Source: Pseudomonadota bacterium (GTDB lineage Bacteria; Pseudomonadota; Gammaproteobacteria; GCA-001735895). From it: 49,371 nucleotides of DNA. Numbering within the stretch: the stretch's first letter is position 1; the number at the start of each line of letters is the position of its first letter. The stretch spans positions 1-49,371 of the forward strand of contig JADFJT010000004.1 of assembly GCA_022566015.1 (NCBI GenBank), written 5' to 3'. The position numbers and the translations under genes were made by a program. Shown in pieces: positions 1 to 49,371 of the stretch. The notes beneath the pieces were generated by a model. That model ran no database searches and was not told where the DNA came from. It saw only the letters and a list, made by a program, of their open reading frames with translations.

Positions 1-1167
1 AGTCGGTACCGGGTGATCGCTAATGGCGTTGTACATAGCAGTAAATTTAGTTTCGTATATCTTTATTTGATCGCCATACTCTTTTATCGCTTCGTCCTCG
101 GTTAATCCGATCGTTCCTATAGGGGGGTGGCTAAATACTACTGTCGCGATATTTTTGTAATCCAGGTGCCGGTCGACCTGGTTATTATATAAGCGGTCAG
201 CAAGCCGACGTCCGGCGGCAATAGCAACAGGCGTGAGTGGGGCGCGGCCGGTAACGTCGCCAAGCGCAAAAATATGGGGTTGATTGGTATTTTGCAATAA
301 ATCGGTATTAATATAACCCTGGTCATTCAGCTCGACACCAGAATTATCGAGCCGCAGTTTACTGTAGTCAGGGCGCCGTCCTATCGCATATAACACCTGG
401 CCAAGGCCTGTCTGGGTGCCACCTTTAGTATCTTTGACCGTGAGGCTGCCATCATTCTGTTTCTCTATAGCGGTAATCTGAGTTTTAATTTTTAGCGTAA
501 TGCCCGCTTTCTGAAGTGCTTCGAACAGGATTGTCTTCACTAGCTTATCGAATGTACCCAATACATGTGATTTTCTCAGATACATGCTTACTTCGGTACC
601 CAGGGAGTTGAGCACTCCGGCTAACTCAACAGCGACATACCCCGAGCCTACTATAGCGACACGATGCGGTTGGGATTCGAGCGCAAAAAAACCATCTGAA
701 GTAATCGCATATTCGGAACCGGGTATATCCGGTATTCCGGGTTTGGTTCCGGTTGCAATAACAATGTGATTGGCCGAGTAGCGAATACCGTTTACTTCGA
801 TGCAGTGAGGATCGACAAAACTAGCCGTTCCCGTTATTTCAGCGATATTTGAATCCTTAAGATAACCGTGATACCAGTCATTGATTCCGGCGATATAGGC
901 CTGGCGTTTTGCTACCAGATGACTCCAGTCGAATCCCTGTTTATCTACTTTGAAGCCGTAGCTTTTAGCGTCCTCGATCGCATGGGCTAAATTGGCGCCA
1001 AACCACATTATTTTTTTAGGAACACAACCGACATTGACACAAGTCCCTCCCATTAATCCATTTTCCACTAGCGCACATTGCTGGCCGTAACTGGCGGCTC
1101 GCTCCACCACTGAGAGTCCGCCGCTACCGGCACCGATCGCGATCAGGTCATAGTCATATTTGTTCAT
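1..1167 (-). CDS. gor: Glutathione-disulfide reductase, C-terminus cut by window edge
   Basis: Flavoprotein that reduces glutathione disulfide with NADPH in the cytoplasm. Reading the minus strand from the ATG at 1167 gives 389 open codons running off the left edge; the family is about 450 residues. Visible are the N-terminal FAD-binding loop (IGAGSGG, residues 11-17), the redox-active disulfide [13 protein letters not shown] with Cys43 and Cys48, a second glycine-rich NADPH loop ([12 protein letters not shown]) and the FAD-closing [11 protein letters not shown]. The C-terminal His-Glu pair and dimerisation domain lie outside the window. The arrangement favours Gor over lipoamide dehydrogenase, since the Arg of YLRKS fits an NADPH phosphate-binding site. 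Only the missing end leaves doubt. Confidence 0.9.
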
Positions 1168-1425
1168 GCTGCATACCGTTTATCTGATTATCGGAATGTC
1201 AAGGCGTAAGCGCACTGTATCAGCTTTATGGCAGAAATTTAAGGAAGCTCTGCATAAGCCATTCGTGACCGAGCGGGGCACTGTAATTAGAAAGTGTAAT
1301 TTTTATTTAGCTCACCTTTCCGATGACCTGGCCGGTGCGTTTTTATCGGTTTGCGGACAAAAATACGAATAGATTTATGGCCTGTCCGGGGGCATAATTT
1401 ATGACTCAATAAAACTGGAAATTTT

Positions 1426-1890
1426 ATGAAATTTTTAAGAAATCTGGTGACACATGCGGTCGTGCTTGTTATTGGTTTTATGCTTGGCATTTACTTTTTA
1501 CCTATACTTACGGCACCCGAAGCACCCTCTATATCGGACATACAGACAACCGATCAAGTGCTTTATCGTGGCGCATTTAAAAAGGACTTGCCGGGAAGTG
1601 ATTTCTTTCATTGGGGAGAAGGGGCGCTTTCTATTACTCCATCAGCGATTAATTTTATTGGTTCGATTGCGCCCGGACCCGATTATCAGCTCTACTTGAC
1701 AGAAAAATTAATTGAATCCGAGCAGGCCTTTTTATTGGTCAAGGAGCAGTCCCTAAAGGTAGGGCCTGTCAAGACTTTCGATAACTTTATTGTTCCGATG
1801 TCTGATTCTACCGTGCTGGAGAAATACACCGCAGTTCTGATCTGGTGCGAAAGTTTTAGCAAATACATCACTGCAGCCAGCTATCGATAA
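1426..1890 (+). CDS. Membrane-anchored DM13-domain protein
   Basis: 154 residues. A hydrophobic segment at about residues 8-28 should anchor the protein in the inner membrane with the rest in the periplasm. The remainder reads as a DM13 domain (about 45-154): it starts YRGAF, contains IGSIAPGPDYQLYLTE in the middle, then KVGPVKTFDN, and ends VLIWCESFSKYITAASYR with the single conserved cysteine of the family. DM13 domains have been proposed to take part in extracellular redox or electron-transfer chemistry, but no reaction is established. Gene stands alone between gor and the convergent alkyltransferase-like gene. Confidence 0.75.
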   Translation: MKFLRNLVTHAVVLVIGFMLGIYFLPILTAPEAPSISDIQTTDQVLYRGAFKKDLPGSDFFHWGEGALSITPSAINFIGSIAPGPDYQLYLTEKLIESEQAFLLVKEQSLKVGPVKTFDNFIVPMSDSTVLEKYTAVLIWCESFSKYITAASYR

Positions 1891-1980
1891 TTCGGATTTA
1901 CCGCATAATCAGTGCCTCAGCCCCAAAGTACTCCGTCAATGAGAAATTTTAGTTGAGACAGGCCTGTTTTAACGCCCTAC

Positions 1981-2319
1981 TTAATTTTTCGGTCCCCAGA
2001 GCATTTCATCCAGGGTTTTTGTTGGGTTTACTACAATTACTTTAAGACCCTCGAACCGAACCCCCTCCTGCTTTAGTAACCGGGACTGTTCCCGGTATGA
2101 CTTTGATCCGGGTTCGAAGGCAAGAGTTCTATTTGACCGTACCACGCGAAACCAGGGCAGGGGTTGTAGGGAACGTCCCATCGCGCCACTCACCATACGT
2201 GAATAGCGAGGAAACCCGGCAATATTTGCGACTTCGCCATATGACATGACTTGCCCGGGAGGAATGCCGACCACGACCTTCCATACCAGGCGGTCAAATT
2301 TAATCTGAAAATTTGTCAT
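1981..2319 (-). CDS. Alkyltransferase-like protein (ATL), MGMT family without the acceptor cysteine
   Basis: 112 residues, the length of a bare DNA-binding domain of O6-alkylguanine-DNA alkyltransferase. The helix-turn-helix part is recognisable (PPGQVMSYGEVANIAGFP, then SRMVSGAMG). Where true MGMT has PCHRV, this protein reads PWFRVV, so the acceptor cysteine is replaced by Trp56. That is the hallmark of ATL proteins, which bind O6-alkylguanine, flip and bend the DNA, and hand the lesion to nucleotide excision repair instead of repairing it. uvrC lies elsewhere in this window but is not linked. Convergent with the DM13 gene; no partner in an operon. Confidence 0.85.
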   Translation of the reverse strand: MTNFQIKFDRLVWKVVVGIPPGQVMSYGEVANIAGFPRYSRMVSGAMGRSLQPLPWFRVVRSNRTLAFEPGSKSYREQSRLLKQEGVRFEGLKVIVVNPTKTLDEMLWGPKN

Positions 2320-2397
2320 GCGTGATCAGGAATTAGCCTTCTGTTGGATACGGGGCGACTTGCCGCCGCGCAAGCACTGGCCCTGAAAAATTCGAAT

Positions 2398-5300
2398 TCA
2401 ACTTTCTAAACTGTCACCCCCGAGGAAGCGGTTTTGCTGTGTGACCGATACCAGACGCCTGACTTCTGATACGGCGACACTGGTGGCCGGGAAATCCAGG
2501 TTTTGTCTCGCGCTCAATTCGTTGATCATATGATCGTAACGTTCTAAGGCCTCGGCATGATTTTTTTCCCATAATTTAAGGGCCTTGGTGGTATGACGTT
2601 TGTTATCCACCGAATGTAATACCAGCTCGGCTAAGTTGCGTTGATTGGCGTGTAAATCGTTACGCATATTGACGATTGCCAGGTGATTCCAGTGATCTCG
2701 CACAATTGTTTTTGATATTGAGTTTCGAATCCAGTGTAGTTGCAGTCGTTCGGACAGTGCATAAAAAAGTTTGGCTGTATTTTCGGTACTACTGTTTAGC
2801 TTGCTCTTAATTTCAATAATATCGAACGCCGATGCCAACATAGTTTTGTCGGCCAGTTCCTGCGCAAGCGCAGCGGGTAATTTGAATTTAAGAAACTGTT
2901 TTCGAGCAGCGGTATAATTCTTACGCGACTGTCCAATAATCGCACGGGAAATACCTTTTTTTAATACTTTGATATCACCCTGGTAGCGTTCGATTAAATG
3001 ACTAACGTCAAATTTTGCACTTTTATTGCGCAACAACCAACTGATAGACCGCTCCAGTAAACCACTTACTTCTCTAAAGCACCGGTATCGGTAGTGTTCC
3101 TGCACCACATTATCTAACTTTTCGAGCGCGCGCCAGGTATCATTGAGTTCGAATATGTCTATACAAACGACATAAGCCTTGGCAATGTTCTCAATACTGG
3201 CACCTGTTTCCTCGCGAATTCGAAATCCAAATCCTATACCCACATTATTGGATATCATGTTACTTAACAGAGTTGCGATTATCTCCTTGCGTAAAGGGTG
3301 TTGTAATATCTCGTCGGTGTAGTGCTCTTGCAGTTTTTTCGGGAAATAATCCAGCAGTAACTGGTTGTAACATTCTTCCAATAATGCTGAAGAATTTAAT
3401 AGCGCATTTTTGTAGGTTAATTTGCTATAAGACAAAAGTATCGATAGCTCGGGACGGGTTAAGCCCTTGTTGTGGGCTATACGTGCGATTATCTCTTCGT
3501 CGTCGGGCAGGTTTTCAAGCTTCCGGCTTAAAATTCCTTCGCGTTCCAGGTGGCGCATGAAACGGGCGTGTTGGTGCATATTTTCCGCTGCATGTTGCTC
3601 AATACAGTCGATAATTTGTGTCTGTCGATAATTATTGAGCAGGCAGTGTTCGGCTACTTCATCGGTCATTTCGAATAGCAAAGCATTGCGTGCCTTCCTG
3701 TTTAATCGACCTTCCTTGATCAGCCGAGACAATAAAATTTTGATGTTGACTTCATTGTCGGAACAGTCAACGCCAGCTGAATTATCGATCGAATCGGTAT
3801 AGATCAGGCCGCCTGCCTGTGCATATTCTATTCGTCCTCGCTGCGTCACACCCAGATTACCGCCTTCCCCGATAGATTTGGCGCGCACCTGTTTGCCGTT
3901 AATGCGGATTTCGTCGTTGCTTTTGTCCGATACCGCGGCGTTGGTTTCATTTGAGGCCTTCACATAAGTGCCGATCCCGCCGTTCCAGATCAGGTCGACT
4001 CGAGCCTTTAACAGGTAAACAATTAACTCATTTGGTGTTAAATGAGTTTCCTTGCAGTCAATTAAAAGCTGCATTTCAGGCGTGAGGTCGATTCTTTTCG
4101 CTTTTCGAGCAAACACCCCCCCACCTTTACTGATTAGCGATTTCCTGTAGTCGGTCCAGCTGGAGCGACGCAGGCCGAATAGTCGCTGTCGTTCCTTGTA
4201 TGATTTGTCGATATTAGGATTTGGGTCGATAAAGATATGCATATGATTAAATGCAGCCACTAACTGTATGCAGGGTGACAGCAGCATGCCGTTGCCAAAT
4301 ACATCTCCCGACATATCTCCGATTCCGACAATGCTAAAGGCTTCATTTTGAATGTCTTTACCGAGGCCGCGAAAATGCCTTTTTACAGATTCCCAGGTGC
4401 CGCGTGCTGTGATGCCCATTTTTTTGTGGTCGTAGCCTTGCGAACCACCCGAGGCGAATGCATCGTCGAGCCAAAAGTCATACTGTTTGGCGATTCTATT
4501 AGCCACATCTGAAAAAGCGGCGGTTCCCTTATCAGCCGCAACTACTAGATAGGGGTCGTCCTCATCGTAAATCGAAGTTTGACGTGGGTGACAAATTTCC
4601 TGGTTCACCAAATTATCCGTGAGTTCGAGCAGGGATTTGATATAGAGTGAATAACAGGCCTTTACTTCGCCATAAATCTCCGAAGGAGCAATTTTGGCAA
4701 TTTGCTTGGTAATGAAACCACCCTTAGATCCGGCCGGGACTATGATCGCATTTTTGACCATTTGTGCCTTCATTAGCCCCAGTATTTCGGTACGGTAATC
4801 TTCCTTTCTGTCGGACCAGCGAATACCACCCCGGGCAACCTTACCACCGCGTAAATGAATGCCTTCAAATCTTGGGGAGTAAATAAATATTTCGAATCGA
4901 GGGCTGGGTCGGGGCATTTGTTCAATTCCAGGTGAATTGAACTTGAAGCTGAGCCGACCTTCATTTTCCTGTGGTTGAAAATAATTGGTGCGAACCGTAC
5001 AGTCGATCAAGTTTACCAGGCGTTTGAAAATCAAATCGTGATCCAGTGACTCAATTTCATATAATTGTTCATTGATGCTTTCTATGATGGCTTTATACGA
5101 ATTTCTGTCTGTTTTTTCAGGGTCAAATTTGTGTAAAAAACTCTTTACCAGTAAAAGGGAAATTTCTGGGTAGGTATTCAGGGTTTCGATGATGTATCCA
5201 CGCCTGTGCGGGAATCTAATTTGCTGCAAATAGGCTGTATAGGCTCTCAATATCTGGATATTTCTTGATTTGATGCCGGCGCTGAAGAGCAAATTGTTAA

Positions 5301-5886
5301 ATGCATCGTTCTCGCTTTTTTGATTCCATATACTTTCAAATAGCTCGCTGAAGTAACGAGGAACCTTTTCTCTGTCGATATCACAGATACTTTCGGCCCG
5401 ATCAAGGGTGAAGTGATGAATCCAGAAAATTGTGCGCCCAAGCGTGATTCTATAAGGTCGCCCGACCAATACATTTAAGCCCATCGATTCCAGGATAGGC
5501 ATAGACTGTGAAAGTGGAATAGAGTCTTTCAGCGTGTAAAGTTTAACCGAATAATTTTTCCCATGTTTTTCGATTTGCACCAGGCGAGCCTGAACCGGTT
5601 TATCCTGACCCATCGTGGAAAGCACATCGAGGTCGTACAATGCATCGCTAACGGCTAGCTCATTCTGGTAGGTGTTAGAGAAAGTGGCGTCGCTCACTTT
5701 GAGTTTAACTATCGCCGGCTGTATTCCAATATCCTTTTGAAGCTGTTGGTACCATTTTGACGCCATCATTATCTCCAGTTCGGGTCGAGAACCTGGTAAA
5801 ACCTCCAGGTCAATGATAAGTGGCATGTAGTTTATTTGATTGTTCGCACAATAGCGCCAGATTCTTTTTTTGTAGTATCCAACCAT
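2398..5886 (-). CDS. gdhB: Large NAD-specific glutamate dehydrogenase (GDH-180 type), N-terminally truncated
   Basis: Oxidises glutamate to 2-oxoglutarate with NAD+. Family members are about 1,600 residues; this frame has 1,162. The catalytic core is intact: RGGKVARGGIRWSDR at about 346-360, the lysine-rich KNAIIVPAGSKGGF at about 378-391, VGIGDMSGDVFGNGMLLS, DLIWNGGIGTYVKAS and GEGGNLGVTQRGRIEYAQ. The long helical C-terminal domain is complete. The N-terminal ACT-like regulatory part (about 400-450 residues) is absent. An in-frame TAG sits directly before the ATG at 5886, the other two frames also close within about 60 bp, and a divergent gene starts at 6010, so there is no room for the missing part. 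No clear ribosome-binding site precedes the start; ATGs at residues 21, 40 and 41 are alternatives. Product may be unregulated, inactive, or a stable short form. Confidence 0.85.
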   Translation of the reverse strand: MVGYYKKRIWRYCANNQINYMPLIIDLEVLPGSRPELEIMMASKWYQQLQKDIGIQPAIVKLKVSDATFSNTYQNELAVSDALYDLDVLSTMGQDKPVQARLVQIEKHGKNYSVKLYTLKDSIPLSQSMPILESMGLNVLVGRPYRITLGRTIFWIHHFTLDRAESICDIDREKVPRYFSELFESIWNQKSENDAFNNLLFSAGIKSRNIQILRAYTAYLQQIRFPHRRGYIIETLNTYPEISLLLVKSFLHKFDPEKTDRNSYKAIIESINEQLYEIESLDHDLIFKRLVNLIDCTVRTNYFQPQENEGRLSFKFNSPGIEQMPRPSPRFEIFIYSPRFEGIHLRGGKVARGGIRWSDRKEDYRTEILGLMKAQMVKNAIIVPAGSKGGFITKQIAKIAPSEIYGEVKACYSLYIKSLLELTDNLVNQEICHPRQTSIYDEDDPYLVVAADKGTAAFSDVANRIAKQYDFWLDDAFASGGSQGYDHKKMGITARGTWESVKRHFRGLGKDIQNEAFSIVGIGDMSGDVFGNGMLLSPCIQLVAAFNHMHIFIDPNPNIDKSYKERQRLFGLRRSSWTDYRKSLISKGGGVFARKAKRIDLTPEMQLLIDCKETHLTPNELIVYLLKARVDLIWNGGIGTYVKASNETNAAVSDKSNDEIRINGKQVRAKSIGEGGNLGVTQRGRIEYAQAGGLIYTDSIDNSAGVDCSDNEVNIKILLSRLIKEGRLNRKARNALLFEMTDEVAEHCLLNNYRQTQIIDCIEQHAAENMHQHARFMRHLEREGILSRKLENLPDDEEIIARIAHNKGLTRPELSILLSYSKLTYKNALLNSSALLEECYNQLLLDYFPKKLQEHYTDEILQHPLRKEIIATLLSNMISNNVGIGFGFRIREETGASIENIAKAYVVCIDIFELNDTWRALEKLDNVVQEHYRYRCFREVSGLLERSISWLLRNKSAKFDVSHLIERYQGDIKVLKKGISRAIIGQSRKNYTAARKQFLKFKLPAALAQELADKTMLASAFDIIEIKSKLNSSTENTAKLFYALSERLQLHWIRNSISKTIVRDHWNHLAIVNMRNDLHANQRNLAELVLHSVDNKRHTTKALKLWEKNHAEALERYDHMINELSARQNLDFPATSVAVSEVRRLVSVTQQNRFLGGDSLES

Positions 5887-5898
5887 CTATCTACCATG

Positions 5899-5929
5899 GG
5901 TAGCTTGCTACCAGCGGTTTAAAAAACCG
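5899..5929. other. Two adjacent short inverted repeats at the truncated end of gdhB
   Basis: GGTAGC-TT-GCTACC (5899-5912) is followed by CGGTTT-AAA-AAACCG (5915-5929). Both are perfect six-base arms with tiny loops. They lie just upstream of the GDH start, in the 123-bp gap to the divergent gene at 6010. They could be operator-like sites, cruciform-forming sequence, or a scar at the breakpoint that removed the GDH N-terminus; the sequence does not decide. Confidence 0.4.
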
Positions 5930-6009
5930 ATAATAGACAGAATGCGAACCAGGTAAACAGGCATGGTAATAAATTATCTTTCATCTAACTCGATTAAACG
6001 GTCTGTACA

Positions 6010-6618
6010 GTGGCTAGAATAAAGAAAGGCTGGAGCCAGAAAGATAGGGCGCGAAGCCCCGAAGATATAGGCAGCGCGATTAGTTTTAATATTTGGCAAA
6101 TTAGCGGCCAGGGCGTACTCGACCTTGAAAACGAGGGGTTCCAAACCGATACGGCTTCGCAAAGGCTGGATGTGATAACCGAATACGTGGCTTATCTGGT
6201 CCAACTTGTGGACCGGTTCCTGTTCGAAGGCTTCGACCTGGACCGCCGTAAAGGCCTGATCACCGCAACAGGCTTACACCTGGCGAGCATCATGCAAGAT
6301 AACCGTCAGGATACCGATGGGACTGGGGACTATACCACCGATTTTTTGAAGGTTTTGAATAGTCGTATTGGTGAGTATTCTAACTGTCAGCTAGACGAGA
6401 AAGAAGGCCCAAGTTTTGTCTTTCTGCGTTTATTGGGTGATCACGTTACCGCACAGATGGGGGAGAAAGATGCTAAATGGATTACAAGCTACGTCATCGA
6501 TATCGTTGGGAAGAAAATGTATGACGATATTACTCGTGTTCTGCCTGGCTTGCTGGATCCAGCTAAACGAGAAATACCAGCGATTGACCGCTTACGAGGT
6601 AAAAATTTAGATCAGTAA
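6010..6618 (+). CDS. Unrecognised 202-aa protein between gdhB and putA
   Basis: GTG start read as MARIKKGWSQKD. I do not recognise a domain. The protein looks soluble, with no signal peptide or membrane helix, a basic N-terminus (SQKDRARSPEDIG) and long predicted helices. Coding quality looks real: few rare stretches, and an amphipathic pattern such as LDVITEYVAYLVQLVDRFLFEGFDLD. It ends 43 bp before putA in the same direction and is divergent from the glutamate dehydrogenase gene, so a role linked to proline or glutamate use is possible but only by position. The start is weakly supported because no good ribosome-binding site is seen. Confidence 0.6.
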   Translation: MARIKKGWSQKDRARSPEDIGSAISFNIWQISGQGVLDLENEGFQTDTASQRLDVITEYVAYLVQLVDRFLFEGFDLDRRKGLITATGLHLASIMQDNRQDTDGTGDYTTDFLKVLNSRIGEYSNCQLDEKEGPSFVFLRLLGDHVTAQMGEKDAKWITSYVIDIVGKKMYDDITRVLPGLLDPAKREIPAIDRLRGKNLDQ

Positions 6619-6661
6619 TTCAGGCGATATAAATGCAGGTCTTCGGTGGTAATATAAGTCA

Positions 6662-9600
6662 ATGAAGCGGAGGTATCCCGATATAACACCACGATTATCG
6701 ACTGACAAATTACGCCAGAAAATTCGGGATTATTATTTGGCGAACGAGAGTCGTGTCATTCAGGAACTGGTGGATGATTCGGGTATCTCAACTACTGAAC
6801 GAAGTGCTATTAGCCAAAGAGCGACTAATTTAATCAAGACCGTGCGTCGAACGAGCTCACCGGGATTGATGGAAAATTTTCTCGCTGAATACGGCCTGAC
6901 AAGCAGGGAAGGGATTGCATTGATGTGCCTGGCCGAAGCAATGCTACGCGTACCAGATGCGCAAACCATCGACGAATTGATCGAGGATAAGATATCGCCT
7001 GGAAATTGGGGTGAGCACCTGGGTCATTCTGATTCTCCGCTCGTTAATGCATCAACCTGGGCACTTATGCTAACAGGTAAAGTGATTGCGCCTGCCGACG
7101 AGAAAGGGTTAAGGATATCGCTTAAGGGACTAGTTAAGCGTCTTGGCGAACCCCTGGTACGTAACGCAGTCGCCCAGGCCATGAAAGAGTTAGGTCGGCA
7201 TTTTGTACTGGGTACCAGTATCGAGAAAGCGAGCAAACGCGCCGGAGAACTAGAAGCAAAGGGTTACACCTATTCGTATGACATGCTCGGCGAAGCCGCC
7301 CGTACGGAAAGTGACGCCAGGCGATATCATCTGGCCTATTCCGATGCGATTAGCGCACTCGCACCCGCCTGTAAAAGTAAGGATATTCGAAACAATCCCG
7401 GAATATCGGTAAAATTATCTGCTCTACATTCTCGTTACGAAATAAGTCAATACGAACGAGTGATGACCGAATTGGTGGCGCGTACGAGCTCGCTCGCAGT
7501 ACTCGCACGCTCAGCCAATATGGGGTTCAACATCGATGCTGAGGAGGCTGATCGGCTCGATATTTCACTCGATGTAATTGAAAGTGTACTCAGTGATCCG
7601 AGCTTAAAAAACTGGCATGGATTTGGTGTAGTAGTTCAGGCGTATGGGCGTCGCGCAATTTTGGTTATCGACTGGTTGTATCGGCTTGCGGCTCGCCTCG
7701 ATCGAAAAATTATGGTGCGGCTTGTGAAAGGAGCTTACTGGGATACAGAAATTAAACGTGCCCAGGTTCTGGGACTGGCTGATTATCCAGTCTTCACGCG
7801 CAAGGTGAATACCGATGTATCTTATCTGGCTTGCGCCAGGAAACTGCTCGCAATGAGCGATCGTATCTATGCGCAATTCGCTACCCACAATGCGCATTCG
7901 GTGGCGGCAATCCTGGAGCTAGCGCAAGGCGAGGATAATTTCGAGTTCCAGCGCCTGCATGGTATGGGAGAATCATTGCACGACTTCGTGGTTCGTGAGC
8001 ACAAAACCAGATGTCGAATATACGCGCCGGTTGGCGAACACGAAGACTTACTGGCCTATCTGGTACGTCGCCTGCTGGAAAACGGGGCGAATAGTTCCTT
8101 CGTCAATCAAATCGTCGATACCAGTATCGACCCTGAAGAAATTGCTCGCGACCCCTTTGAGCAGGTGTCCACTTTTGGTCAGGCTATAAGCAACCCTAAT
8201 ATACCCCTGCCATCGACAATTTATGGCGATCGACGTCGTAATTCGACCGGTTGGGATATCACCGATCTGAACACAATCAAACAAATAGAGCAGCACAGAA
8301 ACGCGTTTAAAAACCGAGTCTGGAATGCAGGGCCTATGATAGCTTCTAAATTTCGAGGCGATGGCACGATAGAAGTCTATAACCCGGCTAATAATGACGA
8401 TCTGGTTGGGCGTGTAAACGAATCTTCTGAAGTAGATATAGAGACCGCTATTCAGCAGGCGCTCGAGGGTATTGGCAGCTGGTCGCAAATGCCTGTAAGC
8501 GAGCGGGCAACCTGTCTGAACCGTGTCGCGGACCTGTATGAAGCCAATGCTGGAGAATTATTTGCTCTCGCTGCGCGCGAAGCGGGTAAAACCTGGTTAG
8601 ACGCGGTTGGCGAGATTCGTGAGGCCGTCGACTTTGCGCTTTATTATGCCGCGGAAGCGAAACGTATCGGTGATTCTGGTGACGCGCGAGGGGTGATCGT
8701 TTGCATCTCTCCGTGGAACTTCCCGCTCGCCATATTCAGCGGCCAGGTCCTTGCTGCACTGGCAGCAGGCAATTGTGTCATCGCTAAACCCGCAGAGCAA
8801 ACTAGCTTGATCGCTACGCGGGCTGTTGAGTTGATGCACGAAGCTGGCATTCCCAGGTCGGCGATTCAATTATTGCCAGGTACCGGGGCCAGCGTAGGAG
8901 TTGCACTGACGTCCGACCCCCGTATTGCCGGTGTCTGTTTTACCGGGTCAACCCCTACTGCGCTACACATCAACCGAAATATGGCGAAGCAAATGGCTCC
9001 CGATGCACCCTTGATTGCTGAAACGGGGGGTCTGAATGCGATGGTGGTCGATTCAAGTGCATTACCCGAGCAGGTAGTAAGCGATGTATTAGCCTCTGCA
9101 TTTCAAACTGCAGGTCAGCGTTGTTCAGCCTTACGTATGCTCTATTTGCAAAAGGATATCGCCGATAAAATACTGGAAATGCTGTTTGGAGCGATGGATG
9201 AACTTAAAGTTGGAGATCCATGGCTACTAGATACCGATATAGGGCCAGTTATCGATTCGGCAGCGAAAACCAAAATTGAAAATCATTGCCAGGCTATGGC
9301 TGATGACGGGCGTATGCTTAAGCAAATTAAAGTTCCAGATACTGGACTGTTTGTTGCACCCAGCGTGATCAGGCTTGATGGAATAGAGCAATTACAGGAA
9401 GAAATATTTGGTCCAGTCCTGCACGTGGCAAGCTTCGAAGCGGATGAAATCGACTCGGTAATTAACGCCATCAATGCAAAGGGTTTTGGTCTCACTTTTG
9501 GCATTCATACCCGTATCGACAACAGAGTCGAACGAATGGTAGAGCGAATCAGGGCTGGTAATATTTATGTCAACCGCAATCAGATCGGTGCGGTGGTGGG

Positions 9601-10303
9601 TACCCAGCCATTTGGTGGTGAAGGACTTTCAGGTACCGGTCCAAAAGCGGGTGGACCGTCTTACCTGACACGTTTCCGCAAATTTCCCTGCGAGACGATG
9701 GCATTCGAGTCATCGAAAATAGTTGAGGCGCATCAACTACAGCCCGTAATCGATCGCCTGGGCGCTGCCTATCGGGACAAATTACTAAAACCTGGCGTAG
9801 CGATAGCTGAAATTATTGAAACACTGGGCCTGGAGCTTAAGATTGAAAAACCATTTTATTTTGAAGATTTGCCCGGCCCCACTGGAGAAATTAATCGCCT
9901 GTCCTATCATCCGCGTGGTGTGATCATATGCCTGGGGCCAACCAGGTCATTTGCATTAGCGCAGGCTATAGCCGCACTTTCGCAAGGCAATGCGGTCGTT
10001 ATCGTTTGCAATGGAAAGGAACCTCTACTGGATGAATTTGGCAGATTCGATCTTCCAGTAGCCTGTGTCGAGGGCTATCTCGATGGCGCGGCTCTGGGTC
10101 AATTGACCGGATTTGACGCAGTGATGAGTCAGGCCGACCTGGGCACATTGAGGATTTATCGCCTGGCTTTATCTAACCGAGAAGGGGTATTGATACCGTT
10201 GATTACCGAAATCGAAAGACCACAGCAGCTAGTGGTTGAACGCCATCTATGTATCGATACTACTGCAGCAGGCGGTAATGCGAGTCTGATTGCTGCTAGC
10301 TAG
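6662..10303 (+). CDS. putA: Bifunctional proline dehydrogenase / L-glutamate gamma-semialdehyde dehydrogenase
   Basis: 1,213 residues; oxidises proline to glutamate in two steps with FAD and then NAD+. After an N-terminal helical arm comes the proline dehydrogenase barrel (about 170-480), with YSYDMLGEAARTESDA, ISVKLSALHSRYE, FNIDAEEADRLD, RLVKGAYWDTEIKRAQ and CRIYAPVGEHEDLLAYLVRR. The aldehyde dehydrogenase domain (about 545-1010) has ISPWNFPLAIF, FTGSTPTA, the general-base region AETGGLNAM, the nucleophile Cys821 in GQRCSALR, and EEIFGPVLHV. A C-terminal domain follows to residue 1213. There is no N-terminal ribbon-helix-helix DNA-binding segment, so this PutA is not expected to repress its own gene. 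Its product glutamate is the substrate of the nearby GDH. Confidence 0.97.
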   Translation: MKRRYPDITPRLSTDKLRQKIRDYYLANESRVIQELVDDSGISTTERSAISQRATNLIKTVRRTSSPGLMENFLAEYGLTSREGIALMCLAEAMLRVPDAQTIDELIEDKISPGNWGEHLGHSDSPLVNASTWALMLTGKVIAPADEKGLRISLKGLVKRLGEPLVRNAVAQAMKELGRHFVLGTSIEKASKRAGELEAKGYTYSYDMLGEAARTESDARRYHLAYSDAISALAPACKSKDIRNNPGISVKLSALHSRYEISQYERVMTELVARTSSLAVLARSANMGFNIDAEEADRLDISLDVIESVLSDPSLKNWHGFGVVVQAYGRRAILVIDWLYRLAARLDRKIMVRLVKGAYWDTEIKRAQVLGLADYPVFTRKVNTDVSYLACARKLLAMSDRIYAQFATHNAHSVAAILELAQGEDNFEFQRLHGMGESLHDFVVREHKTRCRIYAPVGEHEDLLAYLVRRLLENGANSSFVNQIVDTSIDPEEIARDPFEQVSTFGQAISNPNIPLPSTIYGDRRRNSTGWDITDLNTIKQIEQHRNAFKNRVWNAGPMIASKFRGDGTIEVYNPANNDDLVGRVNESSEVDIETAIQQALEGIGSWSQMPVSERATCLNRVADLYEANAGELFALAAREAGKTWLDAVGEIREAVDFALYYAAEAKRIGDSGDARGVIVCISPWNFPLAIFSGQVLAALAAGNCVIAKPAEQTSLIATRAVELMHEAGIPRSAIQLLPGTGASVGVALTSDPRIAGVCFTGSTPTALHINRNMAKQMAPDAPLIAETGGLNAMVVDSSALPEQVVSDVLASAFQTAGQRCSALRMLYLQKDIADKILEMLFGAMDELKVGDPWLLDTDIGPVIDSAAKTKIENHCQAMADDGRMLKQIKVPDTGLFVAPSVIRLDGIEQLQEEIFGPVLHVASFEADEIDSVINAINAKGFGLTFGIHTRIDNRVERMVERIRAGNIYVNRNQIGAVVGTQPFGGEGLSGTGPKAGGPSYLTRFRKFPCETMAFESSKIVEAHQLQPVIDRLGAAYRDKLLKPGVAIAEIIETLGLELKIEKPFYFEDLPGPTGEINRLSYHPRGVIICLGPTRSFALAQAIAALSQGNAVVIVCNGKEPLLDEFGRFDLPVACVEGYLDGAALGQLTGFDAVMSQADLGTLRIYRLALSNREGVLIPLITEIERPQQLVVERHLCIDTTAAGGNASLIAAS

Positions 10304-10425
10304 AATTCTGCGCTGATCAGTAGAGGCGTCTCGTCTTGTGTTCAGGGTGACTGGCGAGTTAAAGTATAAGCGTTTGAAATATTTCACACCCTGAAGCAGT
10401 AATCCTGCTGGTACATACCTGAATA

Positions 10426-10914
10426 ATGAATGCCACTTTCCTTCATGCGCCAGATAACTACTACCTCAAGTGGTGGCGAAGACTGGCGCCTTTCCCGGGG
10501 GGAGCCAGGCTATTCAGTCTGCTTCTTGGCTGGATGGTTCCCTATAGCGCTAGCATCGGTCCGCTGGTAGAAACTCTGGAGTCGGGAAAGGTTCGAGTTT
10601 CTTTACGAGATCGGAGGAAGCTACGAAATCACTTAAAATCTATCCATGCCATTGCGTTGATCAACCTGGGCGAAATAGCCACGGGCCTGGCTGTTATGAC
10701 GAGCCTTCCAGACAATATGCGCGGCATCGTGCTCGGCCTGCAGGCTGAATATCTCAAAAAAGCCCGCGGCAAGTTGGTCGCTAGCGTCTGCCTTGAATTA
10801 CCCGAAGAAATTGAGGACAACACCGCATTCGAGGTTAGCGCCGAGATTATCGACGAGGCTGGGGAAGTCGTTGCAATCGTGCGCGCAAACTGGTTGCTGG
10901 GGTATAAGCAGTAA
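10426..10914 (+). CDS. DUF4442 hotdog-fold protein
   Basis: 162 residues resembling the DUF4442 family, which has a thioesterase-like hotdog fold. The characteristic middle reads LRNHLKSIHAIALINLGEIATGLAV, followed by beta-rich segments (LGLQAEYLKKARGKLVASV and FEVSAEIIDEAGEVVAIVRANWLL). No catalytic residue can be assigned safely. The stop is 2 bp before the start of the nitronate-monooxygenase-like gene, and that gene overlaps the DsbA-family gene, so the three probably form one transcript. A role in acyl-thioester handling would be inference from the fold only. Confidence 0.7.
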   Translation: MNATFLHAPDNYYLKWWRRLAPFPGGARLFSLLLGWMVPYSASIGPLVETLESGKVRVSLRDRRKLRNHLKSIHAIALINLGEIATGLAVMTSLPDNMRGIVLGLQAEYLKKARGKLVASVCLELPEEIEDNTAFEVSAEIIDEAGEVVAIVRANWLLGYKQ

Positions 10915-10916
10915 GT

Positions 10917-11921
10917 ATGACTGGCAAAAAAATCTCGTCACCGGCCCAAAAATTCATTCAGAAGTTAGGTATCCAGTATCCTGTCATCGGTGGACCGATG
11001 TATCCCTGTAGTAATCCAGAACTGGTAGCAGCAGTCTCGGCAGCCGGTGGTCTTGGGGTGATGCAACCGATTTCCCTAACCTATGTCCATGGTCATGATT
11101 TTCGTGAAGGCATCCGATTAATGCGTAAGCTGACTGATAAGCCGATCGGCATGAATGCGCTGATCGAAAAATCTTCCAGAAGATACCAGCGGCGCATGTC
11201 CGAATGGATCGATATAGCAATCGAGGAAGGCATCCGATTCTTCGTCACTTCACTGGGTAAACCCGACTGGGTAGCCAGGCGTGTACACGCCGTTAATGGG
11301 CTGGTTTATCACGATGTTACCGAGATGAAATGGGCGAAAATTGGACTCGACAATGGTGCTGATGGATTGATTTGTGTGAATAATCGCGCGGGCGGGCATG
11401 CGGGACCGAAGGGAATTCAGCAGTTATACGATGAGTTGCAGAGCCTCGATGTTCCACTCGTTTGCGCGGGCGGCATCGGCGATTCAAATGGATATCACCA
11501 GGCTTTAAATATTGGATATGCAGCTTGTCAGTTGGGCACCCGCTTTATTGCTAGTCGGGAATGTTTGGCGAGTAAAGTATACAAACAGGCAATACTAGAT
11601 GCGGAGGAAGCGGACATCGTGCTGTCAGAGCGCATTACAGGTATCCCGGTTTCGGTGATCAACACCGATTACATCAAGCGCAGCGGTTTAAAATCTGGCT
11701 GGCTAGCCCGGTGGATGTTATCCGGCAACCGCACCAAACACTGGATGCGTACCATTTATGCTTTGAAGGCGATCTGGCAATTAAAAAAATCGTCGCTGGA
11801 CGAAAGTGGAAACAGGGATTTTTGGCAGGCGGGTAAAAGTGTTGCCGGAATCGATTCGATACATTCTTGCGAAAGCATCATACAGGACCTGGTTCATTCC
11901 CAGGAATCTCATTCAATATGA
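10917..11921 (+). CDS. Nitronate monooxygenase family flavoprotein
   Basis: 334 residues of the 2-nitropropane dioxygenase/nitronate monooxygenase TIM-barrel family, FMN-binding. Seen are the N-terminal YPVIGGPMYPCSNPELVAAV, the barrel strand SAAGGLGVM, the catalytic-histidine loop NNRAGGHAGPKG, the FMN phosphate-binding VCAGGIGDSNGYHQAL, and LGTRFIASRE. Enzymes of this fold detoxify nitronates, but some relatives are enoyl reductases or have unknown substrates, so the substrate is not assigned. ATG at 10917 follows the upstream stop by 2 bp; its own stop overlaps the next ATG (ATGA), pointing to translational coupling. Confidence 0.85.
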   Translation: MTGKKISSPAQKFIQKLGIQYPVIGGPMYPCSNPELVAAVSAAGGLGVMQPISLTYVHGHDFREGIRLMRKLTDKPIGMNALIEKSSRRYQRRMSEWIDIAIEEGIRFFVTSLGKPDWVARRVHAVNGLVYHDVTEMKWAKIGLDNGADGLICVNNRAGGHAGPKGIQQLYDELQSLDVPLVCAGGIGDSNGYHQALNIGYAACQLGTRFIASRECLASKVYKQAILDAEEADIVLSERITGIPVSVINTDYIKRSGLKSGWLARWMLSGNRTKHWMRTIYALKAIWQLKKSSLDESGNRDFWQAGKSVAGIDSIHSCESIIQDLVHSQESHSI

Positions 11922-12538
11922 AATCTACTCTTATTTATGTTCACGACCCGATGTGTAGCTGGTGTTGGGGATTTTCTGAAGTTTATCGGCAACTCGTCGA
12001 AAAATTGCCTCCAGGGTTAAAAGTAGAACGTTTGGTCGGGGGGCTTGCTGCTGATTCAAACGTTGCCATGCCCGAACAGATGCAGATGATGTTACAGCAA
12101 ACCTGGCAGCGAATTGAGCAAATGATCCCTGGGGTAAATTTCAATTTCGATTTCTGGTCGCTCAACCAGCCACGACGTTCGACTTATCCAGCCTGCCGGG
12201 CAGTAATTGCAGCGAGGGAACAGGGTGATGAATACGATTTGGCGATGACCCAACAGATACAACTCGCTTATTATCAACAGGCCAGAAATCCATCAGACGA
12301 TGAAACATTGATCGAGTTAGCAGCAGAGATTGGCCTCGATACGCCTCGGTTTTCTACCCAGTTAGTGGCGTCGCACACCCATCAACAACTGTTGGCAGAA
12401 ATCGAACGAGCAAGATCAATCGGAATCGATAGTTTCCCCAGCCTGGTACTTGAACAGGAAGGTCATTATCATCAAATACTGACTAACTATACTGAAGTTG
12501 GTCCTATACTGGATCAAATTGAGTTAACCCACCTCTAA
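11918..12538 (+). CDS. DsbA-family thioredoxin-fold protein
   Basis: 206 residues from the ATG at 11918, which overlaps the preceding stop as ATGA. A longer in-frame start at 11867 exists but would add 17 unlikely residues. The protein opens with a thioredoxin-fold strand and the redox motif Cys13-Ser-Trp-Cys16 (DPMCSWCWGFS), then an alpha-helical insertion, and a cis-proline region near SFPSLVLEQ. There is no signal peptide, so this is a cytoplasmic member, like FrnE or the 2-hydroxychromene-2-carboxylate isomerase relatives, not periplasmic DsbA. Possible disulfide reductase or isomerase; the substrate is unknown. Tail-to-tail with an HDOD pseudogene, overlapping it by 4 bp. Confidence 0.85.
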   Translation: MKSTLIYVHDPMCSWCWGFSEVYRQLVEKLPPGLKVERLVGGLAADSNVAMPEQMQMMLQQTWQRIEQMIPGVNFNFDFWSLNQPRRSTYPACRAVIAAREQGDEYDLAMTQQIQLAYYQQARNPSDDETLIELAAEIGLDTPRFSTQLVASHTHQQLLAEIERARSIGIDSFPSLVLEQEGHYHQILTNYTEVGPILDQIELTHL

Positions 12539-12959
12539 AGAAGAGCGGCTTTAATCTCCTCGACTTCAATAATTCCACCACTGATGTGGATTTCCTCGAT
12601 ACTGTCGCGCATACCCAATCGATCCAGGGCTGATACATTTTCCTGGTCCACAGAAGCCAGTGGATGGCTGGTGCCCAATACGGTTTGTATTAGTGCAACC
12701 TGCACTATGTCGGTGTAATCCGCTACTCCATCTGAACATTGTCTGCTGAACTGAGTCCCCGGTAGAGGGCCGAGTTGGCGACCTGGATAATCCGAGCAGA
12801 TAATGCCGCGTCGGTTTCGATGATCTGTGCGACGTCGGTAATTGAAGCGTCATCATCGTCGACAGTTTCCCGCACCTTAATCGCCACTTCAGGCAATGTA
12901 GGCAGCGGAAGACGATCATTTTCTAGATCATCCAGTATGGATTCGGCGGTTATACTCAT
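12535..12959 (-). pseudogene. HDOD-domain signalling protein, internally deleted and frameshifted
   Basis: From the ATG at 12959 the first 78 codons encode a clear HDOD start (LPLPTLPEVAIKVRE, then DAALSARIIQVANSALYRG) and then stop after NVQME at about 12725. In another frame, beginning within the same bases, the reading continues VADYTDIVQVALIQTVLG, then HPLASVDQENVSALDRLG, to a stop at 12535. That resembles the C-terminal end of a full HDOD protein of about 280 residues. About 140 middle residues are missing and the junction changes frame. HDOD proteins are regulatory hubs in signal transduction; this copy cannot make the complete domain. A TTG at 12962 is an alternative start. Confidence 0.75.
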
Positions 12960-13028
12960 CAATTATCGTCGGTTTATAGCTACGAATAATACGAGTATAG
13001 ATGCCGTTTAAGAATTCACACTGAAGAA

Positions 13029-14018
13029 TTAGTCACTGGGAATAGAATAGGGTAATTCAAGCAGCGAAAGAGATATGTCGGACTGATTTAATAGGCGTAA
13101 TTGATTAGTTTGAGCCTTTTTGATCTGCGCAATAAACAGGCAGGTACATATACCCTGCTTGTCCATGACTGCGTCTACTATCTTGCCACTGCCATCGGCG
13201 GTTGTTGATCCACTTAGGCAAATTTCATCGCCTGGCGCTGGACACCGCTCGGTGGAAAAATTGGCCAGAAACAGTCGGCGTTTCAATTTACCCAGATATT
13301 GCATGCGAGCCACTATTTCCTGTCCGGGATAACATCCTTTTGTAAAACTAACGCCGCCGAGCAAATCGAGATTCGACATTTGCAGCACAAATTCTTCGGA
13401 GGTTTCAGGGTAGATCACCGGCATCCCACTTTTTATTTCCGACAGGCGCCAGGCATCGAAGCTGGAAACAGATAATAGTTGAGAAAACGTTTCCCACTGG
13501 GATTTGGCCTGATCGAGAGTAAGGTACAAAAATAGATATCTGCTCTGTTGCCCAAGATTATCAAGCCTCAGTGATATCAGGTTATCGTCCTGATACACTT
13601 CGCCCGTTTTCTGACCCAATAGCAGGTGTTGGTTTAAGTCGGGAATGTCGAACTGAATAGCGAATCGAGCGAAGTGAGCAGACGCATCGGCGAGGGTCAC
13701 TTTAGACTGAATCACGAACATCTGTAAGCGCTGTAACAGGGATTGTACCAGCGTATGTGGTGTAATCAGGATATAACCATTGGATATACGAACGATTCGA
13801 AATATGGCCAGCATCCGGCCTTTAGGTGTCGAGTAAGCGCTTAACTGGTGGTGCGACTCGTCAATATGATTGATATCATTACTCAATTGATTTTGCAAAA
13901 AATCCTCTGCATCATCACCGGTAACCAGTATCAGCCCCAGGCCGCTGGCGTCGCAGATGAAGTTGTCTGCTACCAGATTGCTGGATTTGGATTTAACAAA
14001 CGCCTGCCAGTCTTCCAC
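13029..14018 (-). CDS. ygfZ: Folate-binding YgfZ/GcvT-like iron-sulfur maintenance protein
   Basis: 329 residues, full length for YgfZ. The family uses tetrahydrofolate to keep certain Fe-S enzymes, such as MiaB, active. The signature KGCYPGQEIVARMQYLG, with its conserved cysteine, is present at about residues 228-244, and the N-terminal GcvT-like FLQNQLSNDI is clear. The start overlaps the end of queG by 26 bp, so the two are probably translated from one message. QueG is itself an Fe-S enzyme acting on tRNA, which fits the pairing. Confidence 0.92.
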   Translation of the reverse strand: MEDWQAFVKSKSSNLVADNFICDASGLGLILVTGDDAEDFLQNQLSNDINHIDESHHQLSAYSTPKGRMLAIFRIVRISNGYILITPHTLVQSLLQRLQMFVIQSKVTLADASAHFARFAIQFDIPDLNQHLLLGQKTGEVYQDDNLISLRLDNLGQQSRYLFLYLTLDQAKSQWETFSQLLSVSSFDAWRLSEIKSGMPVIYPETSEEFVLQMSNLDLLGGVSFTKGCYPGQEIVARMQYLGKLKRRLFLANFSTERCPAPGDEICLSGSTTADGSGKIVDAVMDKQGICTCLFIAQIKKAQTNQLRLLNQSDISLSLLELPYSIPSD

Positions 14019-15078
14019 TGTTTTTATCCTGTTGTTGATGTATCGCCCAGTCTATATGTTCCTGGATCAAGTTATTGTGGGTCGAATATTTAGTCTTGAG
14101 TGTTTCTAGTATAATTGGGTCGTAATCCGCGTTTCCAAGCGCGACGACTATATTTCTGATCCAGCTTTGATATCCAATACGCCGTATCGCCGACCCGAGT
14201 GTTTTTTGTTCAAATTCCTGTTCCGTCCATGCAAAGCAATCCAGTAATGAAATTTTATCGAGTCCATGCCGAGGTTGAAAATCGAATTCCCGGGTCAATT
14301 TGGCAAATCGATTCCAGGGACAAAATAGCTGGCAGTCATCACACCCATAGATGCGGTTGCCAATAGCAGCGCGTAGTTCAATTGGAATAGCCGATTTATG
14401 CTCTATGGTTAAATAGGAAATGCAGCGACGCGCATCCACGACGTAAGGGGCAACTATAGCCTGGGTTGGACACACATCCATACAGGTAGTACAGCTACCG
14501 CAATGGTTCTCGGTGGGCCTGTCGATTTCGAGTGCCAGGTCGGTATATATTTCGCCGAGAAAAAACCACGATCCATGGTCACGATGTAAAATATTACTGT
14601 GTTTACCTTGCCAGCCCAGGCCCGCTTTCGCTGCCAATGCTTTTTCCAGTACCGGGGCGCTATCGGTAAAAACACGATAACCCAAATTGCCAACCAGGTT
14701 CGAAATACTGCTCGCATATCGCTGGAGGCGCTTGCGCATTAATTTGTGATAATCTCGACCCAGCGCGTACCGGGAAACATAGGCCAAATGATTGTGTTGC
14801 AATAACTTTTCGGGCCAGTCACCCTCGTCAATCATGTAATCGAGTCGAACGCAGATCACCGATAGCGTATTGGGTATCATTTGCTCCGGGTGCAGGCGCT
14901 TATCGACATTGCGTGCCATGTAAGCCATTTCACCATGATAGTTTTTCGCAATCCATTTTTTGTAATGACTGTGGTGCTGGTCAAGTTTGGTGTCGGTGAT
15001 GCCAACTTTTTGAAACCCCAGATCTTCACCCAGGTGTTTTATTTTCTGGGTTAAGGTCGCCGACAAATTTGTGTTCAC
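13993..15078 (-). CDS. queG: Epoxyqueuosine reductase
   Basis: 361 residues; cobalamin-dependent reductase making queuosine from epoxyqueuosine in tRNA, the last step of queuosine synthesis. Two [4Fe-4S] clusters are coded by CGSCTTCMDVCPTQAI and CDDCQLFCPWN, and the family signature KAGLGWQGKHSNILH is present, with DSAPVLEKALA before it. Length is as expected. It is the upstream gene of a two-gene unit with ygfZ. It is divergent from crcB, with a 126-bp gap that I inspected for a fluoride riboswitch and found none. Confidence 0.96.
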   Translation of the reverse strand: MNTNLSATLTQKIKHLGEDLGFQKVGITDTKLDQHHSHYKKWIAKNYHGEMAYMARNVDKRLHPEQMIPNTLSVICVRLDYMIDEGDWPEKLLQHNHLAYVSRYALGRDYHKLMRKRLQRYASSISNLVGNLGYRVFTDSAPVLEKALAAKAGLGWQGKHSNILHRDHGSWFFLGEIYTDLALEIDRPTENHCGSCTTCMDVCPTQAIVAPYVVDARRCISYLTIEHKSAIPIELRAAIGNRIYGCDDCQLFCPWNRFAKLTREFDFQPRHGLDKISLLDCFAWTEQEFEQKTLGSAIRRIGYQSWIRNIVVALGNADYDPIILETLKTKYSTHNNLIQEHIDWAIHQQQDKNSGRLAGVC

Positions 15079-15204
15079 AATTCAATGACTCGGAGATAAA
15101 TAGAGTTTAAAGGGCAACTGGAATTATCACCATAAAAAAACAGGCGTGCCGGGTGCATCTTTTAAAACCACTGGTACAATACCGTATTTTTACTCAAACC
15201 TAAA

Positions 15205-15588
15205 ATGTCTATCTATCTGGCGATTGCTATTGGAGGTTCCTGCGGCGCGATTTCACGTTACTGGATGTCGAATGCGACCTATTCCTGGCTTGGTAATAAC
15301 TTTCCTTACGGTACCTTGACGGTCAATATGGTCGGATCGATGTTGATGGGGTTTTTAACCATAGTACTGGTACAACGCTTTGACGTAAGCGAGGCAGTTC
15401 GGCTTGGTTTGATCGTAGGCTTCCTGGGGTCTTTTACTACTTTCTCGACCTTTGCACTGGATACCATCCACTGGTATGAAAGTGGTGCAGTGATCAAAAG
15501 TTTAATCTATGTGCTCGTCAGTGTGGTTTCATGCGTACTCGGTGCCTGGGCGGGCCTGATCAGCGCTAAACAGTTATTTCTGAGATAA
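15205..15588 (+). CDS. crcB: Fluoride channel/exporter
   Basis: 127 residues with four hydrophobic helices; dual-topology inner-membrane channel that exports fluoride. The family signature is complete: GGSCGAISRYW near the start, GTLTVNMVGSMLMG with the polar-track Asn, and GFLGSFTTFSTFALDT with the phenylalanine box. No fluoride-riboswitch aptamer is recognisable between 15079 and 15204. Next gene on the strand is serS after 75 bp. Confidence 0.96.
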   Translation: MSIYLAIAIGGSCGAISRYWMSNATYSWLGNNFPYGTLTVNMVGSMLMGFLTIVLVQRFDVSEAVRLGLIVGFLGSFTTFSTFALDTIHWYESGAVIKSLIYVLVSVVSCVLGAWAGLISAKQLFLR

Positions 15589-16944
<1,356 letters not shown>

Positions 16945-16988
16945 GAGTCTATACTCGGAACAACGAGGGATCTGGATTAGGGAAAATT

Positions 16989-17492
16989 ATGAAGCTGTTG
17001 TGGATATTCCTGTTAGCGGTACTGGTCATCAGTATATTGCTGCCTTTCACGCTGCTAAAGGACGATGGTGGAAACACGTTGCTTAAATTTTCAGACTTAA
17101 AGTGGCCGGACTGGAGTCAGGCAACGAAAATATTACCGCCTGTGGTCGATTTCCCGGACCCAGAAACCGGTAGTGTCGCTACTATTTATCAATGGGTCGA
17201 CACTGAGGGTAACATGCAATTTAGCAACAGCTTGCCCCCAGTGGGCACCGAATTTACCATTAAGAGTTACGATTCAAATTTGAATGTTATTCAGTCCGTT
17301 AATGTCGAATCCAGGGAAGCAGCCCCCGCATTAACAGAAGCCGCGGACTCCAAAGAAGAAATCCCCACAGACGAAGACCTGGGTAGTCCTTACTCGATAG
17401 ACGGTATTAAAAAGCTGTTTGAAGATGCCAATAACATTGAAAAATTATTAAACCAGAGACTAAAAAACCAGGAGGCCATACTCGGCCAGTAA
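16989..17492 (+). CDS. DUF4124-domain membrane-anchored protein
   Basis: 167 residues from the ATG at 16989. The frame is open further upstream, to 16767, but that part overlaps serS in another frame and is not protein-like. A hydrophobic N-terminal segment (LLWIFLLAVLVISILLPF) anchors it in the inner membrane, followed by a DUF4124 core IYQWVDTEGNMQFSNSLPP at about 77-95 and an acidic, low-complexity tail ending in a coiled coil. DUF4124 domains are periplasmic and of unknown function. The next gene (OmpH-like) begins directly after its stop, so the two look like an operon. Confidence 0.8.
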   Translation: MKLLWIFLLAVLVISILLPFTLLKDDGGNTLLKFSDLKWPDWSQATKILPPVVDFPDPETGSVATIYQWVDTEGNMQFSNSLPPVGTEFTIKSYDSNLNVIQSVNVESREAAPALTEAADSKEEIPTDEDLGSPYSIDGIKKLFEDANNIEKLLNQRLKNQEAILGQ

Positions 17493-17501
17493 GTGGAGAC
17501 T

Positions 17502-17993
17502 ATGAAATTTAATATACCCATTTTTATAATATTGAGCTTTGTCGCTATTGGCGTAGCCGCTGCGGGAAAATCAGCCTATCTTAATCCAGCTATCATCATG
17601 GAACAGTCACCACAGGCCATAGCCGCTTCAAAGGAGCTCGAAGACGAGTTTATGCAACGTGAACTAAATTTACGTATCGAAGCGACCAGCATCAAGCAGC
17701 TAGAAGAAAATTATCGCAAAGACAATGCGATTATGAGCGCTGAACAGAAAAAGAAAACCGAAGAAACGATTATCCAGAAAAAACGCAAATTCCAGTTTGA
17801 TCAGCAGTCTATTAGAGAAGACTTACAGATTCGCCGCCAGCAACTGATCAAGAAGTTACAGCAAACAATTTCAGCCGTCATTCGCGATTATGGCAAAGCG
17901 AATGGATATGACTTCATTTTTACCGAGGGAGTCGCTTACGCAAGTGACAGCGTTAATATAACGGACGAAATTTTAAAGGAACTAGCCCAATAA
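17502..17993 (+). CDS. OmpH/Skp-family periplasmic protein
   Basis: 163 residues from the ATG at 17502, which has GGAG six bases upstream; a GTG at 17493 directly after the previous stop is less likely. Signal peptide at about 1-21 (IPIFIILSFVAIGVAAAG), then AYLNPAIIMEQSPQAIAA, a long charged coiled coil (about 45-125) and the C-terminal part ending ANGYDFIFTEGVAYASDSVN. This is the layout of Skp, the periplasmic chaperone for outer-membrane proteins. skp normally lies between bamA and lpxD; here it follows serS and a DUF4124 gene, so it may be a paralogue. Confidence 0.8.
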   Translation: MKFNIPIFIILSFVAIGVAAAGKSAYLNPAIIMEQSPQAIAASKELEDEFMQRELNLRIEATSIKQLEENYRKDNAIMSAEQKKKTEETIIQKKRKFQFDQQSIREDLQIRRQQLIKKLQQTISAVIRDYGKANGYDFIFTEGVAYASDSVNITDEILKELAQ

Positions 17994-18002
17994 TTATTAA
18001 TG

Positions 18003-18037
18003 TATGGGTCGAAGTCACACCCTGACTTCGACCCATA
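18003..18037. terminator. Bidirectional hairpin between the OmpH-like gene and rne
   Basis: A perfect 15-bp stem: TATGGGTCGAAGTCA (18003-18017) pairs with TGACTTCGACCCATA (18023-18037) around the loop CACCC. It lies between convergent genes ending at 17993 and 18042, so it can serve both strands. There is no strong T-run on either side, so termination may be helped by other factors. Confidence 0.7.
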
Positions 18038-18041
18038 TAAT

Positions 18042-20441
18042 TCAGGTTTCTTTTACCTGGGAATCCGAAACTGTTTGATCATTTTTTTGATCGGCCGGGG
18101 GAGACAATTCTTGCTTCGTTGGCTCGCTCGGTTTAGCCACAGTCGCTTCACTACTTTGGATAGCGGGAGTACCCTCGATAGAGGTCTTTTCCACCGGCGT
18201 TTCCGATTTTACAGTCGTTACTGGTTCTGGCCTGTCATTTCGGTTTCCATCAACATCGATAATTTGGCTAGTAGGTGCGTCATCAGTAGCATTTCCGGTC
18301 GAAGTACTTTTTTGATCGACCTTCTTTTCCATCGATTTTGAATCTCTGGACTCTTCATGGAATGTCGATCGATCACTGGACTCAGTTGAATTTGAAGTTT
18401 TTTGCGCCACGTTATCGGTTTTCGGTGTATCGGCTTGCTTATTGCTGGGACGGTTACCCCGATTGGCCGAACGACTACCGCGTGGTCGTTGAGGACGTTT
18501 TTGCCTTGGTGGGCGAGATTCGGATTTTTCAGCCTTATTGACGGAAGCTTCCTCACTGCCACCTTCCTTTGGTTTGGCTCCTGGTTTTGCGGGTCTGGCG
18601 GTATCTGTATTACTCTTAGCACTCGCATTATTGCGATTACGATTTTGGTTTCCTCGATATCTGCCACGGCGAGATCGATTCCTGCTCTCGTTGGTTCGAT
18701 TTTCCGATTTGGCCTGATGCTCCTGTTGCTTTTCACCCTCACCTTCGTCGAACAAAGCCACGAATATTCGTTTCAATATTCCTGGTTTAGTTTGGCCTTG
18801 TCGCTCTGCTTTGGCAACAGGTTTGGGTGCGGGTGGATCGATTCGTTGTACCGCTGCAGTTTCACCCGGAGTAGTATTGCTACTGGAAATCTCCACCAGA
18901 TTAACAGGCATTTCTTCGGTGGTTAATTCATAAGATTTTTTATAGTTCGACTCATGTCGATGGGTATCGTTATCCTTGACTCGTTCGATCTCGAAATGAG
19001 GCGTTTCCAGCTTGGGGTCTGGGATGATAATCAGATGAACCCCACAACGTTGCTCAATACCTGCTATTTTATCGCGTTTCTCGTTGAGTAAATAGGTGGC
19101 ACATTCAACCGGCATCTTGGCCAGAATCTTCCCGGTATTATCTTTTAACGCTTCTTCTTCGAGTAAACGTAAAACAGCCAGCGACAGGGGTTCAATATCA
19201 CGGATAGTACCCTGACCACTGCAGCGTGGACATACGATCTGGCTGGCCTCGCCAAGTGAAGGGCGTAAACGCTGCCGAGACATTTCAAGTAACCCAAATC
19301 GGGAAATGCGCCCTATTTGAACCCTGGCTCGATCATCGTATACCGCGTTACGTAATCTGGTTTCGACTTCGCGCTGATTCTTGTTTTGCATCATATCAAT
19401 AAAGTCAATGACGATCAGTCCACCGAGGTCGCGAATTCTAAGTTGACGGGCAATTTCGTCCGCTGCTTCCAGGTTAGTCATTTTGGCCGTTTCTTCAATA
19501 TCGCTACCGCGCGTCGCACGCGCAGAATTAACATCGATCGATATCATTGCTTCGGTATGATCGATTACGATCGCACCCCCTGAGGGCAGGGTTACTTCCC
19601 GAGAAAATGCGGATTCGATCTGACTCTCGATTTGAAAACGATTGAAGAGGGGTAGCTTTTCGTCGAACTTCTTAAGCTTACTCAGGATATTCGGCATGAC
19701 CATGGACATGAAATCGTGCGCCTGGTCGTATGCCTCCTGGGAATCAATCAGAATTTCACCAATATCCGCTCGATAGTGATCGCGTAACGCGCGTACCACG
19801 ATATCCGATTCTTGATAAATCAGAAAGGGGGCCTTTTTTTCACCCGCTGCTTTTTCAATTGCAACCCAAACCTGGTTCAAATAATCCAGATCCCACTGCA
19901 TCTCCTCGGTGGACCTACCTACGCCAGCAGTGCGTACAATAACACCCATGCCCTTAGGCATATTGAGTTCAGATAATACTTTCTTGAGCTGGTCACGATC
20001 TTCCCCCTCGATGCGGCGAGATACTCCACCAGCGCGTGGATTTTGCGGCATCGCTACCAGGAATCGCCCCGCGAGGCTAATAAAACTGGTTAGCGCAGCG
20101 CCCTTGGTGCCACGTTCTTCTTTTTCGATCTGGACTATGATTTCCTGATCGACTTTAATCGCATCTTTTATGCTTACCTTGCCACCATCCGTTTTAGAAT
20201 CGGACTGGTAATATTCTTTGGAAATTTCCTTGAAGGGCAAGAAACCGTGGCGTTCTGCTCCGTAATTTACGAATGCAGCTTCCAGACTGGGTTCTATGCG
20301 AGTAATTATTGCTTTATAAATATTGGATTTTTTTTGCTCCCGAAAGGGGACTTCGATATCGAGATCGTAAAGACGCTGGCCATCGACCATGGCCACCCGA
20401 AGCTCTTCCACTTGAGTGGCATTGATTAAAATACGTTTCAT
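18042..20441 (-). CDS. rne: Ribonuclease E
   Basis: 799 residues. Single-strand endonuclease, core of the RNA degradosome and maturase for rRNA and tRNA. The N-terminal catalytic half has the start [20 protein letters not shown], the S1 domain with [17 protein letters not shown], the DNase I-like part with [20 protein letters not shown] and [12 protein letters not shown], and the zinc-link [12 protein letters not shown]. The C-terminal half (about 515-799) is low-complexity and Arg/Pro/Ser/Glu rich, as expected for the disordered scaffold. Shorter than E. coli RNase E (1,061 residues) because that tail is short. Divergent from rluC as in E. coli. Confidence 0.97.
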
Positions 20442-20804
20442 GCGTGATTCTGCCTTGAAGTAAAGGCCCAGTACTTATTGTCTTTTGCTGTTCTGATTTA
20501 TTTATCGAAAGTATTAACACCGGCACTGGATTACATTGAAACGGTCTGTCTAGACCATTAATCAGTGCGAAGTTTTTGATCAGAAAATAGCTATAAATTA
20601 GACTGTACATGAGCCTGAGTCATTGAAAGTTGCCCTGGATTAAACCACTGTTTGTAGTGATTCAAAGGGCTAATATTATTAGAAAACAATGGTTTAGGTA
20701 AACTGCTCTCTATAAAAAACCGTCTTGGTAGTGACTTGTCTGTTAATTCAACAGTACAATGCTACGCACAGGAATATACCATACTTTGCCGAAACTGCCA
20801 TCAT
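20442..20804. promoter_or_regulatory. Divergent rne/rluC intergenic region (probable long rne leader)
   Basis: 363 bp without a convincing gene. In E. coli this interval contains a long rne 5' leader whose hairpins mediate autoregulation, and the gap here is of similar size. Short hairpins are visible, for example GGTCT-AGAC-AGACC (about 20548-20561) and CACT-loop-AGTG (about 20647-20660). AT-rich stretches such as CTAATATTATTAG (about 20670-20682) could hold promoter elements for either gene, but no spacing is convincing. The leader function is inferred from synteny, not from a recognised structure. Confidence 0.4.
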
Positions 20805-21761
20805 TTGAATACAAATACCTCGAAAAAAACTGACGTTAGTTTTATCCTGATTAACCAGGCTCAGGTGGGTCAAAGGCTGGACAATCTGCTATTTAAGAAA
20901 CTAAAACGGGTTCCTAAAACATGGGTTTACCGGATCATTCGAAAGGGTGAAGTTCGAGTCAATAAAAAGCGTATCAAGCCCGATTACAAATTGAAGATTG
21001 GTGATCAGATCAGAATTCCTCCGCTTCGTTTCGAGCCGGATTCAGATCAGGATGCTGAAGTTTTTATTCCGCCCGAGCTGATCGCAGGTGTCGAAAAATC
21101 GGTGCTGTATGAAAATGCACATATCATGGTGATCAACAAGCCGGCAGGTTTGGCTGTACATTCTGGTTCAGGGGTTCGTTTTGGGGTGATCGATATTATG
21201 CGGCGCATCCGACCCGATACAGAAATCGAATTAGTGCATCGGCTCGACCGGGATACCAGTGGTTGCCTGCTGCTGGCTAAACATAGACAGTCGCTTTTGT
21301 CGATGCAACGAAGTATTCAGGATAATTCTATTTCCAAGTTATACCTGGCAGTGGTAAAAGGACAGTGGCCGCAAGCAAAGCGGGACGTATCACACTCTTT
21401 ATCAAAGCGGACAATGCCCAATGGAGAGCGCCGAGTTTACGCCGAACCCCGAGGTCAAAAAGCCCTGACGCGGATACTGGAGATAGAAGGTGGCGATGAT
21501 TACAGCGTTTTGACTATCCGTCTGATGACCGGCCGTACGCACCAAATTCGTGTTCACTGTCAGGTCGAGGGTCACGAGATAGCAGGCGACAATAAGTATG
21601 GAGATGAACGGTTTAATAAATTAATGCGGGGTAGAAAAATTAAAAGACTGATGCTTCATGCCGCCAGTCTCGAAATACCCTATTCGAAATATAGCCGAAA
21701 GATAGTTGTGAATGCAAAATTGCCCATAGAGTTTCAAAGGCTGACAGCATTTGATGTCTAA
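20805..21761 (+). CDS. rluC: 23S rRNA pseudouridine(955/2504/2580) synthase
   Basis: About 318 residues from a TTG at 20805; the frame is open to another TTG at 20736, but the added 23 residues are not family-like. An S4-type RNA-binding region (VGQRLDNLLF, then YRIIRKGEVRVNKKRIKPDY) is followed by the RluA-family catalytic domain with the nucleophilic aspartate in HRLDRDTSGCLLLAK and the later TGRTHQIRVH. The strong likeness of KGEVRVNKKRIKPDYKL to E. coli RluC and the position divergent from rne support rluC over rluA or rluD. Overlaps the next gene by 8 bp. Confidence 0.93.
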   Translation: MNTNTSKKTDVSFILINQAQVGQRLDNLLFKKLKRVPKTWVYRIIRKGEVRVNKKRIKPDYKLKIGDQIRIPPLRFEPDSDQDAEVFIPPELIAGVEKSVLYENAHIMVINKPAGLAVHSGSGVRFGVIDIMRRIRPDTEIELVHRLDRDTSGCLLLAKHRQSLLSMQRSIQDNSISKLYLAVVKGQWPQAKRDVSHSLSKRTMPNGERRVYAEPRGQKALTRILEIEGGDDYSVLTIRLMTGRTHQIRVHCQVEGHEIAGDNKYGDERFNKLMRGRKIKRLMLHAASLEIPYSKYSRKIVVNAKLPIEFQRLTAFDV

Positions 21762-22419
21762 ATATTATGAACTGGTCATTTTTGACTGGGATGGTACGCT
21801 CGTCGATTCTCAGGCACAGATAGTCCAGTGCATGCGTGAGGCTTTTATGAGCCTGGATTTAGAACCTCCAAATGAATCGGCAATTCGACACATCGTGGGG
21901 CTGAGCCTTGATATTGCAGTCGCTCGGCTCATGCCAGACCTGGATAAGACGATGCAAATTGCGGTGGCTAATGTTTACCGAGATATTGCCTTTGCGCATA
22001 GCAATCACTCCAGCTTTCCTTTTTACGGCGTCAAAATCAGCCTGAAGTACTTACGCCAGTGTAGCTTATATCTTGCAATCGCTACCGGTAAGGGGCGCAG
22101 GGGATTAGACGCAGCTTTGAAGGGAAGTGGCCTTAGCAGCTTTTTTGATATCACCCGATGTGCTGACGAAACCCTGTCAAAGCCTGACCCGATGATGCTG
22201 GAGGAAATTTTGGCCGATCTCGATATCAATGTTGAAAAAGCGATTATGGTTGGAGATACCAGTTATGATATTGAGATGGCCAAAAATATTGGTATGGACT
22301 CGATCGCGGTGACTTATGGCATGCACGATGAGGTGCAGCTTAATCTATGCCAACCCAATTACTTAATCCACGATATTACCGAAATCCAGAATTTAATTAT
22401 CAGGAATCCACATGTTTAA
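21754..22419 (+). CDS. HAD-superfamily phosphatase (Gph-like)
   Basis: 221 residues from the ATG at 21754, overlapping the end of rluC. HAD motifs are in order: motif I VIFDWDGTLVDS (nucleophile Asp near residue 11), motif II in IATGKGRRG, the motif III lysine in ADETLSKPDPMM, and motif IV VGDTSYDIEMAKN. The helical cap of subfamily IA is present. Gph-like enzymes hydrolyse phosphoglycolate or similar small phosphoesters; the true substrate is not determined. In many gammaproteobacteria a HAD gene lies directly after rluC, as here, before an sppA-type gene. Confidence 0.85.
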   Translation: MSKYYELVIFDWDGTLVDSQAQIVQCMREAFMSLDLEPPNESAIRHIVGLSLDIAVARLMPDLDKTMQIAVANVYRDIAFAHSNHSSFPFYGVKISLKYLRQCSLYLAIATGKGRRGLDAALKGSGLSSFFDITRCADETLSKPDPMMLEEILADLDINVEKAIMVGDTSYDIEMAKNIGMDSIAVTYGMHDEVQLNLCQPNYLIHDITEIQNLIIRNPHV

Positions 22420-23395
22420 ATCAAAAAATCACTCCGACGATTCACACGATAGCGGCTCTGGCGATAGCTACGAGGCGATAGTTCAAAAATTGGCATTTGC
22501 TGCCATTAACGAGCAGCGACGAACTCGGCGGTGGAGAATTTTCTTCCTCGCGCTGTTCTTCCTCTATTTGACTGTATTGCTGTTTATACTGCTAGGAAAT
22601 GGCGAGCAGAAATTTGTCAGTGGCGGTGATAGTGCGGATGGCAAGCATACTGCACTGGTAAAGATACCAGGCATTATTGCCAGCGGAAATAAAGCCGGCG
22701 CCGACAATGTAATCAAAGGTCTGGAGTCAGCATTTGCACACAAGGATACGGTTGCGGTGATTCTGGAAATCAATTCCCCTGGCGGATCCCCAGTTCAGGC
22801 TGCCTATATTTATGACGAAATCCGGCGCCTCAAAAATAAGCATGAAACTATCCCTGTCTATGCTGTGATATCGGATATAGCCGCTTCTGGAGGATATTTT
22901 GTTGCCGCAGCGGCGGACAAAATTTATGTAAATAAGTCAAGTCTGATAGGATCGATTGGCGTACGCATGGATAATTTCGGGTTTGTCGAATTAATGGAAA
23001 AACTGGGTATCGAACGGCGATTGTTGACCGCTGGTAAAAACAAGGGCCTGTTCGACCCATTTCTCCCTGAGGACAGGGATCAAAAGGCGCATCTCCAACA
23101 GATGCTTAACGAGGTTCACCAACATTTTATCGAGGCCGTTAAAAATGGGCGTGGCGATCGGCTGGCAATAAGCGAGGATATTTTCAGCGGTTTGATCTGG
23201 ACTGGTGAGAAGGCTTTGGAACTCGGTTTGGTAGACGCTTACGGAAGCACTAAAAGTGTTGCCCGAGAAGTCGTTAAGCAAGAGGCAATTATCGACTTTA
23301 CTCCCAGAGGCAGATTAATTGATCAAGTTCTGGATCGACTTGGTATGCTCTTCAGCAACCAGATTCAATCCTGGCTGGAATCTAGTATCAGCTAG
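22412..23395 (+). CDS. sppA: S49-family signal peptide peptidase (short SppA type)
   Basis: 327 residues. Cytoplasmic N-terminus, one membrane helix at about 43-62, then the S49 protease domain in the periplasm. Catalytic Ser159 is in SDIAASGGYFVAAAAD, the oxyanion region is INSPGGSPVQAA, and the probable general-base lysine is Lys209 or Lys211 in LTAGKNKGLFDP. The single-domain length matches the short SppA of Bacillus type, not the two-domain 618-residue E. coli protein. It digests signal peptides or membrane-protein fragments. The start overlaps the HAD gene by 8 bp, so they are one operon with rluC. Confidence 0.9.
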   Translation: MFKSKNHSDDSHDSGSGDSYEAIVQKLAFAAINEQRRTRRWRIFFLALFFLYLTVLLFILLGNGEQKFVSGGDSADGKHTALVKIPGIIASGNKAGADNVIKGLESAFAHKDTVAVILEINSPGGSPVQAAYIYDEIRRLKNKHETIPVYAVISDIAASGGYFVAAAADKIYVNKSSLIGSIGVRMDNFGFVELMEKLGIERRLLTAGKNKGLFDPFLPEDRDQKAHLQQMLNEVHQHFIEAVKNGRGDRLAISEDIFSGLIWTGEKALELGLVDAYGSTKSVAREVVKQEAIIDFTPRGRLIDQVLDRLGMLFSNQIQSWLESSIS

Positions 23396-23467
23396 TGGTA
23401 AATAAATCTTAAAATTTATCCAAACTTACTACACTCAAGATGAAGGTAATTTAACCACGAGTAATAA

Positions 23468-23862
23468 ACGTCCGATATATTTATTGGCAGGCAGCCGAGA
23501 TTCGATGCTAATTTAAACCTTTACGCTTTGGTGAGGGCACGTACCTGTGAAAATATGGCCCAGGCCAGGCGAGTGCCCGGGGCAGAAAGTTTTTTACCGT
23601 GGGCCTGTTTTCGATGCTGGAAGCGATGATGGATCAACCATTGGTGCAGTTGCTGGACGAGCTACCATTTTCGAAAGAACTAAAAATGGCTTTGCTCGAA
23701 ATGGGTGGCATACATGGGCAGGCATTAAGCTGTGTGATAGCAATAGAGCAGAATAATATCGAAAATATCCACTTTCTGGATATGGATCTAGCAGAATTGT
23801 CGTCGGTCTATCTGGACGCCTTGATCTGGTCCGATCAGCAATCGAAGGCCATGGCACTTTAA
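23468..23862 (+). pseudogene. EAL+HDOD (YuxH-like) signalling gene, almost all deleted
   Basis: Three lesions can be read. The expected start codon is ACG (23468). The first codons read SDIFIGRQPRFDANLNLYA, the typical opening of EAL+HDOD proteins. At about 23525 the text jumps, in frame, to LVRARTCENMAQARR, typical of the far C-terminal HDOD part, so roughly 270 residues are gone, including the whole EAL active site. After PGAESF a run of six T (23590-23595) is one base short, and the reading resumes in another frame as TVGLFSMLEAMMDQPL to the normal C-terminus at 23862. No active c-di-GMP phosphodiesterase can be made. Confidence 0.8.
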
Positions 23863-23896
23863 TTAATCTGATCTGGTGATATTTTGCCTGAAAGGG

Positions 23897-24478
23897 CTAT
23901 ACGACTGACACGCCTGCGTTTTCCAGCATGGTGATCAACCGAATCAACGGCAGGCCGACCAATGCAGTCGGATCATCCCCGTGCATTTTACTGAATAAAC
24001 AGGCGGCGTAGCCTTCCGACTTGATGCTACCTGCGCACTGGTAGGGTTGTTCTACTCGCAGATAATTTGATAACTGAAGGTCGCTCAAATGGCGAAATTC
24101 GACCGAATATTGAATGTCGTCGACTTGCTTGATTCCTTCGGCTGCATGCAATACACATACCCCGGTATGAAACACAACAGTCTTGCCCTGGGCCGCTTTT
24201 AATTGCTTTAGCGCATTATCGAAATCACCCGGTTTCCCCAGGATCTGGTTCTCAAGTAAAGCGCACTGATCTGAGCCGATAATCACGGCATCGGGAAATT
24301 TATCGCTTAAAGTCTGGGCTTTTTGTTCGGCCAGTCGACATACGTAGTCAGTCGCCGGTTCATCGTCAAGCCGTGTTTCGTCTATTTCAGGAGAATAGCA
24401 CTCAAACTCTAAATGCAAACGCTCAAGCAAGGCCTTTCGGTAGTGTGAGCTGCTGGCGAGTATTAGTTTTGTAGTCAA
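23897..24478 (-). CDS. yceF: Maf-like nucleotide pyrophosphatase (YceF, m7GTP type)
   Basis: 193 residues. The Maf fold is evident from LILASSSHYRKALLERL at the start, DETRLDDEP, the metal-site region IIGSDQCALLENQILGKPG, and GDDPTALVGLPL near the end. YceF-type Maf enzymes hydrolyse m7GTP and related modified nucleotides to the monophosphate. It is adjacent and divergent to yceD-rpmF-plsX-fabH, as in E. coli, which supports YceF over YhdE. Confidence 0.92.
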   Translation of the reverse strand: MTTKLILASSSHYRKALLERLHLEFECYSPEIDETRLDDEPATDYVCRLAEQKAQTLSDKFPDAVIIGSDQCALLENQILGKPGDFDNALKQLKAAQGKTVVFHTGVCVLHAAEGIKQVDDIQYSVEFRHLSDLQLSNYLRVEQPYQCAGSIKSEGYAACLFSKMHGDDPTALVGLPLIRLITMLENAGVSVV

Positions 24479-24738
24479 AATATTTCCTGATTACGAGCCC
24501 GATCGAAATGGCGATTACTTCGACCCGTGATTCTGGTGAAAACGGGAATCAATTGGGCTAAACCACAAAATTCCAGGTTGACCTGGTGCCGAAATGCAGA
24601 ACCAGGATTTTTAATCTCAAGTAAGCGCCATTGAGGTCGGGCAGTATATTATAAGTGTTCAGAAATACTAACAAAACCGCAATGTGTTGCTAATATGAAT
24701 AGACAAGATTGTTGGTATGCATGTAAAATCCTGCCTCC

Positions 24739-25242
24739 ATGCAGGACAAATTACAGCGGTGCTACCAGATACAAAAGGAAGTGTCTCGGGGTAGTTATTT
24801 TCGGGGCGTAATCGAATGCAAATCTCTGGGTAGGCTGGTCGAAAAGCTCAACAACGATCAGGGCAAAATAACCGTCGAATTCAATTTTTCAGACAGTGGC
24901 TATGACCATCCGATATTGCAAGGGCACCTGGAAACTATACTGACGCTAGAGTGCCAGCGTTGCCTCAAGAGCTTGAAACTGCCGATGAAGATTGAGTTTA
25001 AGCTGCTTGTCGATGCGCCTGATGAACTAGCACTTGATTCAAGTCTGGAATCAATTTGTAGCGAAGACGGAACTATAGACATTTTCGAAGTGGTAGAAGA
25101 GGAATTGATTCTTGGCCTGCCGCTGGTACCAATGCATGAGGGAAAATCGTGCAATGAATATTGGCAATCTCAGGATGATACGCCTGACGTAGTCATGAAA
25201 GAAAACCCATTTTCAGTTTTGAAAAAGCTGAAAATGAACTAA
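24739..25242 (+). CDS. yceD: YceD/DUF177 family protein (23S rRNA accumulation protein)
   Basis: 167 residues. Recognised from [20 protein letters not shown], the conserved two-cysteine segment, and the C-terminal [18 protein letters not shown], plus position directly before rpmF. The family is needed for normal 23S rRNA levels and probably acts with L32 in 50S assembly. rpmF follows after 23 bp with its own GGAG site. Confidence 0.93.
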
Positions 25243-25265
25243 TAGATTTTATTTGGAGAATATCA

Positions 25266-25457
25266 ATGGCTGTACAAAAAAGTCGGAAAACGCCTTCAAA
25301 AAGGGGTATGCGCCGATCTCACGATTCGCTTGGCAGTGCCACGCTGTCGGTTGAACCAACAACAGGTGAGACACATCGCCGCCATCATGTGAGTGCGGAC
25401 GGCTATTATAGAGGTCAAAAAGTCGTTGCAGATAAAGTCGTTGATGACGAAGAGTAA
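25266..25457 (+). CDS. rpmF: 50S ribosomal protein L32
   Basis: 63 residues, starting [20 protein letters not shown], the standard L32 opening, and containing [16 protein letters not shown]. This is the zinc-free form: none of the cysteines of the zinc-ribbon variant are present. Preceded by TTTGGAGAATATCA, a good ribosome-binding site. Followed by a hairpin (25480-25505) before plsX. Confidence 0.97.
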
Positions 25458-25479
25458 GCACCAACAATTCCTCATTATG

Positions 25480-25511
25480 ATACGGGCGGCATTAACCGCC
25501 CGTATTTATTT
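25480..25511 (+). terminator. Hairpin between rpmF and plsX (terminator or attenuator)
   Basis: ATACGGGCGG (25480-25489) pairs perfectly with CCGCCCGTAT (25496-25505) around CATTAA, followed by the AT-rich TTATTT. It sits between rpmF and the plsX start at 25512, so it probably lowers read-through so that L32 mRNA exceeds plsX mRNA. The T-run is imperfect. Confidence 0.6.
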
Positions 25512-26540
25512 ATGATGGCACATAAAACTATCGCTTTAGATGCAATGGGGGGCGATCATGGCCCCAGTATTATAGTACCCGCAGCTAGTTTAGCTTTACG
25601 GGAATTCCCGGATATCCATCTAATTCTGGTTGGAGATGAAGATCAAATCAGGCACGAGATCGATAAGCACGGCTTACAGGAGGAATCACGCCTGAGCATC
25701 CATCACGCATCAGAAGTGGTGGAAATGGATGAATCGCCTGTGCACGCATTGAAGAAGAAAAAAGACTCATCGATGCGCGTGGCGATTAATTTGGTCAAAG
25801 ATGGGACGGTCCAGGCCTGCGTTAGTGCAGGTAATACCGGTGCCTTAATGGCAACCAGTAAATTTGTACTCAAAACTATTAAGGGCATTAGCCGCCCGGC
25901 AATTTGTACTATTCTCCCATCGATATCCGGGCATACCCTTATGCTGGATCTTGGCGCAAACATCGAATGCACCGCTGAAAACTTATACGAGTTTGCTATC
26001 ATGGGCTCGGTGTTGGCGCAGTCAGTTGAAGGCGTAGAAGAACCGAGTGTCGGGCTCTTAAATATAGGCTCTGAAGCAACGAAAGGAAATGAAATCATCA
26101 AGGCTGCAAGTCAGTTGATTGCGGATAGTGGGCTCAATTATTACGGTTTTGTGGAAGGGAATGATATTTACAGGGGAACGGTTGACGTAGTCGTCGCAGA
26201 TGGATTTGTCGGGAATGTTTCACTCAAAACCGGAGAAGGGCTGGCATCACTGGTTGTCCATGTCCTCAGAAAAGAATTTGGGAAAAACCTGATTAGCAAG
26301 ATAGCGGGTATCATAGCGCTACCGGTACTTCGTTCGGTAAGAAAAATTCTCGATCCACGGCGCTACAATGGGGCCAGTCTACTAGGTTTAAATGGTATTG
26401 TAGTCAAAAGTCACGGTGGAGCCGATACCAGTTCATTTTTCAACGCGATAAAAATTGCTAACATAGAAATTGAGAAAGATGTGCCAAAGCGTATCTCGCG
26501 TGTCATCGAACCGTACTTTTCGAAAACCGAGGAAATGTAA
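25512..26540 (+). CDS. plsX: Phosphate acyltransferase PlsX
   Basis: 342 residues; makes acyl-phosphate from acyl-ACP, the first step of phospholipid synthesis through PlsY. Signature segments: [19 protein letters not shown] at the start, [30 protein letters not shown], and the C-terminal [14 protein letters not shown]. Starts with two ATGs in a row (25512, 25515). Only 2 bp separate it from fabH. Confidence 0.97.
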
Positions 26541-26542
26541 AT

Positions 26543-27511
26543 ATGGTATATGCCCGCATTACCGGTACTGGTGGATATCTACCGGAAAATATCATGACCA
26601 ACGCCGATCTGGAAAAGATCGTCGATACTACGGATAAGTGGATTCGGGACAGAACTGGCATCGAACAGCGACATATTGCGCTTGAAGGGCAAACTATGGT
26701 CGATCTGGCTGAAGCTGCCTCGCGTAAGGCTATAGAAGCGGCCAACATAGAAGCGCAGGATATCGAATTAATTATCCTTGCGACATCGACTCCCGACAAA
26801 ATATTTCCTAGCTCAGCCTGTATTTTACAGGCCAGACTTGGAATTCACGGATGTCCAGCCTTTGATATTCAGGCGGTTTGCAGTGGATTTATCTATGCGC
26901 TGACTGTAGCGGAGAAATTTATTAAGTCGGGTACTAGCAAAAAAGCGCTGGTAGTGGGAGCCGAAATATTTTCCCGCATACTGAACTGGGAGGATAGATC
27001 CACCTGTGTTCTGTTTGCCGATGGTGCCGGGGCCGTGATTCTCGAAGCGAATGATGAAACCGGTATTATATCGACGCATATACATGCCGACGGAAAATAC
27101 GAAAATTTGTTACACGTGCCCTATGGCATCGGGGATGGGTACGATCAGGTCAAAGCTGGCAAAGCTTTCGTGGAAATGAAAGGTAACGAAGTATTTAAAG
27201 TGGCGGTCAATACTTTGGGGCGAATTGTTGATGAAACGCTTGCTGCCAATAATATGATGAAGTCGGATATAGACTGGCTGGTACCTCACCAGGCCAATAT
27301 TCGCATCATTACTGCCACCGCGAAAAAACTCAAAATGTCGATGGATCAGGTGGTTGTTACTATTAATAAACACGGCAATACATCAGCTGCGTCGGTGCCC
27401 CTAGCCCTCGATGTCGCGGTCAGGGACGGCCGAATCAAGTCTAATGAACTGCTGCTACTGGAAGCATTTGGAGGAGGTTTCACCTGGGGATCGGTGCTGG
27501 TACGCTACTAG
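26543..27511 (+). CDS. fabH: 3-oxoacyl-ACP synthase III
   Basis: 322 residues; condenses acetyl-CoA with malonyl-ACP to start fatty-acid synthesis. The catalytic triad is visible: Cys113 in [13 protein letters not shown], His in [10 protein letters not shown] and Asn in [10 protein letters not shown]. Length and C-terminal [12 protein letters not shown] are typical. The usual next genes fabD-fabG-acpP do not follow; instead gacA-uvrC-pgsA begin 95 bp later, so the fab cluster is split here. Confidence 0.97.
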
Positions 27512-27536
27512 CCAGCCCGACCTGACTGTAATACTT

Positions 27537-27562
27537 GTAAGAATCGGCTTACATGAGGTAAG
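27537..27562. promoter_or_regulatory. Overlapping hairpins upstream of gacA
   Basis: GTAAG (27537-27541), CTTAC (27548-27552) and GTAAG (27558-27562) are evenly spaced, so the middle arm can pair with either neighbour. They lie in the 95-bp gap between fabH and gacA. Could be operator half-sites or alternative RNA structures. The arms are only 5 bp, so this may be chance. Confidence 0.25.
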
Positions 27563-27606
27563 ATTCATGTGCTAGTATCCGCTAACAATTAACAAGAAAT
27601 AGCCAA

Positions 27607-28254
27607 ATGATCACCGTATTACTGACCGATGACCACGCACTGGTGCGCACTGGCATTCGTCGTTTACTAGAAGATAGTGGACAGGTGACGATAGTGGGTG
27701 AAGCTGATTGCGGGGAAGATAGCCTGAAAATGGCTCAGTCGCTTAAGCCAGATGTGATCCTGATGGATGTCAATATGCCTGGTATCGGGGGCGTAGAGGC
27801 CTGCCGACGCATTCTTCAACGTAATCCAAAACAAAAAATTATCGTCCTGACCATTCATAACGAGCAAACATTTCCCAAAAGATTGCTGGAAATAGGCGCG
27901 AAGGGGTATTTAACCAAGGATTGTGGGGTCGATGAAATGATTATGGCGATCAAACAGGTAGCGAAAGGTGGTGCTTACATAGCTCCGAACATCGCCCAAC
28001 GACTGGCGCTTTCACTATTACCCGGTAACGAAGACAATCCGATCGATAAGCTATCTCGCCGCGAATTTCAGGTGATGTTAATGATTTCGCATGGGCTGAG
28101 CAACATCGAGATATCAGAAAAACTCTGCCTCAGTCCTAAAACAATCAGTACCTACCGATTACGATTACTGGAAAAACTAGGTGCCCAAAACGAAGTTGAC
28201 CTAATTAAAATAGCCGTGGAGCAGGGCATGGTTGAATTTGCTGTTAACCCGTAA
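27607..28254 (+). CDS. gacA: GacA/UvrY-type response regulator
   Basis: 215 residues. Receiver domain (about 1-120) with acidic pocket Asp8-Asp9, phosphoacceptor Asp54 in VILMDVNMPG and Lys in YLTKDCG; then a LuxR-type helix-turn-helix with LSRREFQVMLMISHGLSNIEI and SPKTISTYRLRLLEKLG. In E. coli and Pseudomonas this regulator, phosphorylated by BarA/GacS, drives CsrB-type small RNAs. The order gacA-uvrC-pgsA is conserved and confirms the identity. The sensor kinase is not in this window. Confidence 0.95.
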   Translation: MITVLLTDDHALVRTGIRRLLEDSGQVTIVGEADCGEDSLKMAQSLKPDVILMDVNMPGIGGVEACRRILQRNPKQKIIVLTIHNEQTFPKRLLEIGAKGYLTKDCGVDEMIMAIKQVAKGGAYIAPNIAQRLALSLLPGNEDNPIDKLSRREFQVMLMISHGLSNIEISEKLCLSPKTISTYRLRLLEKLGAQNEVDLIKIAVEQGMVEFAVNP

Positions 28255-28325
28255 GCAAAGATATTTTTCTCTTATTGGTCAGCGAGGCGACCATTCGAAT
28301 GCACTTGCCCGTTTTAAACTCGATC

Positions 28326-30155
28326 ATGTCTGAAGACAAGCCATTCAATTATAAAGCTTTCCTGAAAACTGCCAGCACCTTGCCTGGAGTCTATCGCATG
28401 ATAGACCGGAACAAAAAAGTCATTTACGTGGGTAAGGCAAAAAATTTAAAAAAGCGGCTAACCAGCTATTTTCGAAATACCGGTCTGTCAACTCGAATTC
28501 TTACACTGGTAAGAAATATTCACCAAATTGAGATCACTAGCACGCGTACCGAAAGTGAGGCCTTGCTACTCGAAAATGATTTAATCAAAAACCTCAACCC
28601 TCGATATAACATACTGTTCAGGGATGATAAGAGTTACCCTTATATCTGTCTGACCCATCATCAGTTTCCCCGGCTTAAAGTGTTTCGTGGCAAGACAGAT
28701 AATCGCAAGGGTAGTTTTTTCGGGCCTTTCCCTAATGCAGGTTCGATTCGCCAGACGATTAATCATGTGCAACGAATTTTTCGATTACGCAATTGCGAAG
28801 ATTCAACCATGCGGAATCGCAGTCGCGCCTGTTTACAGTATCAAATAAATCGTTGTACCGGCCCCTGTGTAGGACACACCGACGAGCAAAGCTACCAACG
28901 GCAGGTTGATCAGGCGATGCTCTTTCTAAGTGGAGAAAGCGATATACTGATCAATCAACAGGTTAAGTTGATGGAGCAAAGCTCAGCACAACTCGATTTT
29001 GAGCAGGCAGCTCAGATCCGAGACAAAATTGAAACTTTGCGACACGCTACCGAAAAACAGTTTGTTACCGGTTTTAGCGGTGACATCGATATACTCGCCT
29101 GCGCAGTACTTCAGGATACCTGCTGCATTCAACTATTTATGATTCGCAATGGTACCTCACTCGGAAATAAACCTTTTATCAGTCGGGTAAAACTTGACGC
29201 CGATCCTGCCGAATTGATCGAAGCATTTATTATGCAACACTATTCACGACATCCCGCTCCTCACGAAATTATCGTAAGCCACACCCTGCCAAATCAAAAC
29301 TTACTGTCGGATACGTTGACCCAGGTCAGTGCAGCAAAAATTGCGATAGTCAGTAAGGTTCGAACAAAGCGCCGTCACGCGCTTGAAAGTGCTGCTAGCA
29401 ACGCAGTGCAGGCGCTAGAAAGCTATTTATTATCGGCAAGTCATCTCAATAAGCGTTATCAGTCTTTGATCAAAGAGTTGAATCTGTCTCAGGCTCCACA
29501 ACGTATCGAATGTTTCGATATTAGTCATACGATGGGCGAGGCAACTAAAGCGTCCTGCGTGGTTTTCGGTACGGAAGGCGCTATCAAGTCCGAATATCGT
29601 TGTTACAATATAAACAACATTCAGGCTGGTGACGACTATGCGGCAATAAAGCAGGTGCTGGAGCGACGATATAGCAAACGACAGCACAGTGCCGAACTGC
29701 TACCGGATCTGGTTTTAATTGACGGTGGTAAAGGCCAGTTACATGTCGCCCTGGACGTGTTCGATACACTGGGTCTTTTCAGTACCAAACAGGACTTACG
29801 GGTATTTGGTGTAGCCAAAGGCCCCGAACGAAAATCTGGGTATGAAGATATTATTGATGAAAATTTCAACCGACTGAATATCAAACTGGACTCGCCGGCC
29901 TTATTGCTAATTCAGCAAATACGCGACGAAGCCCATCGTTTCGCCATAACCGGGCATCGTAAAGCAAGAACGAAAGCACGAAAAACTTCCCGCCTGGAAG
30001 AGATCGTCGGCATCGGTGCCAAAAAACGTCAGCTTCTACTCAACAAGTTCGGTGGCTTGCAAGGCGTACAGGCAGCCGGAATCGAAGAACTGGTACAAAT
30101 AAAGGGGATTAATCGAGAGACCGCTCAGAAAATTTATGATACTTTTCACGGCTGA
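28326..30155 (+). CDS. uvrC: UvrABC excinuclease subunit C
   Basis: About 609 residues from the ATG at 28326, chosen because MSEDKPFNYKAFLKTAST matches the family start; a TTG at 28275 would add 17 residues. Makes both incisions in nucleotide excision repair. GIY-YIG domain at the N-terminus (PGVYRMIDRNKKVIYVGKAK), UVR motif in the middle (LDFEQAAQIRDKIETLR), RNase H-like C-terminal nuclease with CFDISHTMGEATKASCVVF and LVLIDGGKGQLHVA, and tandem helix-hairpin-helix at the end (VGIGAKKRQLLLNKFGG). Complete. Confidence 0.97.
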   Translation: MSEDKPFNYKAFLKTASTLPGVYRMIDRNKKVIYVGKAKNLKKRLTSYFRNTGLSTRILTLVRNIHQIEITSTRTESEALLLENDLIKNLNPRYNILFRDDKSYPYICLTHHQFPRLKVFRGKTDNRKGSFFGPFPNAGSIRQTINHVQRIFRLRNCEDSTMRNRSRACLQYQINRCTGPCVGHTDEQSYQRQVDQAMLFLSGESDILINQQVKLMEQSSAQLDFEQAAQIRDKIETLRHATEKQFVTGFSGDIDILACAVLQDTCCIQLFMIRNGTSLGNKPFISRVKLDADPAELIEAFIMQHYSRHPAPHEIIVSHTLPNQNLLSDTLTQVSAAKIAIVSKVRTKRRHALESAASNAVQALESYLLSASHLNKRYQSLIKELNLSQAPQRIECFDISHTMGEATKASCVVFGTEGAIKSEYRCYNINNIQAGDDYAAIKQVLERRYSKRQHSAELLPDLVLIDGGKGQLHVALDVFDTLGLFSTKQDLRVFGVAKGPERKSGYEDIIDENFNRLNIKLDSPALLLIQQIRDEAHRFAITGHRKARTKARKTSRLEEIVGIGAKKRQLLLNKFGGLQGVQAAGIEELVQIKGINRETAQKIYDTFHG

Positions 30156-30173
30156 TCAGCTTATTAACTTGTA

Positions 30174-30734
30174 ATGAAAATCACCATTCCCACAGCCATT
30201 ACATTATTTCGAATCGGGTTGATACCGTTATTTGTCTTAGTCTTCTATCTGCCGTATTCCTGGTCAAACCTGGTCGCCACCGCAGTTTTTGGCCTGGCCA
30301 GCCTGACCGACTGGGCCGATGGGTACCTGGCACGTGTACTCAAGCAGGAATCACCTTTTGGTGCCTTTCTTGATCCGGTAGCCGACAAATTGATGGTTGT
30401 AGTAGCAATCGTGCTATTAGTTCAGGCTCACCCTAGTATTTACATTGCACTACCATCGGTCATCATAATCGCGAGAGAAATATCGGTTTCAGCCTTGCGT
30501 GAATGGATGGCCGAGTTGGGTAATCGAACCGCCATAAAAGTTTCATTCATTGGAAAGGCCAAAACAACCACCCAGCTGGTATCGCTTCTGCTGATGATTT
30601 ACCAGGAGCCCTTGGCTGGATTACCAATATTCGAAATTGGTCTTTTTGGATATTATCTGGCAGCGCTTTTAACTATGTTTTCGATGGTCCTGTACCTGCG
30701 AGCAGCCTGGCCCGTGATCGTCAAAAACAGTTGA
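30174..30734 (+). CDS. pgsA: CDP-diacylglycerol-glycerol-3-phosphate 3-phosphatidyltransferase
   Basis: 186 residues, integral inner-membrane enzyme making phosphatidylglycerophosphate. The CDP-alcohol phosphotransferase motif D-x2-D-G-x2-A-R-x8-G-x3-D-x3-D is complete: LTDWADGYLARV then FGAFLDPVADK. Start 18 bp after uvrC. Directly followed by the glycine, cysteine and leucine tRNA genes, as in E. coli. Confidence 0.96.
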   Translation: MKITIPTAITLFRIGLIPLFVLVFYLPYSWSNLVATAVFGLASLTDWADGYLARVLKQESPFGAFLDPVADKLMVVVAIVLLVQAHPSIYIALPSVIIIAREISVSALREWMAELGNRTAIKVSFIGKAKTTTQLVSLLLMIYQEPLAGLPIFEIGLFGYYLAALLTMFSMVLYLRAAWPVIVKNS

Positions 30735-30766
30735 AAAAAGCATCATTGTAATTCCCTCCAGCCCGC

Positions 30767-30794
30767 TTGACAGTTCAAAGTGAATCAATAGAAT
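30767..30794 (+). promoter_or_regulatory. Sigma-70 promoter of the tRNA cluster
   Basis: TTGACA at 30767-30772, a 16-bp spacer, then TAGAAT at 30789-30794. The tRNA-Gly gene starts 12 bp after the -10 box, consistent with a very short leader. This is the strongest consensus promoter seen in the window. Confidence 0.75.
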
Positions 30795-30805
30795 AGCGGG
30801 TCTTT

Positions 30806-30881
30806 GCGGGAATAGCTCAGCTGGTAGAGCACAACCTTGCCAAGGTTGGGGTCGCGAGTTCGAATCTCGTTTCCCGCTCCA
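30806..30881 (+). tRNA. tRNA-Gly (anticodon GCC)
   Basis: 76 bases including an encoded CCA. Acceptor arms GCGGGAA and TTCCCGC pair fully; D-arm GCTCAGCTGGTAGAGC; anticodon stem CAACC/GGTTG with loop TTGCCAA, anticodon GCC at 30839-30841; T-arm with GTTCGAATC. All invariant positions look intact. Confidence 0.97.
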
Positions 30882-30887
30882 ATATCA

Positions 30888-30912
30888 AGCCTCGACAGCG
30901 TCGGGGCTTTTT
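30888..30912 (+). terminator. Terminator-like hairpin between tRNA-Gly and tRNA-Cys
   Basis: AGCCTCGAC (30888-30896) pairs with GTCGGGGCT (30900-30908), with one G-T pair, around the loop AGC, followed by a run of five T. This is a classic intrinsic terminator and suggests that tRNA-Cys and tRNA-Leu may need their own promoter or some read-through. Confidence 0.7.
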
Positions 30913-30971
30913 AGATTAACATTGCTGTATCGGTTAACATAATAAAGTAAAGTGTTCGGCATCCCATTAAT

Positions 30972-31045
30972 GGCTGGGTGGCAGAGTGGTCATGCAGCGG
31001 CCTGCAAAGCCGTGTACGGCGGTTCGATTCCGCCCTCAGCCTCCA
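30972..31045 (+). tRNA. tRNA-Cys (anticodon GCA)
   Basis: 74 bases with encoded CCA. Acceptor GGCTGGG pairs with CTCAGCC (one G-T); anticodon loop CTGCAAA with GCA at 31004-31006; T-arm CGGTTCGATTCCG. The three-tRNA order Gly-Cys-Leu after pgsA matches E. coli glyW-cysT-leuZ. Confidence 0.96.
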
Positions 31046-31151
31046 TTATATTTTTGCACGAAATAAAACTCGAATGGCGTTGTGATAGGCGATAGCTCAA
31101 CGAGATACTGCGTCAGGGAACAGGGATTAAAAAGTAAAAGACCATCCTTTA

Positions 31152-31238
31152 GCCCGGGTGGCGAAATTGGTAGACGCAAGGGACTTAAAATCCCTCGGTA
31201 GAAATACTGTGCCGGTTCGATTCCGGCCCCGGGCACCA
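31152..31238 (+). tRNA. tRNA-Leu (anticodon TAA), integration target
   Basis: 87 bases with encoded CCA and the long variable arm of class II tRNAs. Acceptor GCCCGGG pairs with CCCGGGC; anticodon stem AGGGA/TCCCT with loop CTTAAAA, giving anticodon TAA. The T-arm is GCCGGTTCGATTCCGGC. Its last 57 bases are repeated exactly at 32991-33047, so this copy appears to have been rebuilt by insertion of an element. Confidence 0.97.
31182..31238 (+). repeat. Left att repeat (within tRNA-Leu)
   Basis: First copy of the 57-bp repeat, from the anticodon stem (GACTTAAAAT...) through the terminal CCA. Identical base for base to 32991-33047; sequences on both outer sides differ at once (AAG-G before and AATTTAATA after, versus GTCAA and TTTTTTGG). 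Confidence 0.9.
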
Positions 31239-31367
31239 AATTTAATAGGTATACTGTCCCCAGAATTCGTCCCACAGGTTTCCATAACTTTTATTCATAT
31301 CCATTCTCTACTTGTAGTCGAAATATAGTAGGATAGCTGAAGCAATAAATATAAATAGAGCCGGTAA

Positions 31368-32024
31368 ATGAGTACTAATCAAAAATTTTCTCGACATACT
31401 TATTCGTACAAGGAATTACGAAAAGCTGTGGGTTGGATAGGCATTTTGCTACCGTTCACGCTAATGATTGGAAATTCATTTATCTTCAATGAAGAGGTGT
31501 TTCAAGAATCCATTAGTCATTATTACTATACCGGTATGGGTGATGTTTTCGTTGGTGCTCTCTGCGCTGTCGCTTTATTTATGTTTTTTTATAGTGGTTA
31601 TGATAGTCGGGATGACTGGGCCGGACACTTGGCTGGTGTTTTTGCAATAGGCGTGGCCTGGTTTCCGGTGACTGAAACAGGCACCGCCACAGGGGCAGGT
31701 ATTATTCATTTAATTTGCGCTGGTCTTTTCTTCTTTATCCTTGCTGTATTTTCCCTATTCTTATTCACTCTGAAGGAAGAGAATCCATCTACCCAAAAAT
31801 CGAAAAGAAATAATGTTTACGTCATATGTGGCCTAATCATTTTGGCTTGTATGCTTGCAATTGCGACATTCCATGGTTTTTTTCGTGGTGATAATCCGAA
31901 TTCCAGATTTGTGTTTGTGGCTGAAACCATTGCTCTGGTTGCCTTCGGAACATCCTGGCTGACCAAGGGGGGAGACTTTTTGTTTCCAGATGAACCTAGA
32001 GCCTCGACCAATGAAAATAATTAA
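31368..32024 (+). CDS. Six-helix integral membrane protein of the mini-island
   Basis: 218 residues with about six hydrophobic segments: near 20-40 (GWIGILLPFTLMIGNSFIF), 55-75 (VFVGALCAVALFMFFYS), 83-100 (WAGHLAGVFAIGVAWF), 108-133 (IHLICAGLFFFILAVFSLF), 150-170 (VYVICGLIILACMLAI) and 185-200. A conserved-looking loop follows helix 1: QESISHYYYTGMGDVFVG. I recall this loop from uncharacterised membrane proteins, some labelled DUF998-like, but cannot confirm it. There is no signal peptide or catalytic motif. First gene inside the tRNA-Leu island, convergent to the SLOG gene. AT-rich compared with the housekeeping genes. Function unknown. Confidence 0.75.
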   Translation: MSTNQKFSRHTYSYKELRKAVGWIGILLPFTLMIGNSFIFNEEVFQESISHYYYTGMGDVFVGALCAVALFMFFYSGYDSRDDWAGHLAGVFAIGVAWFPVTETGTATGAGIIHLICAGLFFFILAVFSLFLFTLKEENPSTQKSKRNNVYVICGLIILACMLAIATFHGFFRGDNPNSRFVFVAETIALVAFGTSWLTKGGDFLFPDEPRASTNENN

Positions 32025-32043
32025 CCCAGCAGTATTCTAATAG

Positions 32044-32167
32044 AGTTAAAGTCTCATTCCGGCATACTAAAATTTGTCCCCAAAGGGGCCTGGAAATTTT
32101 CAATACCTGGAATGAGAGTATTGAAATTACACTCAGTTTCCTTACCAAGTGTTATATAACTTTAACT
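32044..32167. repeat. Nested inverted repeats between the two island genes
   Basis: Several pairings overlap here: GTTAAAGT (32045-32052) with ACTTTAAC (32159-32166); TCTCATTCCGG (32052-32062) with CTGGAATGAGA (32107-32117), 10 of 11; AAAATTT with AAATTTT enclosing CCCC-AAA-GGGG (about 32069-32100); and TTTCAATAC (32098-32106) with GTATTGAAA (32118-32126). The loop of the last hairpin is the complement of 32052-32062, so alternative folds compete. It could be a two-way terminator for the convergent genes, a structured RNA, or an element-specific site. Confidence 0.5.
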
Positions 32168-32278
32168 TGCTGAGAAATTTTACAACATAGTAGAAGACAG
32201 AAATTACTGTAAGAAATCTGTGACAATTAAGGAATTAGTATAGCCAGATATATTGAACCAATCTGTCAATCGTAATAT

Positions 32279-32752
32279 CTAGTGAAAGATTTTGATAATG
32301 AACTGCTTCGCCTGCGCATGGATACCAGGTCGACCACTTTCTCTCGGGCCAGCAATATTTAATACTTTAGGTCGAGTTTCAAATATCCAGTTAACTACAT
32401 TTGGCAAACCATTCTCATCATCAAGGTTGCATGTAAAGCATGGCTTGTTCTGTTCTTTAGTAAATTTTAGGGTAATTTTTGTGCCACCCGATAATTTTCC
32501 AGTAAAAAGAATCAAAGTAGCGTCAGAATCACGAACATTCCAACCAGTTCGAACGCGATAATCTATTGCCTCAGTCTCTTGTAATTTGTAGCGGGCAGAT
32601 ATCTTTCCGTCCTCGGCTCGCCTGCCCTTGGGACACCACCCTCCGATAGGAATACCCAGCATCATCGCAGCATCCAAAGCGGCTCGATCAACACCAGTTT
32701 GACCACCCGACACTATCTTCTCAACAGATATAGTTTTACTTAGTACGCCCAT
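32279..32752 (-). CDS. SLOG-fold protein, cpYpsA-like ('putative molybdenum carrier')
   Basis: 157 residues. The N-terminal Rossmann-like loop is clear: KIVSGGQTGVDRAALDAAM at about 12-30, then GIPIGGWCPKGRRAEDG at about 33-49, and later ATLILFTGKLSGGTKITL and LNIAGPRESGRPGI. This matches the family often named putative molybdenum carrier protein, placed by comparative genomics in the SLOG superfamily, whose members bind nucleotides or nucleotide-derived ligands and recur in phage and conflict loci. No ligand is known for this group. It is the second island gene; its start at 32752 lacks a strong ribosome-binding site. Confidence 0.8.
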   Translation of the reverse strand: MGVLSKTISVEKIVSGGQTGVDRAALDAAMMLGIPIGGWCPKGRRAEDGKISARYKLQETEAIDYRVRTGWNVRDSDATLILFTGKLSGGTKITLKFTKEQNKPCFTCNLDDENGLPNVVNWIFETRPKVLNIAGPRESGRPGIHAQAKQFIIKIFH

Positions 32753-32990
32753 TTATAACCTGGTGACCCATGCGGGACTTTTGGCAGTTTTGTCAGTTTC
32801 ACCTTGTAGGAATTTGAAATATTTTAGTTACTAAATCCTATCTAAAGATGCGTCGAAGAGTATTGGGTACCAAGATCAGTCCTCCAAGGAGCAGCAATCC
32901 ACAACATCTAACCACAAATCAGGGCAGGATGTTTAGTCGTAAGCTATTGATATTTAAACGAATCAGTGTCGTGTGAGGTTGACAGGTCAA

Positions 32991-33047
32991 GACTTAAAAT
33001 CCCTCGGTAGAAATACTGTGCCGGTTCGATTCCGGCCCCGGGCACCA
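32991..33047 (+). repeat. Right att repeat (displaced 3' end of tRNA-Leu)
   Basis: Second copy of the 57-bp repeat, containing the 3' half of the anticodon arm, variable arm, T-arm, acceptor strand and CCA, but no 5' half, so it cannot form a tRNA. It is followed immediately by TTTTTT, a likely former terminator of the tRNA operon. Confidence 0.9.
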
Positions 33048-33182
33048 TTTTTTGGAAAGTGAATTAATTCCCCGTTGCACAGAGTAAAGACCGATTGGTT
33101 GAACCGCTAAAACTCATAATAAGCGTCTAACTAATGTCATATAGCTGACAGATTAAACCAAAGTAGGGCAGTCCCTACCCGG

Positions 33183-33767
33183 TTAACCCTGTTTGTTCTC
33201 CTGTTTTACTTCTTTGCGGTACTGCTCTGGCCAGTGTTCCTTTACGACTGGACTGTCAGCTGCAAGCGCGTAGCAGGTATTCAGAAAATTCGATCTTGGT
33301 GGCGATTGTTGCGCGCGATCCTGTCTGGGATTCATTAACCTCGCGCTACTGATGGTCTGGATTGCGGTCGTAGCGATTGGCCCCAATAATTCGCTCAGGT
33401 GCGTGCAACCGGAATTTAGTCCCATCGCAAGCTTAGATTTCTTCGTCCACCCAGCTGCTATCTTTAACCCGATCAGCTGTTTTACAATTGAAGAAACGCT
33501 CTTGCAATAGTTGTAGGGCGATGCATCGATCACAGCTTCGCTGTCGACTACGTTAAGATCCAAATCGATAGTAAGGCGAATCGACATATCATGTAATGGT
33601 TCTTCAGCTTCGATATGGCCACCGCGATCTTTATTAGGAAATCGGTAAGGCTTGGTGTCCACAATACGCCCTTCGATGTCCCACAATTGGTCTGACCGTT
33701 GGTACCCAAGGCAAGTAACCACTCGGGTATGGGCGAGTTCACGTGTTATTGGCGCAGGTAATGGCAT
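33183..33767 (-). CDS. DUF2889 protein
   Basis: 194 residues. Recognised from the N-terminus MPLPAPITRELAHTRVVTC, the middle LWDIEGRIVDTKPY and HDMSIRLTIDLDLNV, and GCTHLSELLGPIATTAIQT. DUF2889 proteins occur widely in proteobacteria and have no established function. No signal peptide. First chromosomal gene right of the island. A small hairpin GTAGGG-CAGT-CCCTAC lies just after its stop (about 33163-33178) and may terminate it. Confidence 0.8.
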   Translation of the reverse strand: MPLPAPITRELAHTRVVTCLGYQRSDQLWDIEGRIVDTKPYRFPNKDRGGHIEAEEPLHDMSIRLTIDLDLNVVDSEAVIDASPYNYCKSVSSIVKQLIGLKIAAGWTKKSKLAMGLNSGCTHLSELLGPIATTAIQTISSARLMNPRQDRAQQSPPRSNFLNTCYALAADSPVVKEHWPEQYRKEVKQENKQG

Positions 33768-33846
33768 TGATATTTATCTCATATATAAATGGTGATATTT
33801 TAACTGTATTCGTCCTTATTAACCGAAATCCTATATGCTTTTTCTT

Positions 33847-34473
33847 TCAGCCGATATTTTCAACTACATACTTATAGATATCTTTACTGATCCTGCTTCC
33901 CTGTTCGAGAAGTGTTGTAATTTCTAAAGTAGTGTCATCTATGAAGCCCTCATCCTGGATGGAAGGCATGTTTATTTTTATATTCATTATTGCTCCTTCG
34001 AGTCCTGCATAGGCCTGTTGTGACGCGACGCCAAGGTCGCTAAGGGCATTGGAATTAGATTTGGCAAGAAGCTTAGCAGCCAGTTTCAGGACCTCAAGAC
34101 ATTCACGCGCTATTCCGAGAGGTGATTGAACTGCTTCCTTGAAGCCCTTTTGTATTGCCTCTTTTCTTGATTTCTTATCTTCCTCTGTTTCTTTCGCCAT
34201 TTTGAAGGCAGCCATTACACCGTCAAAGGCCTCCGCATCAAGATCTACCCTTTTAAGAAGGCTTTTCGAGAGTGTCTGAGCATTTTTGAGAACCTCGGTA
34301 AGTTCGGTATAAAAGGGCTCATAGCCCTTCTTCCCTATGCTCAGGTTACAGACCATTGAGACCAGGTTTGCTCCTAAAGCCCCGGAGAGCGCTGCCACAC
34401 TTCCGCCACCAGGTGCAGGGGAATTTGATCCTAGAACCTGGCTAAATTCTTCAACTGGTAATTTTACGAGCAT
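33847..34473 (-). CDS. fchA: Formimidoyltetrahydrofolate cyclodeaminase
   Basis: 208 residues, all-helical, matching the cyclodeaminase family (FTCD C-terminal domain). It opens with LPVEEFSQVLGSNSPAPGGGSVAALSG, the invariant PAPGGGS loop, and has SNSNALSDLGVASQQAYAG later. Converts 5-formimino-THF to 5,10-methenyl-THF plus ammonia. AAGGA lies 8 bp before the start. It is lysine-rich, unlike most neighbours. Downstream partner of the glutamate formimidoyltransferase gene: in vertebrates these are one fused enzyme, here two genes. No histidine-utilisation genes are nearby. Confidence 0.9.
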   Translation of the reverse strand: MLVKLPVEEFSQVLGSNSPAPGGGSVAALSGALGANLVSMVCNLSIGKKGYEPFYTELTEVLKNAQTLSKSLLKRVDLDAEAFDGVMAAFKMAKETEEDKKSRKEAIQKGFKEAVQSPLGIARECLEVLKLAAKLLAKSNSNALSDLGVASQQAYAGLEGAIMNIKINMPSIQDEGFIDDTTLEITTLLEQGSRISKDIYKYVVENIG

Positions 34474-34595
34474 AAATAGTCCTTACCGATTACCATCACG
34501 ACATCTATTTTGGTTTCCTGACCTAAGCTGAAGTCCCATTCTTTCACCACACTGCGATTTTAGTTTTAGTCGAGAAACAGGGGTTCAGGAATGAT

Positions 34596-35537
34596 CTAAG
34601 AATCGAGCTCCAGCAGATGATTCTCGATAATTTGACTCTGGTAATCCCAGGGACCGTTAATCGCTTCAAGTTGCAGATACCACTCGGCAGTCTGGACAAG
34701 CACCTCCGCCGAAATGGTGCCGCAGACTTGCGATGCGATAACGTTCACACCATACCGAGCGGCTTCAGCTTTCAGCAAGTTGTAGACGCGATGGAGGGGC
34801 GTCTTAAGCGGGTTGGTTATCTCGCAGGATACAATCGTACAAGCCTTGCCGGTTCGACGGTGGGTTTGCGGTAGGCCGATTACACCCTGTATGTTAGCGA
34901 AGCCTCCATGCTTACCGCGCACATAGCTGGCAAGTTTTTTCGCTATTGCTAAATCAGTCGTGTCCAGCACCACGTTGAAATAGGCATCGTGTTCTTCCAG
35001 CGCCCCGACGATGGTGGCTCCCGCCGTCGGATGCAATTTTGCAGGTCCAATGTCGGGCGCTCGCTCCGGATCTACGAGAATAGCCTCTCTGAGCCCTTCG
35101 TAGTTGCCTTTACGGATGGAAGTTAATCCTTCATTCTCTTCGCGGCGTGCGTTCTTACCGGTAAAATAAATGGGTACGTCGTAGCGCTTATACAACTCCT
35201 GACCCAGATCCTCGGCGAACTCTTTACATTCGTCAATGGTAATGTCTTTGCATGGGTAAATCTCAATAGTGTCTACGGCCCCAATACGCGGGTGTCGACC
35301 GTGTTGCTTCTCCATGTCGATCAGTTCGTAAGCCTGGCCTGCCGCGTCTAGTAATGCCTCTTTCATCGCTTCGGGTCGACCTAGCACTTCGGCAGGCAGG
35401 CGATCAAAATCAGGATCTGGCTCATACCCGATAAGCTTGACGCCGTCACGTCCCCGTAACTGGTCAATAATTTTTTCTATGACATCCGAGCGCGTACCAT
35501 CACTGAAATTGGGATCTGAAAGGATGTAACTTGACAT
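34596..35537 (-). CDS. ftcD: Glutamate formimidoyltransferase
   Basis: 313 residues from the ATG at 35537, which has GGAGGTG ideally placed 7 bp upstream; an ATG five codons earlier (35552) overlaps that site and is unlikely. Transfers the formimino group from N-formimino-L-glutamate to THF. Family segments: LSDPNFSDGTRSDVIEKII, HPRIGAVDTIEIYPCKD, NARREENEGLTSIRKGNYEG, DIGPAKLHPTAGATIVGA and YVRGKHGGFANIQGVIGL. The monofunctional length is right. With the cyclodeaminase downstream it would feed formimino groups into the folate one-carbon pool. Confidence 0.93.
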   Translation of the reverse strand: MSSYILSDPNFSDGTRSDVIEKIIDQLRGRDGVKLIGYEPDPDFDRLPAEVLGRPEAMKEALLDAAGQAYELIDMEKQHGRHPRIGAVDTIEIYPCKDITIDECKEFAEDLGQELYKRYDVPIYFTGKNARREENEGLTSIRKGNYEGLREAILVDPERAPDIGPAKLHPTAGATIVGALEEHDAYFNVVLDTTDLAIAKKLASYVRGKHGGFANIQGVIGLPQTHRRTGKACTIVSCEITNPLKTPLHRVYNLLKAEAARYGVNVIASQVCGTISAEVLVQTAEWYLQLEAINGPWDYQSQIIENHLLELDS

Positions 35538-35815
35538 TATAAACACCTCCATAAGAGATAAGGGTCATTGATTATGAGGAAGTTTCAGCCGCAAAGTATC
35601 TCAATCTTCCTGGCTACAAATATTTAAACTCCAAAATGGCTGTCCTTTGGTCGCGAACTTAAATTCGTCCCTGGCATTTGCGCAACGATGCTGGACACGA
35701 TTTTCATAATAATATGCTTCAGGTGTTGTAAGGATTCGGGCCCCTGCGTGTTAATTATTCTTATCCGCATTACCAGGATAATGATTTCCTGCAGACTACC
35801 ATATAATTTGAAGCG

Positions 35816-36775
35816 TCAGGGCTTTGAATTATAAGCGATCAAATTGATCATTTCGAAAACTATAGTCGCGGCCGCGAGCGATGTTATTTCGGCATGGTCG
35901 TAGGCGGGTGCCACTTCGACAATATCGGCAGCAACCAGATTTAAACCCTGAAGCCCACGGATAATATTGATTAGTTCGCGACTGGTTAAACCGCCTATTT
36001 CGGGTGTACCAGTTCCCGGAGCGTGGGCAGGGTCGAGTACATCGATGTCGATCGACAGGTATAACGGGTGGTCACCCACACGATCACGAATTCGTTTCAC
36101 CACGTGATCTACACCGTGGGTTTCCATTTCGTCACAGTGAATCACCTTGAAACCCAGTTCCTCGTCTCTAGCAAGGTCATCAGGGCTATATAGAGGGCCC
36201 CGGATTCCGACGTGTATCGAGGCTGCGTCGTTAAACAAATTTTCTTCGGCCGCCCGTCGAAAAGGCGTACCGTGTGTGTATGGAGCGCCAAAATAAGTAT
36301 CCCAGGTATCGAGGTGAGCATCGAAGTGAACCAATGCGACTTGTCCCACCTGCTTGTTGACCGCACGCAACAGCGGCAGCGCGATCGTGTGATCTCCGCC
36401 GAGGCTGACGATAGCCCCAGCCTGGTTAAATAATTCATTAGCAGCTGATTCGATTTGTGCAATAGCTTCGTCGATATTAAAAGGGTTGCAGCCAACATCT
36501 CCGGCATCTGCTACCTGTATCGTTTTAAACGGCTCAGTATCGTAGGCCGGATGGAAATTTGTGCGTAGATGACGCGAAGCCTGGCGGATCGCCTGGGGCC
36601 CAAAACGGGCGCCTGGTCGATAACTCGTTCCCGAATCGAATGGAATACCCAGTATTGCGACATCGCAGTAGGGCACGTCGCGTAATTCGGGTATGCGGCA
36701 AAAAGTCGATGGCCCAGCAAAGCGGGGAATTACGGTACCGCTGACAGGTTCGATCGGTGGCGTTTTTTCAGCCAT
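35816..36775 (-). CDS. speB: Agmatinase-like ureohydrolase
   Basis: 319 residues of the arginase/agmatinase superfamily. Dinuclear manganese ligands are all present: GGDHTIALP, HFDAHLDTWD and SIDIDVLDPAHAPGTGTPE. The N-terminal AILGIPFDSGTSYRPGARFGP favours agmatinase or guanidinobutyrase over arginase. Formiminoglutamase (HutG) is in the same superfamily, and the neighbouring formimino-transfer genes make that reading worth a test, but the sequence looks more agmatinase-like. Transcribed in the same direction as ftcD with a 278-bp gap, so not clearly one operon. Confidence 0.88.
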   Translation of the reverse strand: MAEKTPPIEPVSGTVIPRFAGPSTFCRIPELRDVPYCDVAILGIPFDSGTSYRPGARFGPQAIRQASRHLRTNFHPAYDTEPFKTIQVADAGDVGCNPFNIDEAIAQIESAANELFNQAGAIVSLGGDHTIALPLLRAVNKQVGQVALVHFDAHLDTWDTYFGAPYTHGTPFRRAAEENLFNDAASIHVGIRGPLYSPDDLARDEELGFKVIHCDEMETHGVDHVVKRIRDRVGDHPLYLSIDIDVLDPAHAPGTGTPEIGGLTSRELINIIRGLQGLNLVAADIVEVAPAYDHAEITSLAAATIVFEMINLIAYNSKP

Positions 36776-37128
36776 GAGAAATTCCCAGGTAATGTGGCAT
36801 TTAAATAATTTAAAATTGTTATAACATTGAAATATGTCACAATCAATCGGAGGAGCCCCTGGTTCAGTCTGAACGATTCAGATTGTGATTCGAAATGATC
36901 AGAAGCAAGGCGTGGGACGCAGGTATTAGCACCACTATTTGCCCGGTTTCACAACGCTTCCATTATTGCTCACGCCCCTACCGATACGTCGGACCGCTAC
37001 ATCCGTGTAGGCAATGCAGAGACTGATTATTTTAGAGTAGGGGATGTTCATTCTTGACTTGATCACAGAATCTTTAAGTCAAGAGTACACGGTAGAAATT
37101 AGATATTTAGCTAATTTATGGTATACGA
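36776..37128. other. 353-bp intergenic region between agmatinase and deformylase genes
   Basis: Separates divergent genes and holds no convincing open frame. A perfect palindrome TCTGAA-CGA-TTCAGA is at 36868-36882 and could be an operator for the ureohydrolase gene. A second inverted repeat, TCTTGACTT (37052-37060) with AAGTCAAGA (37076-37084), precedes the deformylase gene. Both are candidate regulator sites only. Confidence 0.4.
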
Positions 37129-37692
37129 ATGGCAGTCAGGCCAGTATTAAGAATGGGTGAGGAAAGTTTGTTCGAAAGATCAAACGAGGTAAATGATTTC
37201 GTCAGCGGAGAACTCGATTCACTGCTACAGGATATGTGGGATACGATGGCCGCAGAGGAGGGCGCTGGGTTGGCTGCTCCACAGATCGGGGTGAATTTAC
37301 GGGTTGTTGTATTTGGCTATGACGCTAACCCGCGCTACCCGGATGAGCCGGCTATTCCCGAAACTGTGTTGATTAACCCGGTTATAACCGCGCTTAGTGA
37401 TTTGATAGAGGAGGGTTGGGAAGGGTGCTTAAGTGTGCCGGGTATGCGAGGGCTGGTACCCCGATATACCCATATTCAATATAGTGGGATAGATCAGAAT
37501 GGTCACCTGATCGAACGTAAAGCAAGTGATTTCCATGCCCGCGTCGTACAACACGAGTGTGACCACCTGGATGGTATTTTATATCCGCAAAGAATCAAAG
37601 ACATGCGTTATTTTGGTTTTTGCCAGGAACTCGAAAATAGTGGACTAATGGCACCACAGCCCTGCGACGATGACAAAAATAAGGTGCGTTAG
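37129..37692 (+). CDS. def: Peptide deformylase
   Basis: 187 residues; metalloenzyme removing formyl groups from new proteins. All three motifs are present: motif 1 GAGLAAPQIG, motif 2 EGCLSVPG with the metal-binding Cys, and motif 3 QHECDHLDG with both His ligands and the catalytic Glu. It is not next to fmt as in the usual def-fmt pair, but the next gene, 9 bp on, encodes a shorter formyltransferase. A housekeeping def may exist elsewhere. Confidence 0.95.
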   Translation: MAVRPVLRMGEESLFERSNEVNDFVSGELDSLLQDMWDTMAAEEGAGLAAPQIGVNLRVVVFGYDANPRYPDEPAIPETVLINPVITALSDLIEEGWEGCLSVPGMRGLVPRYTHIQYSGIDQNGHLIERKASDFHARVVQHECDHLDGILYPQRIKDMRYFGFCQELENSGLMAPQPCDDDKNKVR

Positions 37693-37701
37693 GGACTTGC
37701 C

Positions 37702-38340
37702 GTGAAGTACCGCGATCAAATAATCCTGTTTGCGACAGGGGCGTTATTTTCTCAAACCGTACTTGACACCTTGATAGATAAAAATATAAAGCCTGCTGCT
37801 GTAGTCCTCCCTGTCTATGCGCCAGCGTCAATCGAAAATTTACCGGGGATAGTGATCGAAGATAATACGGATCCCAGTGAATTTATTGTCAAGGTGCTAG
37901 ATTCATCCATTCCGGTCATTTATGCTCCGGAAAAATGCCAGCATAATTTACCATTACAGTTATCTGAGATTCAGGTCGATTATATTCTGGTAGCCTGCTG
38001 GCCTTATTTGATTGGCCGGGATATTACAGGGCTTGCCGGTAAGGCAGCACTCAATATTCATCCCTCTTTATTACCTAAATATCGTGGTGCCAACCCAATA
38101 TACGATCAGTTTTCCGACGGTAAAGTCGAACTGGGAGTTACATTGCATTTGATAAATCAGACATTTGACCAGGGTGATATTCTGAGTCAGCTTAAGCTGG
38201 GGTTTCCATCCGATTATTCAGAAATGAAGGAGTTTGAAGTGAAGTCAGCTAGGGCGGGAGCAGGGCTTTTTATCGATGCAATGAAAGGCTATGCCAACCC
38301 CGGCTGGACAGCTGTTAAACAACCCGACTTACTTCGCTAG
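37702..38340 (+). CDS. Short formyltransferase-family protein (Fmt N-terminal domain only)
   Basis: 212 residues from a GTG. Rossmann-like formyltransferase domain with the folate-dependent catalytic triad: Asn and His in LNIHPSLLPKYRGANPI, and Asp in INQTFDQGDIL. The C-terminal tRNA-binding OB domain of methionyl-tRNA formyltransferase (about 100 residues) is absent, so this is probably not the housekeeping Fmt. The substrate is unknown; sugar-nucleotide, amino-acid or peptide acceptors are all possible. Tightly linked to def, and convergent with the next gene with a 12-bp overlap. Confidence 0.82.
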   Translation: MKYRDQIILFATGALFSQTVLDTLIDKNIKPAAVVLPVYAPASIENLPGIVIEDNTDPSEFIVKVLDSSIPVIYAPEKCQHNLPLQLSEIQVDYILVACWPYLIGRDITGLAGKAALNIHPSLLPKYRGANPIYDQFSDGKVELGVTLHLINQTFDQGDILSQLKLGFPSDYSEMKEFEVKSARAGAGLFIDAMKGYANPGWTAVKQPDLLR

Positions 38341-38916
38341 CGGCTGGGTCACGGTATCTATAAATGCCTTTGTTTCGGAATCGCTTGCGCCGACATCGGC
38401 GGCTATGCGAAGCATCAGGGTATTAAAATTCGCATCATCCTGGTCGTTGTGCGTCAGGCGCTCTTCGCAAACCATGGCACCGATAGGGCCAAAATGCTGG
38501 ACTGCGGCCGCCTCGATAATTTTTCTCAATTTTGCACCGGTCACCTTCCCGGCCGATGACTGCACGGTTCGCAGTGGAGGTGGCATGTTGATCGTATCCA
38601 GGTCTGTTTCAGTCACGGTAGGGGTGCTGGAAAGCCTGATTAAAATATCACTGGTAGCTGGTAATTCTTCCTGTGAATCAGGTAAGTCTGTCGTCGGGTG
38701 TTCGGTGATCTTGGCAAGCTCGATGCTGGCTATTTTGTCGAGTGCGGCGACACCCTTGGTAATACGATAGGATAAATGTAGGATCTGCCCGTGCTTAAAT
38801 CCAATTTGAAATGAGTGTTCACTGTCACTTACACCGGTGATCAAACCAGTAAATTTGTCATGGTGGTGGCTCACCACCATATCGACAAATTCATCATGTT
38901 GTAGCCAATGATTCAC
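38329..38916 (-). CDS. Unrecognised soluble protein, possibly DUF4388-like at the N-terminus
   Basis: 195 residues. The first 75 (HHHDKFTGLITGVSDSEHSF, then KHGQILHLSYRITKGVAALDKI) resemble the DUF4388/PATAN-like pattern seen in some regulatory proteins, but I am not sure. A Pro/Thr/Ser-rich linker (about 78-115) leads to a helical C-terminal part (KLRKIIEAAAVQHFGPIGAM). No signal peptide, helix-turn-helix or enzyme motif. Its end overlaps the formyltransferase gene tail-to-tail. Confidence 0.55.
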   Translation of the reverse strand: MNHWLQHDEFVDMVVSHHHDKFTGLITGVSDSEHSFQIGFKHGQILHLSYRITKGVAALDKIASIELAKITEHPTTDLPDSQEELPATSDILIRLSSTPTVTETDLDTINMPPPLRTVQSSAGKVTGAKLRKIIEAAAVQHFGPIGAMVCEERLTHNDQDDANFNTLMLRIAADVGASDSETKAFIDTVTQPLAK

Positions 38917-39127
38917 TATTTCTCCGCACTCTTACCCTGCGAATATGGTATTGAGGACGATCTATAGTAACTCCGATCAGCCCTAAATTTATGTATAATT
39001 ATCAACGATCTATAGCAATTATATAATACTGACTTGAATAAGCAATAAATGGTTTCTAACCCAGCCTTAATACTAACCAATATTAGAATCGCTTCTGTAG
39101 CCGCATCTATGCAGATACACTGATAGC

Positions 39128-40426
39128 ATGAAATATATCCCTGAACAGGAAATTAGTAAACTTTTAGCAAGCGATAGACAATATATCTGGCACCCCTATA
39201 GCGCTATGCATAGTGATATTCCGGTTTACCCCGTCATTTCAGCGCAGGGGGTACGTATTCGGCTTGCCGACGGACGTGAATTAATCGATGGTATGTCTTC
39301 CTGGTGGTGTGCGGTCCACGGATACAATCATCCGGTTTTAAATAAAGCTATTCTCGATCAACTGTTAAATATGTCGCACGTGATGTTTGGCGGACTGACT
39401 CATTCTCCCGCGGTAGGCCTGGCCGAAAAATTAATCGAAATTACACCTGATCCACTGGTAGCCATCTTTTTTTCTGATTCCGGTTCGGTGGCTGTGGAAG
39501 TCGCTATGAAAATGGCGATCCAGTACTGGAACGCCCGTTCACTTCCGAATAAACAGCGCTTAGTCAGCCTGCGTAGCGGTTATCACGGCGACACCTTCGG
39601 GGCAATGTCGGTGTGCGATCCGGTAAACGGCATGCATAGCCTGTTTTCTGATGTGCTGGCCAAACAGTATTTTATCGATTCGCCCGGTTGCCGATTCGGT
39701 GCCGAGTGCGAAGCCCGGCATATTAATCCAGTGCGTGAATTACTCGAAAAAAATCACCAGAAAATTGCTGCGGTCATATTGGAGCCAATCGTCCAGGGTG
39801 CGGGGGGAATGCTTTTTTATTCCGCCGATTATTTATGCCAGATTCGTGAAATCTGCGATCAATTCCAGGTGTTATTGATCGCCGATGAAATAGCGACCGG
39901 ATTTGGCCGCACAGGTAAACTATTTGCCTGCGAACATGCGGATATTTCTCCCGACATCATGTGTATAGGCAAAGCTATGACTGGTGGCTATATGAGTATG
40001 GCGGCTACTTTGGCTACTGAGGAAATCAGCCAGACTATCGATAGTCACGAACCTGGTGTATTCATGCACGGCCCTACATTCATGGCTAACCCGCTCGCCT
40101 GTGCTGTATCAATCGCGAGTATTTCTTTACTACGGGATACAGCCTGGTCCGCCCGGGTAAGTAAGATATCAACCATTCTGGAATCGCGTCTTTCCATTTG
40201 CCGTAGTCTGGATCACGTGGAAGACGTCAGAGTACTTGGGGCAATTGGCGTGATTGAACTGAAAACAGCCGTTGACATGGCCAGCATTACTGCACGTTTC
40301 GTAGAACAGGGTGTGTGGGTGAGGCCTTTTGGTAAACTGGTATATTTGATGCCGCCATATATTATTGGGGAGTCGGACTTAATAAATCTATGCGATGTGG
40401 TATGTCAAATTGTCTCGGAGCTTTAG
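39128..40426 (+). CDS. bioA: Adenosylmethionine-8-amino-7-oxononanoate aminotransferase
   Basis: 432 residues; PLP enzyme of biotin synthesis. Specific features are WHPYSAMHSDIPVYPV at the start, DGMSSWWCAVHGYNHP, SDSGSVAVEVAMKMA, IADEIATGFGRTGKLFACEHA and the Schiff-base lysine in CIGKAMTGGYMSM. Other bio genes are not present in the window, so bioA stands alone here. Length is complete. Confidence 0.96.
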   Translation: MKYIPEQEISKLLASDRQYIWHPYSAMHSDIPVYPVISAQGVRIRLADGRELIDGMSSWWCAVHGYNHPVLNKAILDQLLNMSHVMFGGLTHSPAVGLAEKLIEITPDPLVAIFFSDSGSVAVEVAMKMAIQYWNARSLPNKQRLVSLRSGYHGDTFGAMSVCDPVNGMHSLFSDVLAKQYFIDSPGCRFGAECEARHINPVRELLEKNHQKIAAVILEPIVQGAGGMLFYSADYLCQIREICDQFQVLLIADEIATGFGRTGKLFACEHADISPDIMCIGKAMTGGYMSMAATLATEEISQTIDSHEPGVFMHGPTFMANPLACAVSIASISLLRDTAWSARVSKISTILESRLSICRSLDHVEDVRVLGAIGVIELKTAVDMASITARFVEQGVWVRPFGKLVYLMPPYIIGESDLINLCDVVCQIVSEL

Positions 40427-40534
40427 CTAAGGTACTGTTAATCATGCCGGGAAGGGTCATCCCTGGTACGAAATAATGCCCGTTTAATAATTTGTCCTAC
40501 TTGCCGATACCCAACATAGCTAAGAGGTATCTTA

Positions 40535-40864
40535 ATGGTTCGCCTGAAATTAGTTTTATTGGTAACTCTGACCACTTTGTTAATTGGATGTGTGCTCCCA
40601 ATCACCGTGGTTGGGCCAGTTGGGGCGCGTATCGATAGCAGTGAAGTAGTTATTTATTACCCACAGAGACCAGATTGTAACTTCGAAACCGTAGGTTATA
40701 TTTTGATTGAGGGTGGCTACTATTCCTTGAAATCTCTATTCGGGGAAATGCGACTGCAGGCGGCCAGTGTGGGTGCTGACGCCGTTTATGTACTACATAC
40801 ACTGCGCCTCGACATCAAAGAATATGTCGGAAGCGCAAAGGCGATTCGCTGCGATCCTGTCTAA
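40535..40864 (+). CDS. Small putative lipoprotein
   Basis: 109 residues. Signal peptide with lipobox LLIGC (Cys19) for lipidation, so likely attached to the inner leaflet of the outer membrane. The mature part is short and beta-rich (EVVIYYPQRPDCNFETVGYI) with AASVGADAVYVLHTLRL near the end. The layout resembles the DUF4156 lipoprotein at 45553, with a ligand-like CNF/ETVG region and a GADAV segment, but sequence likeness is weak. Function unknown. Confidence 0.65.
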   Translation: MVRLKLVLLVTLTTLLIGCVLPITVVGPVGARIDSSEVVIYYPQRPDCNFETVGYILIEGGYYSLKSLFGEMRLQAASVGADAVYVLHTLRLDIKEYVGSAKAIRCDPV

Positions 40865-40870
40865 TTGCCT

Positions 40871-40981
40871 CTAATCTTCCTCGTTATCTTCGCTTTCCTG
40901 CTGGTTATTATCGGACAGGTCTTTAAGAATTTTCTCTTTTTCTTCGGGAGTTAATACTACCGTATCTTCATCTTCTTGCAT
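40871..40981 (-). CDS. Possible 36-aa acidic small protein
   Basis: An ATG at 40981 with GGGGA 8 bp upstream opens a 36-codon frame that ends TAG at 40871. The product is strongly acidic (MQEDEDTVVLTPEEKEKILK, then a tail of Asp/Glu/Gln/Asn). A predicted short helix is flanked by disordered acidic ends. It fills an otherwise empty gap on the strand opposite to both neighbours. Plausible small gene; no family recognised. Confidence 0.4.
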   Translation of the reverse strand: MQEDEDTVVLTPEEKEKILKDLSDNNQQESEDNEED

Positions 40982-41127
40982 TGGCTGTTCCCCGTTAGTT
41001 TTTGATCATGGCCGCTTTAGTCGCAATGTCGGACACTATTCTACCAATTTTATTATACATACCCCTAATTATACTTACATATTTGTGAACTGGGACACGA
41101 ACTCCTGAAATATGTACACTGAATATT

Positions 41128-41664
41128 ATGACATTGGATAGCGAAATTATCGAACGTGTGATTGACTGGGTAGAATTTGCTGTCATCGGCTTAAATCTTT
41201 GCCCATTTGCCGAACCCGTGTTTAGACAGAAAAGAATAAAATATGTGCTCAGCAAATCCAGGGATTTAAATGCATTGATGTTTGATTTGTATCAGGAAAT
41301 TTGTCATTTGCAGGAATGTTCCGAGGTTGAAACGACGCTGATAATTATCCCGTCACAATTATTCAAATTCGAGGACTATAACAATTCTCTGGATACAGTT
41401 GATGCTTTGCTAGATACCTATGCCTGGTCTGATGAGTTTCAGGTAGCCAGTTTTCATCCGAATTATCAATTTGAGGGTACTCAACCCGAGGATCGGGAAA
41501 ATTGGAGTAACCGTTCACCCTACCCGATTTATCATATATTACGTGAGCGCAGCGTTTCGCTTGCAGTCAAAACTTATCCTGCGCCTGATCAAATTCCAGT
41601 CAGGAATATTGACAGGCTCAATTCCCTGGAACAGAAATTATTCGATAAAATATTCTTATTGTGA
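41128..41664 (+). CDS. DUF1415 family protein
   Basis: 178 residues. Recognised from WVEFAVIGLNLCPFAEPVF at about 14-32, TTLIIIPSQLFKFEDYN, and FQVASFHPNYQFEGTQPED with RSPYPIYHILRERSV. DUF1415 is common in gamma- and betaproteobacteria and has no known function. Conserved Cys and His hint at an enzymatic or metal site. No signal peptide. Single-gene unit. Confidence 0.85.
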   Translation: MTLDSEIIERVIDWVEFAVIGLNLCPFAEPVFRQKRIKYVLSKSRDLNALMFDLYQEICHLQECSEVETTLIIIPSQLFKFEDYNNSLDTVDALLDTYAWSDEFQVASFHPNYQFEGTQPEDRENWSNRSPYPIYHILRERSVSLAVKTYPAPDQIPVRNIDRLNSLEQKLFDKIFLL

Positions 41665-41857
41665 TTTATGGCCTGTTTCACTGATTATTTCCGTTATAAC
41701 TCCAGGATTTAATGCTATACAAGTACGGGTAGTATTGTTTTTAAGTGAAAGATTAAGGTTCGTCATCCAGTCTGTCGGAAATACACAATCATTCCTTGCA
41801 ATACTCATACTATACATTTACAATCGCTTGTAAAGCATTGAATATTAAAGGGTTAGC

Positions 41858-43819
41858 TTGAATAAACTTACCTCTAAATTCAGATATTTCGGTCGAATTA
41901 GAACATTCCTGACAGGTTTGATTAGTGTTTGCGTGCTATTGGCGAGTATGACTATTCAGGCGAATATCGATCACCAACGGAAGCTATTTCAAGACGCATC
42001 CTACGCTTTGACGTCTGGACAGATCACAAAATTTAATCACCTGTTTAAGCAGCTAGAAGGTTATCCTGTTAGGGCTTATCTCTCTTTTGACGCCTTCAAA
42101 GCACGACTAGCTCGGGTGTCTGTTGAAGAAATGACTCGTTTTTTTGATTTATATCAGGACTATTCATTTATTTATCGTCTACGCGCTTCCTGGTTAACTG
42201 AAATGGCGCGTCGCCAGGACTGGAAAAATTATTTACATTTTTTCGATAAGCGAGAAAACGCGAAATTTCAATGCCTGGCCTTCTGGGCTCGATTACAGCT
42301 TGGCCAGGTTGAGAACATTAATAACGAGATAGAGAAAATCTGGCTTAGCGGATATTCGCAACCACGAGTCTGTGACCGGATTTTCGAGTATTTCCTGGAG
42401 ACCCACAACGATGCTCGGGAAGTTATATGGTTGCGAATTGAGAAAGCCTTTAACGCGCGAAGACCAAACCTGGCGGCTTATTTAAAGAAAAATCTTGATA
42501 TTGCGGATCAGGCGATAGTGGATATCTGGTACCAGGCACATCGTAGACCAGAAAAATTTTTAATCTCATTATCTGACTTCAGCGACAGCACTCGAAACAT
42601 TAAAATTATTCTGCATGCAATCGACCGGCTGGCGCGTAAAGACAGTTTAAAAGCGCGTAATTTGTGGCTGGAAATCGAACCAGGCTACAGTTTTAGCCTG
42701 TACCAAAAAAATGCAGTGACCAGGAGAATTGCCCTTTCTGCTGGCCATCAGAAATTACCAGAAGCACGCGCATTACTTTCTGATCTGCCAACAGAGATTA
42801 AGGATGACCAGATTTATTTGATGCTCGCGAGAATAATTCTTAGAGGACAGGACTGGCAGGGCTTGATGGAAATTATTAAGCAAATGCCAGCGCATCTCCA
42901 ACAGGAAAACGAATGGCAATATTGGTTGGCCAGGGCTTTCGAATCGCTAGGATACCAGGTGATTTCCAAGGAAAAATTCGATTTTCTCTCAACTAAGAGT
43001 AGCTATTACGGATTCCTGGCAGCCGATAGATTACAGAAATCTTACCGTATTGAGCAGGAAAATGTCGCGACCACCAATGAGACCGACGAAGCAGCGCTGC
43101 TAGCTTCGAACGCCAATATGTTACGAGCCAGAGAATTGTTTTTTCTGAATCGACCAGTCGACGCAAAACGGGAATGGTTCCAGGGGCTAAGGTCTCTGGA
43201 TACCGAACAAATAAAACAGGCTGCCGTTATCGCTTCAAGCTGGGATTGGCACTACAGCGCCATCAAGACCGTTGCAAGAACATCGCACAGGAATGACTAT
43301 AGCCTTCGATTTCCGATGCCCTATAAGCAGCAGGTTCTGATCCACGCTAATTCCAAGCAACTCGATGCTTCGGTCATCTATGGCGTTATGCGTCGGGAAA
43401 GCCTGTTTGACCCATTGGCAAAATCTGAAGTGGGTGCGCTTGGGTTGATGCAACTAATGCCATCTACCGCTAGACGAGTGGCGAAATTGCTCGGTATGAA
43501 GCGTCCTCGGCAGTCTGACATTCTGAATATTGAAAACAATATAAACTTTGGTACCTATTATTTCAGGACGGTTTTAAATCGATTCAAGAATAACGTATCT
43601 TTAGCTATCGCCGCCTACAATGCCGGTCCGCTCAATATTCGCCGCTGGTTACCCACCGAAGACGGAATGCCGGCAGACCTGTGGGTGGAAACAGTCCCAT
43701 TTAAGGAAACCAGAAACTATATACAGGCGGTACTCGCCTATGCGACTGTTTTCGATAAATCTCTGAATCGCGATACTTTGATATCTAGCCGAATGCTCGA
43801 TATAAAATCGAAGTATTGA
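41858..43819 (+). CDS. slt: Soluble lytic murein transglycosylase
   Basis: 653 residues from a TTG with AAAGGG 5 bp upstream. A signal peptide (TFLTGLISVCVLLASMTIQA) sends it to the periplasm. The long alpha-superhelical U- and L-domains (about 40-480) are followed by the SLT lysozyme-like domain: catalytic Glu in GVMRRESLFDP, then ALGLMQLMPSTARRVAK and SLAIAAYNAGPLNIRRWL. Cleaves peptidoglycan to 1,6-anhydromuropeptides. Full length. Confidence 0.95.
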   Translation: MNKLTSKFRYFGRIRTFLTGLISVCVLLASMTIQANIDHQRKLFQDASYALTSGQITKFNHLFKQLEGYPVRAYLSFDAFKARLARVSVEEMTRFFDLYQDYSFIYRLRASWLTEMARRQDWKNYLHFFDKRENAKFQCLAFWARLQLGQVENINNEIEKIWLSGYSQPRVCDRIFEYFLETHNDAREVIWLRIEKAFNARRPNLAAYLKKNLDIADQAIVDIWYQAHRRPEKFLISLSDFSDSTRNIKIILHAIDRLARKDSLKARNLWLEIEPGYSFSLYQKNAVTRRIALSAGHQKLPEARALLSDLPTEIKDDQIYLMLARIILRGQDWQGLMEIIKQMPAHLQQENEWQYWLARAFESLGYQVISKEKFDFLSTKSSYYGFLAADRLQKSYRIEQENVATTNETDEAALLASNANMLRARELFFLNRPVDAKREWFQGLRSLDTEQIKQAAVIASSWDWHYSAIKTVARTSHRNDYSLRFPMPYKQQVLIHANSKQLDASVIYGVMRRESLFDPLAKSEVGALGLMQLMPSTARRVAKLLGMKRPRQSDILNIENNINFGTYYFRTVLNRFKNNVSLAIAAYNAGPLNIRRWLPTEDGMPADLWVETVPFKETRNYIQAVLAYATVFDKSLNRDTLISSRMLDIKSKY

Positions 43820-43907
43820 TGTAAGGGGTCTCCCGCATTGAGTACAGCTTTGTTAATTTGATAGAGCAGTAGGTTCAATCGGTTACGTGCGAGTGCCTAC
43901 TCATTTC

Positions 43908-44508
43908 ATGAAAATATACGGCGACATTTATTCTGGAAATTGTTATAAGCTTAAATTGCTTTGTTCAATGCTGTCTATCGATCACCAGTGGATAGCAATT
44001 GATATCCTCAAGGGTGAATCCGAAACACCCGAATTTTTAAAGATGAATCCTAACGGAAAGATACCCTTAATTAGTTACTTCCGAGGGTCACTATCTTGCT
44101 GAGTCCAATGCGATACTATTTTATTTGGCGCTGGACAGTTTCTTGTTACCAAAAAATAAACTTCAACTGGCCAGGGTTTTGCAGTGGCAATTTTTTGAAC
44201 AATATAGCCACGAACCCTATATCGCCGTCGCTCGATATATCATGCGTTACCTGGGGATGCCAGAAGAAAGAAGAGAGCAATTACAGAAAAAACAAATTCG
44301 TGGGTATCAGGCACTCGACCTCATGGAAAATCATCTGGTTAATAATAGCTACCTGGTCGGAAACCAATGCACCATAACCGACATATCGCTTTATGCTTAC
44401 ACCCATGTAGCCGATGAAGGTGGATTCGACCTGTCTGGATATTCTGAAATCCTTAACTGGCTAGATAAAATTCAGTCACTGGATGGGTATGTTGGTATGG
44501 ATGGTTGA
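43908..44508 (+). pseudogene. Glutathione S-transferase with a one-base frameshift
   Basis: From the ATG at 43908 the thioredoxin-like N-domain reads MKIYGDIYSGNCYKLKLLCS and MNPNGKIPL, then goes out of frame at about 44068-44075 and stops at 44102. Moving to the +1 frame gives an uninterrupted continuation: VTSEGHYLAESNAILFYLA, then LARVLQWQFFEQYSHEPYIA and LVGNQCTITDISLYAYTHVA, to the stop at 44508. One extra base, probably an A in TTAATTA, explains it. The sum is a complete GST of about 195 residues. It could be a real recent mutation or a sequencing or assembly error, since everything else is intact. Confidence 0.8.
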
Positions 44509-44608
44509 GACACGAGGCGTATCAAAATTGTAATAGAAATAAACAATGTTTATACTGCGTATTTACGAAATCAAATTCCTGAAGATTATCTAATCAAAAC
44601 GAGTACCC

Positions 44609-45502
44609 GTGACCAACTTTAACCAACAAATTGAGAAAATCAAATCGCAACCCGGATTTATCGCAGCTCTGGATCAAAGTGGAGGTAGCACCCCAAAGGC
44701 CCTGGCCAATTATGGTGTCGGTGCAGATGCCTTTACTAACGATGACGAAATGTATCAGTTGGTACACGAAATGCGCACCCGCATCGTAACCAGTCCGGGT
44801 TTTAATGGCGAACGCATCATGGGGGCTATCCTGTTTGAAAACACCATGGACCGCAAAATCGACGGGCATGACACTGCAGAGTATTTATGGGAAACAAAAA
44901 ATGTGGTGCCATTTCTCAAAGTCGATAAAGGTCTTGGCGATGAAATCAATGGTGTCCAGTTAATGAAATCGATGCCGGACCTAGATAATCTACTTGCCAG
45001 GGCTCGCGATAAGGGTGTTTTTGGTACCAAGATGCGTTCGGTGATTAAAACGGCGAATATCGAAGGGGTAAATGCCGTAGTCGATCAACAATTCAAAATT
45101 GGGATAAGAATAGTTGAGGCCGGGCTAGTACCCATTATTGAGCCAGAGGTGGATATACACTCCCCAGAAAAGTTGCAAGCCGAAATATTATTGAAAGATG
45201 CGTTATTGACCCATCTGAATCGGTTGGGCGAGGACCAATTCGTGATGTTGAAGCTTACGTTGCCCGAGCAGGATAATTTTTACGACGCCTGTATCGATCA
45301 CCCTAATATACTGAAGGTGGTGGCTTTATCCGGTGGTTATAGCCGTGAAGAAGCCAATAGGCGCCTGGCTAATAATAATCGCCTGGTTGCCAGTTTTTCA
45401 CGCGCCCTGACCGAAGGCCTTTCCACGCAACAATCTGATGACGAATTTAATGCAATGCTCGATGGGGCTATTGAAAGTATTTTTCAGGCTTCGTGTACCT
45501 GA
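44609..45502 (+). CDS. fda: Fructose-bisphosphate aldolase class I
   Basis: 297 residues from a GTG. Schiff-base aldolase of glycolysis and gluconeogenesis. Seen are GFIAALDQSGGSTPKAL near the start, ENTMDRKIDG, PFLKVDKGLGDEI, the likely Schiff-base lysine in VMLKLTLPEQDNFY, and LSGGYSREEANRRLA for phosphate binding. Bacterial class I type, in contrast to the zinc class II enzyme common in gammaproteobacteria; whether a class II enzyme also exists cannot be told from this window. Confidence 0.94.
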   Translation: MTNFNQQIEKIKSQPGFIAALDQSGGSTPKALANYGVGADAFTNDDEMYQLVHEMRTRIVTSPGFNGERIMGAILFENTMDRKIDGHDTAEYLWETKNVVPFLKVDKGLGDEINGVQLMKSMPDLDNLLARARDKGVFGTKMRSVIKTANIEGVNAVVDQQFKIGIRIVEAGLVPIIEPEVDIHSPEKLQAEILLKDALLTHLNRLGEDQFVMLKLTLPEQDNFYDACIDHPNILKVVALSGGYSREEANRRLANNNRLVASFSRALTEGLSTQQSDDEFNAMLDGAIESIFQASCT

Positions 45503-45552
45503 AAATGCGAATGCAGTTCACAAACAGGACATAAAACCCGGGACATAAACCT

Positions 45553-45885
45553 ATGTATTACAAAATTGCTATCGCTTCTATCGTAATCCTTAATCTGATG
45601 CTCAGCGGCTGTGCAACCCTTAAATTAACAGACGGTGGTAATAAAATTCGAGTACTCGCACCCAATGAAGTATCTAGCTGCAAAAAGCTGGGTAAAACTA
45701 ATACATCAATTACCGACAGTATACTGGGGATCGACAGGCCCATAGAAGCGCTGCAACGAGAACTGCAGATTATTGCTCGAAATAGTGCTGATAGAATGGG
45801 TGGCGATACTATCGTTCCCTTAACCGTAATCGATCAGGGAATGCAAACGTTTGTAGTTTACAAATGTATCGATCCGGACGCTTAG
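45553..45885 (+). CDS. DUF4156 lipoprotein
   Basis: 110 residues. Signal peptide with lipobox LMLSGC (Cys20). The mature domain fits DUF4156: VLAPNEVSSCKKLGKTNTSI, then LQIIARNSADRMGGDTIVPL and a final cysteine in VVYKCID. The two cysteines probably form a disulfide. Found in the cell envelope; function unknown. Convergent with the HisA-like fusion gene, 24 bp apart. Confidence 0.75.
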   Translation: MYYKIAIASIVILNLMLSGCATLKLTDGGNKIRVLAPNEVSSCKKLGKTNTSITDSILGIDRPIEALQRELQIIARNSADRMGGDTIVPLTVIDQGMQTFVVYKCIDPDA

Positions 45886-45909
45886 CCAGAAGATTAAATC
45901 GTTAAAAAT

Positions 45910-47130
45910 TTACTGGTTTTGTACCATTGCCCTGGTGGCCAGGGCATGTGATATTTCACTGTGTGACTTGCCCCAGTCGTCGCCAGGCGTATAGTAGATC
46001 AGTTCATCGCACATCGCTGCAAATCGCTTCTGACTTGAGCCTACAATTTCAAGATTCGAAGTAACGCCATAAATATACTTGCCCTTGGCTCGGGCGTAAC
46101 CACATTCGAATCCTGTCCATGCTGTATTCTCCACACCTTCCAGTATAACGATAACAATATCAGCTTTATCCAGTTCAGCCTGGTAACATTCCTGTAGTTC
46201 TCTCGGAGACAATGCGTCTTCATCAATATCCAGGTCTACCTGCGGGATGACGATTTCCATGTAAGGATTATCGCTCGTAATGGTATCACGTAAGGCTAGA
46301 TTCCAGACGCGCGACGCCTGTGCGCTGTTATAAGCAGCGAGGTAAGCCCTGATCCCACTGTGTATACCCATCTTGACGTTCGGTGTGATCGATTCTGGCT
46401 CCAGAGTGGTTTCCTTTTGTGCGGCGACCTCCAGAGCATCGGCTAGCGAAATATCATTTGAAATGAGTGCGTGGCTAATAATAGCGCCGTTAATATTCGG
46501 TAAATAGCGTAATCGGGCAATATCATCGAGGGTACGCACGGTACCACTGGAATATACCGGTATCGATACATCGTGGCTAAGCTGTTCGGTCAGTGCCAAC
46601 TCTTCTGTAAAATCACCGTCCATGCGATCAGTAGCCTTATGAATAACACCTGCTATTCCCGTCATCTGCAATTCACGAATCAGATCCTGCGGTCTAAAGG
46701 CTGTCTGAGTTTTCAAGCCATCAATGATAACAAAACCATCGCGAGTAGTCAGGTGTGCGATGATTCCACCAGGGTGACGACTTGCGGCTTCGATCACTAA
46801 AGGTGTATCGGTGATTGCGACAGTACCCAGGACGACGCGTGCGGCACCCGATTCAAACCAGTCATTAATCTGATTTAGTGTTCGAATGCCTCCCGACACC
46901 TGAACGGGAATTTCCGAATCACGAACCAATTGCTTGATTAATTTTTCATTATTAGTCGGCTTCGACCGGGCAGCATCTATATCGACTATCTGCAGCATTT
47001 CAGCCCCGCCATCGACAAATTTCTTCACAGCGTCCTGGGGTGAAATGTCGTGAATCGTTTTACTACCCTCTATGGTCGAAAGGGTAACAACTTGTCCGTC
47101 CTGAATTTGTATTTCCGGGATAATTAACAT
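45910..47130 (-). CDS. HisA-like barrel fused to a nucleoside 2-deoxyribosyltransferase-like domain
   Basis: 406 residues from the ATG at 47130, chosen because HisA proteins begin MLIIPAID and this reads MLIIPEIQ; an upstream GTG adds three residues. Residues 1-240 are a HisA/HisF-type (beta-alpha)8 barrel with LQIVDIDAA, the phosphate loops VQVSGGIRTL and VVLGTVAIT, and a weaker second half (SSGTVRTLDD). The two catalytic Asp of HisA appear replaced: position 8 is Gln and the later Asp aligns with Thr128 (HLTTRDG). Residues about 255-400 read as a deoxyribosyltransferase-like domain: IRAYLAAYNSAQASRV, DKADIVIVILEGVENTAW, and FECGYARAKGKYIYG with candidate nucleophile Glu342. Normal HisA isomerase activity is unlikely. 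Confidence 0.8.
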   Translation of the reverse strand: MLIIPEIQIQDGQVVTLSTIEGSKTIHDISPQDAVKKFVDGGAEMLQIVDIDAARSKPTNNEKLIKQLVRDSEIPVQVSGGIRTLNQINDWFESGAARVVLGTVAITDTPLVIEAASRHPGGIIAHLTTRDGFVIIDGLKTQTAFRPQDLIRELQMTGIAGVIHKATDRMDGDFTEELALTEQLSHDVSIPVYSSGTVRTLDDIARLRYLPNINGAIISHALISNDISLADALEVAAQKETTLEPESITPNVKMGIHSGIRAYLAAYNSAQASRVWNLALRDTITSDNPYMEIVIPQVDLDIDEDALSPRELQECYQAELDKADIVIVILEGVENTAWTGFECGYARAKGKYIYGVTSNLEIVGSSQKRFAAMCDELIYYTPGDDWGKSHSEISHALATRAMVQNQ

Positions 47131-47167
47131 GGCCTGCACGCAAATTTATTCGTGGAGTAGGGTAAAA

Positions 47168-47173
47168 ATTATA
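47168..47173 (-). promoter_or_regulatory. Extended -10 promoter of the HisA-like fusion gene
   Basis: On the minus strand TGG-TATAAT is a perfect extended -10 box about 38 bp upstream of the ATG at 47130. A TTGACT sits 23 bp further up, too far for a normal -35, so the extended -10 would carry recognition. A single-gene transcript is expected. Confidence 0.5.
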
Positions 47174-47478
47174 CCAGATTAGGCGATCTCATTTTTAGTC
47201 AAAGTGAATATGCCAACTGCAACTGAAAACTAACCCACTTAGTGCTGTTCGTGCAATCTTAATTTGATCCACCCGGTTAGTCATTATTTATTATTACCGG
47301 TTTGATCACACCGACTTTTATCATCGACTTTAATATCTGGTCATTTCCCCAGGTATCCCAGTTGAGAGCGATAGCATTTTTCGTTTCTATGGATACAATA
47401 ATGGGTACAAGATTGTATGATGTTACTATGAGCAGTACAAAACGAGTAAACCATAATAATCCATTAAATCAATAAGTT
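47174..47478. other. Intergenic region between the HisA-like fusion and the phosphatase gene
   Basis: About 305 bp without a supported gene. On the minus strand a stop-free stretch of about 57 codons (about 47280-47455) encodes a hydrophobic part and then NAIALNWDTWGNDQILKS, but no start codon, ribosome-binding site or known family is seen. It may be a gene remnant or chance. Repeated AT-rich stretches upstream of 47479 could contain the phosphatase promoter. Confidence 0.3.
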
Positions 47479-47967
47479 ATGGACAATATAAAACCAGTAA
47501 AAGTCCTGTTTGTTTGCATGGGTAATATATGTCGATCACCCACAGCACATGGCGTGTTTCAGGCTTTGGTTGATGAACAGGGATTGAGCGAGGAAGTCCT
47601 GGTCGATTCAGCCGGCACACATAGTTACCACATCGGTAGTCCACCTGACCCTCGCTCACAGTCTACGGCCTTATCGCGTGGCGTAGACTTATCTGGGTTA
47701 TGCGCTCGGCAATTTCAATCCGATGACTTTATTGAATTCGATTACCTGATCGCGATGGATCATTCCAACCGGTCTATTATGGCGGCATTAAACCCGGGTA
47801 ATGGGCAGGCACACCTGGCTTTAATGCTTGAGTATTCTAATAATATTAAACAGAAAGAAGTGCCAGACCCTTATTATGGAGACGGTGGATTTGATCAGGT
47901 ATTCGATATGATAGTCGATGCATCGGAAGGATTACTGAAGCACATCCGGCAGCAGTATGGGCTATAA
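47479..47967 (+). CDS. Low-molecular-weight protein tyrosine phosphatase
   Basis: 162 residues. The P-loop C-x5-R is Cys13 to Arg19 in FVCMGNICRSPTA, and the general acid Asp is in VPDPYYGDGGFDQVF. Family length is typical. Bacterial members dephosphorylate tyrosine kinases of capsule synthesis, or arginine phosphate, or act in stress control; no kinase or capsule gene is nearby, so the partner is unknown. Convergent with hflD. Confidence 0.93.
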   Translation: MDNIKPVKVLFVCMGNICRSPTAHGVFQALVDEQGLSEEVLVDSAGTHSYHIGSPPDPRSQSTALSRGVDLSGLCARQFQSDDFIEFDYLIAMDHSNRSIMAALNPGNGQAHLALMLEYSNNIKQKEVPDPYYGDGGFDQVFDMIVDASEGLLKHIRQQYGL

Positions 47968-47988
47968 CGGTAACACCGGCTAAAAAGT

Positions 47989-48609
47989 TCAAAGGTTACC
48001 TGAAAGCTGTTTTGCCGCCTGTACGTATTTCTTTCTGGAAAAAAATAACTTCCATTTACTCCCACCCAGCTGGTACCACAAAATCGATGCGCGAATCCCG
48101 GCCAGCAGCAGGGTTCTAATTTTGCTCGCATTATCACTATTGCTAAGATAATTTTGTTCTCCATGTACCAGAATGCGAGGATTGATGGTACTCACAGTAT
48201 TTTGATAAACCCCATCGATTTTGGCAATAATATTTTTTCTGCTAAATTCAAATTCACGCGCCTGGGAATCTATTTTTTGTAGTCGAGTGAGGATTTCTGT
48301 AGCCATTTTTTTATCGCTTTGAAGCCGCGTGGCTATTTTTAACATCGACAGAACATAGTAGGCAATATGCTTGCCGGATGGTCGACTGCCTCCACCCAGA
48401 TATTGGGTAAGTACATCTAGTCCGCGCGAGATGCCAGCCAAATCGCCGAAAACATCCACTGTAGTCGGTGCATTAAAAGCAAATAAACTATCGAAACTGC
48501 AATCGAAAGCCGCCTGGTTAATGCTTCCCTGGGTTGCCATCTGTTCGATTAATGCGGCGCACTGGAATAGACCAGCCAACGCCATCGTCTGGTTTTTCAG
48601 GTCACTCAT
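47989..48609 (-). CDS. hflD: High-frequency lysogenisation protein HflD homologue
   Basis: 206 residues, all-helical peripheral membrane protein. Recognised from QTMALAGLFQCAALIEQMA at about 7-25 and the middle YLGGGSRPSGKHIAYYVLS, and from its position directly after mnmA, which is conserved in gammaproteobacteria. In E. coli it binds the lambda CII protein; its normal cellular role is unclear. Start overlaps the end of mnmA by 8 bp. Confidence 0.93.
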   Translation of the reverse strand: MSDLKNQTMALAGLFQCAALIEQMATQGSINQAAFDCSFDSLFAFNAPTTVDVFGDLAGISRGLDVLTQYLGGGSRPSGKHIAYYVLSMLKIATRLQSDKKMATEILTRLQKIDSQAREFEFSRKNIIAKIDGVYQNTVSTINPRILVHGEQNYLSNSDNASKIRTLLLAGIRASILWYQLGGSKWKLFFSRKKYVQAAKQLSGNL

Positions 48610-49371
48610 GGCTCACACCATCGTTAAATCCCGCTTCTATCGTACCACCTCCGAGGCATATCTCATTTTGATAGAAAACCAGGGCTTGCCCTGGTGTGAC
48701 GGCTCGTTGGGGTCGGTCAAATTTTATCACAGCACTATGGTCTTCGATAATTGTTATTTGGCAGGACTCATCTTTTTGTCGGTAACGAATTTTAGCACTG
48801 CAGGCATAGGGAAGAATATTATCGAACGGGTTAATCCAGTGTAATTCAGTAATTCTGCAACTGTCGCAAAATAGATCAGGGTGCTGATGACCCTGTGCCA
48901 CCACCAGTGTATTAGTGGGCTGGTCTTTACTGACGACATACCAGGGATCGTCGGTACTCTCAATCTTGCCACCTATACCCAGGCCCTGTCTTTGGCCAAT
49001 GGTGTAATACATCAAGCCGCTGTGATCGCCAACGACTTCTCCTTCTGTGGTTTCGATAGCACCGGGTTGTGCAGTTATATAAACTTCCAAAAAGTCCTTG
49101 AATTTGCGCTCACCGATAAAACAGATACCGGTGCTGTCTTTTTTATCGTGAACTGCAAATCCCTGCCTGGCTGCCAGTTTTCTGACTTCGGGTTTAACGA
49201 GATCACCAATCGGAAAAATCGCATGGGAAATCTGGTATTGATTTAAAGCGTATAAAAAATAGGATTGATCCTTATTTTCATCTATTCCTCTCAATAACTG
49301 GGTTTCGCTGTCAATTCGCCTCGAACGCACATAGTGTCCCGTAGCAATTCTTGCATCTCCGAGAACCTGTG
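48602..49371 (-). CDS. mnmA: tRNA 2-thiouridylase MnmA, N-terminus cut by window edge
   Basis: The frame continues past the right edge: codons before 49330 read LGDARIATGHYVRSRRID, typical internal MnmA sequence, so the GTG at 49330 is not the start. About 256 residues of the usual ~365 are in the window. The enzyme makes s2U34 in tRNA-Lys, -Glu and -Gln. Present are the catalytic second cysteine in STGICFIGERKFKDFL, then GLMYYTIGQRQGLGIGG, and the C-terminal barrel domain. The N-terminal PP-loop and first catalytic Cys are outside. Operon with hflD. Confidence 0.96.
   Translation of the reverse strand, partial: QVLGDARIATGHYVRSRRIDSETQLLRGIDENKDQSYFLYALNQYQISHAIFPIGDLVKPEVRKLAARQGFAVHDKKDSTGICFIGERKFKDFLEVYITAQPGAIETTEGEVVGDHSGLMYYTIGQRQGLGIGGKIESTDDPWYVVSKDQPTNTLVVAQGHQHPDLFCDSCRITELHWINPFDNILPYACSAKIRYRQKDESCQITIIEDHSAVIKFDRPQRAVTPGQALVFYQNEICLGGGTIEAGFNDGVSHE

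Follow-up and report, generated by a model that had tools for sequence, protein, structure and literature searches.

The window analysed here, the whole 49,371-nt stretch of contig JADFJT010000004.1 (GCA_022566015.1) to which coordinates without a prefix refer, contains on its reverse strand a single open frame (45910..47139) that encodes 409 amino acids if begun at GTG; residue numbers are counted from this upstream GTG and not from Met4. Since Met4 (the ATG at 47130) is invariant among the 21 aligned sequences of the genus and the distant relative found in genome G253 begins at this residue, the likely start lies at 47130, where a preliminary description of this DNA had also placed it. The extended -10 promoter reported there as belonging to the gene was recovered as well, and more than half of the relatives inspected carry a like element (Table 1).

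Table 1. Features of the fusion gene and its product in the window, and a second HisA-like fusion found in relatives. Conservation is given for the 21 aligned sequences of the genus and for the relative in G253.
Feature	Coordinates	Strand	Basis
HisA-like barrel / NDT-like fusion protein, 406 aa	45910..47130	-	Open frame; invariant Met4; relatives full length; likely start ATG at 47130
Extended -10 element TGGTATAAT, perfect	47168..47176	-	Sequence; TGnTAnnnT ahead of the gene in 11/18 relatives
HisA-type (beta/alpha)8 barrel, PF00977	46450..47124	-	PF00977 E 1.1e-40; Z 31.8 to PriA 2y88
Gln11, replacing HisA catalytic Asp (D7 S. enterica / D8 T. maritima, end of strand 1)	47107..47109	-	Alignments; Q 20/21, H 1/21; Glu in G253
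Second-phosphate gripper loop G83-G84-I85-R86, retained	46882..46893	-	G83, G84 21/21; R86 20/21; present in G253 too
Gripper G105-T106, retained	46822..46827	-	G 21/21, T 20/21
Thr131, replacing HisA strand-5 Asp127 (T. maritima) / Asp129 (S. enterica)	46747..46749	-	Genus T1/A17/V2/S1; Asp in G253
Lys168, replacing Thr of HisA YTDI motif	46636..46638	-	K 20/21, R 1/21; Thr in G253
NDT/DNPH1-like domain, PF05014 (PF15891 matches too)	45913..46377	-	PF05014; 7o62 profile E 1.3e-6; domain model Z 15.8 to 7m5h, 7o62
Tyr266, counterpart of catalytic Tyr (Y24 DNPH1)	46342..46344	-	21/21 and G253; alignment to 7o62
Tyr319, where the family's catalytic Asp (D80 DNPH1) is expected	46183..46185	-	21/21 and G253; ungapped alignment to 7o62, 7m5h
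Glu322, nearest alternative acid, one helical turn past Tyr319	46174..46176	-	20/21 and G253; gapped alignment to 7o62
Trp341, in place of Gly four residues before the nucleophile in 7o62	46117..46119	-	21/21 and G253; alignment
Glu345, predicted nucleophile (E104 DNPH1)	46105..46107	-	21/21 and G253; alignment to 7o62
HisA-like barrel / CmoM-like methyltransferase fusion	L106:1984-3495; also L107, L108, L109 (partial), L110	- (L106)	PF00977 search

Sequence profiles and structural modelling both identified the N-terminal half as a HisA-derived barrel, in line with the HisA likeness noted in the preliminary description. PF00977 (His_biosynth) matched residues 6-230 with 139.9 bits (cut-off 23.6), the fusion protein scored 141.8 bits in a genome-wide search with the same profile, and the model of the fusion superimposed on M. 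tuberculosis PriA with an rmsd of 1.8 A over 231 residues, HisA and PriA structures matching it at Z about 31. The mean pLDDT of this model was 79.8 and its pTM 0.57, with low confidence in the linker, so that it does not give the relative placement of the two active sites. In a tree of 48 barrels the fused barrels formed one group (100/100), placed by a long branch on the side of HisA and apart from HisF, with no definite joining point within HisA; the HisA sequences used for this tree all have Asp at the first catalytic position, which is no independent count because they were picked by a pattern requiring it. The score for the HisA equivalog TIGR00007 was 147 bits, far under the cut-off of 228.95. 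A separate canonical hisA, which the preliminary description had proposed to look for, lies in the same genome (C182:1459-2187) side by side with hisF (C182:2266-2967), so that replacement of HisA by the fusion was rejected. Separate hisA and hisF genes were also present in the relatives checked; in the 62% complete genome G007 the fusion was found with no canonical hisA among its sequences, and the hisA of G017 is seemingly split across two frames (C223:4252-4900).

Both catalytic Asp residues of HisA are replaced in the window protein, as the preliminary description had claimed, and this holds throughout the genus alignment (Gln or His at position 11; Thr, Ala, Val or Ser at position 131) but not for the fusion family, in which the G253 protein keeps Asp131. 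The nearest candidate for a counterpart of the loop 6 Asp (D176 in S. enterica) is D174, offset by one residue and present in 17/21 sequences (Val in G253). The phosphate loops were found to be partly kept, again as described: the second-phosphate gripper is retained, and the first-phosphate region is altered in the genus (S-G-T, S-H-A-L) and reads SGT and GRAL in G253. In HisA, the equivalents of G83-G84-I85-R86, of G105-T106 and of a stacking Trp hold the non-reacting ribonucleotide half of ProFAR (PMC9088769, PMC7591586), the role of R83 in the gripper of SeHisA being given in PMC9088769. The stacking Trp (W145 in SeHisA) corresponds to W142, which is present in 19/21 sequences and is Leu in the window protein. 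Further pocket residues are conserved, namely E9, T132 and H167 (each 21/21), besides Q11 and K168 (each 20/21). The barrel thus shares with HisA and PriA the fold, the second-phosphate gripper and the side of the tree, and differs from them in the replaced Asp7, Asp129 and YTDI positions, the additional domain and the low isomerase score. Like PriA/HisA expansions such as AdeK (PMC13055916), it is a HisA-family copy with an altered active site recruited beside the normal gene; unlike AdeK, which is described as keeping HisA activity and is found in nucleoside antibiotic clusters (PMC13055916), it has lost the catalytic Asp residues, carries an NDT-like domain and sits in no cluster.

The C-terminal half matched PF05014 (Nuc_deoxyrib_tr) over residues 283-364 with 30.6 bits, narrowly passing the gathering cut-off of 28.8, and a profile search with this half matched NDT structures (7o62 among them, Table 1). 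A separate model of the half (pLDDT 83.3) gave, besides the similarity to 7m5h and 7o62, Z scores of 13.9 to DNPH1 and 12.4 to MilB. The likeness to PF05014 with a conserved Glu and a YLA motif, proposed earlier, was thereby corroborated, Tyr266 and Glu345 being invariant even in G253; these residues correspond to two members of the catalytic triad Y24-D80-E104 of DNPH1 (PMC10603095). With NDTs (7o62, 7m5h and L. leichmannii NDT) the half shares the fold, a YLA-type motif with its Tyr, an IPQxD-like segment and the putative nucleophile Glu within a GFECGYA motif, at a structural-alignment identity to solved NDTs of only 14-21%, and it departs from them by an invariant Tyr for the catalytic Asp and a Trp for the Gly before the Glu. 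With the nucleotide N-glycosidases DNPH1 and MilB it shares the fold and the active-site Tyr and Glu, but it has no Asp at the place of Asp80, and DNPH1 and MilB have no HisA barrel. In the ungapped alignment Tyr319 precedes the Ala-Asp motif by 8 residues and the Glu by 26, a spacing as in 7o62, whereas a single-sequence alignment drops three helix residues and pairs the family Asp with Glu322, which is lost in one relative (G015); the catalytic Asp is absent in either alignment, and the alignments alone leave both Tyr319 and Glu322 as candidates for its place. Because this Asp is missing and Trp341 replaces Gly, the C-terminal half is a divergent member of the family, and enzymatic activity should not be taken for granted. 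The likeness to N-glycosidases on which the preliminary description drew holds for the fold, Glu345 and Tyr266, while the half itself is non-canonical. A literature search found no described protein combining a HisA barrel with an NDT-like domain, in agreement with the earlier statement that no such enzyme was known. Another arrangement of an NDT-type domain was observed in genome G055, where it follows a part that is sugar-kinase-like by eye in a 402-aa protein (L105:664-1872 (+)) adjoining an open frame of QueC-like appearance.

The fusion was present in 24 of the 31 genomes of the genus (two with frame breaks, one cut at a contig end), which rules out a chance fusion or an assembly error, and was not found in the two sister genera (10 genomes). 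The breaks lie near residue 314 in L009:2642-3861 (G018) and near residue 332 in L032:1271-2502 (-) (G023), and may each be an assembly error or mark a pseudogene. A search of 369 genomes of the class and 398 of the phylum, two overlapping sets, with the C-terminal profile revealed one more fusion, the 41% identical protein of G253, which belongs to another family. Purifying selection acts strongly on both halves (dN/dS about 0.03-0.15 for most pairs; for nine pairs, where computable, 0.02-0.09 for the barrel and 0.03-0.14 for the NDT half), with a mean identity of 78% for the barrel versus 75% for the NDT half. In most genomes the gene stands alone, between an LMW-PTP gene that diverges from it and a lipoprotein or aldolase gene that converges on it, and in G011, G012 and G253 it is located away from the usual site; a function deduced from an operon was rejected, since the conserved neighbours have housekeeping roles and lie on other strands, and since the site differs in these three genomes. 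In G029 the downstream synteny is interrupted, the fusion and aldolase genes being separated by transposase-like frames and a masked run (L060:10712-14410). The absence of the fusion in G024 and G027 is real, as it is missing at the syntenic site by the aldolase and lipoprotein genes (L081:2422-3799 and L080:1282-2755). Given these empty sites and its presence in 24/31 genomes, the fusion counts as accessory, having been lost or gained, yet is strongly selected where present. No PADLOC match pointed to an anti-phage system, and no meaningful PHROG match to a phage origin.

The G253 barrel carries Glu at position 11 and retains Asp131 and Thr168. Because this relative keeps Asp131 and Thr168, the loss of the second Asp appears recent and limited to the genus; as judged from the alignments, the double loss is a trait of the genus and not of the fusion family, and we infer that the fusion came first and the remaining catalytic residues were lost later. 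When relatives were searched with PF00977, five genomes of the genus proved to encode another HisA-like fusion of about 504 aa, in which the barrel is joined to a CmoM-like SAM methyltransferase; this fusion was not found in the genome of the window. In its barrel the first catalytic Asp is replaced by His (5/5), and the second Asp and both phosphate loops are kept; the tree (73/36) neither supported nor rejected a common origin with the NDT-fused barrel.

Beyond the observed architecture, paralogy with HisA, residue losses, conservation and restricted range, we infer a function, to which we tentatively assign a probability of about one in three: the protein may couple a barrel that binds nucleotides but is dead as an isomerase to an N-glycosidase or transferase. 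As the general-base and second Asp positions are replaced, the barrel would no longer isomerise ProFAR, and G83-G84-I85-R86 and G105-T106 would still hold the aminoimidazole-ribonucleotide, the non-reacting half of a ProFAR-like ligand; the ligand would probably be a purine-like ribonucleoside 5'-phosphate. The C-terminal half would cut or transfer an N-glycosidic bond with Glu345 as the nucleophile, assisted by Tyr266, and with Tyr319 or Glu322 taking over from the usual Asp. In the weakest step of this scheme, ligand binding by the barrel might position the substrate for the second half, or gate it, and the protein might serve in nucleotide sanitation or salvage. The control of the second half by a ligand-sensing barrel, put forward in the preliminary description, draws no support from the gene neighbourhood, in which no operon partner was seen. 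The lack of a conserved NDT/DNPH1 Asp, with Glu322 itself lost in G015, speaks against this reading, as do the Leu at position 142 of the window protein and the altered phosphate-1 site. It is doubtful that the barrel is specifically an isomerase-dead nucleotide receptor gating the attached N-glycosidase, and that this lineage has a series of HisA-barrel fusions to which both the glycosidase and the CmoM-like methyltransferase proteins belong.

The replacements in the pocket are conserved and not random, and the invariant E9, T132 and H167 could indicate a new activity of the barrel rather than plain binding. E9, Q11, T132, H167 and K168 would then form a new active site, the two halves catalysing successive steps on one phosphoribosyl compound, and the G253 barrel, with Glu11, Asp131 and Thr168, may still be catalytic. 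We regard this as unlikely, since position 131, central to HisA catalysis, varies freely (A/T/V/S) within the genus, and the gene neighbours provide no pathway context. That both halves are non-catalytic binding modules of a nucleotide sensor or regulator is rather doubtful: the gene is a stand-alone unit, the catalytic residues of the barrel are gone, Tyr occupies the place of the NDT Asp and a Gly close to the nucleophile has become Trp, but the glycosidase-site residues Glu345 and Tyr266 are invariant down to the 41% identical relative. It is improbable that the barrel is an oligomerisation scaffold only, attached to a C-terminal half that works as an ordinary nucleoside/nucleotide deoxyribosyltransferase or hydrolase. 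NDT and DNPH1 do work as oligomers in which neighbouring subunits contribute to active sites (PMC10603095, PMC12645435), and the C-terminal fold is clear; the barrel, however, is conserved like the NDT half and keeps pocket and gripper residues, of which R86 and T106 would be needless in a mere scaffold. A second, working HisA, suggested by the fold and the PF00977 score, is hardly credible given the TIGR00007 score, the replaced catalytic Asp positions and the presence of canonical hisA.

HisA is a model for enzyme evolution, and most studies have asked how it acquires TrpF activity. In the fusion, this barrel has lost its catalytic residues but retains one phosphate site and is attached to a nucleotide-cutting fold. 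The pair of barrel and domain has been kept almost unchanged across the genus, which suggests that an enzyme of the histidine pathway became a module for handling nucleotides. An apparent intermediate (Glu11, Asp131, Thr168) is still alive in G253, so that the step from enzyme to binding module can be tested by ordinary biochemistry. If the proposed function is true, the fusion would connect histidine/purine intermediates with the cleavage of nucleotides.
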